A stretch of 54,570 nt of DNA from Phycisphaerae bacterium (GTDB lineage Bacteria; Planctomycetota; Phycisphaerae; UBA1845; PWPN01), in contig JAGNEZ010000045.1 of assembly GCA_018003015.1 (NCBI GenBank), forward strand, positions 1-54,570. The letters are read 5' to 3'. A program made the position numbers and the translations under genes. Below the pieces are notes generated by a model, which saw only the letters and a program-made list of their open reading frames with translations, had not been told where the DNA came from and ran no database searches. Shown here piece after piece: positions 1-54,570 of the stretch (positions are counted from its first letter, which is position 1; every line of letters starts with the position of its first letter).

Positions 1-65
1 GCTTGAGGCTTTCTGGAGAATTGGCCGATAGGGATGGGTGGAGCTTCAAGCGAGGAGGGCCACGG

Positions 66-1663
66 ATGGCCAGGACTCAATCCCGCCCGAAGGCACCGGT
101 AGAGAAGGCGCTTCACACCTGTGCGACTCGTTGTCCCCGCTGCCACAAGACCATGTGGTCAGCCTATACGAACTGCCGCACGGTCACGACGCTGGCCGGT
201 CTGGAACGGTTCCGGTTGCACATTCGTCGGTGCCAGAATCCCTCGTGTTCCCGCTACCATCTGCCCTACCGCCCTGAAGAGGAAGGTCGCATCGTCCTGC
301 CGCAGCATGAGTTCGGTCTGGACGTGATTGCCCTGGTCGGGGCGCTTCGATATCAACAACATCGCTGCGTCCCGGAGATGCATCAGGAACTGACCGGCCG
401 GGGCGTCCCCATTTGCGAACGGAGCGTGACCAACCTGCTGGACCGTTACGACGAGTTGGTGTCCCTGCGCCTGGCGGACAGCCGGCGATTGCAGAAAGTT
501 CTCCAAAAGCAAGGACGGCTGATCCTGGCCCTGGACGGGTTGCAGCCCGACGTGGGACACGAGGTGTTGTGGGTCTTGCGGGATTGCCTGTCGGGCGAGG
601 TCTTGCTGGCCCGAAGCTTGCTCTCCAGCACGGAAGACGACTTGGCCGGCCTGATCACGGAGGTGAGAAGGGCCTTGTCCGTGCCCATCGTCGGGGCGGT
701 CTCCGACGGCCAGCACTCCATCCGAAACGCGGTGGCCAAGGCTCTGCCCCAGGTGGCTCATCAACTCTGTCACTTCCACTACCTCCGGGAAGCAGCGCGG
801 CCCATCTACGAAGCGGATCGTCACGCCAAGAAGGAACTCAAGAAACGGGTTCGCGGGATTCGGCCGATCGAGCGGCGTGTGGCGACCCGCCAGGACACCG
901 AGGCCGACGCGATTCGGGGTTACTGCTCCGCCGTTCGTTCGGCTATCACCGACGATGGCCGTCCGCCCTTGCAGGCCAGCGGACTGAAGTTGCGGGATCG
1001 GCTCTCGGCTATTTCGGTCAGCCTGAACCGGGTCCGAGGAAAAAGGGGCTCTGCCCGGAACTGAAGAAGCTCAAAGACATCGTGGACGGCGGCTTGGTCC
1101 AGACCGCCCCGATGTGGCCGGCCATCCAGACCGCCTTCGGCTTTGTGCATCGGGCCGCGGCGATTCTGGACAACCCTCGAGAGCAGCGCGGCTCGGTGGT
1201 CCGTCGGCGGTATCGGGCCTTCTTGCGGAACGTGGCGGGTGCGACCAAGCGGGCCGGAAAGCTCCCCGCGGCCCTCCGGCACTTCCTGAAGGTCACCCGG
1301 AGTTATTGGCCGGGCCTGTTCCATTGCTACGATCTTCCCGATTTGCCGCGTACCAACAATGGGTTGGAGCAACTCTTCGGCTCGACCCGTTACCACGAGC
1401 GTCGCTGCACCGGTCGCAAGACTGCGTCGCCCAGTCTGGTGCTGCGGGGTTCCGTCCGCATCACGGCCGGCTTGGGCACACGCAGGCGCTGCTGGGAAGG
1501 CCGCCAGTTGGCGCCGGCGAACATCCGGGCATGGCGTGCCTTGCGCGCCAGCCTTGAGCAACGGCGCTCCGCCCGGTCGCTTCGCTATCGCTTCCGCCGT
1601 AACCCCGCCGCATACCTCGCCCAGCTCGAAGTCTTGCTGCTCAAGCGGACTTTGCCGCCGTAG
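66..1663 (+). pseudogene. DDE-type transposase, frameshifted
   Basis: Transposase of a DDE type; family not assigned. An AGGAGG at 53-58 sits well before ATG 66, which fixes the start. The N-terminus has a zinc-ribbon-like set of cysteines (C19, C23, C26, then C56 and C61). Acidic residues likely to be catalytic are D157 (in ALDGLQ) and D214 (in VSDGQH). The first frame stops at 1062-1064. The remainder, with the probable catalytic glutamate in NNGLEQLFGS, continues in the -1 frame to TAG 1661-1663. The switch falls at AAAAAGGGG (1040-1048), where the two frames join smoothly. This may be programmed slippage or a one-base deletion. The break lies late in the gene, unlike the usual orfA/orfB split, so a decayed gene is more likely. 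The element's left end lies outside the window. Confidence 0.7.
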
Positions 1664-2249
1664 TTTTTTTGCACGAAAACGCAGTATTACCACGTTAATG
1701 TGGTAGAGTACCACTCACGTGTTTCGAACCCACGACGCTCCGCTACGACGTCTGGGGAGTCGCGGGTTCGCCGCTCCGAGTCGTAGGACCTCCCTCACGA
1801 CTGCCAGCCGGTCAGGCTGAACATCATGGCCATGCCGGTCCGTCAGCCGGTAAGGCTCCAACTTCATGACGTGCAACTTGGTGACTAACTCGATGGGGCC
1901 TCGGCAACTCCACCCGCACAACTGCTTCAACGGCCAAGTTCAGGCTGGCACTGCTCTCGCAGCCAGTTGAAAACGGAGATTGGCACGAGCCCCGAAGGCT
2001 CCTGTATCGATACAACCTATTCTAGCCCGAAGCGAACTCACCCAGGTACTTGTCCGACAGTCAGCCGTCAGGCGGTGTTCAGCCATTCTACATCGCCGTT
2101 CCCCAGTTGCGATATTACCTATCGTTCTTTCGGGCCCCGGTGACTGCGGCGGCTCAGCCGGCCTCACTTGGGGGTAATGCTCCAGTGTGCCCGCAATGCC
2201 CCCGACTGTTGCCGGATTGGCCGGGCTCGGATGCTGGCCAACATACTTC
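1664..2249. other. Intergenic stretch, no gene recognised
   Basis: No convincing coding frame in either direction. The left part has a T-run just after the transposase stop and a hairpin at 1688-1705 (TACCAC, six-base loop, GTGGTA), which could mark the transcript or element end. If the RHS gene to the right were a toxin locus, its immunity gene should lie here on the minus strand. I see none with a start site and sensible codon use. Confidence 0.4.
1688..1705. repeat. Short hairpin after transposase
   Basis: A six-base perfect inverted repeat, TACCAC...GTGGTA, with a GTTAAT loop, about 25 bp after the transposase stop and preceded by an eight-T stretch. It could be a bidirectional transcription stop or part of the element end. 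The left end of the element is not in the window, so terminal repeats cannot be matched. Confidence 0.35.
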
Positions 2250-3682
2250 TCAGTACACCGGCCTATTCCCCAGCAATGCATTTCCCACCCAATCCTTGGC
2301 CTTCTCCCAGATCGTTAGGTGTGAAATCGCGCCTGTCGCCGCACCCTGGACCTCCTCTGGAAGCCTAGGCGTAACCGCTTCCACCGTCTTCCCTGTCGCT
2401 ACGCCCATGATGGTGTCTGTCACGAGGTCTTTGGCGGCTTGTGAGTATACGGTTCCCTCATACTTCTTGACCTGCAGAGCAAAGATGGGGTCACTGCGGC
2501 CAGGGGAACTCTCGATCACTCCCAGTTCCTCAAAACGATCCTCCACATTCAATATGATATCCAAACGCTTGTCACGGTCCGGTTTGGCGGCATTAACTAG
2601 CTTGTTAGCTGTCGAGAACATCCAGTTCGTCGCTGTGCCAATCCCGCTCACGAACTTTGTGATCTTACCAAAGACCGATTCCAGTACCGGTGTTGCTACT
2701 TGCTTCTCATAGATAGCACTGGCGAACCCCTGCGCTGCTCCCTCGCCCGCCTTTGTTAGTTCCCCACTCCATGGCCTTGGTTTCTCCGGTTCACGGCCCG
2801 TGCGATCAATGAGAGTAACGGGGTTATTAGCGGCGTAGCTATAGGGATGCAACCACTGGGGCTGATACTCGGCACTCACTAAACCCTGACTCAGAGGATC
2901 GACCGATGCAAACCTGGCTCGTGAGAGATTGGCAAAGCGAGCTTCAAAGCAGGCGAGAGAGCTTTCAGTATCATGTTCCTTGCCTGCGAATCCATAGTCA
3001 GTTGCCAGGGCTGCGACTGCGCCTTGGCATGTTTGACGCTGCAAGCCGAATGGATAGTACTCGCTTTCATGGACCAGGCTGCCGGTTGCCTCAGTCGCTA
3101 CATTGAGCGAGCCGAGATGATCGCCGTGAAAGTACACGACCTGCACTGCATCTGTTGAGGATATACTCAGGGTTCCTTCCGAAGGGACAGACAGCCAGAA
3201 TGCACTCGCAGGGCTAAGCTGTGACGGCAGCGTCCAGCCAATGAGGCGTAGGCATCTATCGCCTAGAAGCCATCGCTGCTCGACGGCATCATAGGCGTAA
3301 AGACGTGCATCGCCTGGCGAATGCAACGTAGGGACGAATGGCTCGAGTCGTGGCCACGCCTGAAGCGTGTGCCCCGGGGAAACCGCGATGTCGGCCAATC
3401 GCACATCATATGCCCCAATGACCGCTGCTAGCCGACTCGTTGGTATCCACACCCACAAAGGCTGGGCAAGAGGCACGATCATGGATGGGCTGATCGGTTG
3501 ATACGCCCTGCCGTCCCAGGCGAACACGATGGCGTCACTGCCGAAGATGTCAGTGGCGGGCTGAGTACTGTGTACGGCGACACAGATCTGGTTCCACCCC
3601 GAGACAAGCCACGTGCGCTGAACGCGTAGCCCTGACGGATCCAGCGTGCCGTTGACTCGGGCAACTCGCGTATCAGCATTAA

Positions 3683-4597
3683 GAGCCTATCCCAATAACA
3701 GTCCGGATCTGTGAAAGGCGATGCAGGCGAAACACAGATGGACCATGGCAACGTAGTTCTCGGCTTTTTTCTCCCAGCGCACCAAGACGCGCCGAAATCG
3801 GTTCGCCCAACTATGCGTTCGCTCGACGACCCACCGCCGGGCTCTGAAACGGCCGCCCCGTCGGATCAGAACCGCTTCCTCGCCACGACACCGAATGTGG
3901 GGAGTGAGCCGGTACTCACGGGCCAGACCGCGAACCTCCTCATAGTCATATCCTTTATCGAGACACAAGTTTTGCCGTCTCTTCGGCCTCGGGCGCGGCT
4001 TCTTCACAGGAATGCTCTCAAGGGTTTCACGAGCCAGCTTGAAGTCGTTCACATTCGCGGCTGCGACAGCCAGGCCTACCGGCAAACCCGCCGCCTCGAC
4101 CAAGACGCTTCGCTTGGTGCCGGACTTGGCTCGGTCCGTAGGGTTGGGCCCGGTTTTTCCCCCCACCCAAGGGGGCCTTGGTCATCGCACCGTCCATGCT
4201 CAGCCACGACCAGTCCAGACCCTGTAGCTCGTGGTACACCTCAAGACCGCTTCGCCACAACGTCTCAAACACCCCCGCCGCCCGCCACTCCTGGAAACGC
4301 CGGTGTGCCGTCGAACTCGAACAGATGCCAGTGGCATTCAGGGCATTCCACTGGCAGCCGGTTCGCGCCACGAAAAGAATGGCACTCATCGCATCCCGGT
4401 CGCTCCGCCGAGGCCGCCCCCCGCCAAAGGGATGCGTGTTCTTATGCTCCGGCAACAACGGCTCCACAAACGACCACAGCTCATCCGATATCAACCACCG
4501 CTGAACCGACCTCCTCGCGTGCATCCATGCACCCGCCTTCCTGGGCCTCCAGGCCCAGCGATACTATCGGCAGATCAGGGGTTATTGGGATAGGCTC
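3683..4597 (-). mobile_element. IS5-family insertion sequence, complete
   Basis: A 915-bp element bounded by perfect 17-bp inverted repeats, GAGCCTATCCCAATAAC at 3683-3699 and its complement at 4581-4597, and flanked by a 3-bp direct repeat TAA (3680-3682 and 4598-4600). A three-base duplication, perfect ends and a two-frame DDE transposase fit the IS5 family (IS427-like groups). The intact ends and duplication indicate a fairly recent insertion. Confidence 0.92.
3687..4524 (-). CDS. IS5-family transposase (two overlapping frames)
   Basis: DDE transposase moving the surrounding element. The first frame (4524 down to 4027) carries the N-terminal DUF4096-like part (LISDELWSFVEPLLPE, GCQWNALNA, HRRFQEWR) and the first catalytic aspartate in SWLSMDGAMTKAP. 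The second frame (to 3687) has the second aspartate (LCLDKGYDYEEV) and the glutamate in RRWVVERTHSWANRFRR. The frames meet at a run of six G and five A on the minus strand (4164-4154). Joining them as KAPLGGGKTGPNPTDR reproduces the family motif and needs a net +1 shift. Slippage at such a run is common in IS5 elements; a one-base insertion is the alternative. All three catalytic residues are retained across the two frames. Confidence 0.85.
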
Positions 4598-4613
4598 TAA
4601 CTGTCTTATTCAT

Positions 4614-5439
4614 CGCAGTTCCTCCTCTTGAATCCGTCCGGCGCGGAGAGCTCTGCCCGGATCCGCTCATTTGACTGGCCCTCGTGCTCTCCAGAGAGCC
4701 TCGTATCTGGAATGACGAACTCGCCGTAAGCACCACCGCACCGGCCAGCCGTTTCTCAAAAGAGACATGACAAGACCTCCACGAACCGAGATGCTCACAC
4801 GGATCCAGACCGCGGGATACGACCAGCGCCCGCTTCGGGAGGGGACGGAGAAGGGATCAGCCTTGATCGCGATCAGAGTTGCCCGTGCGCCGGCCGGCAG
4901 GTCCCGCGCGACCACGCACCGCGTCTAATGTACAGAATCGTGAGCTCAACATCCACAGGTACTTTCGGCTCAGCAGCCCTGGAATGCAGGGCAGACCCGG
5001 CGGGGACCCTTCCCGCAGGGAATCTCGCGCCCCTCCGCGCGGGACAGGGTTCCCGCCGCATTAACGGTTTTGTATCGCTCTCCAGCCCCCCCTCCCGAAG
5101 CAGATGACGCTGCAAGCCCAGAGCGCCTCCTCGCTTACAGTCCGCACTTGCGCCGCCAGGATGGCGGCATGACACCAATCAACTTGCGTCTTCGAACCGG
5201 CCCGTGCTGCCGGTCTGGAGATGCCGGGGTCGAGGCCGTCTGAACTGTTGAGCTCCGGGGTCTGGTAGCCCCGGGTCGCGGTCCAAACGGGGCCTCTATG
5301 AGTCAATACGGGAAATCCGCGAAAAACCGACAGGGCAGCCGCCGATTTGGGGCGGCTTGTTTTCTCCGGGGCGGCCGGTGGGTTAGAATACGGGTTGAGC
5401 CGGCGGCGGATCGTCCGATCTATCGGCGGACCCCAAGCC
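4614..5439. other. Intergenic stretch upstream of sigma factor
   Basis: About 830 bp without a supported gene. A short minus-strand frame of about 50 codons (containing GEFVIPDTRLSGEHEG) ends at 4606, overlapping the start of the RHS gene. It may be the tail of a lost upstream gene. Other frames have no start site or codon pattern that looks real. The part before 5440 should hold the promoter of the sigma-factor gene; I see no clear -35/-10 pair. Confidence 0.4.
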
Positions 5440-6189
5440 ATGGACTCGTGCCACTTCGATCACACCTCATCATCGGCGGGGGCGGGTTCATTCCCCAGCA
5501 CGCAATGGAGCCTGGTCCTGACCGCCGGGGACGGCGCGGCTCCCGACAGCCAACAGGCGCTGGCCGAGCTTTGCCGCAAGTACTGGTATCCGCTTTACGT
5601 CTACGTCCGGAGGCAGGGGTACGGCCAGCACGATGCCGAAGACCTGACTCAAGCCTTCTTTGTCCGCTTCCTGGAAAAGAAATACGTCGGTCTGGCGGAC
5701 GTGCAGCGCGGCCGCTTCCGCTCGTTCCTGCTCGCCTCCCTGCGGCACTTTTTGCACGACGAGTGGGACCGGGCCACGGCCGCCAAGCGCGGCGGCGGCT
5801 GCACGCTCGTGCCGTTCGAGCTCGACCGCGCCGAGGAGCGCTACCGCATTGAGCTGGCCCACGATCTGACGCCTGAGAAGGCCTACGAGCGACGTTGGGC
5901 TGTCACGCTGCTGTCTGAGGTGGTGGACTGCCTGCGCCGGGAATACGTCACCGCCGGCAAGGGCGCCCAGTTCGAAGCCCTCAGGAGATTCCTGTGGGGC
6001 ACCGACCCGGCCATCTCGTACGCGGAGATTGCCGCCCAACTAGGCTCTACGGAAGGCGCCGTGGAAGCGGCGGTCCGACGCCTGCGGGCCCGATGCCGGG
6101 AGATCCTGCTCAGCGAGACCGCCCAGACGGTTACCACGCCGGAGGAGCTGCAGGAGGAGGTCCAGTGGCTCTTCGCCGCTCTGGGCTGA
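5440..6189 (+). CDS. ECF RNA polymerase sigma factor (planctomycete type)
   Basis: Extracytoplasmic-function sigma factor, 249 residues from ATG 5440; a longer in-frame start at 5347 would add an unlikely N-terminus. It starts with the planctomycete pattern FPSTQWSLVL. Region 2 follows (LCRKYWYPLYVYVRRQG, then DAEDLTQAFFVRFLEK). Region 4 has a helix-turn-helix around ISYAEIAAQLGSTEGAVEAAVRRLR. The length and the gap between regions fit the planctomycete ECF group encoded beside serine/threonine kinases, and the next gene (95 bp on) is such a kinase. It probably acts with that kinase in a signalling unit in place of a classical anti-sigma factor; this is inferred from family context. No target promoter motif could be identified. 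Confidence 0.88.
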   Translation: MDSCHFDHTSSSAGAGSFPSTQWSLVLTAGDGAAPDSQQALAELCRKYWYPLYVYVRRQGYGQHDAEDLTQAFFVRFLEKKYVGLADVQRGRFRSFLLASLRHFLHDEWDRATAAKRGGGCTLVPFELDRAEERYRIELAHDLTPEKAYERRWAVTLLSEVVDCLRREYVTAGKGAQFEALRRFLWGTDPAISYAEIAAQLGSTEGAVEAAVRRLRARCREILLSETAQTVTTPEELQEEVQWLFAALG

Positions 6190-6283
6190 CAGAAAGGCAC
6201 CGAAGGCCGTCTCTGCCTGCCGGTTCCCGAGGTTTTTCCCGTAGAAAGAAGTGGGAGTGGTGTCACCGTCGGAGCGGAACGCC

Positions 6284-9200
6284 ATGAACGGAACACCGAA
6301 GTGCAGCCGATGCGGCGCGGAATTCAGCGACGCGGGGATTGAGGACCTCTGCCCCCGGTGCCTGGCCCGCGACATGGCCGGCTTTGCGGCAAACCTGGTT
6401 CCACCGACGCGGCCGGCACCGCGCGTTCCCGAGGCCGGCAGCCCCCACTCCACCCCGGGCAGCCGCCCATTCGGCGACTACGAGCTACTGGAAGTGCTCG
6501 GCCGCGGCGGCATGGGCGTGGTGTACAAGGCCCGGCAGATCAGCCTGGGGCGGACTGTGGCCCTCAAGATGATCCTGGCCGGTGAATTCGCCTCAGAATC
6601 TGATGTGCGTCGATTTCATGCCGAAGCTGAGGCCGCAGCCAATCTCGATCACCCGCACATCGTACCCATCCACGAGGTCGGCACGCATGAAGGGCGGCAC
6701 TATTTCTCGATGAAGCTGATCGAGGGCGGCACGCTGGCCCGGCAGGTTCGCCGGTTTGCCGATGATCACCGACGGGCTGCCCGGCTCATGGCCCAGGTGA
6801 CCAGTGCGGTGCACTACGCGCATCAGCACGGCATCCTGCACCGGGACCTCAAGCCCGGCAACATCCTGCTGGATGCCGAGGGCCATCCGTACGTGACCGA
6901 TTTCGGTCTGGCCCGGCGGGTGGCTGAGGACAGCAGTCTGACGCTCACAGGTCAGTTGCTGGGCACGCCCAGCTACATGGCTCCGGAGCAGGCTGTCGGA
7001 GGCGGCAAGCAACTCTCCGTCGCGGCCGATGTCTACAGCCTCGGGGCCATCCTGTACGAGCTCTCGACCGGTCAGCCGCCCTTTGCTGCCGACACTCCGC
7101 TGGCCACGCTGCAGCAGGCGCGGGACAGTGAGCCCCGCCGGCCGAGCACGATCAATCGCCGGATCAACCGCGATCTGGAGACGATCTGCTTGAAATGCCT
7201 GGAGAAGGACCCCCAGAAGCGTTACGCCTCGGCCGGGGCGCTGGCCGAGGACCTGGATCGCTGGCTGGAGGGCCGGACCATCCTGGCCCGACCCGTGGGC
7301 CAGACGGCCAGGTTCTGGCGCTGGTGCCGACGAAAGCCGTTGATCGCCGGCATGGCGGCGGCACTGGGGCTGCTGTTTGCCCTCGGGTTCGCAGGCGTGA
7401 CGTGGCAATGGCGAACGGCGGTTTCAGAGCGACGGACGGCGCGCGCAGAACGCTACGCTGCGGACATGCTCGTGGCCCAGCAAGCGTTGGCCGAGGGGGA
7501 CTTGGGCCAGGCTCTCTTCCTTCTGGAACGACAGCGACCTCTGCCCGGCCAGGAAGATCTTCGTGGCTGGGAGTGGCGCTATTACTGGCAGCAGTGCCGG
7601 AGAGACCGCGCCTTTCTCGAAGAGCTGCTCATGCACTCGGATTCGGTCAAGCACGTTGCGATCTCACCCGACGACAAGTGGTTGGCCGTCGCAGGCGTGG
7701 ACGGATGGGTCGGGCTCATGGACCTGACATCCCGTCGCTGTCAGCCCCCGCTGCAGCCAGAGAGTCGCAGAAAGGCCGTGGTGGCCTTCTCACCGGACAG
7801 CAGCCTGCTGGCCTTCACGTGGGACGATGGCAAGAGCAGCAGTGCCGTCAGGCTCTGGGATTTGGACGCGAAGAAGGTGAGGTCGTCACTCGCGCAGCAG
7901 GCGCCCATCACGGCCTTGGCCTTTTTGCCCAACGGCAGCACGCTGGTCACTCTGGAAGTGTCCAGGGAGCCAGATCCCCGCAAGCCGAGGCCTCAGTTCG
8001 TGACGGTTTGGGATCTGCAGACGGGCGTCAAAGCCTCGCAGATCAAGATCGAACCGCCTGATGCGAAGGACACCACGCCCAGACAGCGGTCTCGGTCAAC
8101 GCCTCCACGCGATGCGGAACATGGCAACCCGGCCGCCATCTCGCCCGACGGCACCCGACTGGCCGTCGGCGACGCGCACGGCAGGATTCACATACTATCC
8201 TTGCCTGACGGCGCAAGGCTTCGGGACTTCCAGGCCCACGCGGACGATGTATTCGCGCTGGCGTTTTCGCCGGATGGCCGCATTCTGGCGTCTGGTGCGG
8301 GATACTCCGATTCTGTAATCCGGCTCTGGGATGCGGCCAGCGGAGAGTCCCGCGGTTCTCTTGAGGGTCACCAGCGATTCATCCATGCTCTGGCCTTTTC
8401 GCCCCAGGGTGGCCTGCTCGCTTCAGCCAGTGCGGATTATTCGATCGGGCTCTGGAGCACCGCTGTTGAAGAACCGGTGACCCCGGTACCCCATGGTATG
8501 CCAACGACGCGAGGCGTCGAGCCTTCGGCCGGCGTGCAGCCTTCCCCCGGGGCATCCAGCGCGCTCGCAGGCAAGTCAATGAAAGCTCTGCGGGGCCACA
8601 GCCGCGAGGTCTGGACGCTCGCGTTCTCACCGGATGGTCGTCGCCTGGTCACTGGATGCAAAGATGGCTCGATCTGGCTGTGGAGCACGGAGCCCCAAGC
8701 CCCCACGCAGGGCTTTACGGTCCGGCGATCGTCCGGTATCCGATATCTCTTGCCATACCTGCCCGACGGCGAGTCTCTGGCGGTCGTGAGCCTGTCCGGC
8801 TCGGTGAGCCTATGGGATGCCCGGACCATGGCACCCAGGGAAGACCTCGCGGCGATGGGAACGAACAGCCTGTGGCCGGAGGTGTCTGCGGACGGGCGCT
8901 TCCTGGCTGTTGGAGGGCTGGACGGATACCTCAGGGTGTGGGACCTTACGAAGCAACAGGTGGTGACCTCTCAGCCCGCCTGGCCACAACGCGACCAGGA
9001 TGAGCGCACCGGACCATGGATAACCCTCAGCGATTTCTCCCGGGACGGAACCAGACTGTTGACGGCGACCTCGGACTTGCCCGAACCGCGCGTGTATGTT
9101 GAGTGGGAGGTGCCCGCCTGGAAACCGCTATTCTCCTGGAGTATGGAACTGATCGGGGGTAGTGCACTCGCGCCGGACGGCAAGCTGTTTGCCTGTGGCA

Positions 9201-9673
9201 CCTACGACGGCAAGATAATCATCTGGGACCTCAAAGGGCGCCGCGTCCGGCGCGAGATGCCTCAACAGGGCGAGATCTGTGCCATCGACTTCTCACCCGA
9301 CGGCCGCCTCCTGGCCACGGGGAGCAACTTCGGAACGCTCATGCTGTGGGACACGCAGACCTGGCAGGCGCTCACGCCTCCTCTCCCCGGCCACCGGTTG
9401 GCCATTTACTGGCTGGCATTCTCTCACGACGGCACGCGCCTGGCGACCAGCGGCGGCAGTCGCGAAGAGGCCGTCCTGCTGTGGGACGTGGCCACGCGCC
9501 GCCAGATCGCCACGCTGCGCGCAGAGGGAACGACCTTCCGCGGCGTGACGTTCTCTCCCGATGACAGCACGATTGCCGTCCAGTCGGTCGAGCGTGACCT
9601 CTACATCTGGCGTGCCCCCTCTTTGGATGAAGTCGAGGCGGCGGAACGGGAGCAGGGGCAAGCGAGCAAGTAA
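6284..9673 (+). CDS. Membrane Ser/Thr protein kinase with WD40 repeats
   Basis: Protein of 1129 residues from ATG 6284 (a start at 6251 is possible but adds 11 poor residues). Order: zinc-ribbon-like cysteines (CSRC at 7-10, CPRC at 23-26); protein kinase domain about 66-330 with glycine loop GRGGMGVV, catalytic lysine near 95 (VALKMI), HRDLKPGN at 186-193, DFG at 206-208 and [10 protein letters not shown]; one membrane segment about 352-375; then about 700 residues of WD40-type repeats (repeated FSPDG...LWD). This is the Hanks-type PknB-like architecture common in planctomycetes, with the kinase inside and the predicted propeller outside. It follows the ECF sigma factor and may phosphorylate it in response to a signal sensed by the propeller; that link is inference. 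Confidence 0.9.
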
Positions 9674-9792
9674 GCGCGGAGCACGCGGGCGGGGCGAGAC
9701 GCAATGGGTGTGCGTATGAGGCGGACGAAGACCGCGGCACGCGAGGCATGGCTCGGTGCTGTCCTGAGTAGGCTAAGAATGGAGACCCAACC

Positions 9793-11001
9793 GTGACCAA
9801 GAACCGCAGGCTTTGGCTCATCATCCCAGTGCTCGCCACTCTTCCGTCATGTCCGGCCGGTGCCGCTGCTCCGACGAGTGCGCCGAGCGACCAACAGGCG
9901 CTCGCCGAGGGCAACAACCGCTTCGCCTTCTCGCTCTACGCTCAGCTCAGGAGCGGGACGGGCAACCTCTTCTTCTCGCCCTACAGCATCTCCACCGCCC
10001 TGGAGATGACCTACGCCGGCGCCCGCGGCGAGACCGCGGCGCAGATGGCCAAGACCCTGGAACTCAAACTGGAACCGGACCGGCTGCATCCGGCTGCTCA
10101 CAACCTGATCGAAGCGCTCAACGCCGGCGGCAGGAAGGGCGACTATGAACTCAGCGTGGCCAATGCCCTCTGGGGCCAGAAGGGATACGGCTTTCTCCCC
10201 GACTTCCTCGATCTGACGCAACGCAACTACGGGGCCGGGCTCCGCGAGGTTGACTTCTCCAACGCCCGCAGCGCGCTGCGGACGATCAACACCTGGGTGG
10301 AGAAGGAAACCAGGAAGAAGATCAAGGACCTGATCAAGCCCGACATGATCACGCCCAACACGGTGCTGGTCCTGACCAACGCGATTTACTTCAGAGGCTC
10401 CTGGTCCTTGCCCTTCAACAACAAGCACACTCAGCGACAGCCGTTTACGCTGGTGGACAACACCAAGGTGGACGCGCTGATCATGCACCGGACGGGCATG
10501 TTCAACTACATGAAGGGCGATGGCCTCCAGGTGCTGGAATTGCCTTATGTCGGCGGGCGGCTGTCGATGATCATCCTGCTCCCCAACCAAGTGGCGGGGC
10601 TGCCGGCGCTGGAGAAATCACTCAGCACCGAGAACCTCCAGCAGTGGCTGGCGAAGCTTCGCGAGAAGGAAGTGAGCGTCGCGCTGCCGAGATTCAAGAC
10701 CACGAGCGAATTCCGGCTCAACGATGTGCTCAAGGCGATGGGCATGACTGACGCGTTCTCAGGACAGGCGGATTTTTCCGGCATGGACGGCCGGAAGAGA
10801 CTGTCCATCTCTCACGCGGTACACAAGGCGTTCGTGGACGTCAACGAGCAAGGCACGGAAGCAGCGGCGGCAACCGGCGTGATCATGAAAGCAAGCGCGC
10901 CGCCGTTTTTCCGGGCCGACCACCCCTTCGTCTTCCTGATCCGGGACATTCCCTCGAACAGCGTGCTGTTCATCGGCCGGGTGATGAATCCGAAACAGTA
11001 G
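9793..11001 (+). CDS. Serpin-family protease inhibitor, predicted lipoprotein
   Basis: Serpin of 402 residues, the normal family length. The N-terminus is a signal peptide ending in a lipobox-like LPSC (C20), so the protein may be anchored on the outside of a membrane. Family signatures: NLFFSPYSISTALEMTYAGA, VLVLTNAIYFRGSW and the C-terminal HPFVFLIRDI...VLFIGRVMNP. The reactive-loop hinge EQGTEAAAATG (about 352-362) has the small residues needed for strand insertion, so it should be inhibitory. By counting from the hinge, P1 falls near the Lys-Ala-Ser stretch (366-368), but the loop is about one residue shorter than in antitrypsin, so target specificity cannot be given. It lies 119 bp after the kinase gene on the same strand. 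A role in protection against host or environmental proteases is plausible but not shown. Confidence 0.92.
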   Translation: MTKNRRLWLIIPVLATLPSCPAGAAAPTSAPSDQQALAEGNNRFAFSLYAQLRSGTGNLFFSPYSISTALEMTYAGARGETAAQMAKTLELKLEPDRLHPAAHNLIEALNAGGRKGDYELSVANALWGQKGYGFLPDFLDLTQRNYGAGLREVDFSNARSALRTINTWVEKETRKKIKDLIKPDMITPNTVLVLTNAIYFRGSWSLPFNNKHTQRQPFTLVDNTKVDALIMHRTGMFNYMKGDGLQVLELPYVGGRLSMIILLPNQVAGLPALEKSLSTENLQQWLAKLREKEVSVALPRFKTTSEFRLNDVLKAMGMTDAFSGQADFSGMDGRKRLSISHAVHKAFVDVNEQGTEAAAATGVIMKASAPPFFRADHPFVFLIRDIPSNSVLFIGRVMNPKQ

Positions 11002-11216
11002 TCGATGACCTGGTTTGCCGACAACTCGCCCCGTCGCGCATCAGGGGCTGCTCCGTCATGAATCCGCCGGGCCTCTCCAGTTCGTTGATCGATGACACAA
11101 TGGCCGTGGAGAATGACCATCTCTCCGCCCTTGGGCCACGTCACATCATCCGGTACAATCTCTCCTGGGTCAGTCGTCCGTGGTGGCCTTGGCCGATATG
11201 GGCCGGGAGGTTCAAC
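11002..11216. other. Gap after serpin gene
   Basis: No gene seen. GGGAGG at 11205-11210 serves the integrase remnant that begins at 11217. Confidence 0.3.
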
Positions 11217-11474
11217 ATGGCGACTGAAAAGGTTGGTGTGTATCGGAAGTATCATGGACCTGTTCCCATCGACGAGTCCGGCAACCTATTGCCCAGGAGC
11301 GAGTGGCCGCGAAGGCGGGCCTTTCGCTGGGCGGTGCGGTGGTTCGGCTCGGATGGGAAGCGGTACAGCAGGACCTTCTGCAACCCCGGGCACGTGATCG
11401 GACCCGTTCCCACCACGCCCGGCTCACACATCCTGCAGTCGTGGTGGGAATTGGTATTCGGTAGCGTGCCATAG
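11217..11474 (+). pseudogene. Tyrosine recombinase (integrase) N-terminal remnant
   Basis: Starts with a good GGGAGG and ATG 11217. The first 57 residues (MATEKVGVYRKYHGPVP, then SEWPRRRAFRWAVRWFGSDG and KRYSRTF) look like the N-terminal part of planctomycete phage-type integrases, which read a host-like SD plus such a start. After KRYSRTF the similarity stops and the frame ends 28 residues later at 11474, so the core-binding and catalytic domains (R...HxxR...Y) are missing. I infer a broken integrase. The assignment rests on recall of related N-termini, not on a catalytic motif. Confidence 0.5.
11416..11443. repeat. Short dispersed repeat, copy 1
   Basis: CGCCCGGCTCACACAT followed after three bases by GCAGTC and a TG; the same pattern occurs at 49221-49248. 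It covers the unaligned tail of the integrase remnant. On the minus strand both copies can read CRMCEPGV, so they may derive from one mobile gene. Confidence 0.5.
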
Positions 11475-11726
11475 GCCTTCTCTTCGGCAAAAACCGAGAT
11501 TGCGGGCCGATAACGTTCGAGCTGTATGCTTGAAATGGTCTTACACCGCGTGGCGACCCATCCTGTGACCCACTGGCCCCAGGCACCAGCGCGCAAATCG
11601 ACGTATCGCGTGCGGTGCTCTCCTCCATGACGCCTGGTTGATCACAAGCCGTCCCGCTATTTCATGGGCACTGGTGACACGGGGCGATCGCCGCACTCTT
11701 CGCTCAGCCAGTCCTCAACCCACAGA

Positions 11727-11918
11727 TCACTTCACGCAGTCCGGATCGGCCGGCTCACCCGCTCCGCTGAAGCACCTTTGGAGGAGGCCGAAGTCGGACT
11801 GGTCCACGTCGCCGTCATGATCGAAATCCCTGGCTTCACAGCCGGCGATCAGAGGAATCGCCGGACCTGAGGCGCAATCCTTAAACCGGTCGAAATCGTT
11901 CTGGTCCTGTGGAGCCAC
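11727..11918 (-). pseudogene. Orphan dockerin-like C-terminal tail
   Basis: Minus-strand frame ending at 11727 that encodes only the C-terminal module seen at the ends of the genes at 34785 and 40572: a first, degraded aspartate loop, then CASGPAIPL, then DFDHDGDVDQSDFGLLQRC and a final PADPDC. The second loop has the D-x-D-x-D calcium-binding spacing. There is no signal peptide or catalytic domain upstream, so this is the 3' end of a gene whose body is lost. The presumed role of such tails is calcium-dependent binding or sorting of exported proteins in this lineage. Confidence 0.7.
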
Positions 11919-12009
11919 CGAATAAACATCAACTCGACCCTACGGGGCCGACTACGCGAGTGACTGAATACGCTGCAATTCACGCTCTGTGCGGCAGCGT
12001 AAAACGGCT

Positions 12010-12138
12010 AAACCGTACCCGGTTGAGACCGTCCAGGAGCAGATGCTCCGCGAGTTCCATGTGCACGTGCCCCCGACCACGGTGGATCGCTGGATGGTCG
12101 AGGCGGGGGAAAAACATCGACTTGCGGCAAGCCTATGA
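12010..12138 (+). pseudogene. Possible transposase/HTH fragment
   Basis: A short frame reads KPYPVETVQEQMLREFHV, then PPTTVDRWMVEAGE before a stop at 12138. It looks like a helix-turn-helix segment with a tryptophan-containing recognition helix from a transposase or regulator. There is no start and too little sequence to name a family. It lies between two other gene fragments. Confidence 0.25.
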
Positions 12139-12141
12139 ACC

Positions 12142-12354
12142 GTGGATCTCTTTCATGAGAACGTATCGGTTCCTTCGATACTGCGAGTCTTCAACGCGAT
12201 GCAACGCGCTCCTTGGCATACTTACCAGGTACTGACCAAACGATCGGAGCGTCTCCAGAAACTCGACCGGCTGTTGGCCGACGCTCTCGTCGTCGTGGTG
12301 AACGACATCTCAAGGCGGACCTTGTTACTGTCATTCCGGTTCCCCGCGTCATAG
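12142..12354 (+). pseudogene. DUF5131 (phage Gp37/Gp68-like) fragment
   Basis: The frame starting GTG 12142 reads VDLFHENVSVPSILRVFNAM, then WHTYQVLTKRSERL. DLFHE, a run to the helix with VF..M, and the W-H-x-x-Q-V-L-T-K-R motif are characteristic of the DUF5131 family (phage Gp37/Gp68). Normally these proteins are around 250 residues with a cysteine-rich N-terminal part; here only about 45 residues match and the frame soon becomes unrelated. It is a remnant within the debris between the serpin and the phosphatase. Confidence 0.55.
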
Positions 12355-12620
12355 GTGTCCGAAACACCCCTGCGAATCTGATGACCCCCTCTCAGCGCCG
12401 CATACCCTTGCCATAACAAGGACACGCAACCAAGTCGCGGAATCGCCGCGTTTGGCAGGAGAAAGTTGACCCCCAGTTTCGTTGGCTGTAGACTGCATAT
12501 TCAAGCGAGGTCAGCAGTACCGGCGGGCGGGGAAGAGGTGCGCGAGCTTCGCGTTCCCTTGCCGCTCTGTCAAGCCGTACTGCAACGACCTGAAGTCTGG
12601 ACCCATCGAGAGGACACGCC

Positions 12621-15305
12621 ATGCGAAAGATGAACCCCGTTCTGTTGTCCCTGTTCTTCGCGACCTTCTGCTCAGCCCAGCCCAAAAAAGTCATCCTCAT
12701 GATCGGGGATGGCATGGGTTTCGAGCAGGTGAAGGCCGCCGGAATGTATCAGTATGGTGCCCCCGGCACGCTGTCGTTCGAGTCCCTGCCCCATCAGGCC
12801 CAGGTCACGACGTATTCCGCGAGCAGCTCGATTACCGATTCTGCTGCCGCAGGGACGGCGATAGCCACGGGGACTAAGGTGAACAACGGCGTCATCAGCA
12901 TGGCCCTGCCCGGCAACGGCCTTCCACTCCAGACCATGCTGGAGCATTTCGAATCACTCGGCTACTCGACCGGGCTGATCACCACGTCCTATCTGACCGA
13001 CGCGACCCCCGCCGCGTTTGGAGCCCACGAAACCTCCCGCAACAACACATCGAATATCGCATTGGACTACTTGACACAGACCACGCCGGATATCCTGTTC
13101 GGCGGTGGTGGTAACGGCCTGACACCCACCCTGGCCCAAGGCTACGGGTACGTGGCGGTCACGGACTGCGCAAGTCTCCTGGCCCTGAACACCTCCGTCG
13201 GACCGGTCTCGGCCCAGTTTGGATCAGGTCCGATGCCCTACGAGTATCAGGGTGACTACTCCGGAGTTTGCCACCTCTCCCAAATGACCCAGTGGGCGCT
13301 GCAGAAGCTGGACACAGACCCCGACGGCATGTTTCTGATGGTCGAAGGAGGCAACATCGACCACGCGGGACATTCGAACAACCTTAACCAGAACGTCTAT
13401 GAGACCGTCGAGTTCTCGCGGACGGTGCAGATCGTTATGGATTGGGCGGCCGGCAGGACGGATACGATGATTCTGGTGACCGCCGATCATGAAACGGGTG
13501 GCCTGTCGGTAATCAGTCACAGCGGGGTTGCGGGTGATTGGCCAGTGGTTTCGTGGAGCACCACGGGGCATACGGGTGCGAACGTTCCGGCCTACGCCTG
13601 GGGCGTCAACGCTGAACTCGTCACCGGCATTCTCGACAACACCGATTTCTTCGCCATCGTAACCAGCTCGCCCAACGTCGCTCCCGTTGCCGATGACGGC
13701 TTTGCCAGTACGAGCGAGGATTCGCCCGCGGTGATCCATCTGTCGGCCTCAGATGCCGATGGTGACCCACTGACATATACGGTGGAGACGCCGCCGGCGC
13801 ACGGCTCCCTGGCCGGGGCCGGCCCTGATCTCACCTACACGCCCCAGGCCAACTACAACGGGGATGACAGCTTCACCTTCAGAGCCAATGATGGCCAGGC
13901 GGACAGCGGAGTCGCCACGGTCTCCATCGCAGTAGAACCCGTCAATGACGGTCCTGCTGCGAATGCCGGGCCTGACCAGTCGATTGACGAAGGGCTGACC
14001 GTGACACTGGATGGCTCGGGTAGCACCGATCCGGAACATGACGCGTTGAGCTACGCCTGGTCTCAAACGAGTGGGCCGGCCGTTGAGCTGATGGGCTCCA
14101 ACACCGCCACACCGAGCTTCACGGCACCACAGGTTGAGGCTGCGACCACGCTGGTTTTCCAGCTCATCGTATCGGATGGTCTGCTTTTGTCCGCACCCGA
14201 TGAAGTGGTTGTCACGGCGAGTCCTATCGTCTACGACGCTTACGCAGATCAGAATCCAGTGGTGGCCATCGGCACGCTGGTTGGTGGCTTCTCCGGGACT
14301 TTCGTTGCCGACGGCCAGGTCCAGACCCTCACCGAAGGGCAGAGCGGAAAGGGCAAGGCCAGCCTCCTGGCAGAGTACCGCCTGCATACGCAAGCCAACC
14401 CGGCTGCTGTGAACCTGTTGGCTCTTCACCTGGTGGCAACATGGACCGCAATCGAACCTACTGACCCGCTGATCGTGGAGATCTGGAACGGGACGGCTTG
14501 GCAGGACATCACCGCGGAAATCACAGGCGGGACGTTCACGCCCGCTACACCAGGATCCTACGTGGGGACGGATGGCAACATTCGCGTGCAGTTCAGGGAT
14601 GCCGCCGGTCTGAAGGCCGACCAGAAAGATACCCTGACCATCGATCTCCTCTACGCCGAAGTAGACGTTGGGCCTGTTCCCGACCTGCCGCCGAGCGCGC
14701 CGACCGATCTTCAGGCCACTGCCGGCAACGCGGAGGTGATCCTCGACTGGACTGACAACCTGGAGACCGACTTGGCCGGATACAACGTCTACCGTTCCGC
14801 TGCGCCAGGCGGCCCGTATGAGCGGCTCAACGGCAGTCATTTGGCAGAAAGCACCTATCTCGACCAAGCTGTCGCGAATGGGATCACCTATCATTATGTA
14901 GTGACTGCGTCGGATCAGGCGGGCCAGGAAAGCTCACTGAGCATGGAGGTGGCCGCCACACCGAGTCAGCAGCAGCCCACAGTTCACGTTGAGGCCATTT
15001 CGATGGGAATTGCCAAGGTCGGCAGGAACTGGCAGGCCACAGCGACGATTCGCATAGCCGATCAGACAGGAACGGCTCGAACGGGAGCTGCTGTTTCAGG
15101 TGACTGGTATTTCAAGGGAGCCCTCATCCAGCAAGGTGCGTCGGGTATTACAGATATCAACGGTGACGCCCGCGTTACTTCACCAGGAAAGGTGGCCAAG
15201 AGCGGCGACGTGTTCACCTTCAGGGTGACGCAAGTCGACCTGGCCGGTCACGTCTATGCGGCGAGCGAGAACAAAACAAGCGAAGGTTCGGTCGGTGTCC
15301 CCTGA
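12621..15305 (+). CDS. Secreted alkaline phosphatase with Ig-like/PKD/FN3 tail
   Basis: Exported phosphomonoesterase of 894 residues, with a short signal peptide ending about residue 18 (TFCSA). The PhoA-type domain (about 20-350) keeps the full active site: D30 in MIGDGMG, nucleophile S74 in TDSAAAGTA, D127 and T129, E242, D247, H251 in EGGNIDHAGH, D289-H290 in TADHETGG and H317 in TTGHTGA. A cadherin/Ig-like repeat (about 355-440), a PKD-like repeat (about 443-530), an unassigned stretch and a fibronectin type III domain (about 695-785) follow. The extra modules likely hold the enzyme at the cell surface or on a polymer. It would release phosphate from organic esters outside the cytoplasm. 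ATG 12621 follows GAGAGGA; ATG 12630 is a possible alternative. The divergent neighbours are unrelated debris. Confidence 0.92.
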   Translation: MRKMNPVLLSLFFATFCSAQPKKVILMIGDGMGFEQVKAAGMYQYGAPGTLSFESLPHQAQVTTYSASSSITDSAAAGTAIATGTKVNNGVISMALPGNGLPLQTMLEHFESLGYSTGLITTSYLTDATPAAFGAHETSRNNTSNIALDYLTQTTPDILFGGGGNGLTPTLAQGYGYVAVTDCASLLALNTSVGPVSAQFGSGPMPYEYQGDYSGVCHLSQMTQWALQKLDTDPDGMFLMVEGGNIDHAGHSNNLNQNVYETVEFSRTVQIVMDWAAGRTDTMILVTADHETGGLSVISHSGVAGDWPVVSWSTTGHTGANVPAYAWGVNAELVTGILDNTDFFAIVTSSPNVAPVADDGFASTSEDSPAVIHLSASDADGDPLTYTVETPPAHGSLAGAGPDLTYTPQANYNGDDSFTFRANDGQADSGVATVSIAVEPVNDGPAANAGPDQSIDEGLTVTLDGSGSTDPEHDALSYAWSQTSGPAVELMGSNTATPSFTAPQVEAATTLVFQLIVSDGLLLSAPDEVVVTASPIVYDAYADQNPVVAIGTLVGGFSGTFVADGQVQTLTEGQSGKGKASLLAEYRLHTQANPAAVNLLALHLVATWTAIEPTDPLIVEIWNGTAWQDITAEITGGTFTPATPGSYVGTDGNIRVQFRDAAGLKADQKDTLTIDLLYAEVDVGPVPDLPPSAPTDLQATAGNAEVILDWTDNLETDLAGYNVYRSAAPGGPYERLNGSHLAESTYLDQAVANGITYHYVVTASDQAGQESSLSMEVAATPSQQQPTVHVEAISMGIAKVGRNWQATATIRIADQTGTARTGAAVSGDWYFKGALIQQGASGITDINGDARVTSPGKVAKSGDVFTFRVTQVDLAGHVYAASENKTSEGSVGVP

Positions 15306-15405
15306 TATACCAGGATCCTGAAGCATTATGTGCATGCAGTGGGTGAGCAAGCTCTGACCAGCCCCCACGCCTCGTCACCATCTCGCGAACTGAGCTCTTG
15401 GGTGA

Positions 15406-16539
15406 TCAGGCACTGATGCTGGCTGGCTCGCCCAGGCGCTTCAGGGGCTTGAGAAGCAGATCGAGAATGCTGCGGCGCTCGACAAGGATACGGGCCTCCA
15501 TCATCAGGCCCGGCTTGATCTGCCGCAGCAACGGGGCCGAGGCCTGTTCCTGCCGTTCGAGGGAGACCCACGCCCGGTAGTGGCCTTCCTCTCCCGCGTC
15601 CGGTTCGACCTCGACGAGCCGCCCTTCGACATAGCCATAATCCTCCCGAGGAAGCGCGTCGAATGCCAGACGCACCGGCAGGCCGCTATGCAGCCGCCGC
15701 ATGGACGCGTTGGGGATCGCGATGCAGGCCATCAAGGGCTGATCATCCGGCATGACGGTAACGGCCGGGCGGCTGGTGTCGATCGCGCTGCCGGGATGGA
15801 GCACGGCCAGGTGGGTCACGGTCCCAGCGACGGGGGCCCGAATCACCGATCGGCGGGCATATTCCCGGAGCTGGCCGAGCTGGATGGTCAGGGTTTCAAC
15901 GCGGGCCTCAGCCTCCAGCGCCAGCCGGCCCCGCTCTGTGGCATCGACAAGGTTCCGCTTGAGGTCTGCATCGAGGCGGGCAAGCCGGCTCTCTGCATCG
16001 AGCAACTCGCGTTGCTTGGCCTGTACCTCCATGTGCGTGGCGGCCGAGCCTTGCTCGAGCGTTCGGAGACGCTCGAGTTGCTCAGTGACGAGTCCGGCCG
16101 ACCGCTTGGCTGTGTCCCGCTCCGTCTCCAGAGCCCTCCGCACCTGCGCGAGCGCATCTGCGTTCGCGCGGTGACGCGACGTCTCCAGCCGCAGGGTGGC
16201 AATCTCGGCCGATAGGCGATCCGCCTCCGAGGTGTGCTGAAAGGCATCGAGCCGAAGCAGCACGTCGCCTTCGGACACGTGCTGGCCGATTCGCACGGGC
16301 ACGTCGACGACGAGGGCGAACTCGGGTGCCGAAATGTGCAGCGGCTCCCCCTTGATGATAAGCCGGCCGCGGGCGTTCACGACCACATCCGCCTGTGCCA
16401 GCCACATCCACATGAGTGCGGTGGCGGCCAAGGCCAGGGCGAGGTAGACCAGGCCACGCGAGATAAGGATGCCCGGGCCGGGAAGCAGCTTGTCCGATCC
16501 CCGGAGTGGCGTGACTGGCATGGTCGTATCGAGTTCCAT
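15406..16539 (-). CDS. HlyD-family adaptor of peptide exporter
   Basis: Membrane-fusion protein of 377 residues. I chose ATG 16539 because AGGAGG on the minus strand lies eight bases upstream; an ATG at 16545 is too close to it. A transmembrane segment (GLVYLALALAATALMWMWLA) is followed by a periplasmic biotinyl-lipoyl-like half (VVDVPVRIGQHVSEGDVLLRL), a long coiled-coil hairpin rich in E, R and L, and the second half with RAPVAGTVTHLAVLHPG. It should bridge the inner-membrane ABC exporter to an outer-membrane channel; no TolC-like gene is in the window. It begins 41 bp after the exporter gene stop, so the two form an operon. It ends 100 bp from the convergent phosphatase stop. Confidence 0.9.
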   Translation of the reverse strand: MELDTTMPVTPLRGSDKLLPGPGILISRGLVYLALALAATALMWMWLAQADVVVNARGRLIIKGEPLHISAPEFALVVDVPVRIGQHVSEGDVLLRLDAFQHTSEADRLSAEIATLRLETSRHRANADALAQVRRALETERDTAKRSAGLVTEQLERLRTLEQGSAATHMEVQAKQRELLDAESRLARLDADLKRNLVDATERGRLALEAEARVETLTIQLGQLREYARRSVIRAPVAGTVTHLAVLHPGSAIDTSRPAVTVMPDDQPLMACIAIPNASMRRLHSGLPVRLAFDALPREDYGYVEGRLVEVEPDAGEEGHYRAWVSLERQEQASAPLLRQIKPGLMMEARILVERRSILDLLLKPLKRLGEPASISA

Positions 16540-16580
16540 TGTCATTTCCTCCTGCAAGCTTCGATCCTGCGCCGTCAACG

Positions 16581-18809
16581 TCACTGGTTGAGCTGCTGGC
16601 CGATAAGCGTCGTGTACAGGCCGCCGCAACGCAGGAGCTGCTCGTGCGTACCCTCCTCGACGATCCGACCGGCGTCCATCACCACGATCCGGTCAGCGTA
16701 GCGAACCGTGGAAAGCCGATGGGCGATCACCAGCGTGGTCCGACCCGCGGCCGCCTGCTCCAGGTTCCGTTGGATCGCCCGGTCCGAGATGTTGTCCAGG
16801 GCGGAGGTGGCCTCGTCGAGAATGAGTAGGTCCGGATTGCGGAGCAGGGCCCGCGCCAGGGCGATCCGTTGGCGCTGCCCTCCGGATAGCGACATGCCGC
16901 GCTCGCCGACCTTTGTGTCGTAGCCCATACCCATCTCGCTGATGAACTCATGGGCCCCGGCCTGCCGGGCCGCCTCGACCACCTCCTCGAACGACACCTC
17001 GGGGTCACCTACCGCGATGTTCTCGCGGATGGTGCCGGAGAAAAGAAACACCTCCTGCGGGACGACGCCCATTCGCCGACGCAAGGCCGCCCGCGAGATC
17101 GTCCGCAGGTCGTTGCCATCTAGCGTGATCCTGCCCCGGGTGGGCTCGTACAAGCCAAGAATCAAGCGGGCAAGCGTTGATTTGCCCGACCCCGAGCGGC
17201 CGACCAGGGCGACCGTCTCGCCGGCTGCGACGTCAAGATTGATCTCGGTCAGGGCCAGCTCATCCTCATCTCCTTTGTAGCTGAAGGTCACATTCTCCAG
17301 ACAGATGCGCCCCTCTAGCCGCGACGGCGTGAGCAGTGTCCGGCCATTCTCCTCTTCCGGCGCGGACTCGAACACGTCATTCAGTCGATCAACGGCATTG
17401 CGTACCTCCTGCAGATCGTCCCAGGCCACGATCAGATTGACGATCGGGGTGACGACGCTGCCGGCAATGGCAACGAATGCCAGCAGTTGGCCCGCAGTCA
17501 TGGCGTGGTTCATGACCTGGTGGGCCCCATACCACAAGAAAATGACCGCGGCGGTGGTCTGCACCAGGGTGGCTAGACCAGAGTAGCCAGTAGTGAGGTG
17601 GGCGCCTCGGCGGGCGGCGAGCAGCGAGTCGATGTACAAAGACTCCAACCGCCAGCGGACCTGCGGTTCGATGGCCATGGCCTTGACCGTACTCATGCCG
17701 GTGACCGATTCGATGAGGTAGGTGGTCGCGTCGGTGCGGCGGGCGAACTGTTCCTTCTCGTTTCGACGTAGGGCGGGGGTGAAGGCGAACGTGAGCCCGG
17801 CAAACACCGGCAGCACGGCAAGCACCACCACCGTCAGACTGGGACTGTACCATGCCAACACGGCGAAATACCCGATCGCGAGGGTGGCATCCAGGGCGAC
17901 GCCGGGGATGGTGCCAGCCATCGCCGCGCGGATCTTCCGGTTCTCCGACACACGGGAGACAACGTCACCGACGCGCCGAAGGTCGAAGAAACGCATCGGC
18001 AGCCGGAACATCTGGCGAAAGAAGTCGCCGATCAGGCGGGCGTCTGCGCGGATGGACACGTGCACGAGCAGGAGCTGGCGGACGGACTTGATCATGGCCT
18101 GGAAGACCGCCACCAAAAGCATGCCCCCGAGCAGCATGTTCAGCAGGTCGACCGACCGATTCACCAGCACGCGATCGATGACCATTTGCGTGAACATCGG
18201 GATTCCCAGGCCCAGAATGCTGAGCAACAGGGAAGCAGCGAACACCTCCCCGACCATGGCGCGGTACGGACGCATGATCGGGAGGAAGCGACGCCAGGAG
18301 CAGGTACGTGCTTCCAGCAACGTCAGGTTACGCGTGGGAACGAGCTCCAGGGCCTTGCCCGTCCAGCCGGCAAGGAACTCGGCCTTGCTCATCCGGCGGC
18401 GGCCCATGGCCGGGTCGGACACGACGACGTGGCCTCGTGCCACCTTGTAGAGCACAATGTAGTGGAAGCCTTCCCAGTGGACGATGGCGGGGACCTGGAT
18501 GCCGCTCAACGCCTCGAAGTCGAGTTGGAACCCGCGGGCATGGAAACCCAGGGTCTCTGCCGCCCGAGCGAGCGACCACATGCTGCATCCGTCGGCATCC
18601 ACGTTGGCCAGGTCTCGCAGGCGGGCAACGCCCACGGGGTGGCCGTGGTAGGCCGTGATCATCGCTAGGCAGGCCGCACCGCAGTCGGTCGCATCGTGCT
18701 GACGGATGTTCGGGTAACGCCTCAGCCAGCGTCGCCAGCGTGGAGACCGGACGGCGTGAGTGGCTGACTCCGGCGGGGTGGGGACGGTTGTGGGATTTGT
18801 AGCGATCAC
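16581..18809 (-). CDS. C39-peptidase-containing ABC exporter (PCAT)
   Basis: Bifunctional leader peptidase and exporter of 742 residues if translation starts at GTG 18809, which follows GGGAG by five bases; upstream in-frame starts would add a long low-quality N-terminus. The C39 peptidase occupies about 30-170, with Q37, catalytic C43 ([14 protein letters not shown]), H116 (GFHYIVLYK) and D132 (SDPAMG). Next come six transmembrane helices, then an ATPase with Walker [10 protein letters not shown], signature [16 protein letters not shown], Walker [13 protein letters not shown] and a switch histidine in IAHRLST. Such proteins cut after double-glycine-type leaders and export the core peptide. 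The divergently encoded precursor has exactly such a leader. It is co-transcribed with the HlyD gene. All catalytic residues look intact. Confidence 0.93.
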
Positions 18810-19164
18810 GGCGGCTCCCTGGTTGAGTTGACCCGTTGCCGCAAGCCCTTGCCCTGTGGGCGGGCCGCTCCTATCCCAGTACACCGAAAATGACTGGCTC
18901 CGCTCACGGTCTGCGCCCGCCAAGTTGACCACGGACCAAGGTTCACTCTGCAACCGCATTGTTGCCCAATGACTCAATTCCGGCGCGATCGACTTCCCAA
19001 ATAATCCGTGCCGCGCACGTGAACACATCCTGCGTTTGTCGGTCTGCCAGATATGAACCGAGTTTCAGGGCCCCTGGTTCTCGATTCGAGAATCCGAGTT
19101 GTCGAGACGGCAGTGGGCCGTCCCGAAAAGCTGTAACGACGAACCATCAGGAAAGGAACAAATC
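18810..19164. promoter_or_regulatory. Divergent promoter region of RiPP island
   Basis: About 355 bp between the exporter GTG (minus) and the precursor ATG (plus), so it should hold promoters for both transcripts. No clear sigma-70 boxes or operator palindrome was found. AGGAAAGGA at 19149-19157 is the ribosome site for the precursor and GGGAG the one for the exporter. No regulator gene is adjacent. Confidence 0.5.
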
Positions 19165-19389
19165 ATGAAGAAGAAGATGAATCTCGTCCTTCTGTCCAAG
19201 GCCGAACTCAAGGGAGTCTTGGGTTCGCGGGCCGGTGTGCTGGGTAGCTGCGCACCCACGTTTCCGTTTCCGCCCGAGGACCCCCTGCCGGGCGGCCCCA
19301 TCCAAACCGGTGGGAATTCAACTTCGTATACGTGCTATTGTCAGACGTCGAAGGACGGCGAGCACAATTACGATGTGCACTGGGTGTAA
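19165..19389 (+). CDS. RiPP precursor peptide with double-Gly-type leader
   Basis: Predicted 74-residue precursor. The start is ATG 19165, after AGGAAAGGA. The leader is lysine-rich at the start and then shows the C39 recognition pattern in full: L10, E14, L15, V18, G20, S21, that is L(-12) E(-8) L(-7) V(-4) G(-2) S(-1). Predicted cleavage after S21 gives a 53-residue core starting RAGVLGSCAP. VLGS occurs twice (18-21 and 25-28); the second copy fits the pattern poorly. The core has three cysteines (C29, C57, C59), a Pro-rich stretch (31-45), a Gly/Ser/Thr stretch (TGGNSTSY) before C57-Tyr-C59, and a C-terminal His-Trp-Val. It precedes two radical SAM proteins and opposes the matching exporter. 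Candidate links are thioether (Cys to a carbon) or carbon-carbon rings, but this is inference. Confidence 0.82.
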   Translation: MKKKMNLVLLSKAELKGVLGSRAGVLGSCAPTFPFPPEDPLPGGPIQTGGNSTSYTCYCQTSKDGEHNYDVHWV

Positions 19390-19463
19390 AGAACAGGAGT
19401 ACGACCGCTAGTTCTGAGCGCTCAGAGGGGGTATGCCCCACCATCGAAGGAGCCCTGCTTCCG

Positions 19464-19495
19464 CATCCTTCAAAGGGATGGAGGGGCTCCCCCTC
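19464..19495 (+). promoter_or_regulatory. Tandem hairpins between precursor and maturase
   Basis: Two adjacent stem-loops, an imperfect one (CATCCTT...AGGGATG, 19464-19480) and a perfect six-base-pair one (GAGGGG, CTC loop, CCCCTC, 19481-19495). There is no U-tract, so it is not a standard intrinsic terminator. A partial stop or an RNA end stabiliser between precursor and maturase is common in RiPP operons, where far more precursor than enzyme is needed. That role is inferred here. Confidence 0.45.
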
Positions 19496-19547
19496 GGGCG
19501 CTTGATTGGCCTTGACGAACCCGTTCCGCTCATGAGGAGCCGGCGCG

Positions 19548-21068
19548 ATGCAATCGCTTGTTACCTTTCAAACGAAATCGGGAAACCGCTACGTCTACGA
19601 CCGACGAACCAAGAGGTTGCTGCTGTGTCATCCATTGCTCTACCTCATGGCGGAGCTCGACCGACGCGGGATCGACGTTTCCGAGTGGTCCAAAGCCTCT
19701 CGGGAACTCCCCTTCGAGATCGGCGTATCCCCGGCCGACTTCGATGATTCCGAGATTCTCTACTATGCCGAAGAGTGGCTGCTCCTGAAGAGGAACGACA
19801 TGTTCGCCCCCATCGACGACCGGGCTCGGCTGAGTCGAAGGCTCACCGAAGAGGACGTAGCTCATTCCCTGGCCAATACGCACCACATCTGTTTCGAAAC
19901 CACCGAAGCCTGCAACCTGAACTGCAAATACTGCTCCTACGGGCAGTTCTATGCGGGCTTCGACGGGCGAAAAAACAAGCAGCTCGACCCCGAAACCGCC
20001 AAGAGACTCTTGCATGCCCTCGAGACACGATGGAAATCCCCTCAAAACACGAACCCGGACCGCCGGATTCGCCTCAGCTTCTTCGGCGGAGAACCACTGG
20101 TCAACGCCGCCTTCATCAAGGAAGTCGTGCGTCACGCACGCGCGAGCGAGTTCCTGAGAGATCGTCTGGTGTTCTCAATGACAACAAACGGCACCTTGCT
20201 CATACGCAACATGGATTTCCTCGTTTCGAACAACTTCTCGATCCTGGTCAGCCTGGATGGCAATCGCACAAACGACTCCTACCGCGTATACCACGACGGC
20301 CGATCGTCATTTGACGACGTGATGCGGAACCTCGAAACCCTGCGGGCCGAGCATCCAACATACTTCGAGGAGAACGTTTGCTTCAACGCGGTGATGCATG
20401 ACCGCAACTCGGTCGCTGAGGTTCATCAGTTTTACAAGGAGCGTTTTGGGCAGTTCCCGGCGCTTAGCGCTCTGGACACCTCCAATCTTCAACAAAGCAA
20501 GAGGAACGAATTCTACAAAATGCACCTGGACGTGGCCCGGAGCTTCGCCGAGAGCGAGAACCGGAGTGAAATCGAGCAGGATCTTCACACCAACCTGCCG
20601 AGCACGAATCGGCTCCTGCACTTTGTCAACGCGCAGCTGGAATTCAGCGTCCCCAACTACCAGGATCTCGTATGGCCCGAGAACGAGTCGAAGATCTTGC
20701 CTACCGGAACCTGCATTCCGTTCTCCAGGAAGCTCTATGTCACCGCGAGCGGCAAGATTCTCCCCTGCGAAAGGATACCACATGCGTTTGCGTTTGGCCG
20801 GGTGACGGAAGGTCATCTGGATCTCGACTGTCGTTCGATCGCGGATCATTACAACAAGCTCTACGATGAAATGACCAAGCTGTGCGCCCGGTGCTACAAG
20901 GCCAACACATGCGGACAATGTCTGTTCAAACAGATGGGTCCGGACGGTCCGAAGTGCCGCCGTTTCATGGATTACGACCGATATGCCCAGCACTTGAGCG
21001 AAGTGGTGAGTGATGTTGAGGACCGCCCGGAATTCTACTCCGAGGCCATGGACACGGTCGTCATCTGA
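19548..21068 (+). CDS. Radical SAM/SPASM RiPP maturase
   Basis: Peptide-modifying radical SAM enzyme, 506 residues; GAGGAG lies just before ATG 19548. An N-terminal region of about 110 residues (the likely precursor-binding part) precedes the radical SAM barrel with the cluster motif C122-x3-C126-x2-C129 (CNLNCKYC), SFFGGEPL at 178-184 and later SLDGN. The C-terminal SPASM region carries C389, G402, C407, C446, C449, C455, C458 and C470, enough for two extra Fe-S clusters. The arrangement with a short double-Gly precursor and a second radical-SAM-like protein resembles the GG-Bacteroidales maturase family, which I recognise by architecture and not by search. The product chemistry is not known. 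The next gene begins 35 bp later, so they share an operon. Confidence 0.85.
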   Translation: MQSLVTFQTKSGNRYVYDRRTKRLLLCHPLLYLMAELDRRGIDVSEWSKASRELPFEIGVSPADFDDSEILYYAEEWLLLKRNDMFAPIDDRARLSRRLTEEDVAHSLANTHHICFETTEACNLNCKYCSYGQFYAGFDGRKNKQLDPETAKRLLHALETRWKSPQNTNPDRRIRLSFFGGEPLVNAAFIKEVVRHARASEFLRDRLVFSMTTNGTLLIRNMDFLVSNNFSILVSLDGNRTNDSYRVYHDGRSSFDDVMRNLETLRAEHPTYFEENVCFNAVMHDRNSVAEVHQFYKERFGQFPALSALDTSNLQQSKRNEFYKMHLDVARSFAESENRSEIEQDLHTNLPSTNRLLHFVNAQLEFSVPNYQDLVWPENESKILPTGTCIPFSRKLYVTASGKILPCERIPHAFAFGRVTEGHLDLDCRSIADHYNKLYDEMTKLCARCYKANTCGQCLFKQMGPDGPKCRRFMDYDRYAQHLSEVVSDVEDRPEFYSEAMDTVVI

Positions 21069-21103
21069 TGTGCGATTCAGCAAGGTGAGCGAGGAGGTTT
21101 CCG

Positions 21104-22384
21104 ATGCCTGAAAGCGGTCGCAGCCAGTGGTTCTATCTTCACCCGCACGTTCACACGTGTGCCCAGGGGGCGTCGGGGCTGCTTTACGATCCCTTGACCG
21201 GCCACACGCTGGAGTACACCAACGAAACGGCCATCACCGAGCTGGTCGCCAGCCTCGACGGACCGGACAATCTGCGAGTCGTCGACTATGCAGATGTATC
21301 GGTCACTCAACCGGCGGTGGCCGACTTTGTCGACCGAGTTCGGGCCCTCCACATGGGCGGTTTGATCGACAAGAAACACTCGACGGGCAAGCCGATCCAG
21401 ATGACACCCAGAGCCCGTGTCCAACGAGATCCGAGAAAGGACACCCAAGACGCGGACATCATGCTCGGCGAAGCGGTCATGGGGTACGTGAAGGAGGTGA
21501 CGATTCATGTGAATCGTGTGTGTGATCTGGATTGTGCGTTGTGCACGAGCGCCTACAAGCAGTTCCGCTGCTGCACGCGAATCGAGGGGGGCAACGAGGA
21601 GCTTGATCTCGCGACGATCCGCCATCTTCTCGCGGAGTTGGCGAGTAGCGGCACGATGCAGGTCAACATGATCGGCGGGGATGTGTTTTCCTATTCGCGC
21701 TTCGAGGAGCTCATCAAACTCGTGGCAGCATCTCGATTCTATGCCACCCTGCACACGCACTATCTCAATCTGCCCGAAACGGCGGCGACTTTGGAGATAC
21801 TCGATGCCCGGCGATGGACGATGGAGCTCTTGGTGCCGATGCCGGTCGACCGGGCCCGGCTGGCTGAGGCCCTACGCATGCTCCGCGCGGCGGGATTACC
21901 ATATGTCGTGCACCTAGTCGTCGAGACCGACGACGATCTGGCCGAGGCTGAGGGACTGATCGACGCGCTGGGGCTCGTCGATTTTGCGGTTCGTCCGCAC
22001 TTCAACGGCCAGAATCTCGCCTTCTTTGAAGAAAACGTTTTCTTCACCAAGGACGACGTGGTAGCCGCCAGGCCGAGCCCCCAGGATTTGTACGCGAGCA
22101 GCCGCACGAACCGACTGGATTTCGGGCGTCTGGTCGTGCTCAGCACGGGCGAGGTGTTCGCCAACCCGAACACCCCGAAGCTCGGCGATCTCGCATCCAC
22201 CTCGGTACACAAGATGCTGTGCCACGAGGTTCGCCGGGGAGAAAGCTGGTTCCGCACGCGATCATGCGTCAAGCCGTGCCGGAATTGCGTCTTCCAGTGC
22301 ATGTGCCCACCGATTTCAAACTATGAACATGCTATAGGGCGTAACAATCTGTGTTTGGCCCCGCCTCGGGAGGTCGGAGAATGA
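21104..22384 (+). CDS. Radical-SAM-like partner of RiPP maturase
   Basis: Protein of 426 residues; AGGAGG lies eight bases before ATG 21104. It resembles the pseudo-rSAM partner of GG-Bacteroidales systems in its N-terminus (WFYLHPHVHTC, GLLYDPLTG, GKPIQMTPRARVQRD) and in the YKQFRCCTR region. It carries a complete C140-x3-C144-x2-C147 motif (CDLDCALC), so it may bind a cluster and be a true enzyme. The usual GGEP is replaced by GGDVF (191-195). C-terminal cysteines C373, C388, C392, C395, C399, C401 and C417 form a SPASM-like set. Likely roles are a partner that presents the precursor or a second modifying enzyme. The gene directly follows the maturase and probably ends the operon. Confidence 0.8.
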   Translation: MPESGRSQWFYLHPHVHTCAQGASGLLYDPLTGHTLEYTNETAITELVASLDGPDNLRVVDYADVSVTQPAVADFVDRVRALHMGGLIDKKHSTGKPIQMTPRARVQRDPRKDTQDADIMLGEAVMGYVKEVTIHVNRVCDLDCALCTSAYKQFRCCTRIEGGNEELDLATIRHLLAELASSGTMQVNMIGGDVFSYSRFEELIKLVAASRFYATLHTHYLNLPETAATLEILDARRWTMELLVPMPVDRARLAEALRMLRAAGLPYVVHLVVETDDDLAEAEGLIDALGLVDFAVRPHFNGQNLAFFEENVFFTKDDVVAARPSPQDLYASSRTNRLDFGRLVVLSTGEVFANPNTPKLGDLASTSVHKMLCHEVRRGESWFRTRSCVKPCRNCVFQCMCPPISNYEHAIGRNNLCLAPPREVGE

Positions 22385-22863
22385 GGCGCCCCTTGACAAA
22401 GGGACCATCCGAACGTCACAACGCATTGACCGCCCGCTCGCTGACCGTCCAGGCCGACGGTTGAGGGCACGCAGCCGATCACGATCGCTGAATCCAGTCT
22501 CGCGGGCGTCATTCAGTGGTAGGATGTCAGCTGCCCCAGTCAGATGCCGTGGGTCTGAATCCCAGTGCCCGCTTTAAATGCCTCCAGAAGCGTCACTTAC
22601 GAGAACCGACATTGATCGCGTGGTCGCACGCGTCCGATCCGGCATCGAGTCATCCCCACTTCTTTGGCGCCGAGGAGAAGAAAACCATGTTCGGCACCTG
22701 GGATCTTTATCGGACGATGGTGACAGCCGACAGAAAGGCAGCGACCAAGCCATTTTTCTCTTGAGTCTTTGCAGGGGGGGAGGTAGAGTCTAGGTATATC
22801 TGTCCACTGGGGTCTGAACGGTTACGGGAGAGGTAGTGTATTCAGAATGAGGAGATCAGGGAA
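22385..22863. other. Region downstream of RiPP genes
   Basis: No gene other than the tRNA-like sequence at 22502-22573. A small frame near 22686 has neither ribosome site nor recognisable content. AGGAG and AGGGA close to 22850-22861 serve the PEP-CTERM gene at 22864. Confidence 0.4.
22502..22573 (+). pseudogene. Degenerate tRNA-Gly (CCC) gene
   Basis: A 72-base sequence with tRNA-Gly layout: acceptor GCGGGCG pairs with TGCCCGC (one G-T pair), D arm with AGTGGTA, anticodon loop TGCCCCA giving CCC, T arm GTGGG...CCCAG. Defects argue against function: the anticodon stem TCAGC/GTCAG has two clear mismatches, the T loop is TCTGAAT and not TTCGAAT, and the T stem ends in a G-G mismatch. It lacks an encoded CCA. 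Such remnants often mark an integration site or an old duplicated attachment site, here beside the RiPP island. A functional but divergent tRNA is unlikely but not excluded. Confidence 0.6.
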
Positions 22864-23688
22864 ATGAACAAAACAACGACATTGATAGTCGCAATTGCGG
22901 CGATGCTGGCCGCCGGCTCCGTCCACGCCGAAGTGATTGGCTCGGACAATTTCGATTATGCCGACGGCGCGTTCGTCAATCAGTACGATGTGGCCGACGC
23001 CACCGGCTTAACCGGCGGACAGGGCTGGGATTGGGATAACATCAACAAGATCCACACCGGCACGGTGTCCGACTGGGATTGCAGCTGGGGCAGCACCTAC
23101 ATCCAGAACGGCTCTCTCATCACCGACAATGGCGGCGCCATGCGTCAATACAACGGGCCATCCGAGATGTGGCATGAGAATCCCGAAACCGACGAACGGG
23201 TTGGGGCGTTCCGCGGCACGGGGTCCATCTATTACGGCGTGACCGTGACCTTCCTCACCGACGGCGGCTGGGCCGGCATGAGCGGCTATGACTTCCCGAC
23301 CGAACGGCTGTTCATGGGCATGCCCTGGCAAACCGGCCATTTCGGCATTGATGAGTCCGGCGTCGGCACTGAGATCAGCACGATTCCCGTCGAGTTCAAC
23401 CGGTCATATCGCCTTCTGTCGGTCATTGACTTTGACGGCGATCAGGTCCGCATGTGGGTCAATCCCGATCAGAGCGACTTTGACAACGGCGCCGGCAATA
23501 ATTCCGCCGATATCGTCCGCGGCTACACCGGCACGAATTGGAACACCGCCGTTCGTCTGGCCTCCGGCGGCAAGACCCAGTGGGACAATCTCGTCGTCGC
23601 CACCGACTTCGGCTCCGCGGTCCCCGAACCGGCGACCTTGGCCCTACTCGGCTTGGGCGGCTTGGCTCTGGCCCATCGTAAAAAATAG
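22864..23688 (+). CDS. PEP-CTERM sorted exported protein
   Basis: Exported protein of 274 residues with a signal peptide (TLIVAIAAMLAAGSVHA, cut about residue 22) and a classic PEP-CTERM tail (VPEPATLALLGLGG, hydrophobic stretch, then HRKK). PEP-CTERM proteins are processed by exosortase and exported to the surface or extracellular polymer. No exosortase gene is visible here. The body is rich in Gly, Asp, Asn and Trp (GWDWDN, FDYADG) and has a lectin/laminin-G-like look, but no domain can be named. Two ribosome-site-like sequences precede ATG 22864. It is not clearly in an operon. Confidence 0.85.
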   Translation: MNKTTTLIVAIAAMLAAGSVHAEVIGSDNFDYADGAFVNQYDVADATGLTGGQGWDWDNINKIHTGTVSDWDCSWGSTYIQNGSLITDNGGAMRQYNGPSEMWHENPETDERVGAFRGTGSIYYGVTVTFLTDGGWAGMSGYDFPTERLFMGMPWQTGHFGIDESGVGTEISTIPVEFNRSYRLLSVIDFDGDQVRMWVNPDQSDFDNGAGNNSADIVRGYTGTNWNTAVRLASGGKTQWDNLVVATDFGSAVPEPATLALLGLGGLALAHRKK

Positions 23689-24449
23689 AACCCGCTCAAG
23701 AACGTCCTGTTTTCCTTCTGTCTGGCCTGCCAGCCGTTCTTATCCGTGGGGCGGTAGCGATCGCTTTGGGTGGCTGGCGAGCCCGCCAGGGAACGATGCG
23801 GATGATCAACAGGCAGCCCGGGCGTTTCGTAACCGCTTGTTCATCAGGCTGATCCAAACACAGCCGTTCGACAATTGGCATGATGGCGATGGCCCGGCCA
23901 ATCAAGGGTTTAACGCCGGACAACACATCGTCCAGCCGCTCGCAGATGCTGGGCTCTGTTCGACGCGGCCACGGTCGGGGGGTGGCTGACGCTGACGCGG
24001 CCGACCCCGGCCAGGATGTCGAGGCCGGCCGATCCAACCTCGATATTCTCCGGCCATGCGTCAGCGGAGCCAACCAGCCGGCGGGAGCAGGTTGTACCAA
24101 CTGAGACGGCCGCGTTGCCGACTTCTGAGAAGATCGTGGCCGCCGAAGGCCCCGACGCCAGTCCTCTACTGCCCGTTCCTGGATCTGTGCCACGGTCACG
24201 GAGCGCCGCAAACACTGCATGCGGAACCTAACCGAGACGCGGGAGGGAATACCGAGAGCTCGGCACCGATGGCTTTGATTCGTCAAATGCACTCCTTTTC
24301 AGCTTCGTGAGGGTGCGTCTTTCACCTCTGGGCGCATCGTGCGCGCAGCGGGTTTCGCGGGGAGCCCAACCATGTGTGCCGTGAGCGGGCCGCGTTTCCT
24401 CCCGGAATGCGCGTAACCTCCACACGTTTCGTGTACATTAACTGACGAG
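23689..24449. other. Intergenic debris, possible transposase remnant
   Basis: About 760 bp without a supported intact gene. A minus-strand stretch at 23842-23945 reads RLDDVLSGVKPLIGRAIAIM and then PIVERL, which resembles the N-terminus of some transposases, but this is weak. Other frames in both directions lack starts or sensible composition. The last part before 24450 should hold the sigma-factor promoter; no boxes are evident. Confidence 0.3.
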
Positions 24450-25073
24450 ATGGCACCAGACCCGAGCCAATCCGGATCCATGGAAGCCTTGCGGGCCAGG
24501 GAGCCCCAGGCGGTGGAACGATGGTTTCATGAATACGCGGACGCCGTCTACACCTTCGCCCTTTACCGGGTGGGAAGAGACTCGGATCTGGCGGAGGAGG
24601 TCGTACAGGACACCTTTGTCGCCGCCTTGAGCCAGATCGAGGAATACGACCCACGGCGAGGGATGATGCTGCCGTGGCTGACGTACCGCTGTCGCAACTC
24701 GATCCGCAATGCCCTCCGTCAGCGCAAGGGGGGCGATGCACTTGCGGACTTCTGGGAAGAAACGGATCGGAGGCTGCTCGCGGCGTATCGGCAATTGGCC
24801 ACAGCCCCCCTGCCCGAAGATATCCTGCACCAGCAGGAGACGAAGGAGCTGGTGCAGCTTACCCTTGCGAGCATACCGGGGAACTACCAGCAGGTCCTGA
24901 CGCAGCACTACTTGGAGCAACGACCGTTGAAGGAAATCGCGGCATCGCACGGCCTGAGTGAAGGGGCGATCAAGAGCCTGCTTCACCGTGCAAGGCTCGC
25001 CTTCAAGACCGCGTTCGTTGCGTTTTCCGACGCGATGGCGGCCGAGCCTTCATTGGAAGGAGGTGCGAAATGA
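24450..25073 (+). CDS. ECF sigma factor (sigma-70 family)
   Basis: Sigma factor of 207 residues (a start at 24480 is also possible). Region 2: ERWFHEYADAVYTFALYRVG with DLAEEVVQDTFVAALSQI, including the -10 recognition helix (YDPRRGMMLPWLTYRCRN). Region 4: ASIPGNYQQVLTQHYLEQRP, then LKEIAASHGLSEGAIKSLLHRAR, a normal helix-turn-helix for the -35 box. Its stop overlaps the next start by four bases (ATGA at 25070), so the two are coupled. The next protein has one membrane segment and a periplasmic domain and is the likely anti-sigma or sensing partner. This is a different ECF type from the one at 5440. Confidence 0.88.
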   Translation: MAPDPSQSGSMEALRAREPQAVERWFHEYADAVYTFALYRVGRDSDLAEEVVQDTFVAALSQIEEYDPRRGMMLPWLTYRCRNSIRNALRQRKGGDALADFWEETDRRLLAAYRQLATAPLPEDILHQQETKELVQLTLASIPGNYQQVLTQHYLEQRPLKEIAASHGLSEGAIKSLLHRARLAFKTAFVAFSDAMAAEPSLEGGAK

Positions 25074-26458
25074 ATACTCCGATCACACCCGGTGACGAAC
25101 ATCTCGAAGGGAACATCGGCAAGCTCATGTCCTCAGGGGAGCCGAGGCTGTCCATGCCCGAATCCAGCAAGGCGAGAGTGCTTTCGACCTTGCTGCGGGG
25201 TGCGGCCGCCGCCCAGCCTGTCGCTGAGACTCAGGCGACTCCCGATTTGACGACGAACACGCAGGCCCGCAGACAAGCCGCCGTTCGGCTCGTTCCGGAT
25301 GTGCCGACCGACTTGGCTGATGGTGCCCAGCGTGGGGACCATCCGATTGCACAACTCCCGGGTCAGCGGCACGTGCGAAGGAGGTTCGTCGCCATGTCTC
25401 AGAGAAAGACGATTCGTTGGCTGGCCGAGAGACCGGTGAGAGCACTTACCGGCCTCGCCGCGTGCTTGACCCTGATCGTGACGCTCTGGGTCGTCGCGGG
25501 GGGAGGCAACGCCCAAGAAGCCTTCGCGGCCGCGATTGCAGGCGCGCAGAAGGCGAGGACGTTCTCGTGCAAGGAAGTCCTGCAATCTCGCCGAAATGGT
25601 CAGGTCTATGAAAGATCGATTATCTTCAAGGAGCCGTACCGCGAGCGGAGCGAGTGGCTCTCGGGCGTGGCCTCGGTCGGCGACGTGACGATCACCGACT
25701 ACGGCCAGCGTCGGCGTCTCCGTTTCATCCCGGCGAATAAGCTTGCGGAACTCGATGACATCAGCTCGGAGTACGAGGTCAAGACCGAATCGGGAGAGTT
25801 GAAGCTGACGGAACTCGACACCAGCATTCGCGACCGCATGCTTGCCTTGCGTGCCGAGGCCGTCGTCGACCTCGGAAACGTCGAATTGGCCGGGCAATCC
25901 GTTCGGCTGCTTCAATCGCGGCAGGGCGATCGCGTGACGAAGGTCTGGGTTCACCCGCAGACCGGCCTGCCGGTTCAGATCGCCGTGGACAGGCCTGAGT
26001 GGCTACGGATGTACACGTCCATTCAGATCGATGCCGAGGTGGACGACGCCCTGCTCAGCATGGAGCCACCGGCTGGCTACACGTTGATCGGCGACGGACC
26101 ACGCAAGCGGGTGTCGGATGATAAGGCGAAGATCATCGCCAAGATGAGGCATCTGCTTGTGGCGTGCTGCAGCTACGCGAACAGCCACAATAATCAATAC
26201 CCCAAGGAACTGTCAGACCTTCAGTCGGAAGGCATCACGCCTGAAACGCTCAAGAGCATCCTGGCTGCTCCCGATCAGCCGGACGGACCGCCGGTGCTCC
26301 GGTATCGACAGCCTCCAGCGGGTGTTGCTCCGACAAAGGCGGTCGTGCTGTACCAGGCGTTCGACGAGTGGCCGCAGGGGGGCATCTGGGTGGGCTTCGG
26401 GGACGCCCATTGCGAGCTGATCACCAAGCAGGAGAAGTTCGAGGCACTGACGCGATAG
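25070..26458 (+). CDS. Membrane protein coupled to ECF sigma, anti-sigma-like
   Basis: Protein of 462 residues overlapping the sigma gene by four bases. About 120 N-terminal residues, probably cytoplasmic, are followed by one membrane segment (LTGLAACLTLIVTLWVVAGG, about 124-143) and an extracytoplasmic half. The middle (QAFAAAIAGAQKARTFSCKE onward) has the look of LolA/outer-membrane-lipoprotein-sorting-like domains found in planctomycete sigma partners. The C-terminus ends with IWVGFGDAHCELI, similar to the F-x-D-G-H tail of DUF1559/pilin-like proteins. I infer an anti-sigma or signal sensor; no zinc-binding anti-sigma (HxxxCxxC) motif is visible. A hairpin lies 9 bp after the stop. Confidence 0.7.
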   Translation: MNTPITPGDEHLEGNIGKLMSSGEPRLSMPESSKARVLSTLLRGAAAAQPVAETQATPDLTTNTQARRQAAVRLVPDVPTDLADGAQRGDHPIAQLPGQRHVRRRFVAMSQRKTIRWLAERPVRALTGLAACLTLIVTLWVVAGGGNAQEAFAAAIAGAQKARTFSCKEVLQSRRNGQVYERSIIFKEPYRERSEWLSGVASVGDVTITDYGQRRRLRFIPANKLAELDDISSEYEVKTESGELKLTELDTSIRDRMLALRAEAVVDLGNVELAGQSVRLLQSRQGDRVTKVWVHPQTGLPVQIAVDRPEWLRMYTSIQIDAEVDDALLSMEPPAGYTLIGDGPRKRVSDDKAKIIAKMRHLLVACCSYANSHNNQYPKELSDLQSEGITPETLKSILAAPDQPDGPPVLRYRQPPAGVAPTKAVVLYQAFDEWPQGGIWVGFGDAHCELITKQEKFEALTR

Positions 26459-26466
26459 CCTGAGAT

Positions 26467-26481
26467 GTCGGGAGGCCCGAC
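26467..26481 (+). terminator. GC-rich hairpin after sigma/partner operon
   Basis: A six-base-pair perfect stem GTCGGG/CCCGAC with an AGG loop begins 9 bp after the stop of the membrane partner. The bases after it are not a U-tract, so it is a weak intrinsic terminator candidate. The next gene begins 241 bp further on. Confidence 0.4.
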
Positions 26482-26721
26482 GCTATTCGAGTGACGTGAC
26501 GGCGTGCTGGTACGTTTTGTGGTGGGCGTACTACCCTTTTCCAGCGTGATGCTTCCCACCATGGTGCGTGATGCGGTTGCATCCGTTGCGATGGATCGTC
26601 ACATGGCCGATATCAACGATCGGAGCATGGGCGATGCACTCGCCGGAGCGCAGGCAGCTGACCTTGCGAATCGGCTCGGCTTGGGGGCCGCCTGCCCGAG
26701 TGTCATTTGAGAGGTGCAACC

Positions 26722-28071
26722 ATGAGATTCCCGAGTTTGGTATGTGTCGTGGTTTTCGGCTTGTCCGCTGGAGCCTTTGCCCAAAGCCGCTCGGCAAGCA
26801 CGGACCGGAGCAGCGAGGTGGGCATGACCTTCGTGCGGCACCTCTCTCAAGGCCGGTACGCCGAGGCCGCTGGCATGGTTGACGACAGCGTCAAGGCACA
26901 GATGAACCACAACGTCCTGAAGGGAGTCTGGACCAACATGTCCGAGGGGAAGGGCGAGTTCCGCAACGTGGGCACGCCTACCGTAACCAACCTGGTCGTG
27001 TACAAGTGGGTCTTGGTGCCCTGCGAATGGGTGAACGGCCGCATCCGGCTGAGGGTCGTGGTCAATTCGCAACGGAAGGTGGTTGGCTTGTTTGTGGTGC
27101 CGCCCGCTTTGAAATCGGCCGGGGTTCGCCCTCCTTACCTCCACACGGAGGTGACGACACGGGACATCACAGTGGGCAAAGCACCCTGGTCGTTGCCAGG
27201 CACGCTCACCCTGCCGAAGTCGGGCAAGCCCAAGGGCGGCGTCGTTCTGGTACATGGGTCGGGGCCGAACGACCGCGACGAGACGCTGGGGCCGAACAAG
27301 CCGTTCCGCGATCTGGCCCTGGGCCTGGCCGAGAAAGGCATCGCCACGCTGCGATACGACAAACGCACCTATGCACACAAACTGGTGCTGGCATCGAAGC
27401 TGGCCCTCAAAGGCGGCATCACGGTGGACGAGGAGGTTGTGGATGACGCACTGGCTGGGCTGAACGTGCTTCGCGCGCAGCCGGAGTTGGCGAACGTGCC
27501 CGTGTACGTGCTCGGACACAGCGTTGGGGCGATTCTAGCGCCGGAGATTGCGGCCAGGGACGGCAAGGTCGCAGGGACCGTGCTGCTTGCCGGCCCGGCT
27601 CGACCGATGGAGGACGTGATCGTCGACCAACTGACGTACCTGGGCTCGCCCGATGTCGGCCAGGTCCGGCAACAGATGGAGGGCATTCGCAAGCACACGC
27701 TGAAACCGGATGAGAAGGTGATGTCAGCGCCCGCCGCGTACTGGTACGATCTGTGCGGGCGCGATGCCGAGGTAGCGGTAAAGACGGCGGCGGGATTGAA
27801 ATGCGGCATCCTGGTCGTGCAAGGCGGGAGGGATTACCAGTCAACGACCGACGATTTCAAGCTGTGGCAAGCGGCGCTCGGCAAGCGTCCCAAGGCGACG
27901 TTGAAGCTGTTCGAGGATTTGAACCACCTCTTCGCGACTGGCGAGATAAAGGCCATCCCGGACGAGTACAACGACGAGACGCACGTTGATGCGCGGGTGA
28001 TTGACTTGATCGCGGCCTGGTCCGTCGAGCCGGGCGGTGTCACGACGCGAGACGGCAACGGCAGTCGTTAA
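26722..28071 (+). CDS. Secreted alpha/beta hydrolase with DUF3887-like N-domain
   Basis: Protein of 449 residues from ATG 26722 (after GAGAGGTG), with a signal peptide ending about residue 20 (SAGAFAQ). Residues about 35-125 look like the DUF3887 type that often precedes bacterial hydrolases. The alpha/beta hydrolase domain has an oxyanion HGSGPNDRDE, nucleophile S267 in GHSVG, D371 in QGGRDYQST and H402 in LNHLF. A serine esterase or acyl hydrolase acting outside the cytoplasm is likely; the substrate is unknown. It stands alone between the sigma pair and the large exported protein. Confidence 0.87.
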   Translation: MRFPSLVCVVVFGLSAGAFAQSRSASTDRSSEVGMTFVRHLSQGRYAEAAGMVDDSVKAQMNHNVLKGVWTNMSEGKGEFRNVGTPTVTNLVVYKWVLVPCEWVNGRIRLRVVVNSQRKVVGLFVVPPALKSAGVRPPYLHTEVTTRDITVGKAPWSLPGTLTLPKSGKPKGGVVLVHGSGPNDRDETLGPNKPFRDLALGLAEKGIATLRYDKRTYAHKLVLASKLALKGGITVDEEVVDDALAGLNVLRAQPELANVPVYVLGHSVGAILAPEIAARDGKVAGTVLLAGPARPMEDVIVDQLTYLGSPDVGQVRQQMEGIRKHTLKPDEKVMSAPAAYWYDLCGRDAEVAVKTAAGLKCGILVVQGGRDYQSTTDDFKLWQAALGKRPKATLKLFEDLNHLFATGEIKAIPDEYNDETHVDARVIDLIAAWSVEPGGVTTRDGNGSR

Positions 28072-28204
28072 GCCTACAAACCCCTCTGCCGCCATGCCCG
28101 CTGCGGCTGTCACGCGCTGCGGCACGCGCTCATTAGCGTGCTGGTGGCGCGGGGGAAGACGCGGGGGGGGCTAGCTGCGTTCGTGGGACATCTGGAAACG
28201 CACC

Positions 28205-30643
28205 ATGCGAAAACTGACCGGATTCTTGGCGCCGATGTTGTTGATCAGCGCGGTCGCACCGGGCGCGGAGACCATCGCCCCCAGTTCGCTGCAGTTCTCC
28301 GGCATCTACCCCCACCTGGCGTACTTTAACGAGCAGGGCGAGTGTGGCACCGGCGCGGTCGTCCCTTGGGCGGGGAAGCTTTGGATGGTTACCTACGGCC
28401 CGCACCTGCCCAACGGATCCTCCGACAAGCTCTACGAAATCGCCAACGACCTGTCGGCAGTCATCCGGACCGAGAGCATCGGCGGGACCCCGGCCAATCG
28501 CATGATCCACCGCGAATCTAACCAGCTTTTCATCGGGCCCTATGCCATCGACGGGCAGCGGAATGTGCGGGCGATCTCCTATCAGACTATGCCCGGGCGG
28601 CACACCGCCACTATGCGCCACCTGACCGACGCCGCAGGGAAGATCTACTACGCCACCATGGAAGAGGGTTTCTACGAAGTGGACGTCAACACGCTGGCCG
28701 TGAAGGAGCTCTACCCCGACGCCAACAAGGACAAGGGCGGCCACGCCGGGACGCTCCTGCCCGGCTATCACGGCAAGGGGGCCTACAGGGGCCAGGGGCG
28801 CGTCGTCTACGCCAACAACGGCGAGCTGTCGCCCGACGCAATGAGGAAGCCAGACACCCCCTCCGGATGCCTGGCCGAATGGGACGGCCGCCAATGGAAG
28901 GTCGTCCGCCGCAACCAGTTCTGCGATGTAACCGGTCCCGGCGGAATCTACGGCAACGCCAACCCGGAGAAAGACCCCATCTGGGCTATTGGCTGGGACC
29001 ACCGCTCGCTGATTCTCATGCTCTTGGATGGGGGGTCGTGGCACGCCTTCCGCCTTCCCAAGGCAACCCATACCTACGACGGCGCGCACGGCTGGAACAC
29101 CGAGTGGCCAAGGATTCGCGACATCGGCGAGCCCGACCTGCTGATGACCATGCACGGGATGTTCTGGCGCTTTCCCCGCGCATTCTCTCTGGCCAACACC
29201 GCCGGAATCCGCCCGCGATCCACCTATCTCAAGGTCATTGGCGACTTCTGCCGGTGGGACGATCGCCTTGTTTTCGGCTGCGACGACGCAGCCCAAACCG
29301 AATTCCTCAACAAGCGCAGGGCCAAAGGGGGCCTCGCCGGGCCCGGCCAGTCACAGTCAAACCTCTGGTTCGCCGCGCCCTGGTTGCCGGATCAACTCGG
29401 GCCGGCACTCGGACGCGGGGCCGTATGTATGAACGAGCCTGTCCAGGCCGGCGAGTGGTCAGACCCGTTCCTCTTCGCGGGATTCGATCGACGCGGGGTA
29501 CACCTCGCAACCGGCGGGGACGAGCCGGTCACTTTTGAGTTTCAGGTGGACGCGGCAGGTGACGGCCGGTGGCAGAAGCTGCGCGACGCGACCGTCAACG
29601 GCTACGAGTGGCTGGATTTCCCCGAGCACGAACGGGGCCAGTGGGTGCGCGTCAAAGCAAGCCGCGACTGCGCCCGGGCGACGGTGCAGTTTATGTACAG
29701 CAACGTCGACCGCCGTCTACAGGCAGCTGACCCCATCTTCGACGGCCTGGCCAAGGCCTCTGATCGGCAGCTCACGGCCGGCCTGCTCCGCGCTCGCGGC
29801 GAGAACAGACGCACCCTCCACCTCGCCGCCGCCATGCTGATTGGGAATGTGCTAACCGACGGCGCCTACTACGAAATGGACGGCTCGATGAAGCTGAGTC
29901 GCGTTGATGACCCTGCGGCGCACGATTGGCTCAAGAAGAACGCCGCCATCCCAGGGGGCATTCTTAGTGTTGATGCGGCATCTGTGCTGTGCATCGACGA
30001 TGCCGGCCAGCGATGGCGACTGCCGCGCGGCGACGCAGCGTTCGATGAGCTGACCGGCCGGGGCCTTCTGCGCATCGATCGCGAAGTCGTCACCGAGCGC
30101 GACCTGTTCAACTGCCACGGCACATTCTACGAACTGCCGGCCGACAACGCCGGCGGGTTCGCCAAGGTCCGGCCCATCGCCACCCATAACTGCAAAATCA
30201 CCGACTACTGCTCCTATCGGGGCCTGCTGGTGATGACCGGGATCGACGGCGGCCAGGGCAACCGTCACATTATTCGCTCCGACGACGGCCGGGCGGCCGT
30301 GTGGGTGGGCGCGGTCGATGACCTCTGGAAGCTCGGCAAGCCCACCGGACAGGGCGGCCCCTGGAGAAGCACCGCCGTCAAAGCTAACGCGCCCTCCGAT
30401 CCCTATCTGATGACCGGCTACGATCGAAAGCGGCTTGCTCTCTCCCACGATCGCAATGACACCGTGACCATGTGCGTGGAGGTGGATATCGCCGGCACTG
30501 GCGATTGGGTAAGCTATCGCACATTCGAGGTGGGCGCGGGGGCGAAAGTGGAGCACGACTTCCCCGCCGGATTTGCGGCCTACTGGCTGCGCGTCGCCAC
30601 CGACAAGGACTGCACAGCCACCACCTGGCTGATCTACGATTAA
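28205..30643 (+). CDS. Large exported protein of unknown function
   Basis: Predicted exported protein of 812 residues with an N-terminal signal peptide (TGFLAPMLLISAVAPGAE, cut near 21). I do not recognise a named domain. The first ~450 residues contain repeated W/Y/G-rich strands (GKLWMVTYGP, GKIYYATMEEG, DPIWAIGWDHR) with many histidines, which suggests a beta-propeller. The region from about 410 shows two similar carbohydrate-binding-like stretches (DGRWQKLRDATVNGYEWL and GDWVSYRTFEVGAGAKVE), one near the middle and one at the C-terminus. It may bind or act on polymers outside the cell, but this is inference. No catalytic motif was found. It is preceded by a short gap and followed by transposase debris. 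Confidence 0.75.
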   Translation: MRKLTGFLAPMLLISAVAPGAETIAPSSLQFSGIYPHLAYFNEQGECGTGAVVPWAGKLWMVTYGPHLPNGSSDKLYEIANDLSAVIRTESIGGTPANRMIHRESNQLFIGPYAIDGQRNVRAISYQTMPGRHTATMRHLTDAAGKIYYATMEEGFYEVDVNTLAVKELYPDANKDKGGHAGTLLPGYHGKGAYRGQGRVVYANNGELSPDAMRKPDTPSGCLAEWDGRQWKVVRRNQFCDVTGPGGIYGNANPEKDPIWAIGWDHRSLILMLLDGGSWHAFRLPKATHTYDGAHGWNTEWPRIRDIGEPDLLMTMHGMFWRFPRAFSLANTAGIRPRSTYLKVIGDFCRWDDRLVFGCDDAAQTEFLNKRRAKGGLAGPGQSQSNLWFAAPWLPDQLGPALGRGAVCMNEPVQAGEWSDPFLFAGFDRRGVHLATGGDEPVTFEFQVDAAGDGRWQKLRDATVNGYEWLDFPEHERGQWVRVKASRDCARATVQFMYSNVDRRLQAADPIFDGLAKASDRQLTAGLLRARGENRRTLHLAAAMLIGNVLTDGAYYEMDGSMKLSRVDDPAAHDWLKKNAAIPGGILSVDAASVLCIDDAGQRWRLPRGDAAFDELTGRGLLRIDREVVTERDLFNCHGTFYELPADNAGGFAKVRPIATHNCKITDYCSYRGLLVMTGIDGGQGNRHIIRSDDGRAAVWVGAVDDLWKLGKPTGQGGPWRSTAVKANAPSDPYLMTGYDRKRLALSHDRNDTVTMCVEVDIAGTGDWVSYRTFEVGAGAKVEHDFPAGFAAYWLRVATDKDCTATTWLIYD

Positions 30644-30992
30644 GGAGTTGATCAAGAAAGACGTACTTGACGCAAGCCCGACCACGCTGCCCAGGGCCCC
30701 GTGCAGGTAGTACAAAACCTCTATTTAGAGAATGGCTTGCGACCCTTTATCTGCCGCCCTCGGCTGCGTGCCACCTCCAAGGATACCCGACTGACCGGCA
30801 CCGAGCTTCGACATTCTCCGCGGACAGGGCCGCCGCAAGAAGCGGGTCGGCCAGAAGATCCTGGTTGACGTGGCGCCTCCAATAGGCGAAACCGGCCATC
30901 CGTGGCCTAACGATTGAAGGCGATCCGGGGTGGATTGAGCGAGCGATGCTGAGGGCCCGGATCGCCTCCACGCTCCCGGCGAGAGAAGCACC
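30644..30992. other. Gap with mobile-element debris
   Basis: This 349-bp stretch contains only the minus-strand fragment listed for 30774-30899. Otherwise no frame or structure stands out. Confidence 0.35.
30774..30899 (-). pseudogene. IS4-like transposase N-terminal remnant
   Basis: A minus-strand stretch reads FAYWRRHVNQDLLADPLLAA, then LSAENVEARCRSVGYPWR. The ending (R-x-x-G-Y/H-x-W-R) is like the start of planctomycete IS4-family transposases that read R-S-L-G-H-x-W-R-D-R-F-W. Nothing of the catalytic domain is present. The identification is from recall of the pattern only. Confidence 0.4.
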
Positions 30993-32426
30993 TTATCCCT
31001 CCTCGACGATGTCCAGGCTCATGAGCCGGGCGAGGTGGCGAAGGCTGTCCATGTGGTCGCCGTAAATCACCACCCGGTGCAACAGCGTCATGGCATCCTC
31101 GGTCTCGAGGACGCTGCTCCAGTTGGCGGCCATCTTCGCCGCGTCGCGCACCTCCGTGACGATCTGGGTACGGCAGGCGTGAACCGACTTCTCCGGCACC
31201 TCGATGATCTTGCCGGTCGAGGCGAGGATGGTATCCAGCCGGACGAATTTGGAACGGGTGATTGTCTCGCCGATGCGGTACTGGACCTCGGGCACGCAGC
31301 CGCTGCCCCCCACCTCCGAGTGCCCGCGGAGCAGGTAAGGAGCCGGCCTCCCGGCCGCGCCGTCCATCATCAGCGGCGCGGTGCAGTGGGCGGTCCACAG
31401 GACGTTACGCGAGGTGTCGAAGGTCGCGTTGCCCTGGAACCCGGGGCGATCGAAGGCGTACTGAAAGAGGAGCATGGTCAGCAGCGAGTCCATGTCCCCC
31501 TCGCAGGCGGCCGGGATGCCCGAGTCGCGGAGGCGCGTGAATCCCAGGCAGGGGAACCCCTTCGGCAACCAGCCCATGCACGTGCCGATGGCCAGCCCTT
31601 GGGCCCGCTGCTGCCGCATCAGGTCCTGGAGAGCCACGCTCACGCGGGCCGCCTTGTCGATGTCCTCCTTGTTGGGCTCGAAGACGGCCTTCGCCTCCCC
31701 GGTCCAGCGTGCGGCCTCGTCCTGGACCGCCTTGCCATCGGCGGAGGCGATCAGGTCGCTGAAGGTCTTCTCGTCGACGGCCACAACCTCGGCACCCAGG
31801 CGCTTCTTGACCTCGTCCGGCGATCGGGCGGGCTCCGTCCCCTGGGCGGGCGGGAAGAGCAGGATGCGGGTCTGCTGCAGCAAGGGGATCACCCTCAGGA
31901 GGCGGAGGGCACGCTCGAGGTCACCGTAGTCGCTCGTGGGCATGAGGGTGACCGGGCGACCCCGGCGCTGCCAGCGGTGAGGATACATCCAGTCGTGGCC
32001 GCTCGCCGGCAGGGAGTAGACGACCATCGGGTGGTTCCCTTCAAGGATCGGGCCCACGACCCTGGTCAGGGCGAAGCAGCTCAGGTTGATGGCGAGCACC
32101 GGTGCGCCGGGCCCTGCGGCCTTGAGCAGGGCCGCGGTCTCCTCGACGCTGTTCGACTGACCGATCGCCAGCTCGACGTTCCCCAGCTTCTTCTCCGCCT
32201 CGGCCAGACGGGCCTTCATGGCCTCGAAGTGCGGCGGATCGGTGTTCCACCCTCGGTCGTTCGGTCCCGGCGAGCCGGTGAAGATGACGCAGAGCCGTGC
32301 CTTGCCCGAGGGCCCGGGAGGCGATTCGGAGGCCCAGGCGTGCCTCCAAGCCGCTCCTGCGAGCATCAGCCCGCCAGCCGCCACACCCGTCCCCAGGAAC
32401 GTCCGTCTCGTGCATTGGTCACACAT
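30993..32426 (-). CDS. Tat-exported sugar-isomerase-fold protein
   Basis: Protein of 477 residues with a twin-arginine signal (CTRRTFLGTGVAAGGLML), so it is folded before export. The body is of the L-fucose/L-arabinose isomerase-like fold seen in many planctomycetes (VIFTGSPGPNDRGW, a central two-domain region and C-terminal AHCTAPLMMDGAAGR). The conserved C-terminal part with HCTAP and GHSEVGGSG occurs in that family. Exact substrate and metal ligands cannot be assigned. The next gene downstream is 766 bp away across debris; the nearest upstream (32758) is on the same strand but separated by 331 bp. Confidence 0.7.
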   Translation of the reverse strand: MCDQCTRRTFLGTGVAAGGLMLAGAAWRHAWASESPPGPSGKARLCVIFTGSPGPNDRGWNTDPPHFEAMKARLAEAEKKLGNVELAIGQSNSVEETAALLKAAGPGAPVLAINLSCFALTRVVGPILEGNHPMVVYSLPASGHDWMYPHRWQRRGRPVTLMPTSDYGDLERALRLLRVIPLLQQTRILLFPPAQGTEPARSPDEVKKRLGAEVVAVDEKTFSDLIASADGKAVQDEAARWTGEAKAVFEPNKEDIDKAARVSVALQDLMRQQRAQGLAIGTCMGWLPKGFPCLGFTRLRDSGIPAACEGDMDSLLTMLLFQYAFDRPGFQGNATFDTSRNVLWTAHCTAPLMMDGAAGRPAPYLLRGHSEVGGSGCVPEVQYRIGETITRSKFVRLDTILASTGKIIEVPEKSVHACRTQIVTEVRDAAKMAANWSSVLETEDAMTLLHRVVIYGDHMDSLRHLARLMSLDIVEEG

Positions 32427-32757
32427 CGGAACCTCTTCGCCTTTCGGCCATGTACGGCGTGAAATCGCAGCCCGGGCGGCACGGACACGCTGTCCGAGAG
32501 GACCGCCCGGAGCAACCGATACTAACTGATACTGATACGGATAGGAAATCGATTCCGCGAGGGGCGGCGGCGCGGTCCCGGAGGTGGAGGGGGCGGGTCT
32601 TTCCGGGGAGTCAGTTTCGCCCGGGACTGGACCACGGCCCGGCGGAGAACAGATCGGGGGCTAATCGTGTGCGGACGGTCTCGAAGACAACGATCAACAG
32701 CTTCGGCTGGATCGCGATCCCTTACCTGATCCCTGCATGCTCCCGCGCGATTCGATT
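32427..32757. other. Intergenic stretch between two minus genes
   Basis: No gene or clear structure. It should contain the promoter and ribosome site of the Tat protein gene starting at 32426. ACTGATAC is repeated near 32525-32540, without visible meaning. Confidence 0.35.
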
Positions 32758-33828
32758 TCATTTGTTCCGTTGAATCCCGTCGATCCGGAAGTTCTTCATC
32801 TCCTGACCAAGGATCGGCTCGACTCCCTCCCGAAGCCCCGTGATCGTGACATTCCGAACTTCCGTATCCTCACAGTTTCGGATCAAAATCGGCGTCTTCT
32901 TCAATTCCGGGTCATTGACAATCGTCAAGCCCTGGATTCGAACTTCTTTGGTGTTCGAGATCCGAACGGGTTCTGCGCAGTGCTTTGCCCGCAGGTTCCG
33001 CAACACCAGCCCGGCATGTCCCAGGGGATGATTCGAGGTCCGGATCAGGTGCTTGCAGTGGACTGCCTCAATGTCTTCGGCGGTGATGTTCGTGTTGGGC
33101 GCGCAGGGCGCTGGTTTTCCCTCCTGCCGGGCGCCGTGGTCCTGAACATCCAGGGCATACACCGCATCCTCGGCAACCACATGCCGAACCGTGATGTTGT
33201 CGGTGCCGTCGCTGACCTCGACAGCACCCCGGTAGAATCCTGTCTTCAGCCGGACAGTCTCCACCGTAACATCCCGGACCCGTTGGCCGCCGTTGCCCCC
33301 GCTGATGGACACCACGTCTCGCCCCATGCGGATCCCCTCGATCTCGCGGACGACCCCGCCGACGATATCGCCGGTCCCATCGTCCGGCGTGATCATGACG
33401 CCGTCTTTGCTGGCGTCGAAGAACCTGCACCGTTCAATCCGAAAGGGTCCTGCCTTGACATGAATCAGCGGCGCGCGGTTTTTCTGATCCACTGTATCGT
33501 AGTTGCCCCGCAACTCCAGGTCGCGGAGCGTGACGCCCCCGGCCTCAACCGACAGCAGGATCGTGTCTCCGAGTCGCTCCGGAAGGACGGCCTTCAAGCC
33601 CTTCAGCGTCATTGGCCGCTCGATCCGAAGGGTTCGTGCGACGGGGATCGGCTCCGTTTGTTCACACACCACAATCGCGTCTTTTGGCGCCCTGTCCAGA
33701 ATCGCCTGGAGGTCGCCTCCGGTAAACTTCATTTCCGCCGGCGCGGCCGAGCAACCTGCCGTCGCCGCGACACCCAGAAAAAGACTGAGCCATCTCCACC
33801 TTTCCACGAGTCGGTTATACGAGTTCAT
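32758..33828 (-). CDS. Parallel beta-helix lipoprotein
   Basis: Protein of 356 residues from ATG 33828, after GAGG six bases upstream; a longer in-frame start at 33852 is less likely. A signal peptide with lipobox TAGC (VAATAGC, C about 26) predicts lipidation. The rest is a right-handed parallel beta-helix of the pectate-lyase-like type, with repeats such as VTLRDLELRGN, FRIERCRFFDASKDGV, VRDVTVETVRLKTGF and EVRNVTITGL. No catalytic residues could be assigned. The likely role is binding or cleaving a polysaccharide at the cell surface. It follows another, truncated beta-helix frame. Confidence 0.85.
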   Translation of the reverse strand: MNSYNRLVERWRWLSLFLGVAATAGCSAAPAEMKFTGGDLQAILDRAPKDAIVVCEQTEPIPVARTLRIERPMTLKGLKAVLPERLGDTILLSVEAGGVTLRDLELRGNYDTVDQKNRAPLIHVKAGPFRIERCRFFDASKDGVMITPDDGTGDIVGGVVREIEGIRMGRDVVSISGGNGGQRVRDVTVETVRLKTGFYRGAVEVSDGTDNITVRHVVAEDAVYALDVQDHGARQEGKPAPCAPNTNITAEDIEAVHCKHLIRTSNHPLGHAGLVLRNLRAKHCAEPVRISNTKEVRIQGLTIVNDPELKKTPILIRNCEDTEVRNVTITGLREGVEPILGQEMKNFRIDGIQRNK

Positions 33829-33836
33829 TCCGTCCT

Positions 33837-34062
33837 CACCTTTCCCCGACATTCATTCCGATCTCCACCCGACCATTGGAGTTGTTGACGATCCGCTGCT
33901 CTCCGGCGAAAACACTGCCGGTAATCACCGCGCGGGAGACGGCCTCGCCGAGGCGGATCTGCTGGAGGTTCTACCGAAAAGCGCAGCCGCGAACCAGCGC
34001 CGTACCGCTCTCGATATCCAGGGCGAAGCAATCGCTGATAGACTGAGAGGAGACTTGATTCC
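33837..34062 (-). pseudogene. Beta-helix protein C-terminal remnant
   Basis: Minus-strand remnant just upstream of the beta-helix lipoprotein. Its beginning reads FALDIESGTALVRGCAFR, a frameshift follows, and the end reads AVITGSVFAGEQRIVNNSNG, then VEIGMNVGER before TGA, about eight bases before the next ATG. Both pieces have beta-helix character. I read this as the 3' end of a second beta-helix gene that was in one operon with the lipoprotein and lost its 5' part. Confidence 0.5.
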
Positions 34063-34784
34063 GCGAGGAGCGACGGCGTGGCCCCGGGGGAAGGTTTGGT
34101 GGGCGGGGGTCGTCTGGGGATTCATGCCAGCCCTTCAGGGTGTCCGCTCCCACCGGCGGTTGGACACTTTGGGCCCATGTCGCAGAGTCAGCCCGGCGTT
34201 CCGGGCGCTCGTGGACCGTCCACGGGCAACATGGGCCCACCATACCCCTTGATTCCGGCCCGTTCAAGAACGAAATCGAGAATGTCCCGCACGGGATCAC
34301 GCTTCCCAGGCCAGTTCGGGCTGCTCGCTCGCCTCGCGGCGGAGGTGCTCCAGAAACTCGGGATCGACCTCGTGGGTGATTCCCGGCTCCGAGGCGGGGC
34401 TCGACCGAACCGGCCGGCATGGCGGCGAGGGCCGAGGCGGTGCCCGGGGCGGCGGGTCTTGCCACAGTCCGCAGTGTTCGAGGACCATGCGGATAGTTTC
34501 GTCCTGGTGGGCCTCGATGAAGGCGATGATCTCCATGGTCCCGCCGCACTTGAAGGACAGCAGCCCGCCACCGGCGGCTCCCGCCAGTCTGCGAATCTGT
34601 TCCGCTCCCACTGCAATCTGGCTTTTTGGGCATGCGCGTCATGCCGGAATACGGTATGCTGAGTACGAGGTCAGCCGAGGACAGAGCTCCATCAGCGGTT
34701 CCGGAGATTCCGGCCAAGACGATCATCGCAGTGTGGGGGAAGATCAACCCGCACCGGAAGCATATCGCACTGAGGAGGCGGAAC
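34063..34784. other. Debris region upstream of FGE-like gene
   Basis: Apart from the IS91-like remnant (34297-34611) this region has no supported gene. The final part carries AGGAGG at 34772-34777, the ribosome site for the gene at 34785. Confidence 0.4.
34297..34611 (-). pseudogene. IS91-like (Y2) transposase C-terminal remnant
   Basis: Minus-strand frame ending at 34297. The motif CGGTMEIIAFIEAHQDETIR, then LEHCGLW and DPPPRAPPR, matches the zinc-knuckle end of IS91/Y2-type transposases (C-x-x-C-G, then I-A-F-I-E, then H-x-G-L-W). The HUH/tyrosine nuclease part is not present upstream, so the gene is truncated. Residues after GLW are proline-rich and end in EFLEHLRREASEQPELAW. Confidence 0.6.
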
Positions 34785-35972
34785 ATGAAAACACTCCGCG
34801 CAACGGCATCGTGCTGTCTGGCTGTCTTCGGTCTGGCCGTGAGCTCTGCTGCAGGGCTGAGTATCGAGATTGTCCCCGTGGGGAATCCGGGCAACGTGGG
34901 GGAGCGGTCGGGTGCTGGTGCCGGCGGCTACGGCCCCGATCGCATCTGTGGTGCGGTGGCCTACGACTACCGCATCGGCAAGTATGAGGTCACGGCTGGT
35001 CAGTATACGGCGTTTCTGAATGCAGTCGCCGGGGCGGACACCTACTGGCTATACAACCCGAGCATGTCACGGCTCGATAATGGCAGCGGGATCACGCGAA
35101 GCGGGGGGGGAACCGTGAGCAACCCGTACATCTACTCGGTAGCGGCCGACTTCGCCAACCGGCCGGTGAACTATGTGAGCTTCTGGGACGCCTGCCGGTT
35201 TGCCAACTGGCTGCACAACGACCAGCCAACGGGCGCTCAGGGCCCGGGCACGACGGAGACGGGGGCCTATACGCTCAGTGGGTACAACGGTCTCGACGGC
35301 CGGACGATCCAGCGGAACGTCGGGTGGAAGTGGGCTGTGACCAGCGAGGATGAGTGGTACAAGGCGGCGCACTACAAGGGCGGAGCGACCAATGCGGGGT
35401 ATTGGGACTACGCGACAAGCAGCGACACGGCCCCGGGGCGAGATATGACCGATGCCTCCGGCAACAACGCCAACCAGCATACTGGCAGCGGTCCGTACCC
35501 CATCGATTCGGGCAAGTACACCACGGTCGCCGGCGAATTCCAGAACTCCGAAAGTCCGCACGGTACGTTTGACCAGGGCGGCAACGTGTGGGAGTGGAAT
35601 GAAGCCATTGTGTCCCAAGATGCCACGTACGCGTATCGCGGCTGGCGGGGTGGGGCGTTTTACACCAGCGACTACTACCTGCTCGCGTCGTATCGCAGCT
35701 GGCGCAGTCCAGCGGTCGAGGACAACAGCATTGGGTTCCGCGTTGTCGCGATTCCTGGCCCCGGGGACTTCGACGGCGACAGCGATGTTGACACCGCTGA
35801 TTCTGAGTTGCTCTTGCGGTGTAGCTCGGGACCGGCCATTCCTTTGAACGAGGTTACCTGCCAGAGAACCGATCTGGACAAGGATGGTGACGTCGACCAG
35901 TCCGACTTTGGCATCTTCCAGCGGTGTTTCAGTGGGTCGAACGTGCCTGCCGATCCGAACTGCGCGAACTGA
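34785..35972 (+). CDS. FGE-sulfatase-like protein with dockerin-like tail
   Basis: Exported protein of 395 residues; ATG 34785 follows a strong AGGAGG. A signal peptide (SCCLAVFGLAVSSAAG) precedes a formylglycine-generating-enzyme-type (SUMF1) domain: YRIGKYEVTAGQYTAFLNAV, VNYVSFWDACRFANWLHN, TSEDEWYKAAHYKG, GGNVWEWNEA, GWRGGAF and IGFRVV. The usual catalytic cysteines of FGE are not visible in the C-terminal part, so it may only bind substrates. The last 69 residues form two aspartate-rich calcium-binding-like loops (DFDGDSDVDTADSE and DLDKDGDVDQSDFGIFQRC), found also at 42340-42536 and 11727. These modules probably place or anchor exported proteins. The gene has no close partners. Confidence 0.85.
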   Translation: MKTLRATASCCLAVFGLAVSSAAGLSIEIVPVGNPGNVGERSGAGAGGYGPDRICGAVAYDYRIGKYEVTAGQYTAFLNAVAGADTYWLYNPSMSRLDNGSGITRSGGGTVSNPYIYSVAADFANRPVNYVSFWDACRFANWLHNDQPTGAQGPGTTETGAYTLSGYNGLDGRTIQRNVGWKWAVTSEDEWYKAAHYKGGATNAGYWDYATSSDTAPGRDMTDASGNNANQHTGSGPYPIDSGKYTTVAGEFQNSESPHGTFDQGGNVWEWNEAIVSQDATYAYRGWRGGAFYTSDYYLLASYRSWRSPAVEDNSIGFRVVAIPGPGDFDGDSDVDTADSELLLRCSSGPAIPLNEVTCQRTDLDKDGDVDQSDFGIFQRCFSGSNVPADPNCAN

Positions 35973-36138
35973 AGTACCGGTTCTGATTGCTTGGCCATCG
36001 CCGCCGGGCCTCACGGGGAAGACCTGGACGCCAACTGTGATAGTGTCGTCGACCAGGCCATCAGCCCCACCTGGCCCCGACGCCTTACTTTCGCCACTGC
36101 TTCGGTGGTCTCCGACTATCGGAAGGTCCGAAGCCAGC

Positions 36139-38250
36139 CTACTGCCTGCCGTTCCTGACGATCTTGCAGGCGATGTCACCCGCGAACGTCGGCACGTCGA
36201 GTTCAATTCGGTTCCCGGTCGGCCTGGCTGATTCACGCCGGGTGACTTTGCCCTCAGACGTATCCCACCACTCGACCCGATAGGTGTCCGAAGGAAGGCC
36301 ATCAATGCTCAACAACGCCCCGCTGATCTCCTCGGGCTTGTGCTTCTCGATGGCGATGTTCCACCACGTGGCTCGCTTGTCGTGCAGCCAAAGGTACGCC
36401 CCCCGCACACCTTGAAGACCAACCACCTGAACGCCACCGTCGCACGTGGCAGACGTGTCCCGCAGATGTCCAGTCGTCCACGGAACGTCGGACACAAATT
36501 GGCTGATCGGCAGGTAATGGCGGTACAAGTCGCGTTGATGGATGTCGTCCCAGAACCAGTGGCACGCGGTACCGGCCAGACCGCTCATCACGGAAGCCCA
36601 GAGAGTATTGTGCAGGTGGATGTACTCGGTGTCTTGGTCCAACTCAGGGGCGTGCTGCCACTGGTTATCCGTCATACCGAACTCGCTGAGCAGTGCGGGC
36701 TTGTTGGTGACGTTCTGCCGAAGGATATCCCGCCGGGCCAGGATCGACGCTACCTCATTTTTCCAGATTTCTCCGTTGGCCGACCGCAGGTAGTAGTGCA
36801 TGTCGGCGGTGTCCAGTTGCGGATGCCGGTAGTCTTTGGACGGCGACGACCACGTGCTGCTGGCCCGCAAGTGCCGGTTGATGTCGACTGCTTCGAACGC
36901 CCGGCCCAGCTCTTCATAGAAGTTTTCGGTGGGCAAGCCTGGGTCCATCTCGTTGAAGTACTCCCAGACGGCCACATGCGTCGAGTAAGCCCAACGCGCG
37001 GCGCAGTAGCGAATGAGACGCTGGCCGTATCGAATAGCCTCGGCGTACTCCGCCGAACCGGCTTTGGTGAGCATGGGCATGTAGAGATTGCGCGTCAGCA
37101 AGGTTAACTGGAGATAGACACCTGCTTGCTCCGCCGCTTCCACAACCTGGTCCAGCAGGAAGCAATCAGCCTGGTTATAGAATCCAAGCACGGGGCGGTT
37201 TACGTCTGCTTCTCCGAGCAGCTCCGGCCCGCCGCCGACCTCACGCAAAGACAAGTCGCTGATCCAGGCTGCACCTTTGGCCGTCAACCGCAGGTCGACA
37301 TCGCCCAACCACCACTGGTCGGATCCCGATGTGAACTCCCGCTTGAAGGGCGCCCACTGCGGCTTGCCGGCGATGACTTGGTCTCCCCCCAAAGTCAACG
37401 CCACGCCGACTCCGTCGTCAGCCCGCATCCGGCCGGCCAGCACGTAGCCCGTTGCCGGTCGCAGGCCCACCGGGTGCGCCGGCGACACCCTTGCGCGCAC
37501 CCCGGCCTCGCCGCTGATCTTCACGCACAGCTTCGACGAGTGGTACCCGTCCCGACCTGGGGTAGCCACAATCGGAGGAACCCAGTCCCACGATCGGCCC
37601 CAGGCGCTCTTGCGGGCCTCGATGGCCATGGCCCAATCCTCGGCACAGGCCCATACTCGGGCGAAATTGGCCCCATGCTCACCCAGCCTGCGGATCTTCT
37701 CGATGGCCTGGTAGCCGTTGTGTACAAACGCAACGTTCTGGCCAACGATGAAGAACGGCGTGCCGTCCTCAAACTCCAGATAGCGCCGATCCCGGCTCGA
37801 GACCCGGATGTAACCTTCCTTCTTTGAAGCCGTGCACTCGAATCGAAAGGCCGCCGACTGCACCGTGCCAGCCGCATCCTTGAGTACGGCGGTGCACGTG
37901 TGCGTGCCCACCTCGGTGGGAGCAAAGCGTGCCTTCCATTCGGACTGTCCCACCGGGTACAGCCACTCGCGGCTGGCTCCACCCCGGCTCAAGGGCCGCC
38001 GCTCGAAATCCTGGTAACAGAAAGCCGGCACAGATAGCTTCCGGCCCGACGGTGACTTGATGGCGATCTGGAAATCCACCTCGGCGGGATCGTAGGGGTT
38101 ATGGCCCGCGGACTGGGCGTTCAGAGTCATCTCGAGCTTGGTAAAGCGCGGGACTTGCTCGGCACTCAGTTCTACCTCGATGTCGCGCTTGTCGGCGCCG
38201 GCGAGTGCCAGAATCACGGTCAGCCCGGTGGCGATTAGCGCTGACATCAT
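36139..38250 (-). CDS. GH clan A glycoside hydrolase with DUF5060 domain
   Basis: Exported glycosidase of 703 residues with a weak N-terminal signal peptide (ALIATGLTVILALAGA). A DUF5060-type beta-sandwich (about 22-140) is followed by a (beta/alpha)8 barrel interrupted by a carbohydrate-binding-like insert (about 230-345). Likely catalytic residues are acid/base E434 in WEYFNEMDP and nucleophile E523 in ALLSEFGM. These fit GH5-like clan A enzymes that attack plant or algal polysaccharides. The C-terminus has a small beta domain (VEWWDTSEGKVT). ATG 38250 or 38247 is the start. It is encoded alone, convergent with the FGE-like gene. Confidence 0.83.
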   Translation of the reverse strand: MMSALIATGLTVILALAGADKRDIEVELSAEQVPRFTKLEMTLNAQSAGHNPYDPAEVDFQIAIKSPSGRKLSVPAFCYQDFERRPLSRGGASREWLYPVGQSEWKARFAPTEVGTHTCTAVLKDAAGTVQSAAFRFECTASKKEGYIRVSSRDRRYLEFEDGTPFFIVGQNVAFVHNGYQAIEKIRRLGEHGANFARVWACAEDWAMAIEARKSAWGRSWDWVPPIVATPGRDGYHSSKLCVKISGEAGVRARVSPAHPVGLRPATGYVLAGRMRADDGVGVALTLGGDQVIAGKPQWAPFKREFTSGSDQWWLGDVDLRLTAKGAAWISDLSLREVGGGPELLGEADVNRPVLGFYNQADCFLLDQVVEAAEQAGVYLQLTLLTRNLYMPMLTKAGSAEYAEAIRYGQRLIRYCAARWAYSTHVAVWEYFNEMDPGLPTENFYEELGRAFEAVDINRHLRASSTWSSPSKDYRHPQLDTADMHYYLRSANGEIWKNEVASILARRDILRQNVTNKPALLSEFGMTDNQWQHAPELDQDTEYIHLHNTLWASVMSGLAGTACHWFWDDIHQRDLYRHYLPISQFVSDVPWTTGHLRDTSATCDGGVQVVGLQGVRGAYLWLHDKRATWWNIAIEKHKPEEISGALLSIDGLPSDTYRVEWWDTSEGKVTRRESARPTGNRIELDVPTFAGDIACKIVRNGRQ

Positions 38251-38920
38251 GCGTCTCCCTCGGCCACAATCTCGCTTCTGACGGATGGTCTGATCCTCAA
38301 AAGTCTATCCTTCTCGTCCCTTAAATCAACAACAACCAAGATGGGGTGTCGCTGTGATGGTGATCACGATCAGCTCCGTGGGGGACATTCCCGGTCGCGC
38401 GCAGCAGCTTGCGCACGCGCTTCCATAAACGTCGTCACCACCGTCCCTGGCAACACGAACGCCTCCACCCTGTCCGCGATCGCCAACAGGTAGTCGATGT
38501 GCCAATGCTTGAGTTTGTCGTGACGTAGGTGCCACCCGACCCTTTGAGTCGGTCCGTTCCTGGCCGAGCCTGTGTATACGTACCAGCCAGCCGGGAACCG
38601 GCACAGACCAAGCCTCCCGACGCAAATGGACGCCGCGCTTCGCAGCCTGATCAACAGCTGCTAAGTTCCGGGGATCACGGCCATGGCTATCAGGGTAGAA
38701 CGACGGGGAGATGCGAACAAGCAGCGATGCCGCACCGTCTTACAGCCACTCCACCAGCCAATCCCACCACGTGCTCTCGCCGGCCATGCTTCTTGGACTG
38801 CTTTGCGTTCGGCGGGCTCGTGTGCTGGTTTATCTGTCTGTGGCAGGAAAAGAGGTGAGATGACGATGGATCAGTGGTTATTGTGGACATGAGGCTCGGC
38901 TTCTTGATACACTGACGTCC
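38251..38920. other. Gap with DUF123 remnant
   Basis: Only the DUF123-like frame at 38370-38654 is recognisable. The rest, including about 250 bp before the isomerase-like gene at 38921, has no gene. Confidence 0.4.
38370..38654 (-). pseudogene. DUF123 (GIY-YIG-like) protein, truncated
   Basis: Minus-strand frame of 94 residues reading SICVGRLGLCRFPAGWYVYT, then GSARNG, WHLRHDKLKHWHIDYLLAIA. The pattern G-x-L-G, F-x-x-G-x-Y-x-Y-x-G-S-A, H-x-x-R and H-W-H-I-D-Y-L-L is that of the DUF123 family, often described as GIY-YIG-like. The family normally continues to a C-terminal F-G-S-S-D-C-x-C-x-S-H-L; here the frame ends in unrelated residues, so the gene is truncated. The start is a TTG preceded by an in-frame stop. 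Confidence 0.6.
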
Positions 38921-39952
38921 ATGAACGGCCCTGTCAGGCAACTGAAGCGTCGTGAACTCCTGAAGAGCTCTGCACTGGCCACAGCCTTGGCGCTAGGGGT
39001 AACAGGCCGGCAAGGCCTTCGGGCGGATACCAAGACCACACCCGCCGCTACGCAGCCCACCAGCCGCGATGGTCAGGACCCACAGCAAGCGCCGTTGATC
39101 CAGGTGGGAATCCTGCTGGGAACCTTCGGCCGCGGGACCCTGGAGGCGCGTCTGGATGCCGTCAAGGACTCTGGACTTGACTGCGTTCAGCTCAGCCTAG
39201 ACAGCGCCGGCCTGTCCGACATGCCCGAGGAAATCCCAACCGCAGTCGCCGCCCACATCCGTCGTGAGGCGAAGATCCGCGGGATTACGATCGCCGCCGC
39301 GCAGGGAACGTTCAACATGAGTCACCCGGATGCCGAGCATCGTCGGAGGGGTCTCAGACAGCTCCGGGTCTTGGCTGAGGCCTGTGCCGAAATGGGCACA
39401 TCGAGGATCCACATCTGCACTGGCACGCGCGACCGTGAAAACATGTGGCGGCGTCATTCGGACAATGACTCGCCGGCTGCCTGGAAGGACCTGGTCGCCT
39501 GCCTGCGCAAAGCGACGGACTTCGCCCGGCAGACGCGCGTTACCTTGGCCTTCGAGCCGGAGGTCAACAACGTCGTGGACTCGGCGCAGAAGGCGCGGCG
39601 ACTCCTGGATGAAATCGGGTCCCCGTTCCTCAAAGTCACGATCGACCCCGCAAACCTGTTTCATGCCGGCGAACTGCCGCGAATGAACGAGATGCTCGAC
39701 GGAGCATTCGCGCTGGTGGGCAAGGACATCGTGCTGGCGCACGCCAAGGATCTGGATCACGATGGGGACGCCGGCCACCTCCCGGCCGGCCAAGGCAAAT
39801 TGAACTACGATCGGTACGTCTCCCTGCTGCATCGCTACCGATTCCGGGGCCCGCTCTTGCTGCATGGTCTGAGCGAAGCACAGGTACCCGGGTGTGTAGC
39901 CTTCCTGCGGGATAAGCTGGCCCGCGCCACGTCTTCTCCTCAAGAAAAGTGA
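38921..39952 (+). CDS. Tat-exported xylose-isomerase-like TIM barrel protein
   Basis: Protein of 343 residues with a Tat signal (KRRELLKSSALATALALG). The TIM barrel of the sugar phosphate isomerase/epimerase type (AP_endonuc_2) follows: GLDCVQLSLDSAGL, GITIAAAQGTFNMSHPDAE, FEPEVNNVVDSAQKAR, VTIDPANLFHAGE, IVLAHAKDLDHDG. The metal-binding set would be the Glu of FEPE, the Asp of IDPAN, the His of AHAKD and a final Glu (SEAQVPG). It may act on sugars or inositols outside the cytoplasm or remain membrane-near. No operon partner is obvious. Confidence 0.83.
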   Translation: MNGPVRQLKRRELLKSSALATALALGVTGRQGLRADTKTTPAATQPTSRDGQDPQQAPLIQVGILLGTFGRGTLEARLDAVKDSGLDCVQLSLDSAGLSDMPEEIPTAVAAHIRREAKIRGITIAAAQGTFNMSHPDAEHRRRGLRQLRVLAEACAEMGTSRIHICTGTRDRENMWRRHSDNDSPAAWKDLVACLRKATDFARQTRVTLAFEPEVNNVVDSAQKARRLLDEIGSPFLKVTIDPANLFHAGELPRMNEMLDGAFALVGKDIVLAHAKDLDHDGDAGHLPAGQGKLNYDRYVSLLHRYRFRGPLLLHGLSEAQVPGCVAFLRDKLARATSSPQEK

Positions 39953-40571
39953 AATCGTACCGTTACGGCCGGTGCGGGAGAAACCAGGCTCGGCAGCGAG
40001 GAACTCGGGACCGGCAACATGAAGGGCAACCTGGGAAAACCGCTGAGAACTCCAAACAACAGCGGACTCCGAAGCCGCTTCCCGTCGCGGGCTGCTGGGC
40101 GGATTACTCGAAAAAAGGCGACTCGCGACGCTTGTCAATTCACGCGCCCGACCTCACCGACATCCGGAAGTACAGCGAACGAATCGCGGTTGCGGTTGGC
40201 TTGACGCCTCAGGAATGACCGGACGGGCGCCTCAGGCTCTTCCCCCGTCCGATAGTCCGAGGGGCAATCAGGGGCCAATTGGAGGAACATGGCTTTTCCG
40301 GGCTGGTCGAGGAACGTCTGTTGCCGGCGCAGGAGAGGTCAGACAAGGCCTCGATGCCGAAGAAATTCTTAGGCGCGAGGCGAGGTGGTGCTGTACAATG
40401 GATCGCAAATGGCCCGGCGGTGTAGCCGGGCCGGTTCATCCGGCACACACCCGATAATGCTGGCTGGACTGATCGGCGCCAGCGGCCAGGCCGGGGACCG
40501 CGCCAAGCGCGAACGCGCCGTGATCGCGGGCTGTTCGGCAGCGTCACCCGGCACATATCAGGGATAGAAGC
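39953..40571. other. Intergenic stretch with GC hairpin
   Basis: No supported gene. A short frame near 40160-40218 (RKYSERIAVAVGLTPQE) could be the end of a lost gene. A strong hairpin lies at 40411-40432. AGGGATAG close to 40565 is the ribosome site for the gene at 40572. Confidence 0.35.
40411..40432. repeat. Perfect GC-rich hairpin
   Basis: Eight-base-pair perfect stem, GGCCCGGC/GCCGGGCC, with a GGTGTA loop, about 140 bp before the gene at 40572. There is no U-tract. It may be a transcript structure in the 5' region of the next gene or an unrelated repeat. Confidence 0.5.
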
Positions 40572-42536
40572 ATGTCAAGCCTGATCCGAGCAGATGTGCG
40601 GCACATGTGGGCGTCGTCAATCATTCTTGCATTCGCGCCTGCGGTGAGCGGCGGGCAGGTTATCGGCCAGCTCGCTGATCCGGAGCAGCCGGCCGAGGTG
40701 GCCTACGTGGATATCCTTTCGGCTTGGGTTGAGCAGGATGGCGGCCTGTTGACTTTCGTGATAGAGACTCGGGGCGAGATCCCCCCGAGCCTGGCTGAAC
40801 CGGAAGATCACCTTACCTTTATCTGGCTCGTAGACACCGACGACAATCCCCTTACCGGCCAGCCGCACCAGAACCTCGGCAGCGAGTTCAACGTGCGCGC
40901 GGTCATCAGCGGGATGTACGGGGGCGGATTCGTAGATGTGACTGGAACGGTCCCGGGCGGTGGGCTGGGCACTCTGGCCGTCCTGGGGAACCGGATCCAG
41001 ATCACGATCGGGCTCGGGCAAATCGGCAACCCAGCCGCGTTTCGCTGGAGCTGCGACGCCTGCCTTGCCATCGCCAACGTATGCGTCTCAGCCAACCACG
41101 AGACAGACACCGCCCTCGCGAGCGTATTGCCGTTTGCCCCACCAGCCCACGTCACCATCGTGACGCCCTTTCTGCCGCTATGCCCAACAGGGCCGGCAAC
41201 GGGCCAATTGACGGTGGAGATCCGCGACGCCGCCGGAAACCTCCTTCCCAGTGAGGACTATCATCTCGCGTTTACCAGCTCGGACGAAGCCACGGCGACC
41301 GTCGACGCCGCGGGCATTGCCACGATCCACACGTTCCCGACGCCGGAGCACCACATGTCCTACGTCCAGGTCTCCGCCGACGGCGTGCCATCCGACAACG
41401 CCGCTGTCGTCCGCAGCACGTTTACCGACCTGGGCCTCTCCTACCAGATGTATCCGGCCGAGCACATCGCGTTCTACCTGCCGTCAACCATCCAGGGCGT
41501 GGACCTCGACGCGATCACCACTGCCTACCAGGTTCCGGAGGCGACCGAGCGGGCCTACGTCGCAGAGCGGACGCTGACCGACGTGCGGCCATTCAACGGG
41601 GGCGTGCAGTACTTCATCCTCGAAGTCTCCGATCATGAACCCACCACGCCCTGCGGCATCAGCGGCAACCCGATGCGCCTGGGCTGGTTCTGGGGCAAGA
41701 CCGAGCACAACAGTTGCTACATCATCAACGCCCCCGAGCATCGCACGCCGCAGTGGTTCGTCATCTTCCATGAGGTGGGTCACAACTTCACGTGGTCGTC
41801 CTGGAGCTTCGGCCAGTTCTGCTCCGGGCCATCACCGGCGCACAATACCACATACAGCGAGGGCCTGGCATCACTGGCGGCCATGTGGGTCCATCACTCC
41901 ATCGTCTCCTGTCCGGCGGGTCTGGGGTCGCTCGCGGTCAGCGATATCGACGCCCACCTCGGAGGTTACATGGGCTTTTTCCGGCAAATGCTGTCCGACT
42001 ACCGCGTCGCAGGAGCCAATTACGCGGCATTTGACGCCAACGTGCTCGACGGCATCCTCTGCGAGTTGTTCGATGCCTACGGCCCCCGCGTCTGGTACGA
42101 GCTGTTCAGCACCTTCACGCCGACCGACCAGCCGCTCCCGTGCGTCATCGACGGCGAGGCGAAGCAGGCCACCTGGTTCGTCGCGGCAGTAAGCGCATCG
42201 GTCGGCGAAGACCTGCGCAGCCTGTTTGCCGGCCGGTACGGCTTCCCGATCGATGATGCCTCCTGGCCGGAGATGCTCGCCGCCGCCCAGGCACGAATCG
42301 CCGCTCGGCCGTGGCGATCGCCGCTGTCATTCGATTCGGACTGCGATGGGGACGTCGACGGTGATGACTTCATTCCGTTTGAGGCCTGCACGTCGGGTCC
42401 TGCCATTGCCTATATGGGCGACTGCGCCAAGGCCGACCTCGATCGTGACGGTGACGTGGACCAGTCCGATTTCGGCATCTTCCAGCGGTGTTACAGCGGA
42501 ACCGGAAAACCGGCCGACCCGGACTGCGCGAAGTGA
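40572..42536 (+). CDS. Exported gluzincin-like metallopeptidase with dockerin-like tail
   Basis: Exported protein of 654 residues with a signal sequence near 14-26 (ASSIILAFAPAVSG). A beta-sandwich N-terminal region (about 40-290) precedes a zinc-peptidase-like domain: HEVGH at 400-404, with a likely third ligand E430 in TYSEGLASLA. The spacing of 26 residues fits a gluzincin type. Several cysteines (CSGPSPAHN and others) suggest disulfides. The last 67 residues are the aspartate-rich module found in the protein at 34785 (CDGDVDGDDF, CTSGPAI, DLDRDGDVDQSDFGIFQRC, PADPDCAK). It may degrade or process proteins or glycoproteins outside the cell; activity is inferred only from the motif. AGGGA precedes ATG 40572. 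Confidence 0.75.
   Translation: MSSLIRADVRHMWASSIILAFAPAVSGGQVIGQLADPEQPAEVAYVDILSAWVEQDGGLLTFVIETRGEIPPSLAEPEDHLTFIWLVDTDDNPLTGQPHQNLGSEFNVRAVISGMYGGGFVDVTGTVPGGGLGTLAVLGNRIQITIGLGQIGNPAAFRWSCDACLAIANVCVSANHETDTALASVLPFAPPAHVTIVTPFLPLCPTGPATGQLTVEIRDAAGNLLPSEDYHLAFTSSDEATATVDAAGIATIHTFPTPEHHMSYVQVSADGVPSDNAAVVRSTFTDLGLSYQMYPAEHIAFYLPSTIQGVDLDAITTAYQVPEATERAYVAERTLTDVRPFNGGVQYFILEVSDHEPTTPCGISGNPMRLGWFWGKTEHNSCYIINAPEHRTPQWFVIFHEVGHNFTWSSWSFGQFCSGPSPAHNTTYSEGLASLAAMWVHHSIVSCPAGLGSLAVSDIDAHLGGYMGFFRQMLSDYRVAGANYAAFDANVLDGILCELFDAYGPRVWYELFSTFTPTDQPLPCVIDGEAKQATWFVAAVSASVGEDLRSLFAGRYGFPIDDASWPEMLAAAQARIAARPWRSPLSFDSDCDGDVDGDDFIPFEACTSGPAIAYMGDCAKADLDRDGDVDQSDFGIFQRCYSGTGKPADPDCAK
42340..42536 (+). 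other. Shared dockerin-like coding module
   Basis: The 3' end of the metallopeptidase gene is close in DNA sequence to the 3' end of the FGE-like gene at 35761-35972 (GACCAGTCCGA.TT.GGCAT and CTTCCAGCGGTGTT are shared). The similarity at base level, not only protein level, suggests copying of the module between genes. Confidence 0.6.
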
Positions 42537-42873
42537 TCGTGAAGTGGTCAGCCGGAGGACGCCGCTGAACGCTACTTGCTGGATACGCCGGGCGCAGTCA
42601 ACAGCCTGCCGAAGGTACTAGGCACGCCGGGCGTGGAGACTGCCCATGCAACACCTGAGGATGATCACCATCCCGTTGTACGCCCTGTTGTACACGCTGG
42701 CGACATCCCCTTACCCGGCACGTCATTTGCCGGCACTGCGGGGGCTGGAGGCGGTGATTTGACCGGCAACTCTAAATCCTCTAGCCAAGAACACTTAGGC
42801 ACTGCGAGGCATCCCAGGTCATCGAATGAACTAAGAGCTTTTGCGTCGCGAAGCCGACGCAAAAGCTCTTAGT
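42537..42873. other. Gap after metallopeptidase gene
   Basis: No gene seen. It ends in the long inverted repeat (42828-42875). Confidence 0.35.
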
Positions 42874-42875
42874 TC
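42828..42875. repeat. Long perfect inverted repeat (21 + 6 + 21)
   Basis: Arms 42828-42848 and 42855-42875 are perfectly complementary over 21 bases, with a loop CGAAGC. With a two-base bulge the pairing extends outward by five more bases (CGAAT). It lies directly at the stop codon of the minus-strand zinc-ribbon pseudogene, so it could be that gene's transcription stop. A stem this long also suggests an end of a mobile element. Confidence 0.75.
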
Positions 42876-43400
42876 AGATTCGGTCCAGGCGGGTGTTTTC
42901 ACTGAGGGGTGGTATCTGATCGAAACCCATCGGGAACGACCGGATATGGGCTTGTACGTGGCCCTGGTAGCGGTTCAGGCTGAAGGCTGGCGGCAAAGGC
43001 GCGTCAAAGCCGCCGGTCTCTGCTTGCACCAGGCCATCGAGTGCTTCCAGTAGATCTGGCATCGCGGCCAAATCCACGGCTTCCGGCTGGATGGCCGGTG
43101 ACCGGTTTTGGGCCAGCATCTGCCGGACCCGCTCTCGGAGCTCGCGCTTACGCTCCCGGCTTTCAGCCATCTTCTGCCGGAAGTACTCGGCATCGAAGAC
43201 CAGGCCGTCGAACAGAAACTGTGAAGCCACATCCTGGCCGCAATGGCCGCACTAGCGCCGGACCATGCGTTGTGGCTTGCCGCCGCAGCCCTCACAACGC
43301 TGAAACGTCACCGTAGGATCGAAGCAGGATCCACAGGAACGGCATCGGCAGGTCTCCTGATCATGGCCACGGCCGGATTGACATGCTACTCCAACATGCC
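42876..43400 (-). pseudogene. Zinc-ribbon protein with in-frame stop
   Basis: Minus-strand reading: CRSCGSCFDPTVTFQRCEGC, then GGKPQRMVRR, a TAG at 43254-43256, then CGHCGQDVASQFLFDGLVFD and AEYFRQKMAESRERKRELRE. Several CxxC pairs form two zinc ribbons, interrupted by a stop, and a coiled-coil-like charged helix follows. The last part has PPLSENTRLDRI before the final stop. The two sides of the stop are clearly one frame, so the gene is broken. The family is unknown to me, although the style is that of planctomycete proteins linked to helicase-type genes. The right limit is unclear where it meets the plus-strand gene. Confidence 0.55.
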
Positions 43401-43992
43401 TGCCTCCGACGACAGTCCTTGCCTCTATAAAGTCGCGACGCTGACCGGAACGATCGACGAGGTCGAAAACGTCGTTGTCAATCTGCTTGCCAGCAATCCC
43501 AACTCGACTGACTCCCTGGCCACTCGCGACGCCCGCACGCACATCGAATTCGATCTTGCAGCCGAGTCAGGGTCACGCTTGCTGGAGGGAACTGCGAAGG
43601 TGCGTCAAACGCGGCACCTCACCACTGTGTCGGCCGTGCCGGTGCAGGGATGCGGGGACACGCTGTATACCGATTACGATGACCGGGAATGGACAGTCAA
43701 GATCACCGCCGAAATCACCTGCAGACAGGATGAGCCGATCTTTGACGTCCCCGGTATCGGGCTACCCGATGGCAGTGAGGTCCCGCAGCCCTACCGAATC
43801 ACCGATGGGTGCGTGAATCTGCTGCGCGAGCAGACGGTCCGAGATACGTGGGGCTCCTTCTCGGAGTCAGGTTTCCAAAGCGACTTTGGGTACGACTATC
43901 TTCGCGATTACAGGACGGACTACCCGCTTCCACCCAACACGACCGGCGAGTTCTTCAAGGAGGTTAAACTGAAACTCAGTGTCTACTTTTGA
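43363..43992 (+). CDS. Hypothetical protein, possibly exported
   Basis: Frame of about 209 residues from ATG 43363; in-frame codons continue back to 43243 but there overlap the zinc-ribbon pseudogene, so the upstream part is doubtful. There is no clear ribosome site. MATAGLTCYSN might be a degenerate lipobox region. The rest is polar with five cysteines and a C-terminus rich in Tyr, Asp and Pro (FGYDYLRDYRTDYPLPPN). No domain recognised. Its start may have been lost when the neighbour decayed, so it may itself be a remnant. Confidence 0.45.
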   Translation: MATAGLTCYSNMPASDDSPCLYKVATLTGTIDEVENVVVNLLASNPNSTDSLATRDARTHIEFDLAAESGSRLLEGTAKVRQTRHLTTVSAVPVQGCGDTLYTDYDDREWTVKITAEITCRQDEPIFDVPGIGLPDGSEVPQPYRITDGCVNLLREQTVRDTWGSFSESGFQSDFGYDYLRDYRTDYPLPPNTTGEFFKEVKLKLSVYF

Positions 43993-44584
43993 ATACTGAA
44001 TGCGCCCCATCCGTCGCCTCCAGCAAGGCTGTGTCGTCCCGGGCTAGGGAGTTGAGCGCCCGGACCCGTTGCCCGTTCCGTTGGGCCGGCCGGCACAGCC
44101 TTGCTTTGTTTTGTTTAACCGGAGTAAGGCTTGGCCGGCAGGGTGGATCGCAATGAGGCTCCACGCCCTCTAAGCGTTAAGCCTCATTGGACTTGCACAC
44201 TGAGTGCGCACTGGATGCCGACTGGTTTTGGACTGTCTTCAGGCTGGTTTGGAACAACATCGACACAACTTCCGGCTGGGGCGCGGCTTTCCCGCGGAGT
44301 ACCGTCCTGACACCACGGCAGGGAGAACAAGCGGGGCGGATCCTCACTTCGCACAGTTTGGATCCGCCGACTTGTTCGGCCCGCAACCCGTCGTTCTTTA
44401 TGTTCAAGCCGAAGTCCGCGATGAGGAAATCCGCCAGGGCCGGCGGAGTATTCGGGCCATCCTCGGGCTCGCGACGGGGTCTCCGTTTAACTGCGAACCG
44501 AAAGAGATTGCCTGCTCTCCGACAATACTCTACCCTGATGTGACAGTTGTCCGGTTGAACAAGACGACATAAAGGCTCACACTC
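43993..44584. other. Intergenic stretch with distant inverted repeat
   Basis: No supported gene; a frame at 44187-44543 has no family look. A 12-base inverted repeat, AGCAAGGCTGTG at 44022-44033 and CACAGCCTTGCT at 44094-44105, encloses 60 bases, followed by a T-rich stretch (TTGTTTTGTTT). It may be a terminator-like or element-end structure for the gene ending at 43992. Confidence 0.4.
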
Positions 44585-45153
44585 ATGAAAGACAAGCCCA
44601 CCCTGAACCGCCGTCAGTTTCTACGCACCACTGGCCAAACGGCTGCGACGCTCGCGGCCGCTTCCACTTCTGCTCCAGCGATTCTCTCATCCGCATCCCC
44701 CGGCAAGACGATTGGCGTGGGCTGCATCGGCCTGGGCACGCGCGGGGGCGACCTCATCAGTTCAGTCGTCGCCGTACCCAACGTCAAGGTGGTGGCGGTT
44801 TGCGACGTTTATGGCCCGCACCGCCAGAAAGGTATCGAACGCAGTCGCAACCCCGATGTGAAGGCGTACGTGGACTGCGGTTTGACGACATTGCCCACGC
44901 GGCCACGCGGTTCCAGATCATCCCCGAGGAACACAACAAGCGCACGGACCTGCCCAAGGGCTATGACCAGAGCAAGACACCCCTCCAGCCCAATCACCTC
45001 GACGACTGGATCAACTGCATCCGGAGCCGAGGGATCCCGAAATGCTCGACGGACGAGGCGTTTGTCGAAACCGCGACGTTCCTGATGTCGCTGGTTTCGT
45101 ATCAGCAGCGGCGGGTGGTCCGCTGGGACACGGCAAAGGAAGAGATCGTCTGA
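44585..45153 (+). pseudogene. Gfo/Idh/MocA oxidoreductase with internal deletion
   Basis: Two separate pieces of one gene. The 5' part has a Tat signal (NRRQFLRTTGQTAATLAAAS) and the start of the Rossmann fold (GVGCIGLGTRGGDLISS, VKVVAVCDVYG). At about 44876 it jumps into another frame whose product (FDDIAHAATRFQIIPEEHNK, then DWINCIRSRGIPKCSTDEA) is the C-terminal part ending at 45153. The middle, with the rest of the nucleotide-binding domain and catalytic residues, is missing; about 190 of some 440 residues remain. An internal deletion with frame loss is the simplest explanation. The gene lies 30 bp before the next one, so an operon is probable. Confidence 0.8.
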
Positions 45154-45183
45154 GGTGATATCCCTGGCACAATCGGAGCAACC

Positions 45184-46830
45184 ATGAGAATCACACCGCT
45201 GACTGCTGCAGCCGTTTTCTTCATCACTTGTCTCTGTGCCGCGCAGGAAACCCAGGTCCAGGACGCAGCGGCCCCCAAGGCAGGCAAGGTGATCGCGCGA
45301 TCCGACGGCCTGCATGGGTACATCGGCTTCGACGCCGATCGCCCACCCGCCAGGTCTGAGTACAGTGCGGGCATGGGCTTCTACTCGGCTGTCTGGCCGC
45401 TGATTGACCAGCCGCTCGCCGACTTTCAGATTGGTCTGCCCAGCGCCTGGATCACGCCGGACAACTCAGATAACAAGGACAAGCCGCTTGCTCCGGAAGG
45501 CACGCTGGCTCGGACATGGAAAGAGCGCGGCCCCACCTGGGCCAGCGTCTTCCAGACCGTGGAGGGCGGCTTGGGCTACTGGGCGGGAAACCATTTCCGC
45601 TACGGCCCGCCAAAGTTCAGCATGAACGCCACGCCGCAGTGTTACGACTACGAGGTGGGTTCACCCGGTTGGTCGTTCTTCTACGACAACGAAGCTCTGC
45701 CCGACAATCGACTCGGCATCGCGCAACTGAGTAACCGGCTGCTGATTCCTCCCGATGCCCTGCCGTTTCAGGGGAATCCCAACGGCCAGTTCCTGGGCTA
45801 CACCTGGATGACCTTGCCCTTCACGGAGCCGACCACGGAAGACCCGCCCACCGGAGACCAGAGTTGGACCTGCTTCTTGAGTGCGGCCAATTTCAAAGGG
45901 CCGATTGCGTACTACATTCCGGAAACGTGGAGCAAGGTCGGCAGGTTGTTCAACTATCCCTTCCTGTACGGGCGCGGACTCGACGCTCGGCCGGGCAACA
46001 TGGGCGGCGGGGCGATGGAAATCAACACGGTGCCACGGTTCGACGCTCCACACGCACACGGAGTCGTCTACTCGAGAATTCCCAGGTTGCAGTTCCCGGT
46101 GGACGGCCAGGGCAGGACCCTCCTGGTGCAGGATGTGACCTACTACTCGAAAGCGGCCCTCCACGATGCCTTCAAGGCCTGGCGCAACGGTGGCCCGGCC
46201 TGCTCCGGACGGTTCGACGAGAAAGGCGCCTGGAAGTCCACGCTGACGACGCAGACCACGCGTTACGACCAGGCCGGAAAGAAGATCACCGGCGTTGAGC
46301 GCGTCTTCGACACCAAGGTGTTCGAGGGCAACGTGTGGGGCCTGGAGTGGTTTGAGAGCAAGATTAGTCCGAAGGGCGTGTTCCCTCAGTACTTCAAACA
46401 CGCCGGGGAGGGACGAGTCGCGGTGGCAGCCGCGGACGTTCCTGCGGAGACGCAACTGCACACGCAGCAGTTCAAGCTGGCCGGGCCAGGTGCTCCCTAC
46501 ACATCACCGAAAAGCGGCGCCTGGACCCAACCCGGGCCAAAAGCGGGCCCGTTCACGGTGAAGCTCGCGGATGGCTCGGTCGTAACGTATTCGTGGTATC
46601 GCTTCATCGATCAGCCATCGTTTCAGCAGTACGGCTGGAGTGCGCAGAAGAAAGCGAAGTTGCAGGCCTTCGTGGAGAAGATCCATGCGAACTGGCTGAT
46701 TGACCGGGACTATATGGCGCCTCCGAGTCGCGGAACGCTCGTGGCACTCGATCCGGCTTTGCTGGTGACGCCACCCAAGGGCCTGGGGGCGGGGTACGTC
46801 CCCATCGTCACGCGTCAAACCGCACAATGA
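45184..46830 (+). CDS. Exported protein of unknown function
   Basis: Protein of 548 residues with a signal peptide (PLTAAAVFFITCLCAAQ, cut near 20). No known domain recognised. It is aromatic-rich with many W, Y, F and P (SAVWPLIDQPLADFQIGLPS, GWSFFYDNEALPDN, YIPETWSKVG), which is typical of secreted lectin- or glycosidase-like beta proteins of planctomycetes. No catalytic motif visible. It is 30 bp downstream of the broken Gfo/Idh gene and may have been in an operon with it. Confidence 0.75.
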   Translation: MRITPLTAAAVFFITCLCAAQETQVQDAAAPKAGKVIARSDGLHGYIGFDADRPPARSEYSAGMGFYSAVWPLIDQPLADFQIGLPSAWITPDNSDNKDKPLAPEGTLARTWKERGPTWASVFQTVEGGLGYWAGNHFRYGPPKFSMNATPQCYDYEVGSPGWSFFYDNEALPDNRLGIAQLSNRLLIPPDALPFQGNPNGQFLGYTWMTLPFTEPTTEDPPTGDQSWTCFLSAANFKGPIAYYIPETWSKVGRLFNYPFLYGRGLDARPGNMGGGAMEINTVPRFDAPHAHGVVYSRIPRLQFPVDGQGRTLLVQDVTYYSKAALHDAFKAWRNGGPACSGRFDEKGAWKSTLTTQTTRYDQAGKKITGVERVFDTKVFEGNVWGLEWFESKISPKGVFPQYFKHAGEGRVAVAAADVPAETQLHTQQFKLAGPGAPYTSPKSGAWTQPGPKAGPFTVKLADGSVVTYSWYRFIDQPSFQQYGWSAQKKAKLQAFVEKIHANWLIDRDYMAPPSRGTLVALDPALLVTPPKGLGAGYVPIVTRQTAQ

Positions 46831-46979
46831 TCATGAAGGAGGCCGGGGACTCATGACCGAGAGCCGCTTGCCTACAAGCCGGTTCCGAGCCGACGACCAG
46901 CCGATGAAGTGTCGTTGTCGTGTTGGCTCAACCCAAGTGGTGTGGCTGCAATCAAACAACCCGCAAAGGAACCTGGATC

Positions 46980-48869
46980 ATGAACAAGAAAGTCACCCCG
47001 TTCGTCCTGCCGCTGGCCGTCGCCCTGGCCGTGCTGGCCGAGCCGGCGTCTGCACAACCGGCCACTGCTGGTGCCCCGCTGAAACAGGCCGGCAAGAGCC
47101 CGCTCAAAGTCTTCATTCTGGCCGGGCAGTCCAACATGGAGGGCTACGGCACGGTCACCGGCTTGGACAAGGACGGGAAGGAGTGGAAGGGAACGCTGGC
47201 CTACCTGCTGCACGACCCCGCGAAAGCTGCGACGGTCAAGCACCTGCACGACGAACAGCTGGCACGCGTTCCCGAAGCGGTGGCGATTGAGGCCACCAAC
47301 GATCAGTTTGGTGATCCCGCCCCCAACAAGCGGAAGAAGCTCAAGGTCGAGTACACGGTGGAAGGCAGGCTGCAGGAACGCACCGTGGACGAGGGACAGA
47401 CGTTGACCCTAGCCGCGAGGCCGGGGCAAGTGGTGATCCGGAGAGCTACCTACGGCGACCTTCCCGAGGGAGCCATGCGCGACGTGACCGAGACAGTGAG
47501 GAAGCTCGCGGACTCCCGCCAAGGCGGCGAACGCTGGAAGGTACGCGATGACGTCTGGGTCTGGTTCAACGGCCGCAAAGGTGGGCTGACGGCCGGTTTT
47601 GGGGCCGGCACAAACCTGTTCGGACCCGAGCTTCAGTTCGGCCACGTGATGGGAGATGCCCTCGACAACCAGGTGCTCATCATCAAGACGGCGTGGGGCG
47701 GGAAGAGTCTCTACACTGATTTCCGCCCGCCCAGTTCGGGCGGCGTGGTCGGGCCGAACTACAAACAAATGTTGGAGACGGTGGCCAAGGTGCTGGCCAA
47801 TCTGAAGATCGAGTTCCCCGGCTACGATGGCGGCGGTTATGAGCTGTCAGGCCTGGTCTGGTGGCACGGCTGGAACGACGGCTGTGATCCGAAGAACGCC
47901 GTGCCGGAGTACGAGAAGAATCTGGTGAACCTGGTCAAGGACCTGCGCCGGGACCTCAAGGCCCCGAAGCTGCCGGTGGTGGTCGGCGAACTGACGGGTC
48001 CCTGGGTGAAGGCGGACGGGGAGTGGAACGAACTCCGGAAGGCGCAAGCGGCCGCAGCGGCGCATCCGGAGTTCCGGGGCAATGTCCTGTTCGCGGAAAC
48101 CCACGAGTTCGTGCGGGAGGAGAAAGATTCACCGGGCGGATGGGCCTGTCACGAATGGAACAATGCAGAGACGTATTTGCTCGTCGGCAATGCCTGTGTC
48201 GAAGCCATGATGAAGCTCTTGGGGCTGAGGCGTTCGTCGCCGGCAACCGCCTCGGACGGCATGATCCGCATCTTCAACGGCAAGGATCTTGCCGGCTGGG
48301 AAGGCGCGCCCGGCTGGTGGAAGGTGGAGGATGGAGCGCTGACTGCCCAAAGCACACCGGACAAACCGTGCACAGACTGCAACTACCTTATCTGGAAAGG
48401 CGACCAGCCGTCCGACTTTGAACTGACCTGCGATTTCAAACTGAGCACCTCCGCGAATTCCGGCGTCCAGATCCGTTCCGAAAGCCGGCCCAACTGGGAC
48501 ACCTATGGCTACCAGGCCGACATGAGCGGCGACGGCGGCCTGGTGGGGTATGTCTATCATCACAAGCGCGGGCTGATCGCGGAGCGCGGCGAGAAAGTGA
48601 CCATCGCTGCCGATGGCAAGAAGGAAGTCCAGAAGATCGGAGATGCCGCCGAGCTTCTGAAGACGTTCAAAAAAGAGGAGTGGAACCAATATCGAATCAT
48701 CTGTCGCGGCTCGGAGATCACGCTCTATGTCAATGGCGTTCTGATGTGCCAGATCACCGACAATGACGCAGGTACCGCCGTCAAGAGCGGAATCATCGCG
48801 CTGCAGATGCACCCCGGACCACCGATGAAAGTGCAGTTCAAGAACATTGATCTGAAAGAGTTGAAATAG
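46980..48869 (+). CDS. SGNH esterase (SASA) fused to DUF1080 domain
   Basis: Exported protein of 629 residues. The start is ATG 46980, after AAAGGA. A signal peptide (PLAVALAVLAEPASA) is followed by a sialate-O-acetylesterase-like SGNH domain: catalytic serine S51 in FILAGQSNMEGYG, a glycine/asparagine region KTAWGGKSL and SGLVWWHGWNDG. A linker leads to a DUF1080/3-keto-disaccharide-hydrolase-type domain (about 440-629: IRIFNGKDLAGWEG, WKVEDGALTAQ, FELTCDFKLSTSANSGVQIRS, EEWNQYRIICRGSEITLYVN). Fusion of an esterase with a carbohydrate-binding or hydrolysing domain points to polysaccharide deacetylation outside the cell. Confidence 0.88.
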   Translation: MNKKVTPFVLPLAVALAVLAEPASAQPATAGAPLKQAGKSPLKVFILAGQSNMEGYGTVTGLDKDGKEWKGTLAYLLHDPAKAATVKHLHDEQLARVPEAVAIEATNDQFGDPAPNKRKKLKVEYTVEGRLQERTVDEGQTLTLAARPGQVVIRRATYGDLPEGAMRDVTETVRKLADSRQGGERWKVRDDVWVWFNGRKGGLTAGFGAGTNLFGPELQFGHVMGDALDNQVLIIKTAWGGKSLYTDFRPPSSGGVVGPNYKQMLETVAKVLANLKIEFPGYDGGGYELSGLVWWHGWNDGCDPKNAVPEYEKNLVNLVKDLRRDLKAPKLPVVVGELTGPWVKADGEWNELRKAQAAAAAHPEFRGNVLFAETHEFVREEKDSPGGWACHEWNNAETYLLVGNACVEAMMKLLGLRRSSPATASDGMIRIFNGKDLAGWEGAPGWWKVEDGALTAQSTPDKPCTDCNYLIWKGDQPSDFELTCDFKLSTSANSGVQIRSESRPNWDTYGYQADMSGDGGLVGYVYHHKRGLIAERGEKVTIAADGKKEVQKIGDAAELLKTFKKEEWNQYRIICRGSEITLYVNGVLMCQITDNDAGTAVKSGIIALQMHPGPPMKVQFKNIDLKELK

Positions 48870-49394
48870 CGCGGGATGAAGGCAAGGATGAGGTTGGCAC
48901 ACTTGAGCCAACGGACACGGGTGTGGCTTATGGCACCGCGGTGTACCCTTATCGCTAACCGGAGAGCCGGCCGAAGTCATTGTCAAAGGGACAAGGCACA
49001 TGGATGGCTGCTCCGAGGCGCGACTTCTCTGCGAGTGGATTGCGGCCGAAGTCCCCAAGGCTGATCAGGCCCTGGCTCAGGCCCAGGGGCCAAGAGGGTC
49101 GAAGCCTGGCAACATGGAGCGCTGGCGCGCGCCGACGGGCGTCTCTGGTCAGGCCTTCCTCCGGTGGCAGACGAGATGCCCCCCGCGACGGCAGCAGGAG
49201 GCCGCGATCTTTTCGTCTGACGCCCGGCTCACACATACGGCAGTCATGCTCAGCATCTCGTGATTCGGCACATTCAAATACTCCAGCCCCCGCCCCTTCC
49301 TCATGTTCCCAGCAAACCCCTTCCCCACCTTCGCCTTTGGTGAGATCTTCGACACCGTGCTGCCTGACTTCGTCCTGGTCTTCGCGTTCTTTGC
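48870..49394. other. Intergenic debris before Gfo/Idh fragment
   Basis: No supported gene. It contains copy 2 of the short dispersed repeat (49221-49248). Charged frames in both directions lack starts. Confidence 0.35.
49221..49248. repeat. Short dispersed repeat, copy 2
   Basis: Shares CGCCCGGCTCACACAT and, after three bases, GCAGTC and TG with the copy at 11416-11443. It lies in debris just before the Gfo/Idh fragment. Confidence 0.5.
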
Positions 49395-49920
49395 TGGCAA
49401 CAAACACCAAGGACGTCGACGTTGTCGCGGTCTGTGACGTGGCTGCGGGGCAGGCGAAGAACGCCCGGGACATCCTGGTCAGGGCTGGCCGGCCGGTTCC
49501 CGAAGATGACGGAGAGAAGGGCCCGACCGATTACCGCCGGATGCTCGATCGCAAAGACCTCGACGCCGTCATCATCGCGACGCCCATCTCCGATCACGCG
49601 ACTATGTCGATCGATGCCCTCCGGGCCGGAAAGGCTGTACTCAGCGAAGTGTCCGCCGCAGTCACGATGGACGACTGCTGGGCGCTCGTCCGCGCGGTCG
49701 AGGAGACCGGCAAGCTCTACATGATGGCGGAGAACGTCTGCTACTTCCGCGAGTGCATGCTGATCCTCAACATGGTCCAGCAGGGTCTCTTCGGCGGCGG
49801 TTTTCCATACGGCGAGTGCGGCTACGTGCATGACTGCCGTTCCCTGCTCTTCAATCTGGACGGCTCGCTCACATGGCGAGGCGGTATGCTGTATCGCGAC
49901 AGCACGGGCATAGCCCACAC
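49395..49920 (+). pseudogene. Gfo/Idh/MocA oxidoreductase fragment
   Basis: From TKDVDVVAVCDVAAGQAKNA to about DSTGIAHTQ this is the middle of a Gfo/Idh/MocA protein: the second Rossmann strand, RMLDRKDLDAVIIATP, ISDHATMSIDALRAGKAVLS and the catalytic-region motif VEETGKLYMMAENVCYFREC. The N-terminal strand with the GxGxxG motif and Tat signal, and the C-terminal domain, are missing. The sequence upstream in the frame is unrelated. It is not the missing half of the gene at 44585, since both carry a VAVCDV strand. Confidence 0.75.
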
Positions 49921-49970
49921 GCAGTCTCGCGTCCGATTCTGTGAGGCCCGAAGAGAGCAGAGGTGCCCGC

Positions 49971-50282
49971 ATGCCCCAGAGCCAAGTGCCCGAACTCCAG
50001 CCGGACACCAGGAAGCTCGCCAGTCACATCGCCATGGTGATCCGGAACGCGATGGAGGACTTCCATCATGAGCACCTGACCGACGCCCAGATGAAGCAGC
50101 TCAACCCGATCATCCGAAACGTCGTCTGCACCGCGCTTCATGCCTTCGAGAACTGCGAGCACTCACGCCATGCGAGGGAGTTCATGGATTTCAACTTCAT
50201 GTTGATCCCCAAGTACTGGGAGAAGCCTGAACTCCTGCGGGATTATCTGCGCCTCTGGGAAGCAAGCCCAGGGGTTTCCTGA
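49971..50282 (+). CDS. Small conserved-looking hypothetical protein
   Basis: Frame of 103 residues from ATG 49971, with GAGG about six bases upstream. No domain recognised. The composition is normal for a soluble protein, helical and rich in His, Glu and Arg (NAMEDFHHEHLTDAQMKQLN, then FMLIPKYWEKPELLRDYLR). The frame has no signal peptide or membrane part. It follows the Gfo/Idh fragment by 50 bp and may have belonged to the same operon. Confidence 0.5.
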   Translation: MPQSQVPELQPDTRKLASHIAMVIRNAMEDFHHEHLTDAQMKQLNPIIRNVVCTALHAFENCEHSRHAREFMDFNFMLIPKYWEKPELLRDYLRLWEASPGVS

Positions 50283-50649
50283 AAATGACACAATACTCAT
50301 GCCGAATCGGCACATCCCCAATCAGGCGAGCAGGGAGCAAGGTCGCACGATCGTACCGAAGGGGGCGGGGAAGGTCTGGAACCGGCCGCGGGCGGGGATT
50401 CCCGCTGGTTGCGTTCAGCGATCCTGCGCCGCGCGCTCCCTCTTCAGCTGAACGCGGGCGACTCTCCAGTACCCTTCCACTGTCGCGCGACCCACGCCCA
50501 CTGACGCCGCTACCTCCTCCGCCCCGATGCACCAGATAACCCGCATTCTGACCACCTCCGCTTCGAGGGCATTCATAAGCGCCATCCGGCCGAGCCCGTC
50601 CAACAATCACGCCAGGCTAAAGCTGAACGTGACGAACGAGGTGAGTCGG
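50283..50649. other. Gap with sigma-factor remnant
   Basis: Contains only the sigma-factor-like fragment (50415-50606) and no other gene. Confidence 0.35.
50415..50606 (-). pseudogene. ECF sigma factor region 4 remnant
   Basis: Minus-strand frame of 63 residues: LDGLGRMALMNALEAEVVRM, IWCIGAEEVAASVGVGRATV, then EGYWRVARVQLKRER. This is region 4 of an ECF factor of the type common in planctomycetes and acidobacteria (helix, V-x-R, E-E-V-A-x-x-x-G-V-x-x-x-T-V-x-x-x-W-R-x-A-R). Region 2 is missing, and the neighbouring mannosidase gene takes its place. It is a truncated remnant. Confidence 0.6.
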
Positions 50650-53600
50650 TCACTTGAAGGTGAGGCGCAGGAATTTGACCTCGTGCGCGGCAAAGGACAG
50701 GGATCGGCAGTCCGGCTCGATGACCTCCTCGAGCACGCTCACCTCGTCGGCCGAGCGGAGATGCGGCGTGAACGGCTGATCGGCCACATCGAACGTGGCA
50801 GGCTGGCCCTCGATCTCGCGCCACTGGAGGATGATGCCTGGACCGTGCCAGGCGGGGCGAGCCTCGGCGAGCAGTAGGTTCGGGGTCCTGCATCGCAGGA
50901 GGGAGACGGGTGATGCCGGCCGCGGGCCCGTGGCCTGGGCGCGGCCGCTGCCAGGCGGCAACACGCGGGCGACAAGGGGTACGCGCGAGCCCCAGCCGAA
51001 GCGCGTGGCCGTCGCGTTGGACGGGTCGGCGGCCGACGTCAGGTAATAGCTCCACTTGAACTGGCCTTCCTGTGTGGCATTAAAGTTGGTGTACCAGTAG
51101 TTGTTCATGACCCAGGAGTAAATGAACGGTTTTGCGACCTGAGCTGTGTCTTGCCACTTTCCGCAGTTGAGGTCGCCGAACTGCACCAGGGGGATCTCAG
51201 TGCTACCCCAGATGATCTGGCCGTCGCGGCCGCGCAGCGCGGCGAAGTCCTGAACGGTCTGCCAATCGGACGAGGAATGGTGGATCTGGTTCTCGCCCGG
51301 GGTCACCATGCCGCCCTGCGCCTCGTAGACGAGCTTGCCGCCGGCCCACTGGAACGGGAACGCCACATACACGCCCCCGCTCTTCCGGACGGGCAGCTTG
51401 CGGGCGTCGAAGCAGAGCTCGACGCGCTTCTGAGTTTCGTAGAGGCGGATTTCAATCCCGACGCTGTTAGGCTCGAAGCCATCGAGGTTCGCCCGAAGAG
51501 CGATGCTCCTGTAGACCGGTCCTCCCGACCCGGGTTGGAGTGACACGTCGCGGATAGAGGTCCGCCGAAACGCGTCCTTGCGAAACTCCCGGCCCCCGCC
51601 CTCGATACTTTCATAGATGAGTTGCCCCAGCCGCCAGGGGCTGTGCTTCTCCATCAGCTCGCGGCCAAGCTCCTTGTCAAACAAGCCGTCGACTGCTCCG
51701 GCCGAGGGATCGAGCGTGAGGCGGTACCAAGCATTCTCCAGCGTTCGCCCGGCGGGATCAAACAGTACGAGTGGGGTCCACGTCCCCGCCCGTTCGATGC
51801 GATAGCTCCTGCATCCCAGGGGGGGAACGTCCTTGGCCCAGACGTGCCAGAAGGTCCCCTCCGGCCGTTCGTAGACAGGCTGGGCAACGAGTTCTTCCTT
51901 CGTCTCCTCGTCGATGAACCTGCCCTTGACTCCACGCCCGAGCAGCTCGTGCTCGATCAGGACAGTCACCATCCCCGAGCGTGTCCAGTTGAGGGTGTTA
52001 AACACCGTCAGGCGAGGCTGATGGTCCTGCAAGGTGAGGTGCTGAACCGCGCCGATGGCCTCCTCCCGCAGCAGAGCTGCCAGCTTGACGCCTTCCCATG
52101 CGTACGAGCCTTTCTGGCCCCATTGCACCACGGTGCTTTCAACGGTGGGGTCTTCCACGCTTTGTGATGATCCGAAAGTGTGCTCGTCATAAAAGGTGAT
52201 GGCGTCGTGGACGGCCATAGCCCGTGCGACCGTGCCGCGCCCGAGCGGTTCACCGGTCAAAGACGCGACCGCGAACAGCCCCTGCGTGGCCAGCATGTCC
52301 GCATGGGCTCGGCGCGAGGCGGCAGTCTCCCTGGCAGCCGATCCGAAGCCGTCGGTCCACCAGTCGGGCCATGCCTGCCGGTAGACGGGCAGTTTGTCTG
52401 GCTCCTGCGTGGCGAGGTAGTCCATGAACTCACTGGCGGTGGCGCTCCGCAGCTTGGGGCGGGAGTACTTGAGGTTCCATGCTCTTATGAGATTGCACTC
52501 GCTGATGGCCGGCGGAGAGTTGTCCGTGAAGTAACCGGAGAACTGCAGTGGAATTCGATCGAACGGGTAACCCACGCACTCAAGCTCACCGAGGTACTTC
52601 ATCAGGCTGCCCTCGAAGACCCCCAGCTTCCCGTCGCCGATCTTGAGGAGGTTGCCCTCGTGGTAGTGATCCGGGCGGAAGGCGAGGATGCGCCGCCCAG
52701 CAGGGGACTCCCACCAGAACGCGGTCGGGTAGTCGAAGGGGAGCAGGGAGCGCGTCGCGTTGATGCCCATGGTCAGGTACTTGATGCCGGCATCGGGGCA
52801 GTAGTCAGCGAGGCACCATGCGGCGCCATTGACGTCGTTCTGCATGGCAAGCCGGACGGCAATACCCGCATCCTTGATGCCGCGGACGGGCTGCAGAGAA
52901 GCGGCCAGGCTGCCTTCGGTAGCGATCTCGGACATGTTCACGAACATGCCAGTCACTTCGATTCGACCCTCGGCTATTCGCCTCTTGAAACGCTCGATCT
53001 GTTGCGCCGGCCGGCGGGCCAAATACTCGCGCACGGTCCAGGACACCTCGCACGTCCAGCGGAACTTCGCGTCGTCCGGGTAATCGTCCGTGGCGTCGCA
53101 GCAGTCCAGGGCGCTGTCGATGAAACGGAGGTGCTCGGCGAGCATTTCCGACTGCGGCCGCGTGTAGCCGATGTCCGTGTGGGTGTGTTGGACAAGGTAC
53201 ACCAGCCAGGGACGGGGGGCTGCGACCGGCACTTCCGTGAACTCGCGCCGCATGGTGGACGATCGCAGTTCGATGGCTGCCGGCCCGCCCCGAGTGATGG
53301 GCGGGATGGTGATTGGAACTTGGGCCTCCCCGACGGGCAGGTCGCCGACGTGGACAGTCCAGGGCTGCGCCCAGCATTTCAAGGCGATGCGGCAGGTGAC
53401 GTTCTTCAGCCCACCCGAAACGACCTTGAGGGTGGCGGACTCCTGACCAGGATCCGGCATATTCGGGCAGAGGAGGGCCGGCACCAGCCTGACGGAGAGG
53501 ACCCGGCCGCCGATAGGCTCGTTGACTCTAACAGTCGAATTCACTCCTGACAGTGGGGAGCCGTCGGGCCGGCGGAAAAGGACCAGCAGGCCCCAGTCGC

Positions 53601-54150
53601 CCCCGCCCTGGTCGACTTTGACGAGCAACCGGTTGGGCCCCTTCTGCAAGGTGATGGGCATCTGGTCCTCGCCAGAATCGATCGTTCGGCCAAGATGATG
53701 ATCATGTACCAGTCGGCCATTGAGCCAGACCCGCACGCCGTCATTGCTGCGGATCGTGAGTAGTGCTGACTCGGTGGCATCGGCGTCAAGGTGGCAGAAC
53801 GCGTAGGCAACGCCGCCCGTTTCGGGGCCGGTGGCCAGTAGCTCGCGGTAGTCGAGTAGCCCCGAAAGCTTGCTGAACACCGCCCTCCAAACGACGGGCT
53901 GATCCTGCCCAACGGCGATTCTGCCACCCTCGGAGGGCGAAACCTCGGCTTCCCCGCCTTGCTCTTTGAGATAGTCCGTGAAGTAGCCAAAGCAGGCTTG
54001 GCCGTGGTCGGTGACGCGGGCGTTGGGGAACGGCCCGGCGATCACCCAGACCGGAATGGTGCCATTCTCGCGGAGCGGAAACGATTCCGAGGTGTTGCCC
54101 CAGCAGGGCATACTGGCGACGAGGAGTGGGATAACGCTCCAGCGAAGCAT
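50650..54150 (-). CDS. GH38-type alpha-mannosidase, exported
   Basis: Large exported enzyme of 1166 residues from ATG 54150 (GGAG eight bases upstream; ATG 54192 is less likely). A signal peptide (VIPLLVASMPCWG) precedes a galactose-binding-like beta domain (about 30-210: LTIRSNDGVRVWLNGRLVHD, GPNRLLVKVDQGGGDWGL). The glycosidase domain has metal-binding H324-x-D326 in HTHTDIGYT, CEVSW at 367-371 and a probable nucleophile D439 in AMQNDVNGAAW, as in GH38. The rest includes the mannosidase-type C-terminal beta domains (TVFNTLNWTRSGMVTVLI, HSPWRLGQLIYESIEGG). It should remove alpha-linked mannose from oligosaccharides or mannans. It is a lone gene. Confidence 0.87.
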   Translation of the reverse strand: MLRWSVIPLLVASMPCWGNTSESFPLRENGTIPVWVIAGPFPNARVTDHGQACFGYFTDYLKEQGGEAEVSPSEGGRIAVGQDQPVVWRAVFSKLSGLLDYRELLATGPETGGVAYAFCHLDADATESALLTIRSNDGVRVWLNGRLVHDHHLGRTIDSGEDQMPITLQKGPNRLLVKVDQGGGDWGLLVLFRRPDGSPLSGVNSTVRVNEPIGGRVLSVRLVPALLCPNMPDPGQESATLKVVSGGLKNVTCRIALKCWAQPWTVHVGDLPVGEAQVPITIPPITRGGPAAIELRSSTMRREFTEVPVAAPRPWLVYLVQHTHTDIGYTRPQSEMLAEHLRFIDSALDCCDATDDYPDDAKFRWTCEVSWTVREYLARRPAQQIERFKRRIAEGRIEVTGMFVNMSEIATEGSLAASLQPVRGIKDAGIAVRLAMQNDVNGAAWCLADYCPDAGIKYLTMGINATRSLLPFDYPTAFWWESPAGRRILAFRPDHYHEGNLLKIGDGKLGVFEGSLMKYLGELECVGYPFDRIPLQFSGYFTDNSPPAISECNLIRAWNLKYSRPKLRSATASEFMDYLATQEPDKLPVYRQAWPDWWTDGFGSAARETAASRRAHADMLATQGLFAVASLTGEPLGRGTVARAMAVHDAITFYDEHTFGSSQSVEDPTVESTVVQWGQKGSYAWEGVKLAALLREEAIGAVQHLTLQDHQPRLTVFNTLNWTRSGMVTVLIEHELLGRGVKGRFIDEETKEELVAQPVYERPEGTFWHVWAKDVPPLGCRSYRIERAGTWTPLVLFDPAGRTLENAWYRLTLDPSAGAVDGLFDKELGRELMEKHSPWRLGQLIYESIEGGGREFRKDAFRRTSIRDVSLQPGSGGPVYRSIALRANLDGFEPNSVGIEIRLYETQKRVELCFDARKLPVRKSGGVYVAFPFQWAGGKLVYEAQGGMVTPGENQIHHSSSDWQTVQDFAALRGRDGQIIWGSTEIPLVQFGDLNCGKWQDTAQVAKPFIYSWVMNNYWYTNFNATQEGQFKWSYYLTSAADPSNATATRFGWGSRVPLVARVLPPGSGRAQATGPRPASPVSLLRCRTPNLLLAEARPAWHGPGIILQWREIEGQPATFDVADQPFTPHLRSADEVSVLEEVIEPDCRSLSFAAHEVKFLRLTFK

Positions 54151-54570
54151 GGACAGATCTCCGATCTCTGGCATCGCGCGTAGCCAGATCAATCGAGGTC
54201 AGGTCGTCAGCAGCATCATGGGATAGTGTCAGATGCTGCGAGAACCGACGTTTCCCATGTGACCTCGACTGGCTACGCTGCCGGGCCGTGGTCGGCCATT
54301 GTACAGCGTCTCCACCATCTGTCGCGTCTGCCCGTTTTCTGGCATGGTTCTGGGCGTTGGGCGCATCTCTGGCGAAGGGGAAAGGCGTGTTGAATGCCAA
54401 GCCGCGCGGGTCGGCCAACCCCACAAATATCAACCTAGATATCGTCTCTGTAGCATCAATACCGGGCCACTTGGCATCGGTTCCGGTTTTCGTGGAGTGA
54501 CCGGGTGGTTTGGGTTCGTCCGATCGTCTGGGCCTCCCGCTGCATGTCGGCGGCGATGCGTCGGCTGATC
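54151..54570. other. Window end, no gene recognised
   Basis: No supported gene between the mannosidase start and the window end. It should include the mannosidase promoter; no boxes stand out. The last 200 bp have open frames but no family resemblance. Confidence 0.35.

Follow-up and report, generated by a model that had tools for sequence, protein, structure and literature searches.

The gene set examined here has its closest described counterpart in the GG-Bacteroidales cassette: in Bacteroides uniformis the same genes have been described, a C39-type exporter and an HlyD-type protein included (PMC4573289). A second point of reference is thuricin CD, whose two radical SAM enzymes bind each other tightly, the radical activity of only one being strictly essential (PMC12093266). 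The window (the whole stretch of DNA analyzed, 54,570 nucleotides) comes from a Planctomycetota genome and holds a distant version of the GG-Bacteroidales cassette. Our preferred reading, to which we assign a probability of about 0.7, is that the short ORF at 19165-19389 encodes a RiPP precursor that is crosslinked by two neighboring radical SAM maturases, cut by a C39 peptidase after G20-S21, and exported. A first-pass annotation of the ORF had already proposed a RiPP precursor with a C39-type Gly-Ser leader, and that part stands; its suggestions of two cleavage sites and of a meaningful tyrosine do not, and it overlooked the radical SAM pair.

A five-gene cassette in a planctomycete

Five genes make up the cassette (15406-22384), encoding an HlyD adaptor, a C39 ABC transporter, the precursor, a TIGR04148 protein (rSAM1), and a TIGR04150 protein (rSAM2). 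The features discussed below are as follows.

15406-16629, minus strand: HlyD-type periplasmic adaptor of the exporter (HlyD_3, E 5.1e-13)
16581-19028, minus strand: C39 peptidase ABC transporter (Peptidase_C39, E 2.3e-38; ABC_membrane; ABC_tran), given as the longest ORF, start uncertain
19165-19389, plus strand: putative RiPP precursor of 74 aa, leader 1-21 and core 22-74 (from sequence, leader pattern, and congener)
19165-19227, plus strand: leader peptide, residues 1-21, with predicted C39 cleavage after G20-S21 (from a 36-leader matrix)
19333-19341, plus strand: CxC core motif C57-Y58-C59, at the start of a variable patch, codons 58-63 (from the congener and related precursors)
19407-19510, plus strand: long stem-loop between the precursor and maturase genes (MFE -61.6 kcal/mol, z -4.4, 0/200 shuffles)
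19548-21068, plus strand: radical SAM/SPASM peptide maturase rSAM1, TIGR04148 (CX3CX2C at 122-129, GGEP at 180, seven SPASM cysteines)
21104-22384, plus strand: second radical SAM protein rSAM2, TIGR04150 (CDLDCALC at 140-147, C157, GGD at 191-193, C392/C395/C401/C417)
15290-22410, no strand assigned: cassette block shared with the congener MAG RA.bin145 (blastn 97%, unrelated flanks on both sides)

The transporter adjoins the precursor and retains the catalytic residues of its C39 domain (Gln110, Cys116, His189, and Asp205); its gene could plausibly begin at an internal start, near 18.8 kb. The adaptor matches TIGR01843 with an E value of 1.8e-47, under the curated cut-off. In the congener, the spacer separating the divergently oriented transporter and precursor genes is about 250 bases longer (window 18942-18946 versus L014:9429-9684).

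The congener, a MAG of the same genus (Planctomycetota bacterium RA.bin145), is central to the comparisons that follow. A sample of 392 genomes from the phylum contained one with TIGR04150, and among 114 genomes of the order two had TIGR04148, both from one genus. Since the spread is this patchy, horizontal gain of the cassette is likely, judging from gene distribution. In the maturase tree the two planctomycete sequences share a long branch at the unresolved base of the Bacteroidota set, and a rooted tree for the direction of transfer or its donor was dropped for that reason. The GC contents of the maturase genes (0.56 and 0.60) lie slightly below that of the window (0.62).

The two genomes share 97% identity over the block and 96% over a nearby gene outside it, so the block seems as old as the split between the genomes while sitting in different contexts. 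We considered whether the block is a recent mobile insertion whose ends can still be seen, and set this aside: the flanks are unrelated, but no tRNA was found at the block and no convincing repeats flank it. Because synteny between the two genomes is also broken elsewhere, no empty site could be established. Two further observations may be recorded. An 8.4-kb record from human feces filed as 'Bacteriophage sp.' (L062, MT837976.1) carries a TIGR04148/TIGR04150 cassette with a CCLCAC precursor, and may be a mislabeled bacterial fragment. Several window ORFs (11727-11918 on the minus strand, 35889-35988, and 42453-42539) end in a segment, DxDGDxDVDxxDF..FxRC.SG, that also occurs in the congener; its sequence suggests a common segment of dockerin-like or sorting type.

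The precursor: leader, predicted cleavage site, and core

The ORF at 19165-19389 translates as MKKKMNLVLLSKAELKGVLGSRAGVLGSCAPTFPFPPEDPLPGGPIQTGGNSTSYTCYCQTSKDGEHNYDVHWV and is preceded, a few bases 5' of its ATG, by the Shine-Dalgarno-like AGGAAAGGA. This translation places L10, E14, L15, V18, G20, S21, C29, C57, and C59, and both copies of VLGS, where the first-pass annotation had put them. The frame is intact in the congener (MKKKMNLVLLSKAELKGVLGSRAGVLGSCAPTFPFPPKDPLPGGPIQTGGNSTSYTCQCRTETDGEHNYDVHWE), with 68 of 74 residues identical and the leader and all three cysteines kept; neither genome-wide inspection for a second copy nor a search of the TIGR04149 profile against the whole genome (nothing above cut-off) returned another candidate. 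The 74-aa sequence matched zero Pfam or NCBIfam families at E 1, TIGR04149 included, and reached only 3 bits (E 3.4, not significant) against a profile built from 36 precursors of homologous cassettes. Homology to either set is thus undetectable by sequence, which counts against the preferred reading, and the precursor joins the family by position and pattern rather than by homology.

The pattern is specific. We searched near start codons for L-x3-E-[LM]-x2-[LVIMA]-x-G-[GAS] in short ORFs (35-200 aa): of the 505 in the window, 19165-19389 alone carried it, and ten shuffles of the window, with about 6,700 ORFs in all, gave no match. All six positions of the C39 leader consensus are occupied as proposed at first pass (L at -12, E at -8, L/M at -7, V/L/I at -4, G at -2, and G/A/S at -1), the precursor ending in G-S. 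The 36 relatives, from homologous cassettes in Bacteroidota genomes, plasmids, and one unverified phage record, share these preferences: L(-12) in 31, E(-8) in 24, M or L(-7) in 30, L/I/V(-4) in 35, and G(-2) in every one. Their leaders all end in GG, however, and the G-S of the window precursor is a point against the preferred reading.

Cleavage was predicted with a 14-position matrix derived from the 36 Bacteroidales leaders. It scored the first VLGS at +14.4 and the second at -16.8, pointing to G20-S21; among 23,044 stretches in the short ORFs of the window, two outscored the first VLGS, both of them without G at -2. If C39 instead cut at the second VLGS, after S28, C29 would become the new N-terminus. 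That VLGS is kept in the congener, and one relative (L010) has Cys immediately after its GG, but the -7 and -8 positions would be Arg and Ser. With these leader positions and the negative score, we rejected the second site as a candidate and regard cleavage there as unlikely; the earlier idea of two possible sites accordingly reduces to one.

In the predicted core, comparison with homologous precursors, which the first-pass annotation had proposed, identified CxC as the shared feature: it occurs in 33 of the 36 collected Bacteroidales precursors, often as CxCxC. The tyrosine between the close cysteines is not conserved, because the congener reads CQC where the window has CYC; a role for the Tyr between C57 and C59 is therefore not supported. 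In many Bacteroidota cores (e.g., L058, L056, and L096) a second motif, NxxANY, lies about 10-20 residues past CxCxC.

The shared CxC bears on two alternative readings. The peptide could be an unmodified double-glycine-type product, bacteriocin-like (class II) or a signal, in which C57 and C59 stay as free thiols or pair in a disulfide while the radical SAM enzymes act elsewhere. Taken by themselves, the leader and the C39 transporter are compatible with such a peptide, but the precursor lies immediately 5' of both maturase genes in the same orientation, an order repeated in homologous cassettes; the leader pattern is absent from every other short ORF in the window; and CxC is common to precursors tied to these enzymes. 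We consider this reading quite improbable, and no finding of this analysis points to antibacterial or signaling activity. Alternatively, CxC and the N-terminal Cys might bind metal, making the product a chelating peptide. Metals are commonly bound by CxC and CxCxC, and related cores are often CGCGC-like, whereas the neighboring enzymes are akin to thioether-forming maturases and the window peptide has just three cysteines; metal binding in place of crosslinking seems to us very unlikely. So small a number of cysteines also weighs against the preferred reading of a crosslinked precursor.

The core appears to be changing quickly. Twelve nucleotide differences separate the precursor gene from that of the congener, and eight of these fall within 18 nt (codons 58-63), leaving both cysteines of the motif unchanged; equal clustering arose in 4 of 200,000 random placements. 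The precursor dN/dS against the congener is 0.76, versus 0.12 for HlyD, 0.14 for C39, 0.28 for rSAM1, and 0.32 for rSAM2, and by this measure the four non-precursor genes are under purifying selection. This is the picture expected if the core changes while the leader and the modification sites stay fixed, two sequences being few for such a comparison.

Between the precursor and maturase genes, the stem-loop at 19407-19510 folds almost identically and with equal energy in the congener. It is single-copy in the genome and lacks a U-run; an intrinsic terminator scan returned none at this hairpin, and no Rfam family was found within 15-23 kb. It may set the precursor-to-enzyme ratio or stabilize precursor mRNA.

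Two radical SAM proteins

The first maturase, rSAM1, scores 433.2 bits against TIGR04148 (curated cut-off 300). Its best solved relative in a profile search is CteB (5WGG, E 2.5e-30), and a structure model of moderate confidence (pLDDT 62) matches 5WHY and 5WGG with Z of 18 and 17, so that, as judged from sequence and model, CteB, a thioether-forming SPASM maturase, is its nearest relative among solved structures.

In the reading that we prefer, the leader (residues 1-21) would recruit rSAM1 and rSAM2, which probably work as a pair, jointly modifying the cysteine-bearing core. They would install crosslinks through C29, C57, and C59, most likely thioethers by analogy with the relatives of rSAM1, with carbon-carbon links or epimers as alternatives. 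The C39 domain of the adjacent transporter would then cleave after G20-S21, and transporter and adaptor would export a core of about 53 residues.

The second protein, rSAM2, scores 333.1 bits against TIGR04150 (curated cut-off 250), a family named 'pseudo-rSAM', and is also above the cut-off for Pfam Radical_SAM. It is not motif-less as 'pseudo' implies: CX3CX2C is intact as CDLDCALC, and a fourth cysteine, C157, follows a KQ pair. Its structure model, also of moderate confidence (pLDDT 68), has SkfB and SuiB, both RiPP maturases, as fold matches at Z 17. Since the SuiB match begins near residue 9, an N-terminal leader-binding domain is possible on the basis of the model. The moderate confidence of both structure models also tempers the preferred reading.

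The state of the motif varies across the family: among 37 full-length TIGR04150 members, CX3CX2C is intact in 20 and lost in 17, with states differing, for example, between L046, L048, L056, and L092 and L010, L050, and L058. Intact members combine the motif with a nearby KQ-x3-C, and the fourth cysteine is present or absent together with CX3CX2C. The four C-terminal cysteines (392, 395, 401, and 417) are retained in all motif-less members. The family tree implies about seven changes of motif state, three to four of them forced by strongly supported branches, and about seven persist when the motif region is excluded. Because independent regain of four cysteines is implausible, repeated loss is most simply inferred from these sequences. 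Precursor architecture showed no clear simple link to motif state: the motif-less L058 and L096 have CGCGC cores, as intact loci do.

With 17 of 37 members having lost the motif and kept the remainder of the protein, radical chemistry appears to be dispensable in many of them. It is thus possible, if not our favored view, that rSAM2 is catalytically dead and serves as a structural or leader-binding partner in which the cysteines merely persist; the nonessential radical activity of one thuricin CD enzyme would fit this. Against it, the intact group, and both planctomycetes as well, retain the four cysteines together with the GGD/N stretch across long branches. We give even odds to a broader scenario in which the planctomycete locus is a truly dual-radical form of the cassette: TIGR04150 was ancestrally active beside TIGR04148 and its site has decayed repeatedly, while in the planctomycetes both enzymes remain active, their substrate being a new and rapidly changing CxC core that does not belong to the known precursor family.

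Outside these cassettes, Ruminococcus albus plasmid pRUMAL03 (L113:2769-4010) encodes a 413-aa 'hypothetical protein' with CDNNCFFC that adjoins a huazacin-family RiPP and its radical SAM enzyme and has weak similarity (17 bits) to a TIGR04150-type profile. Partner radical SAM proteins are perhaps a wider class, judging from this sequence.

Comparison with known systems

Compared with the GG-Bacteroidales cassette (TIGR04148/04149/04150; e.g., Bacteroides uniformis ATCC 8492), the planctomycete locus agrees in having both enzymes above the curated cut-offs, a short precursor just 5' of them, a C39 ABC exporter with HlyD, the leader positions, and the core CxC. It differs in its Planctomycetota host, in a precursor that TIGR04149 does not recognize and that carries G-S rather than G-G, in exporter genes placed on the opposite strand, and in an rSAM2 motif that is intact despite the 'pseudo' name. 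The cassette is thereby extended beyond Bacteroidota, with a precursor overlooked by current models, and its core target emerges as CxC with a variable middle and tail. The function of 'pseudo-rSAM' proteins also becomes testable: natural relatives with and without the motif occur across about seven changes in the tree, beside a related partner enzyme.

Thuricin CD (TrnC and TrnD) resembles this locus in having two radical SAM proteins per peptide system, one of them perhaps catalytically dispensable, and its two-enzyme complex may serve as an analogue for the rSAM1/rSAM2 pair. It has two precursors where the window has one, and for the window peptide thioethers are a prediction.

CteB/SCIFF and other thioether-forming SPASM maturases resemble rSAM1 in fold, sequence, and the seven SPASM cysteines. 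The differences lie in family and substrate: rSAM1 scores 82 bits against the SCIFF maturase profile, far under its cut-off of 425, and its putative substrate has three cysteines, compared with a six-cysteine peptide in the SCIFF system.
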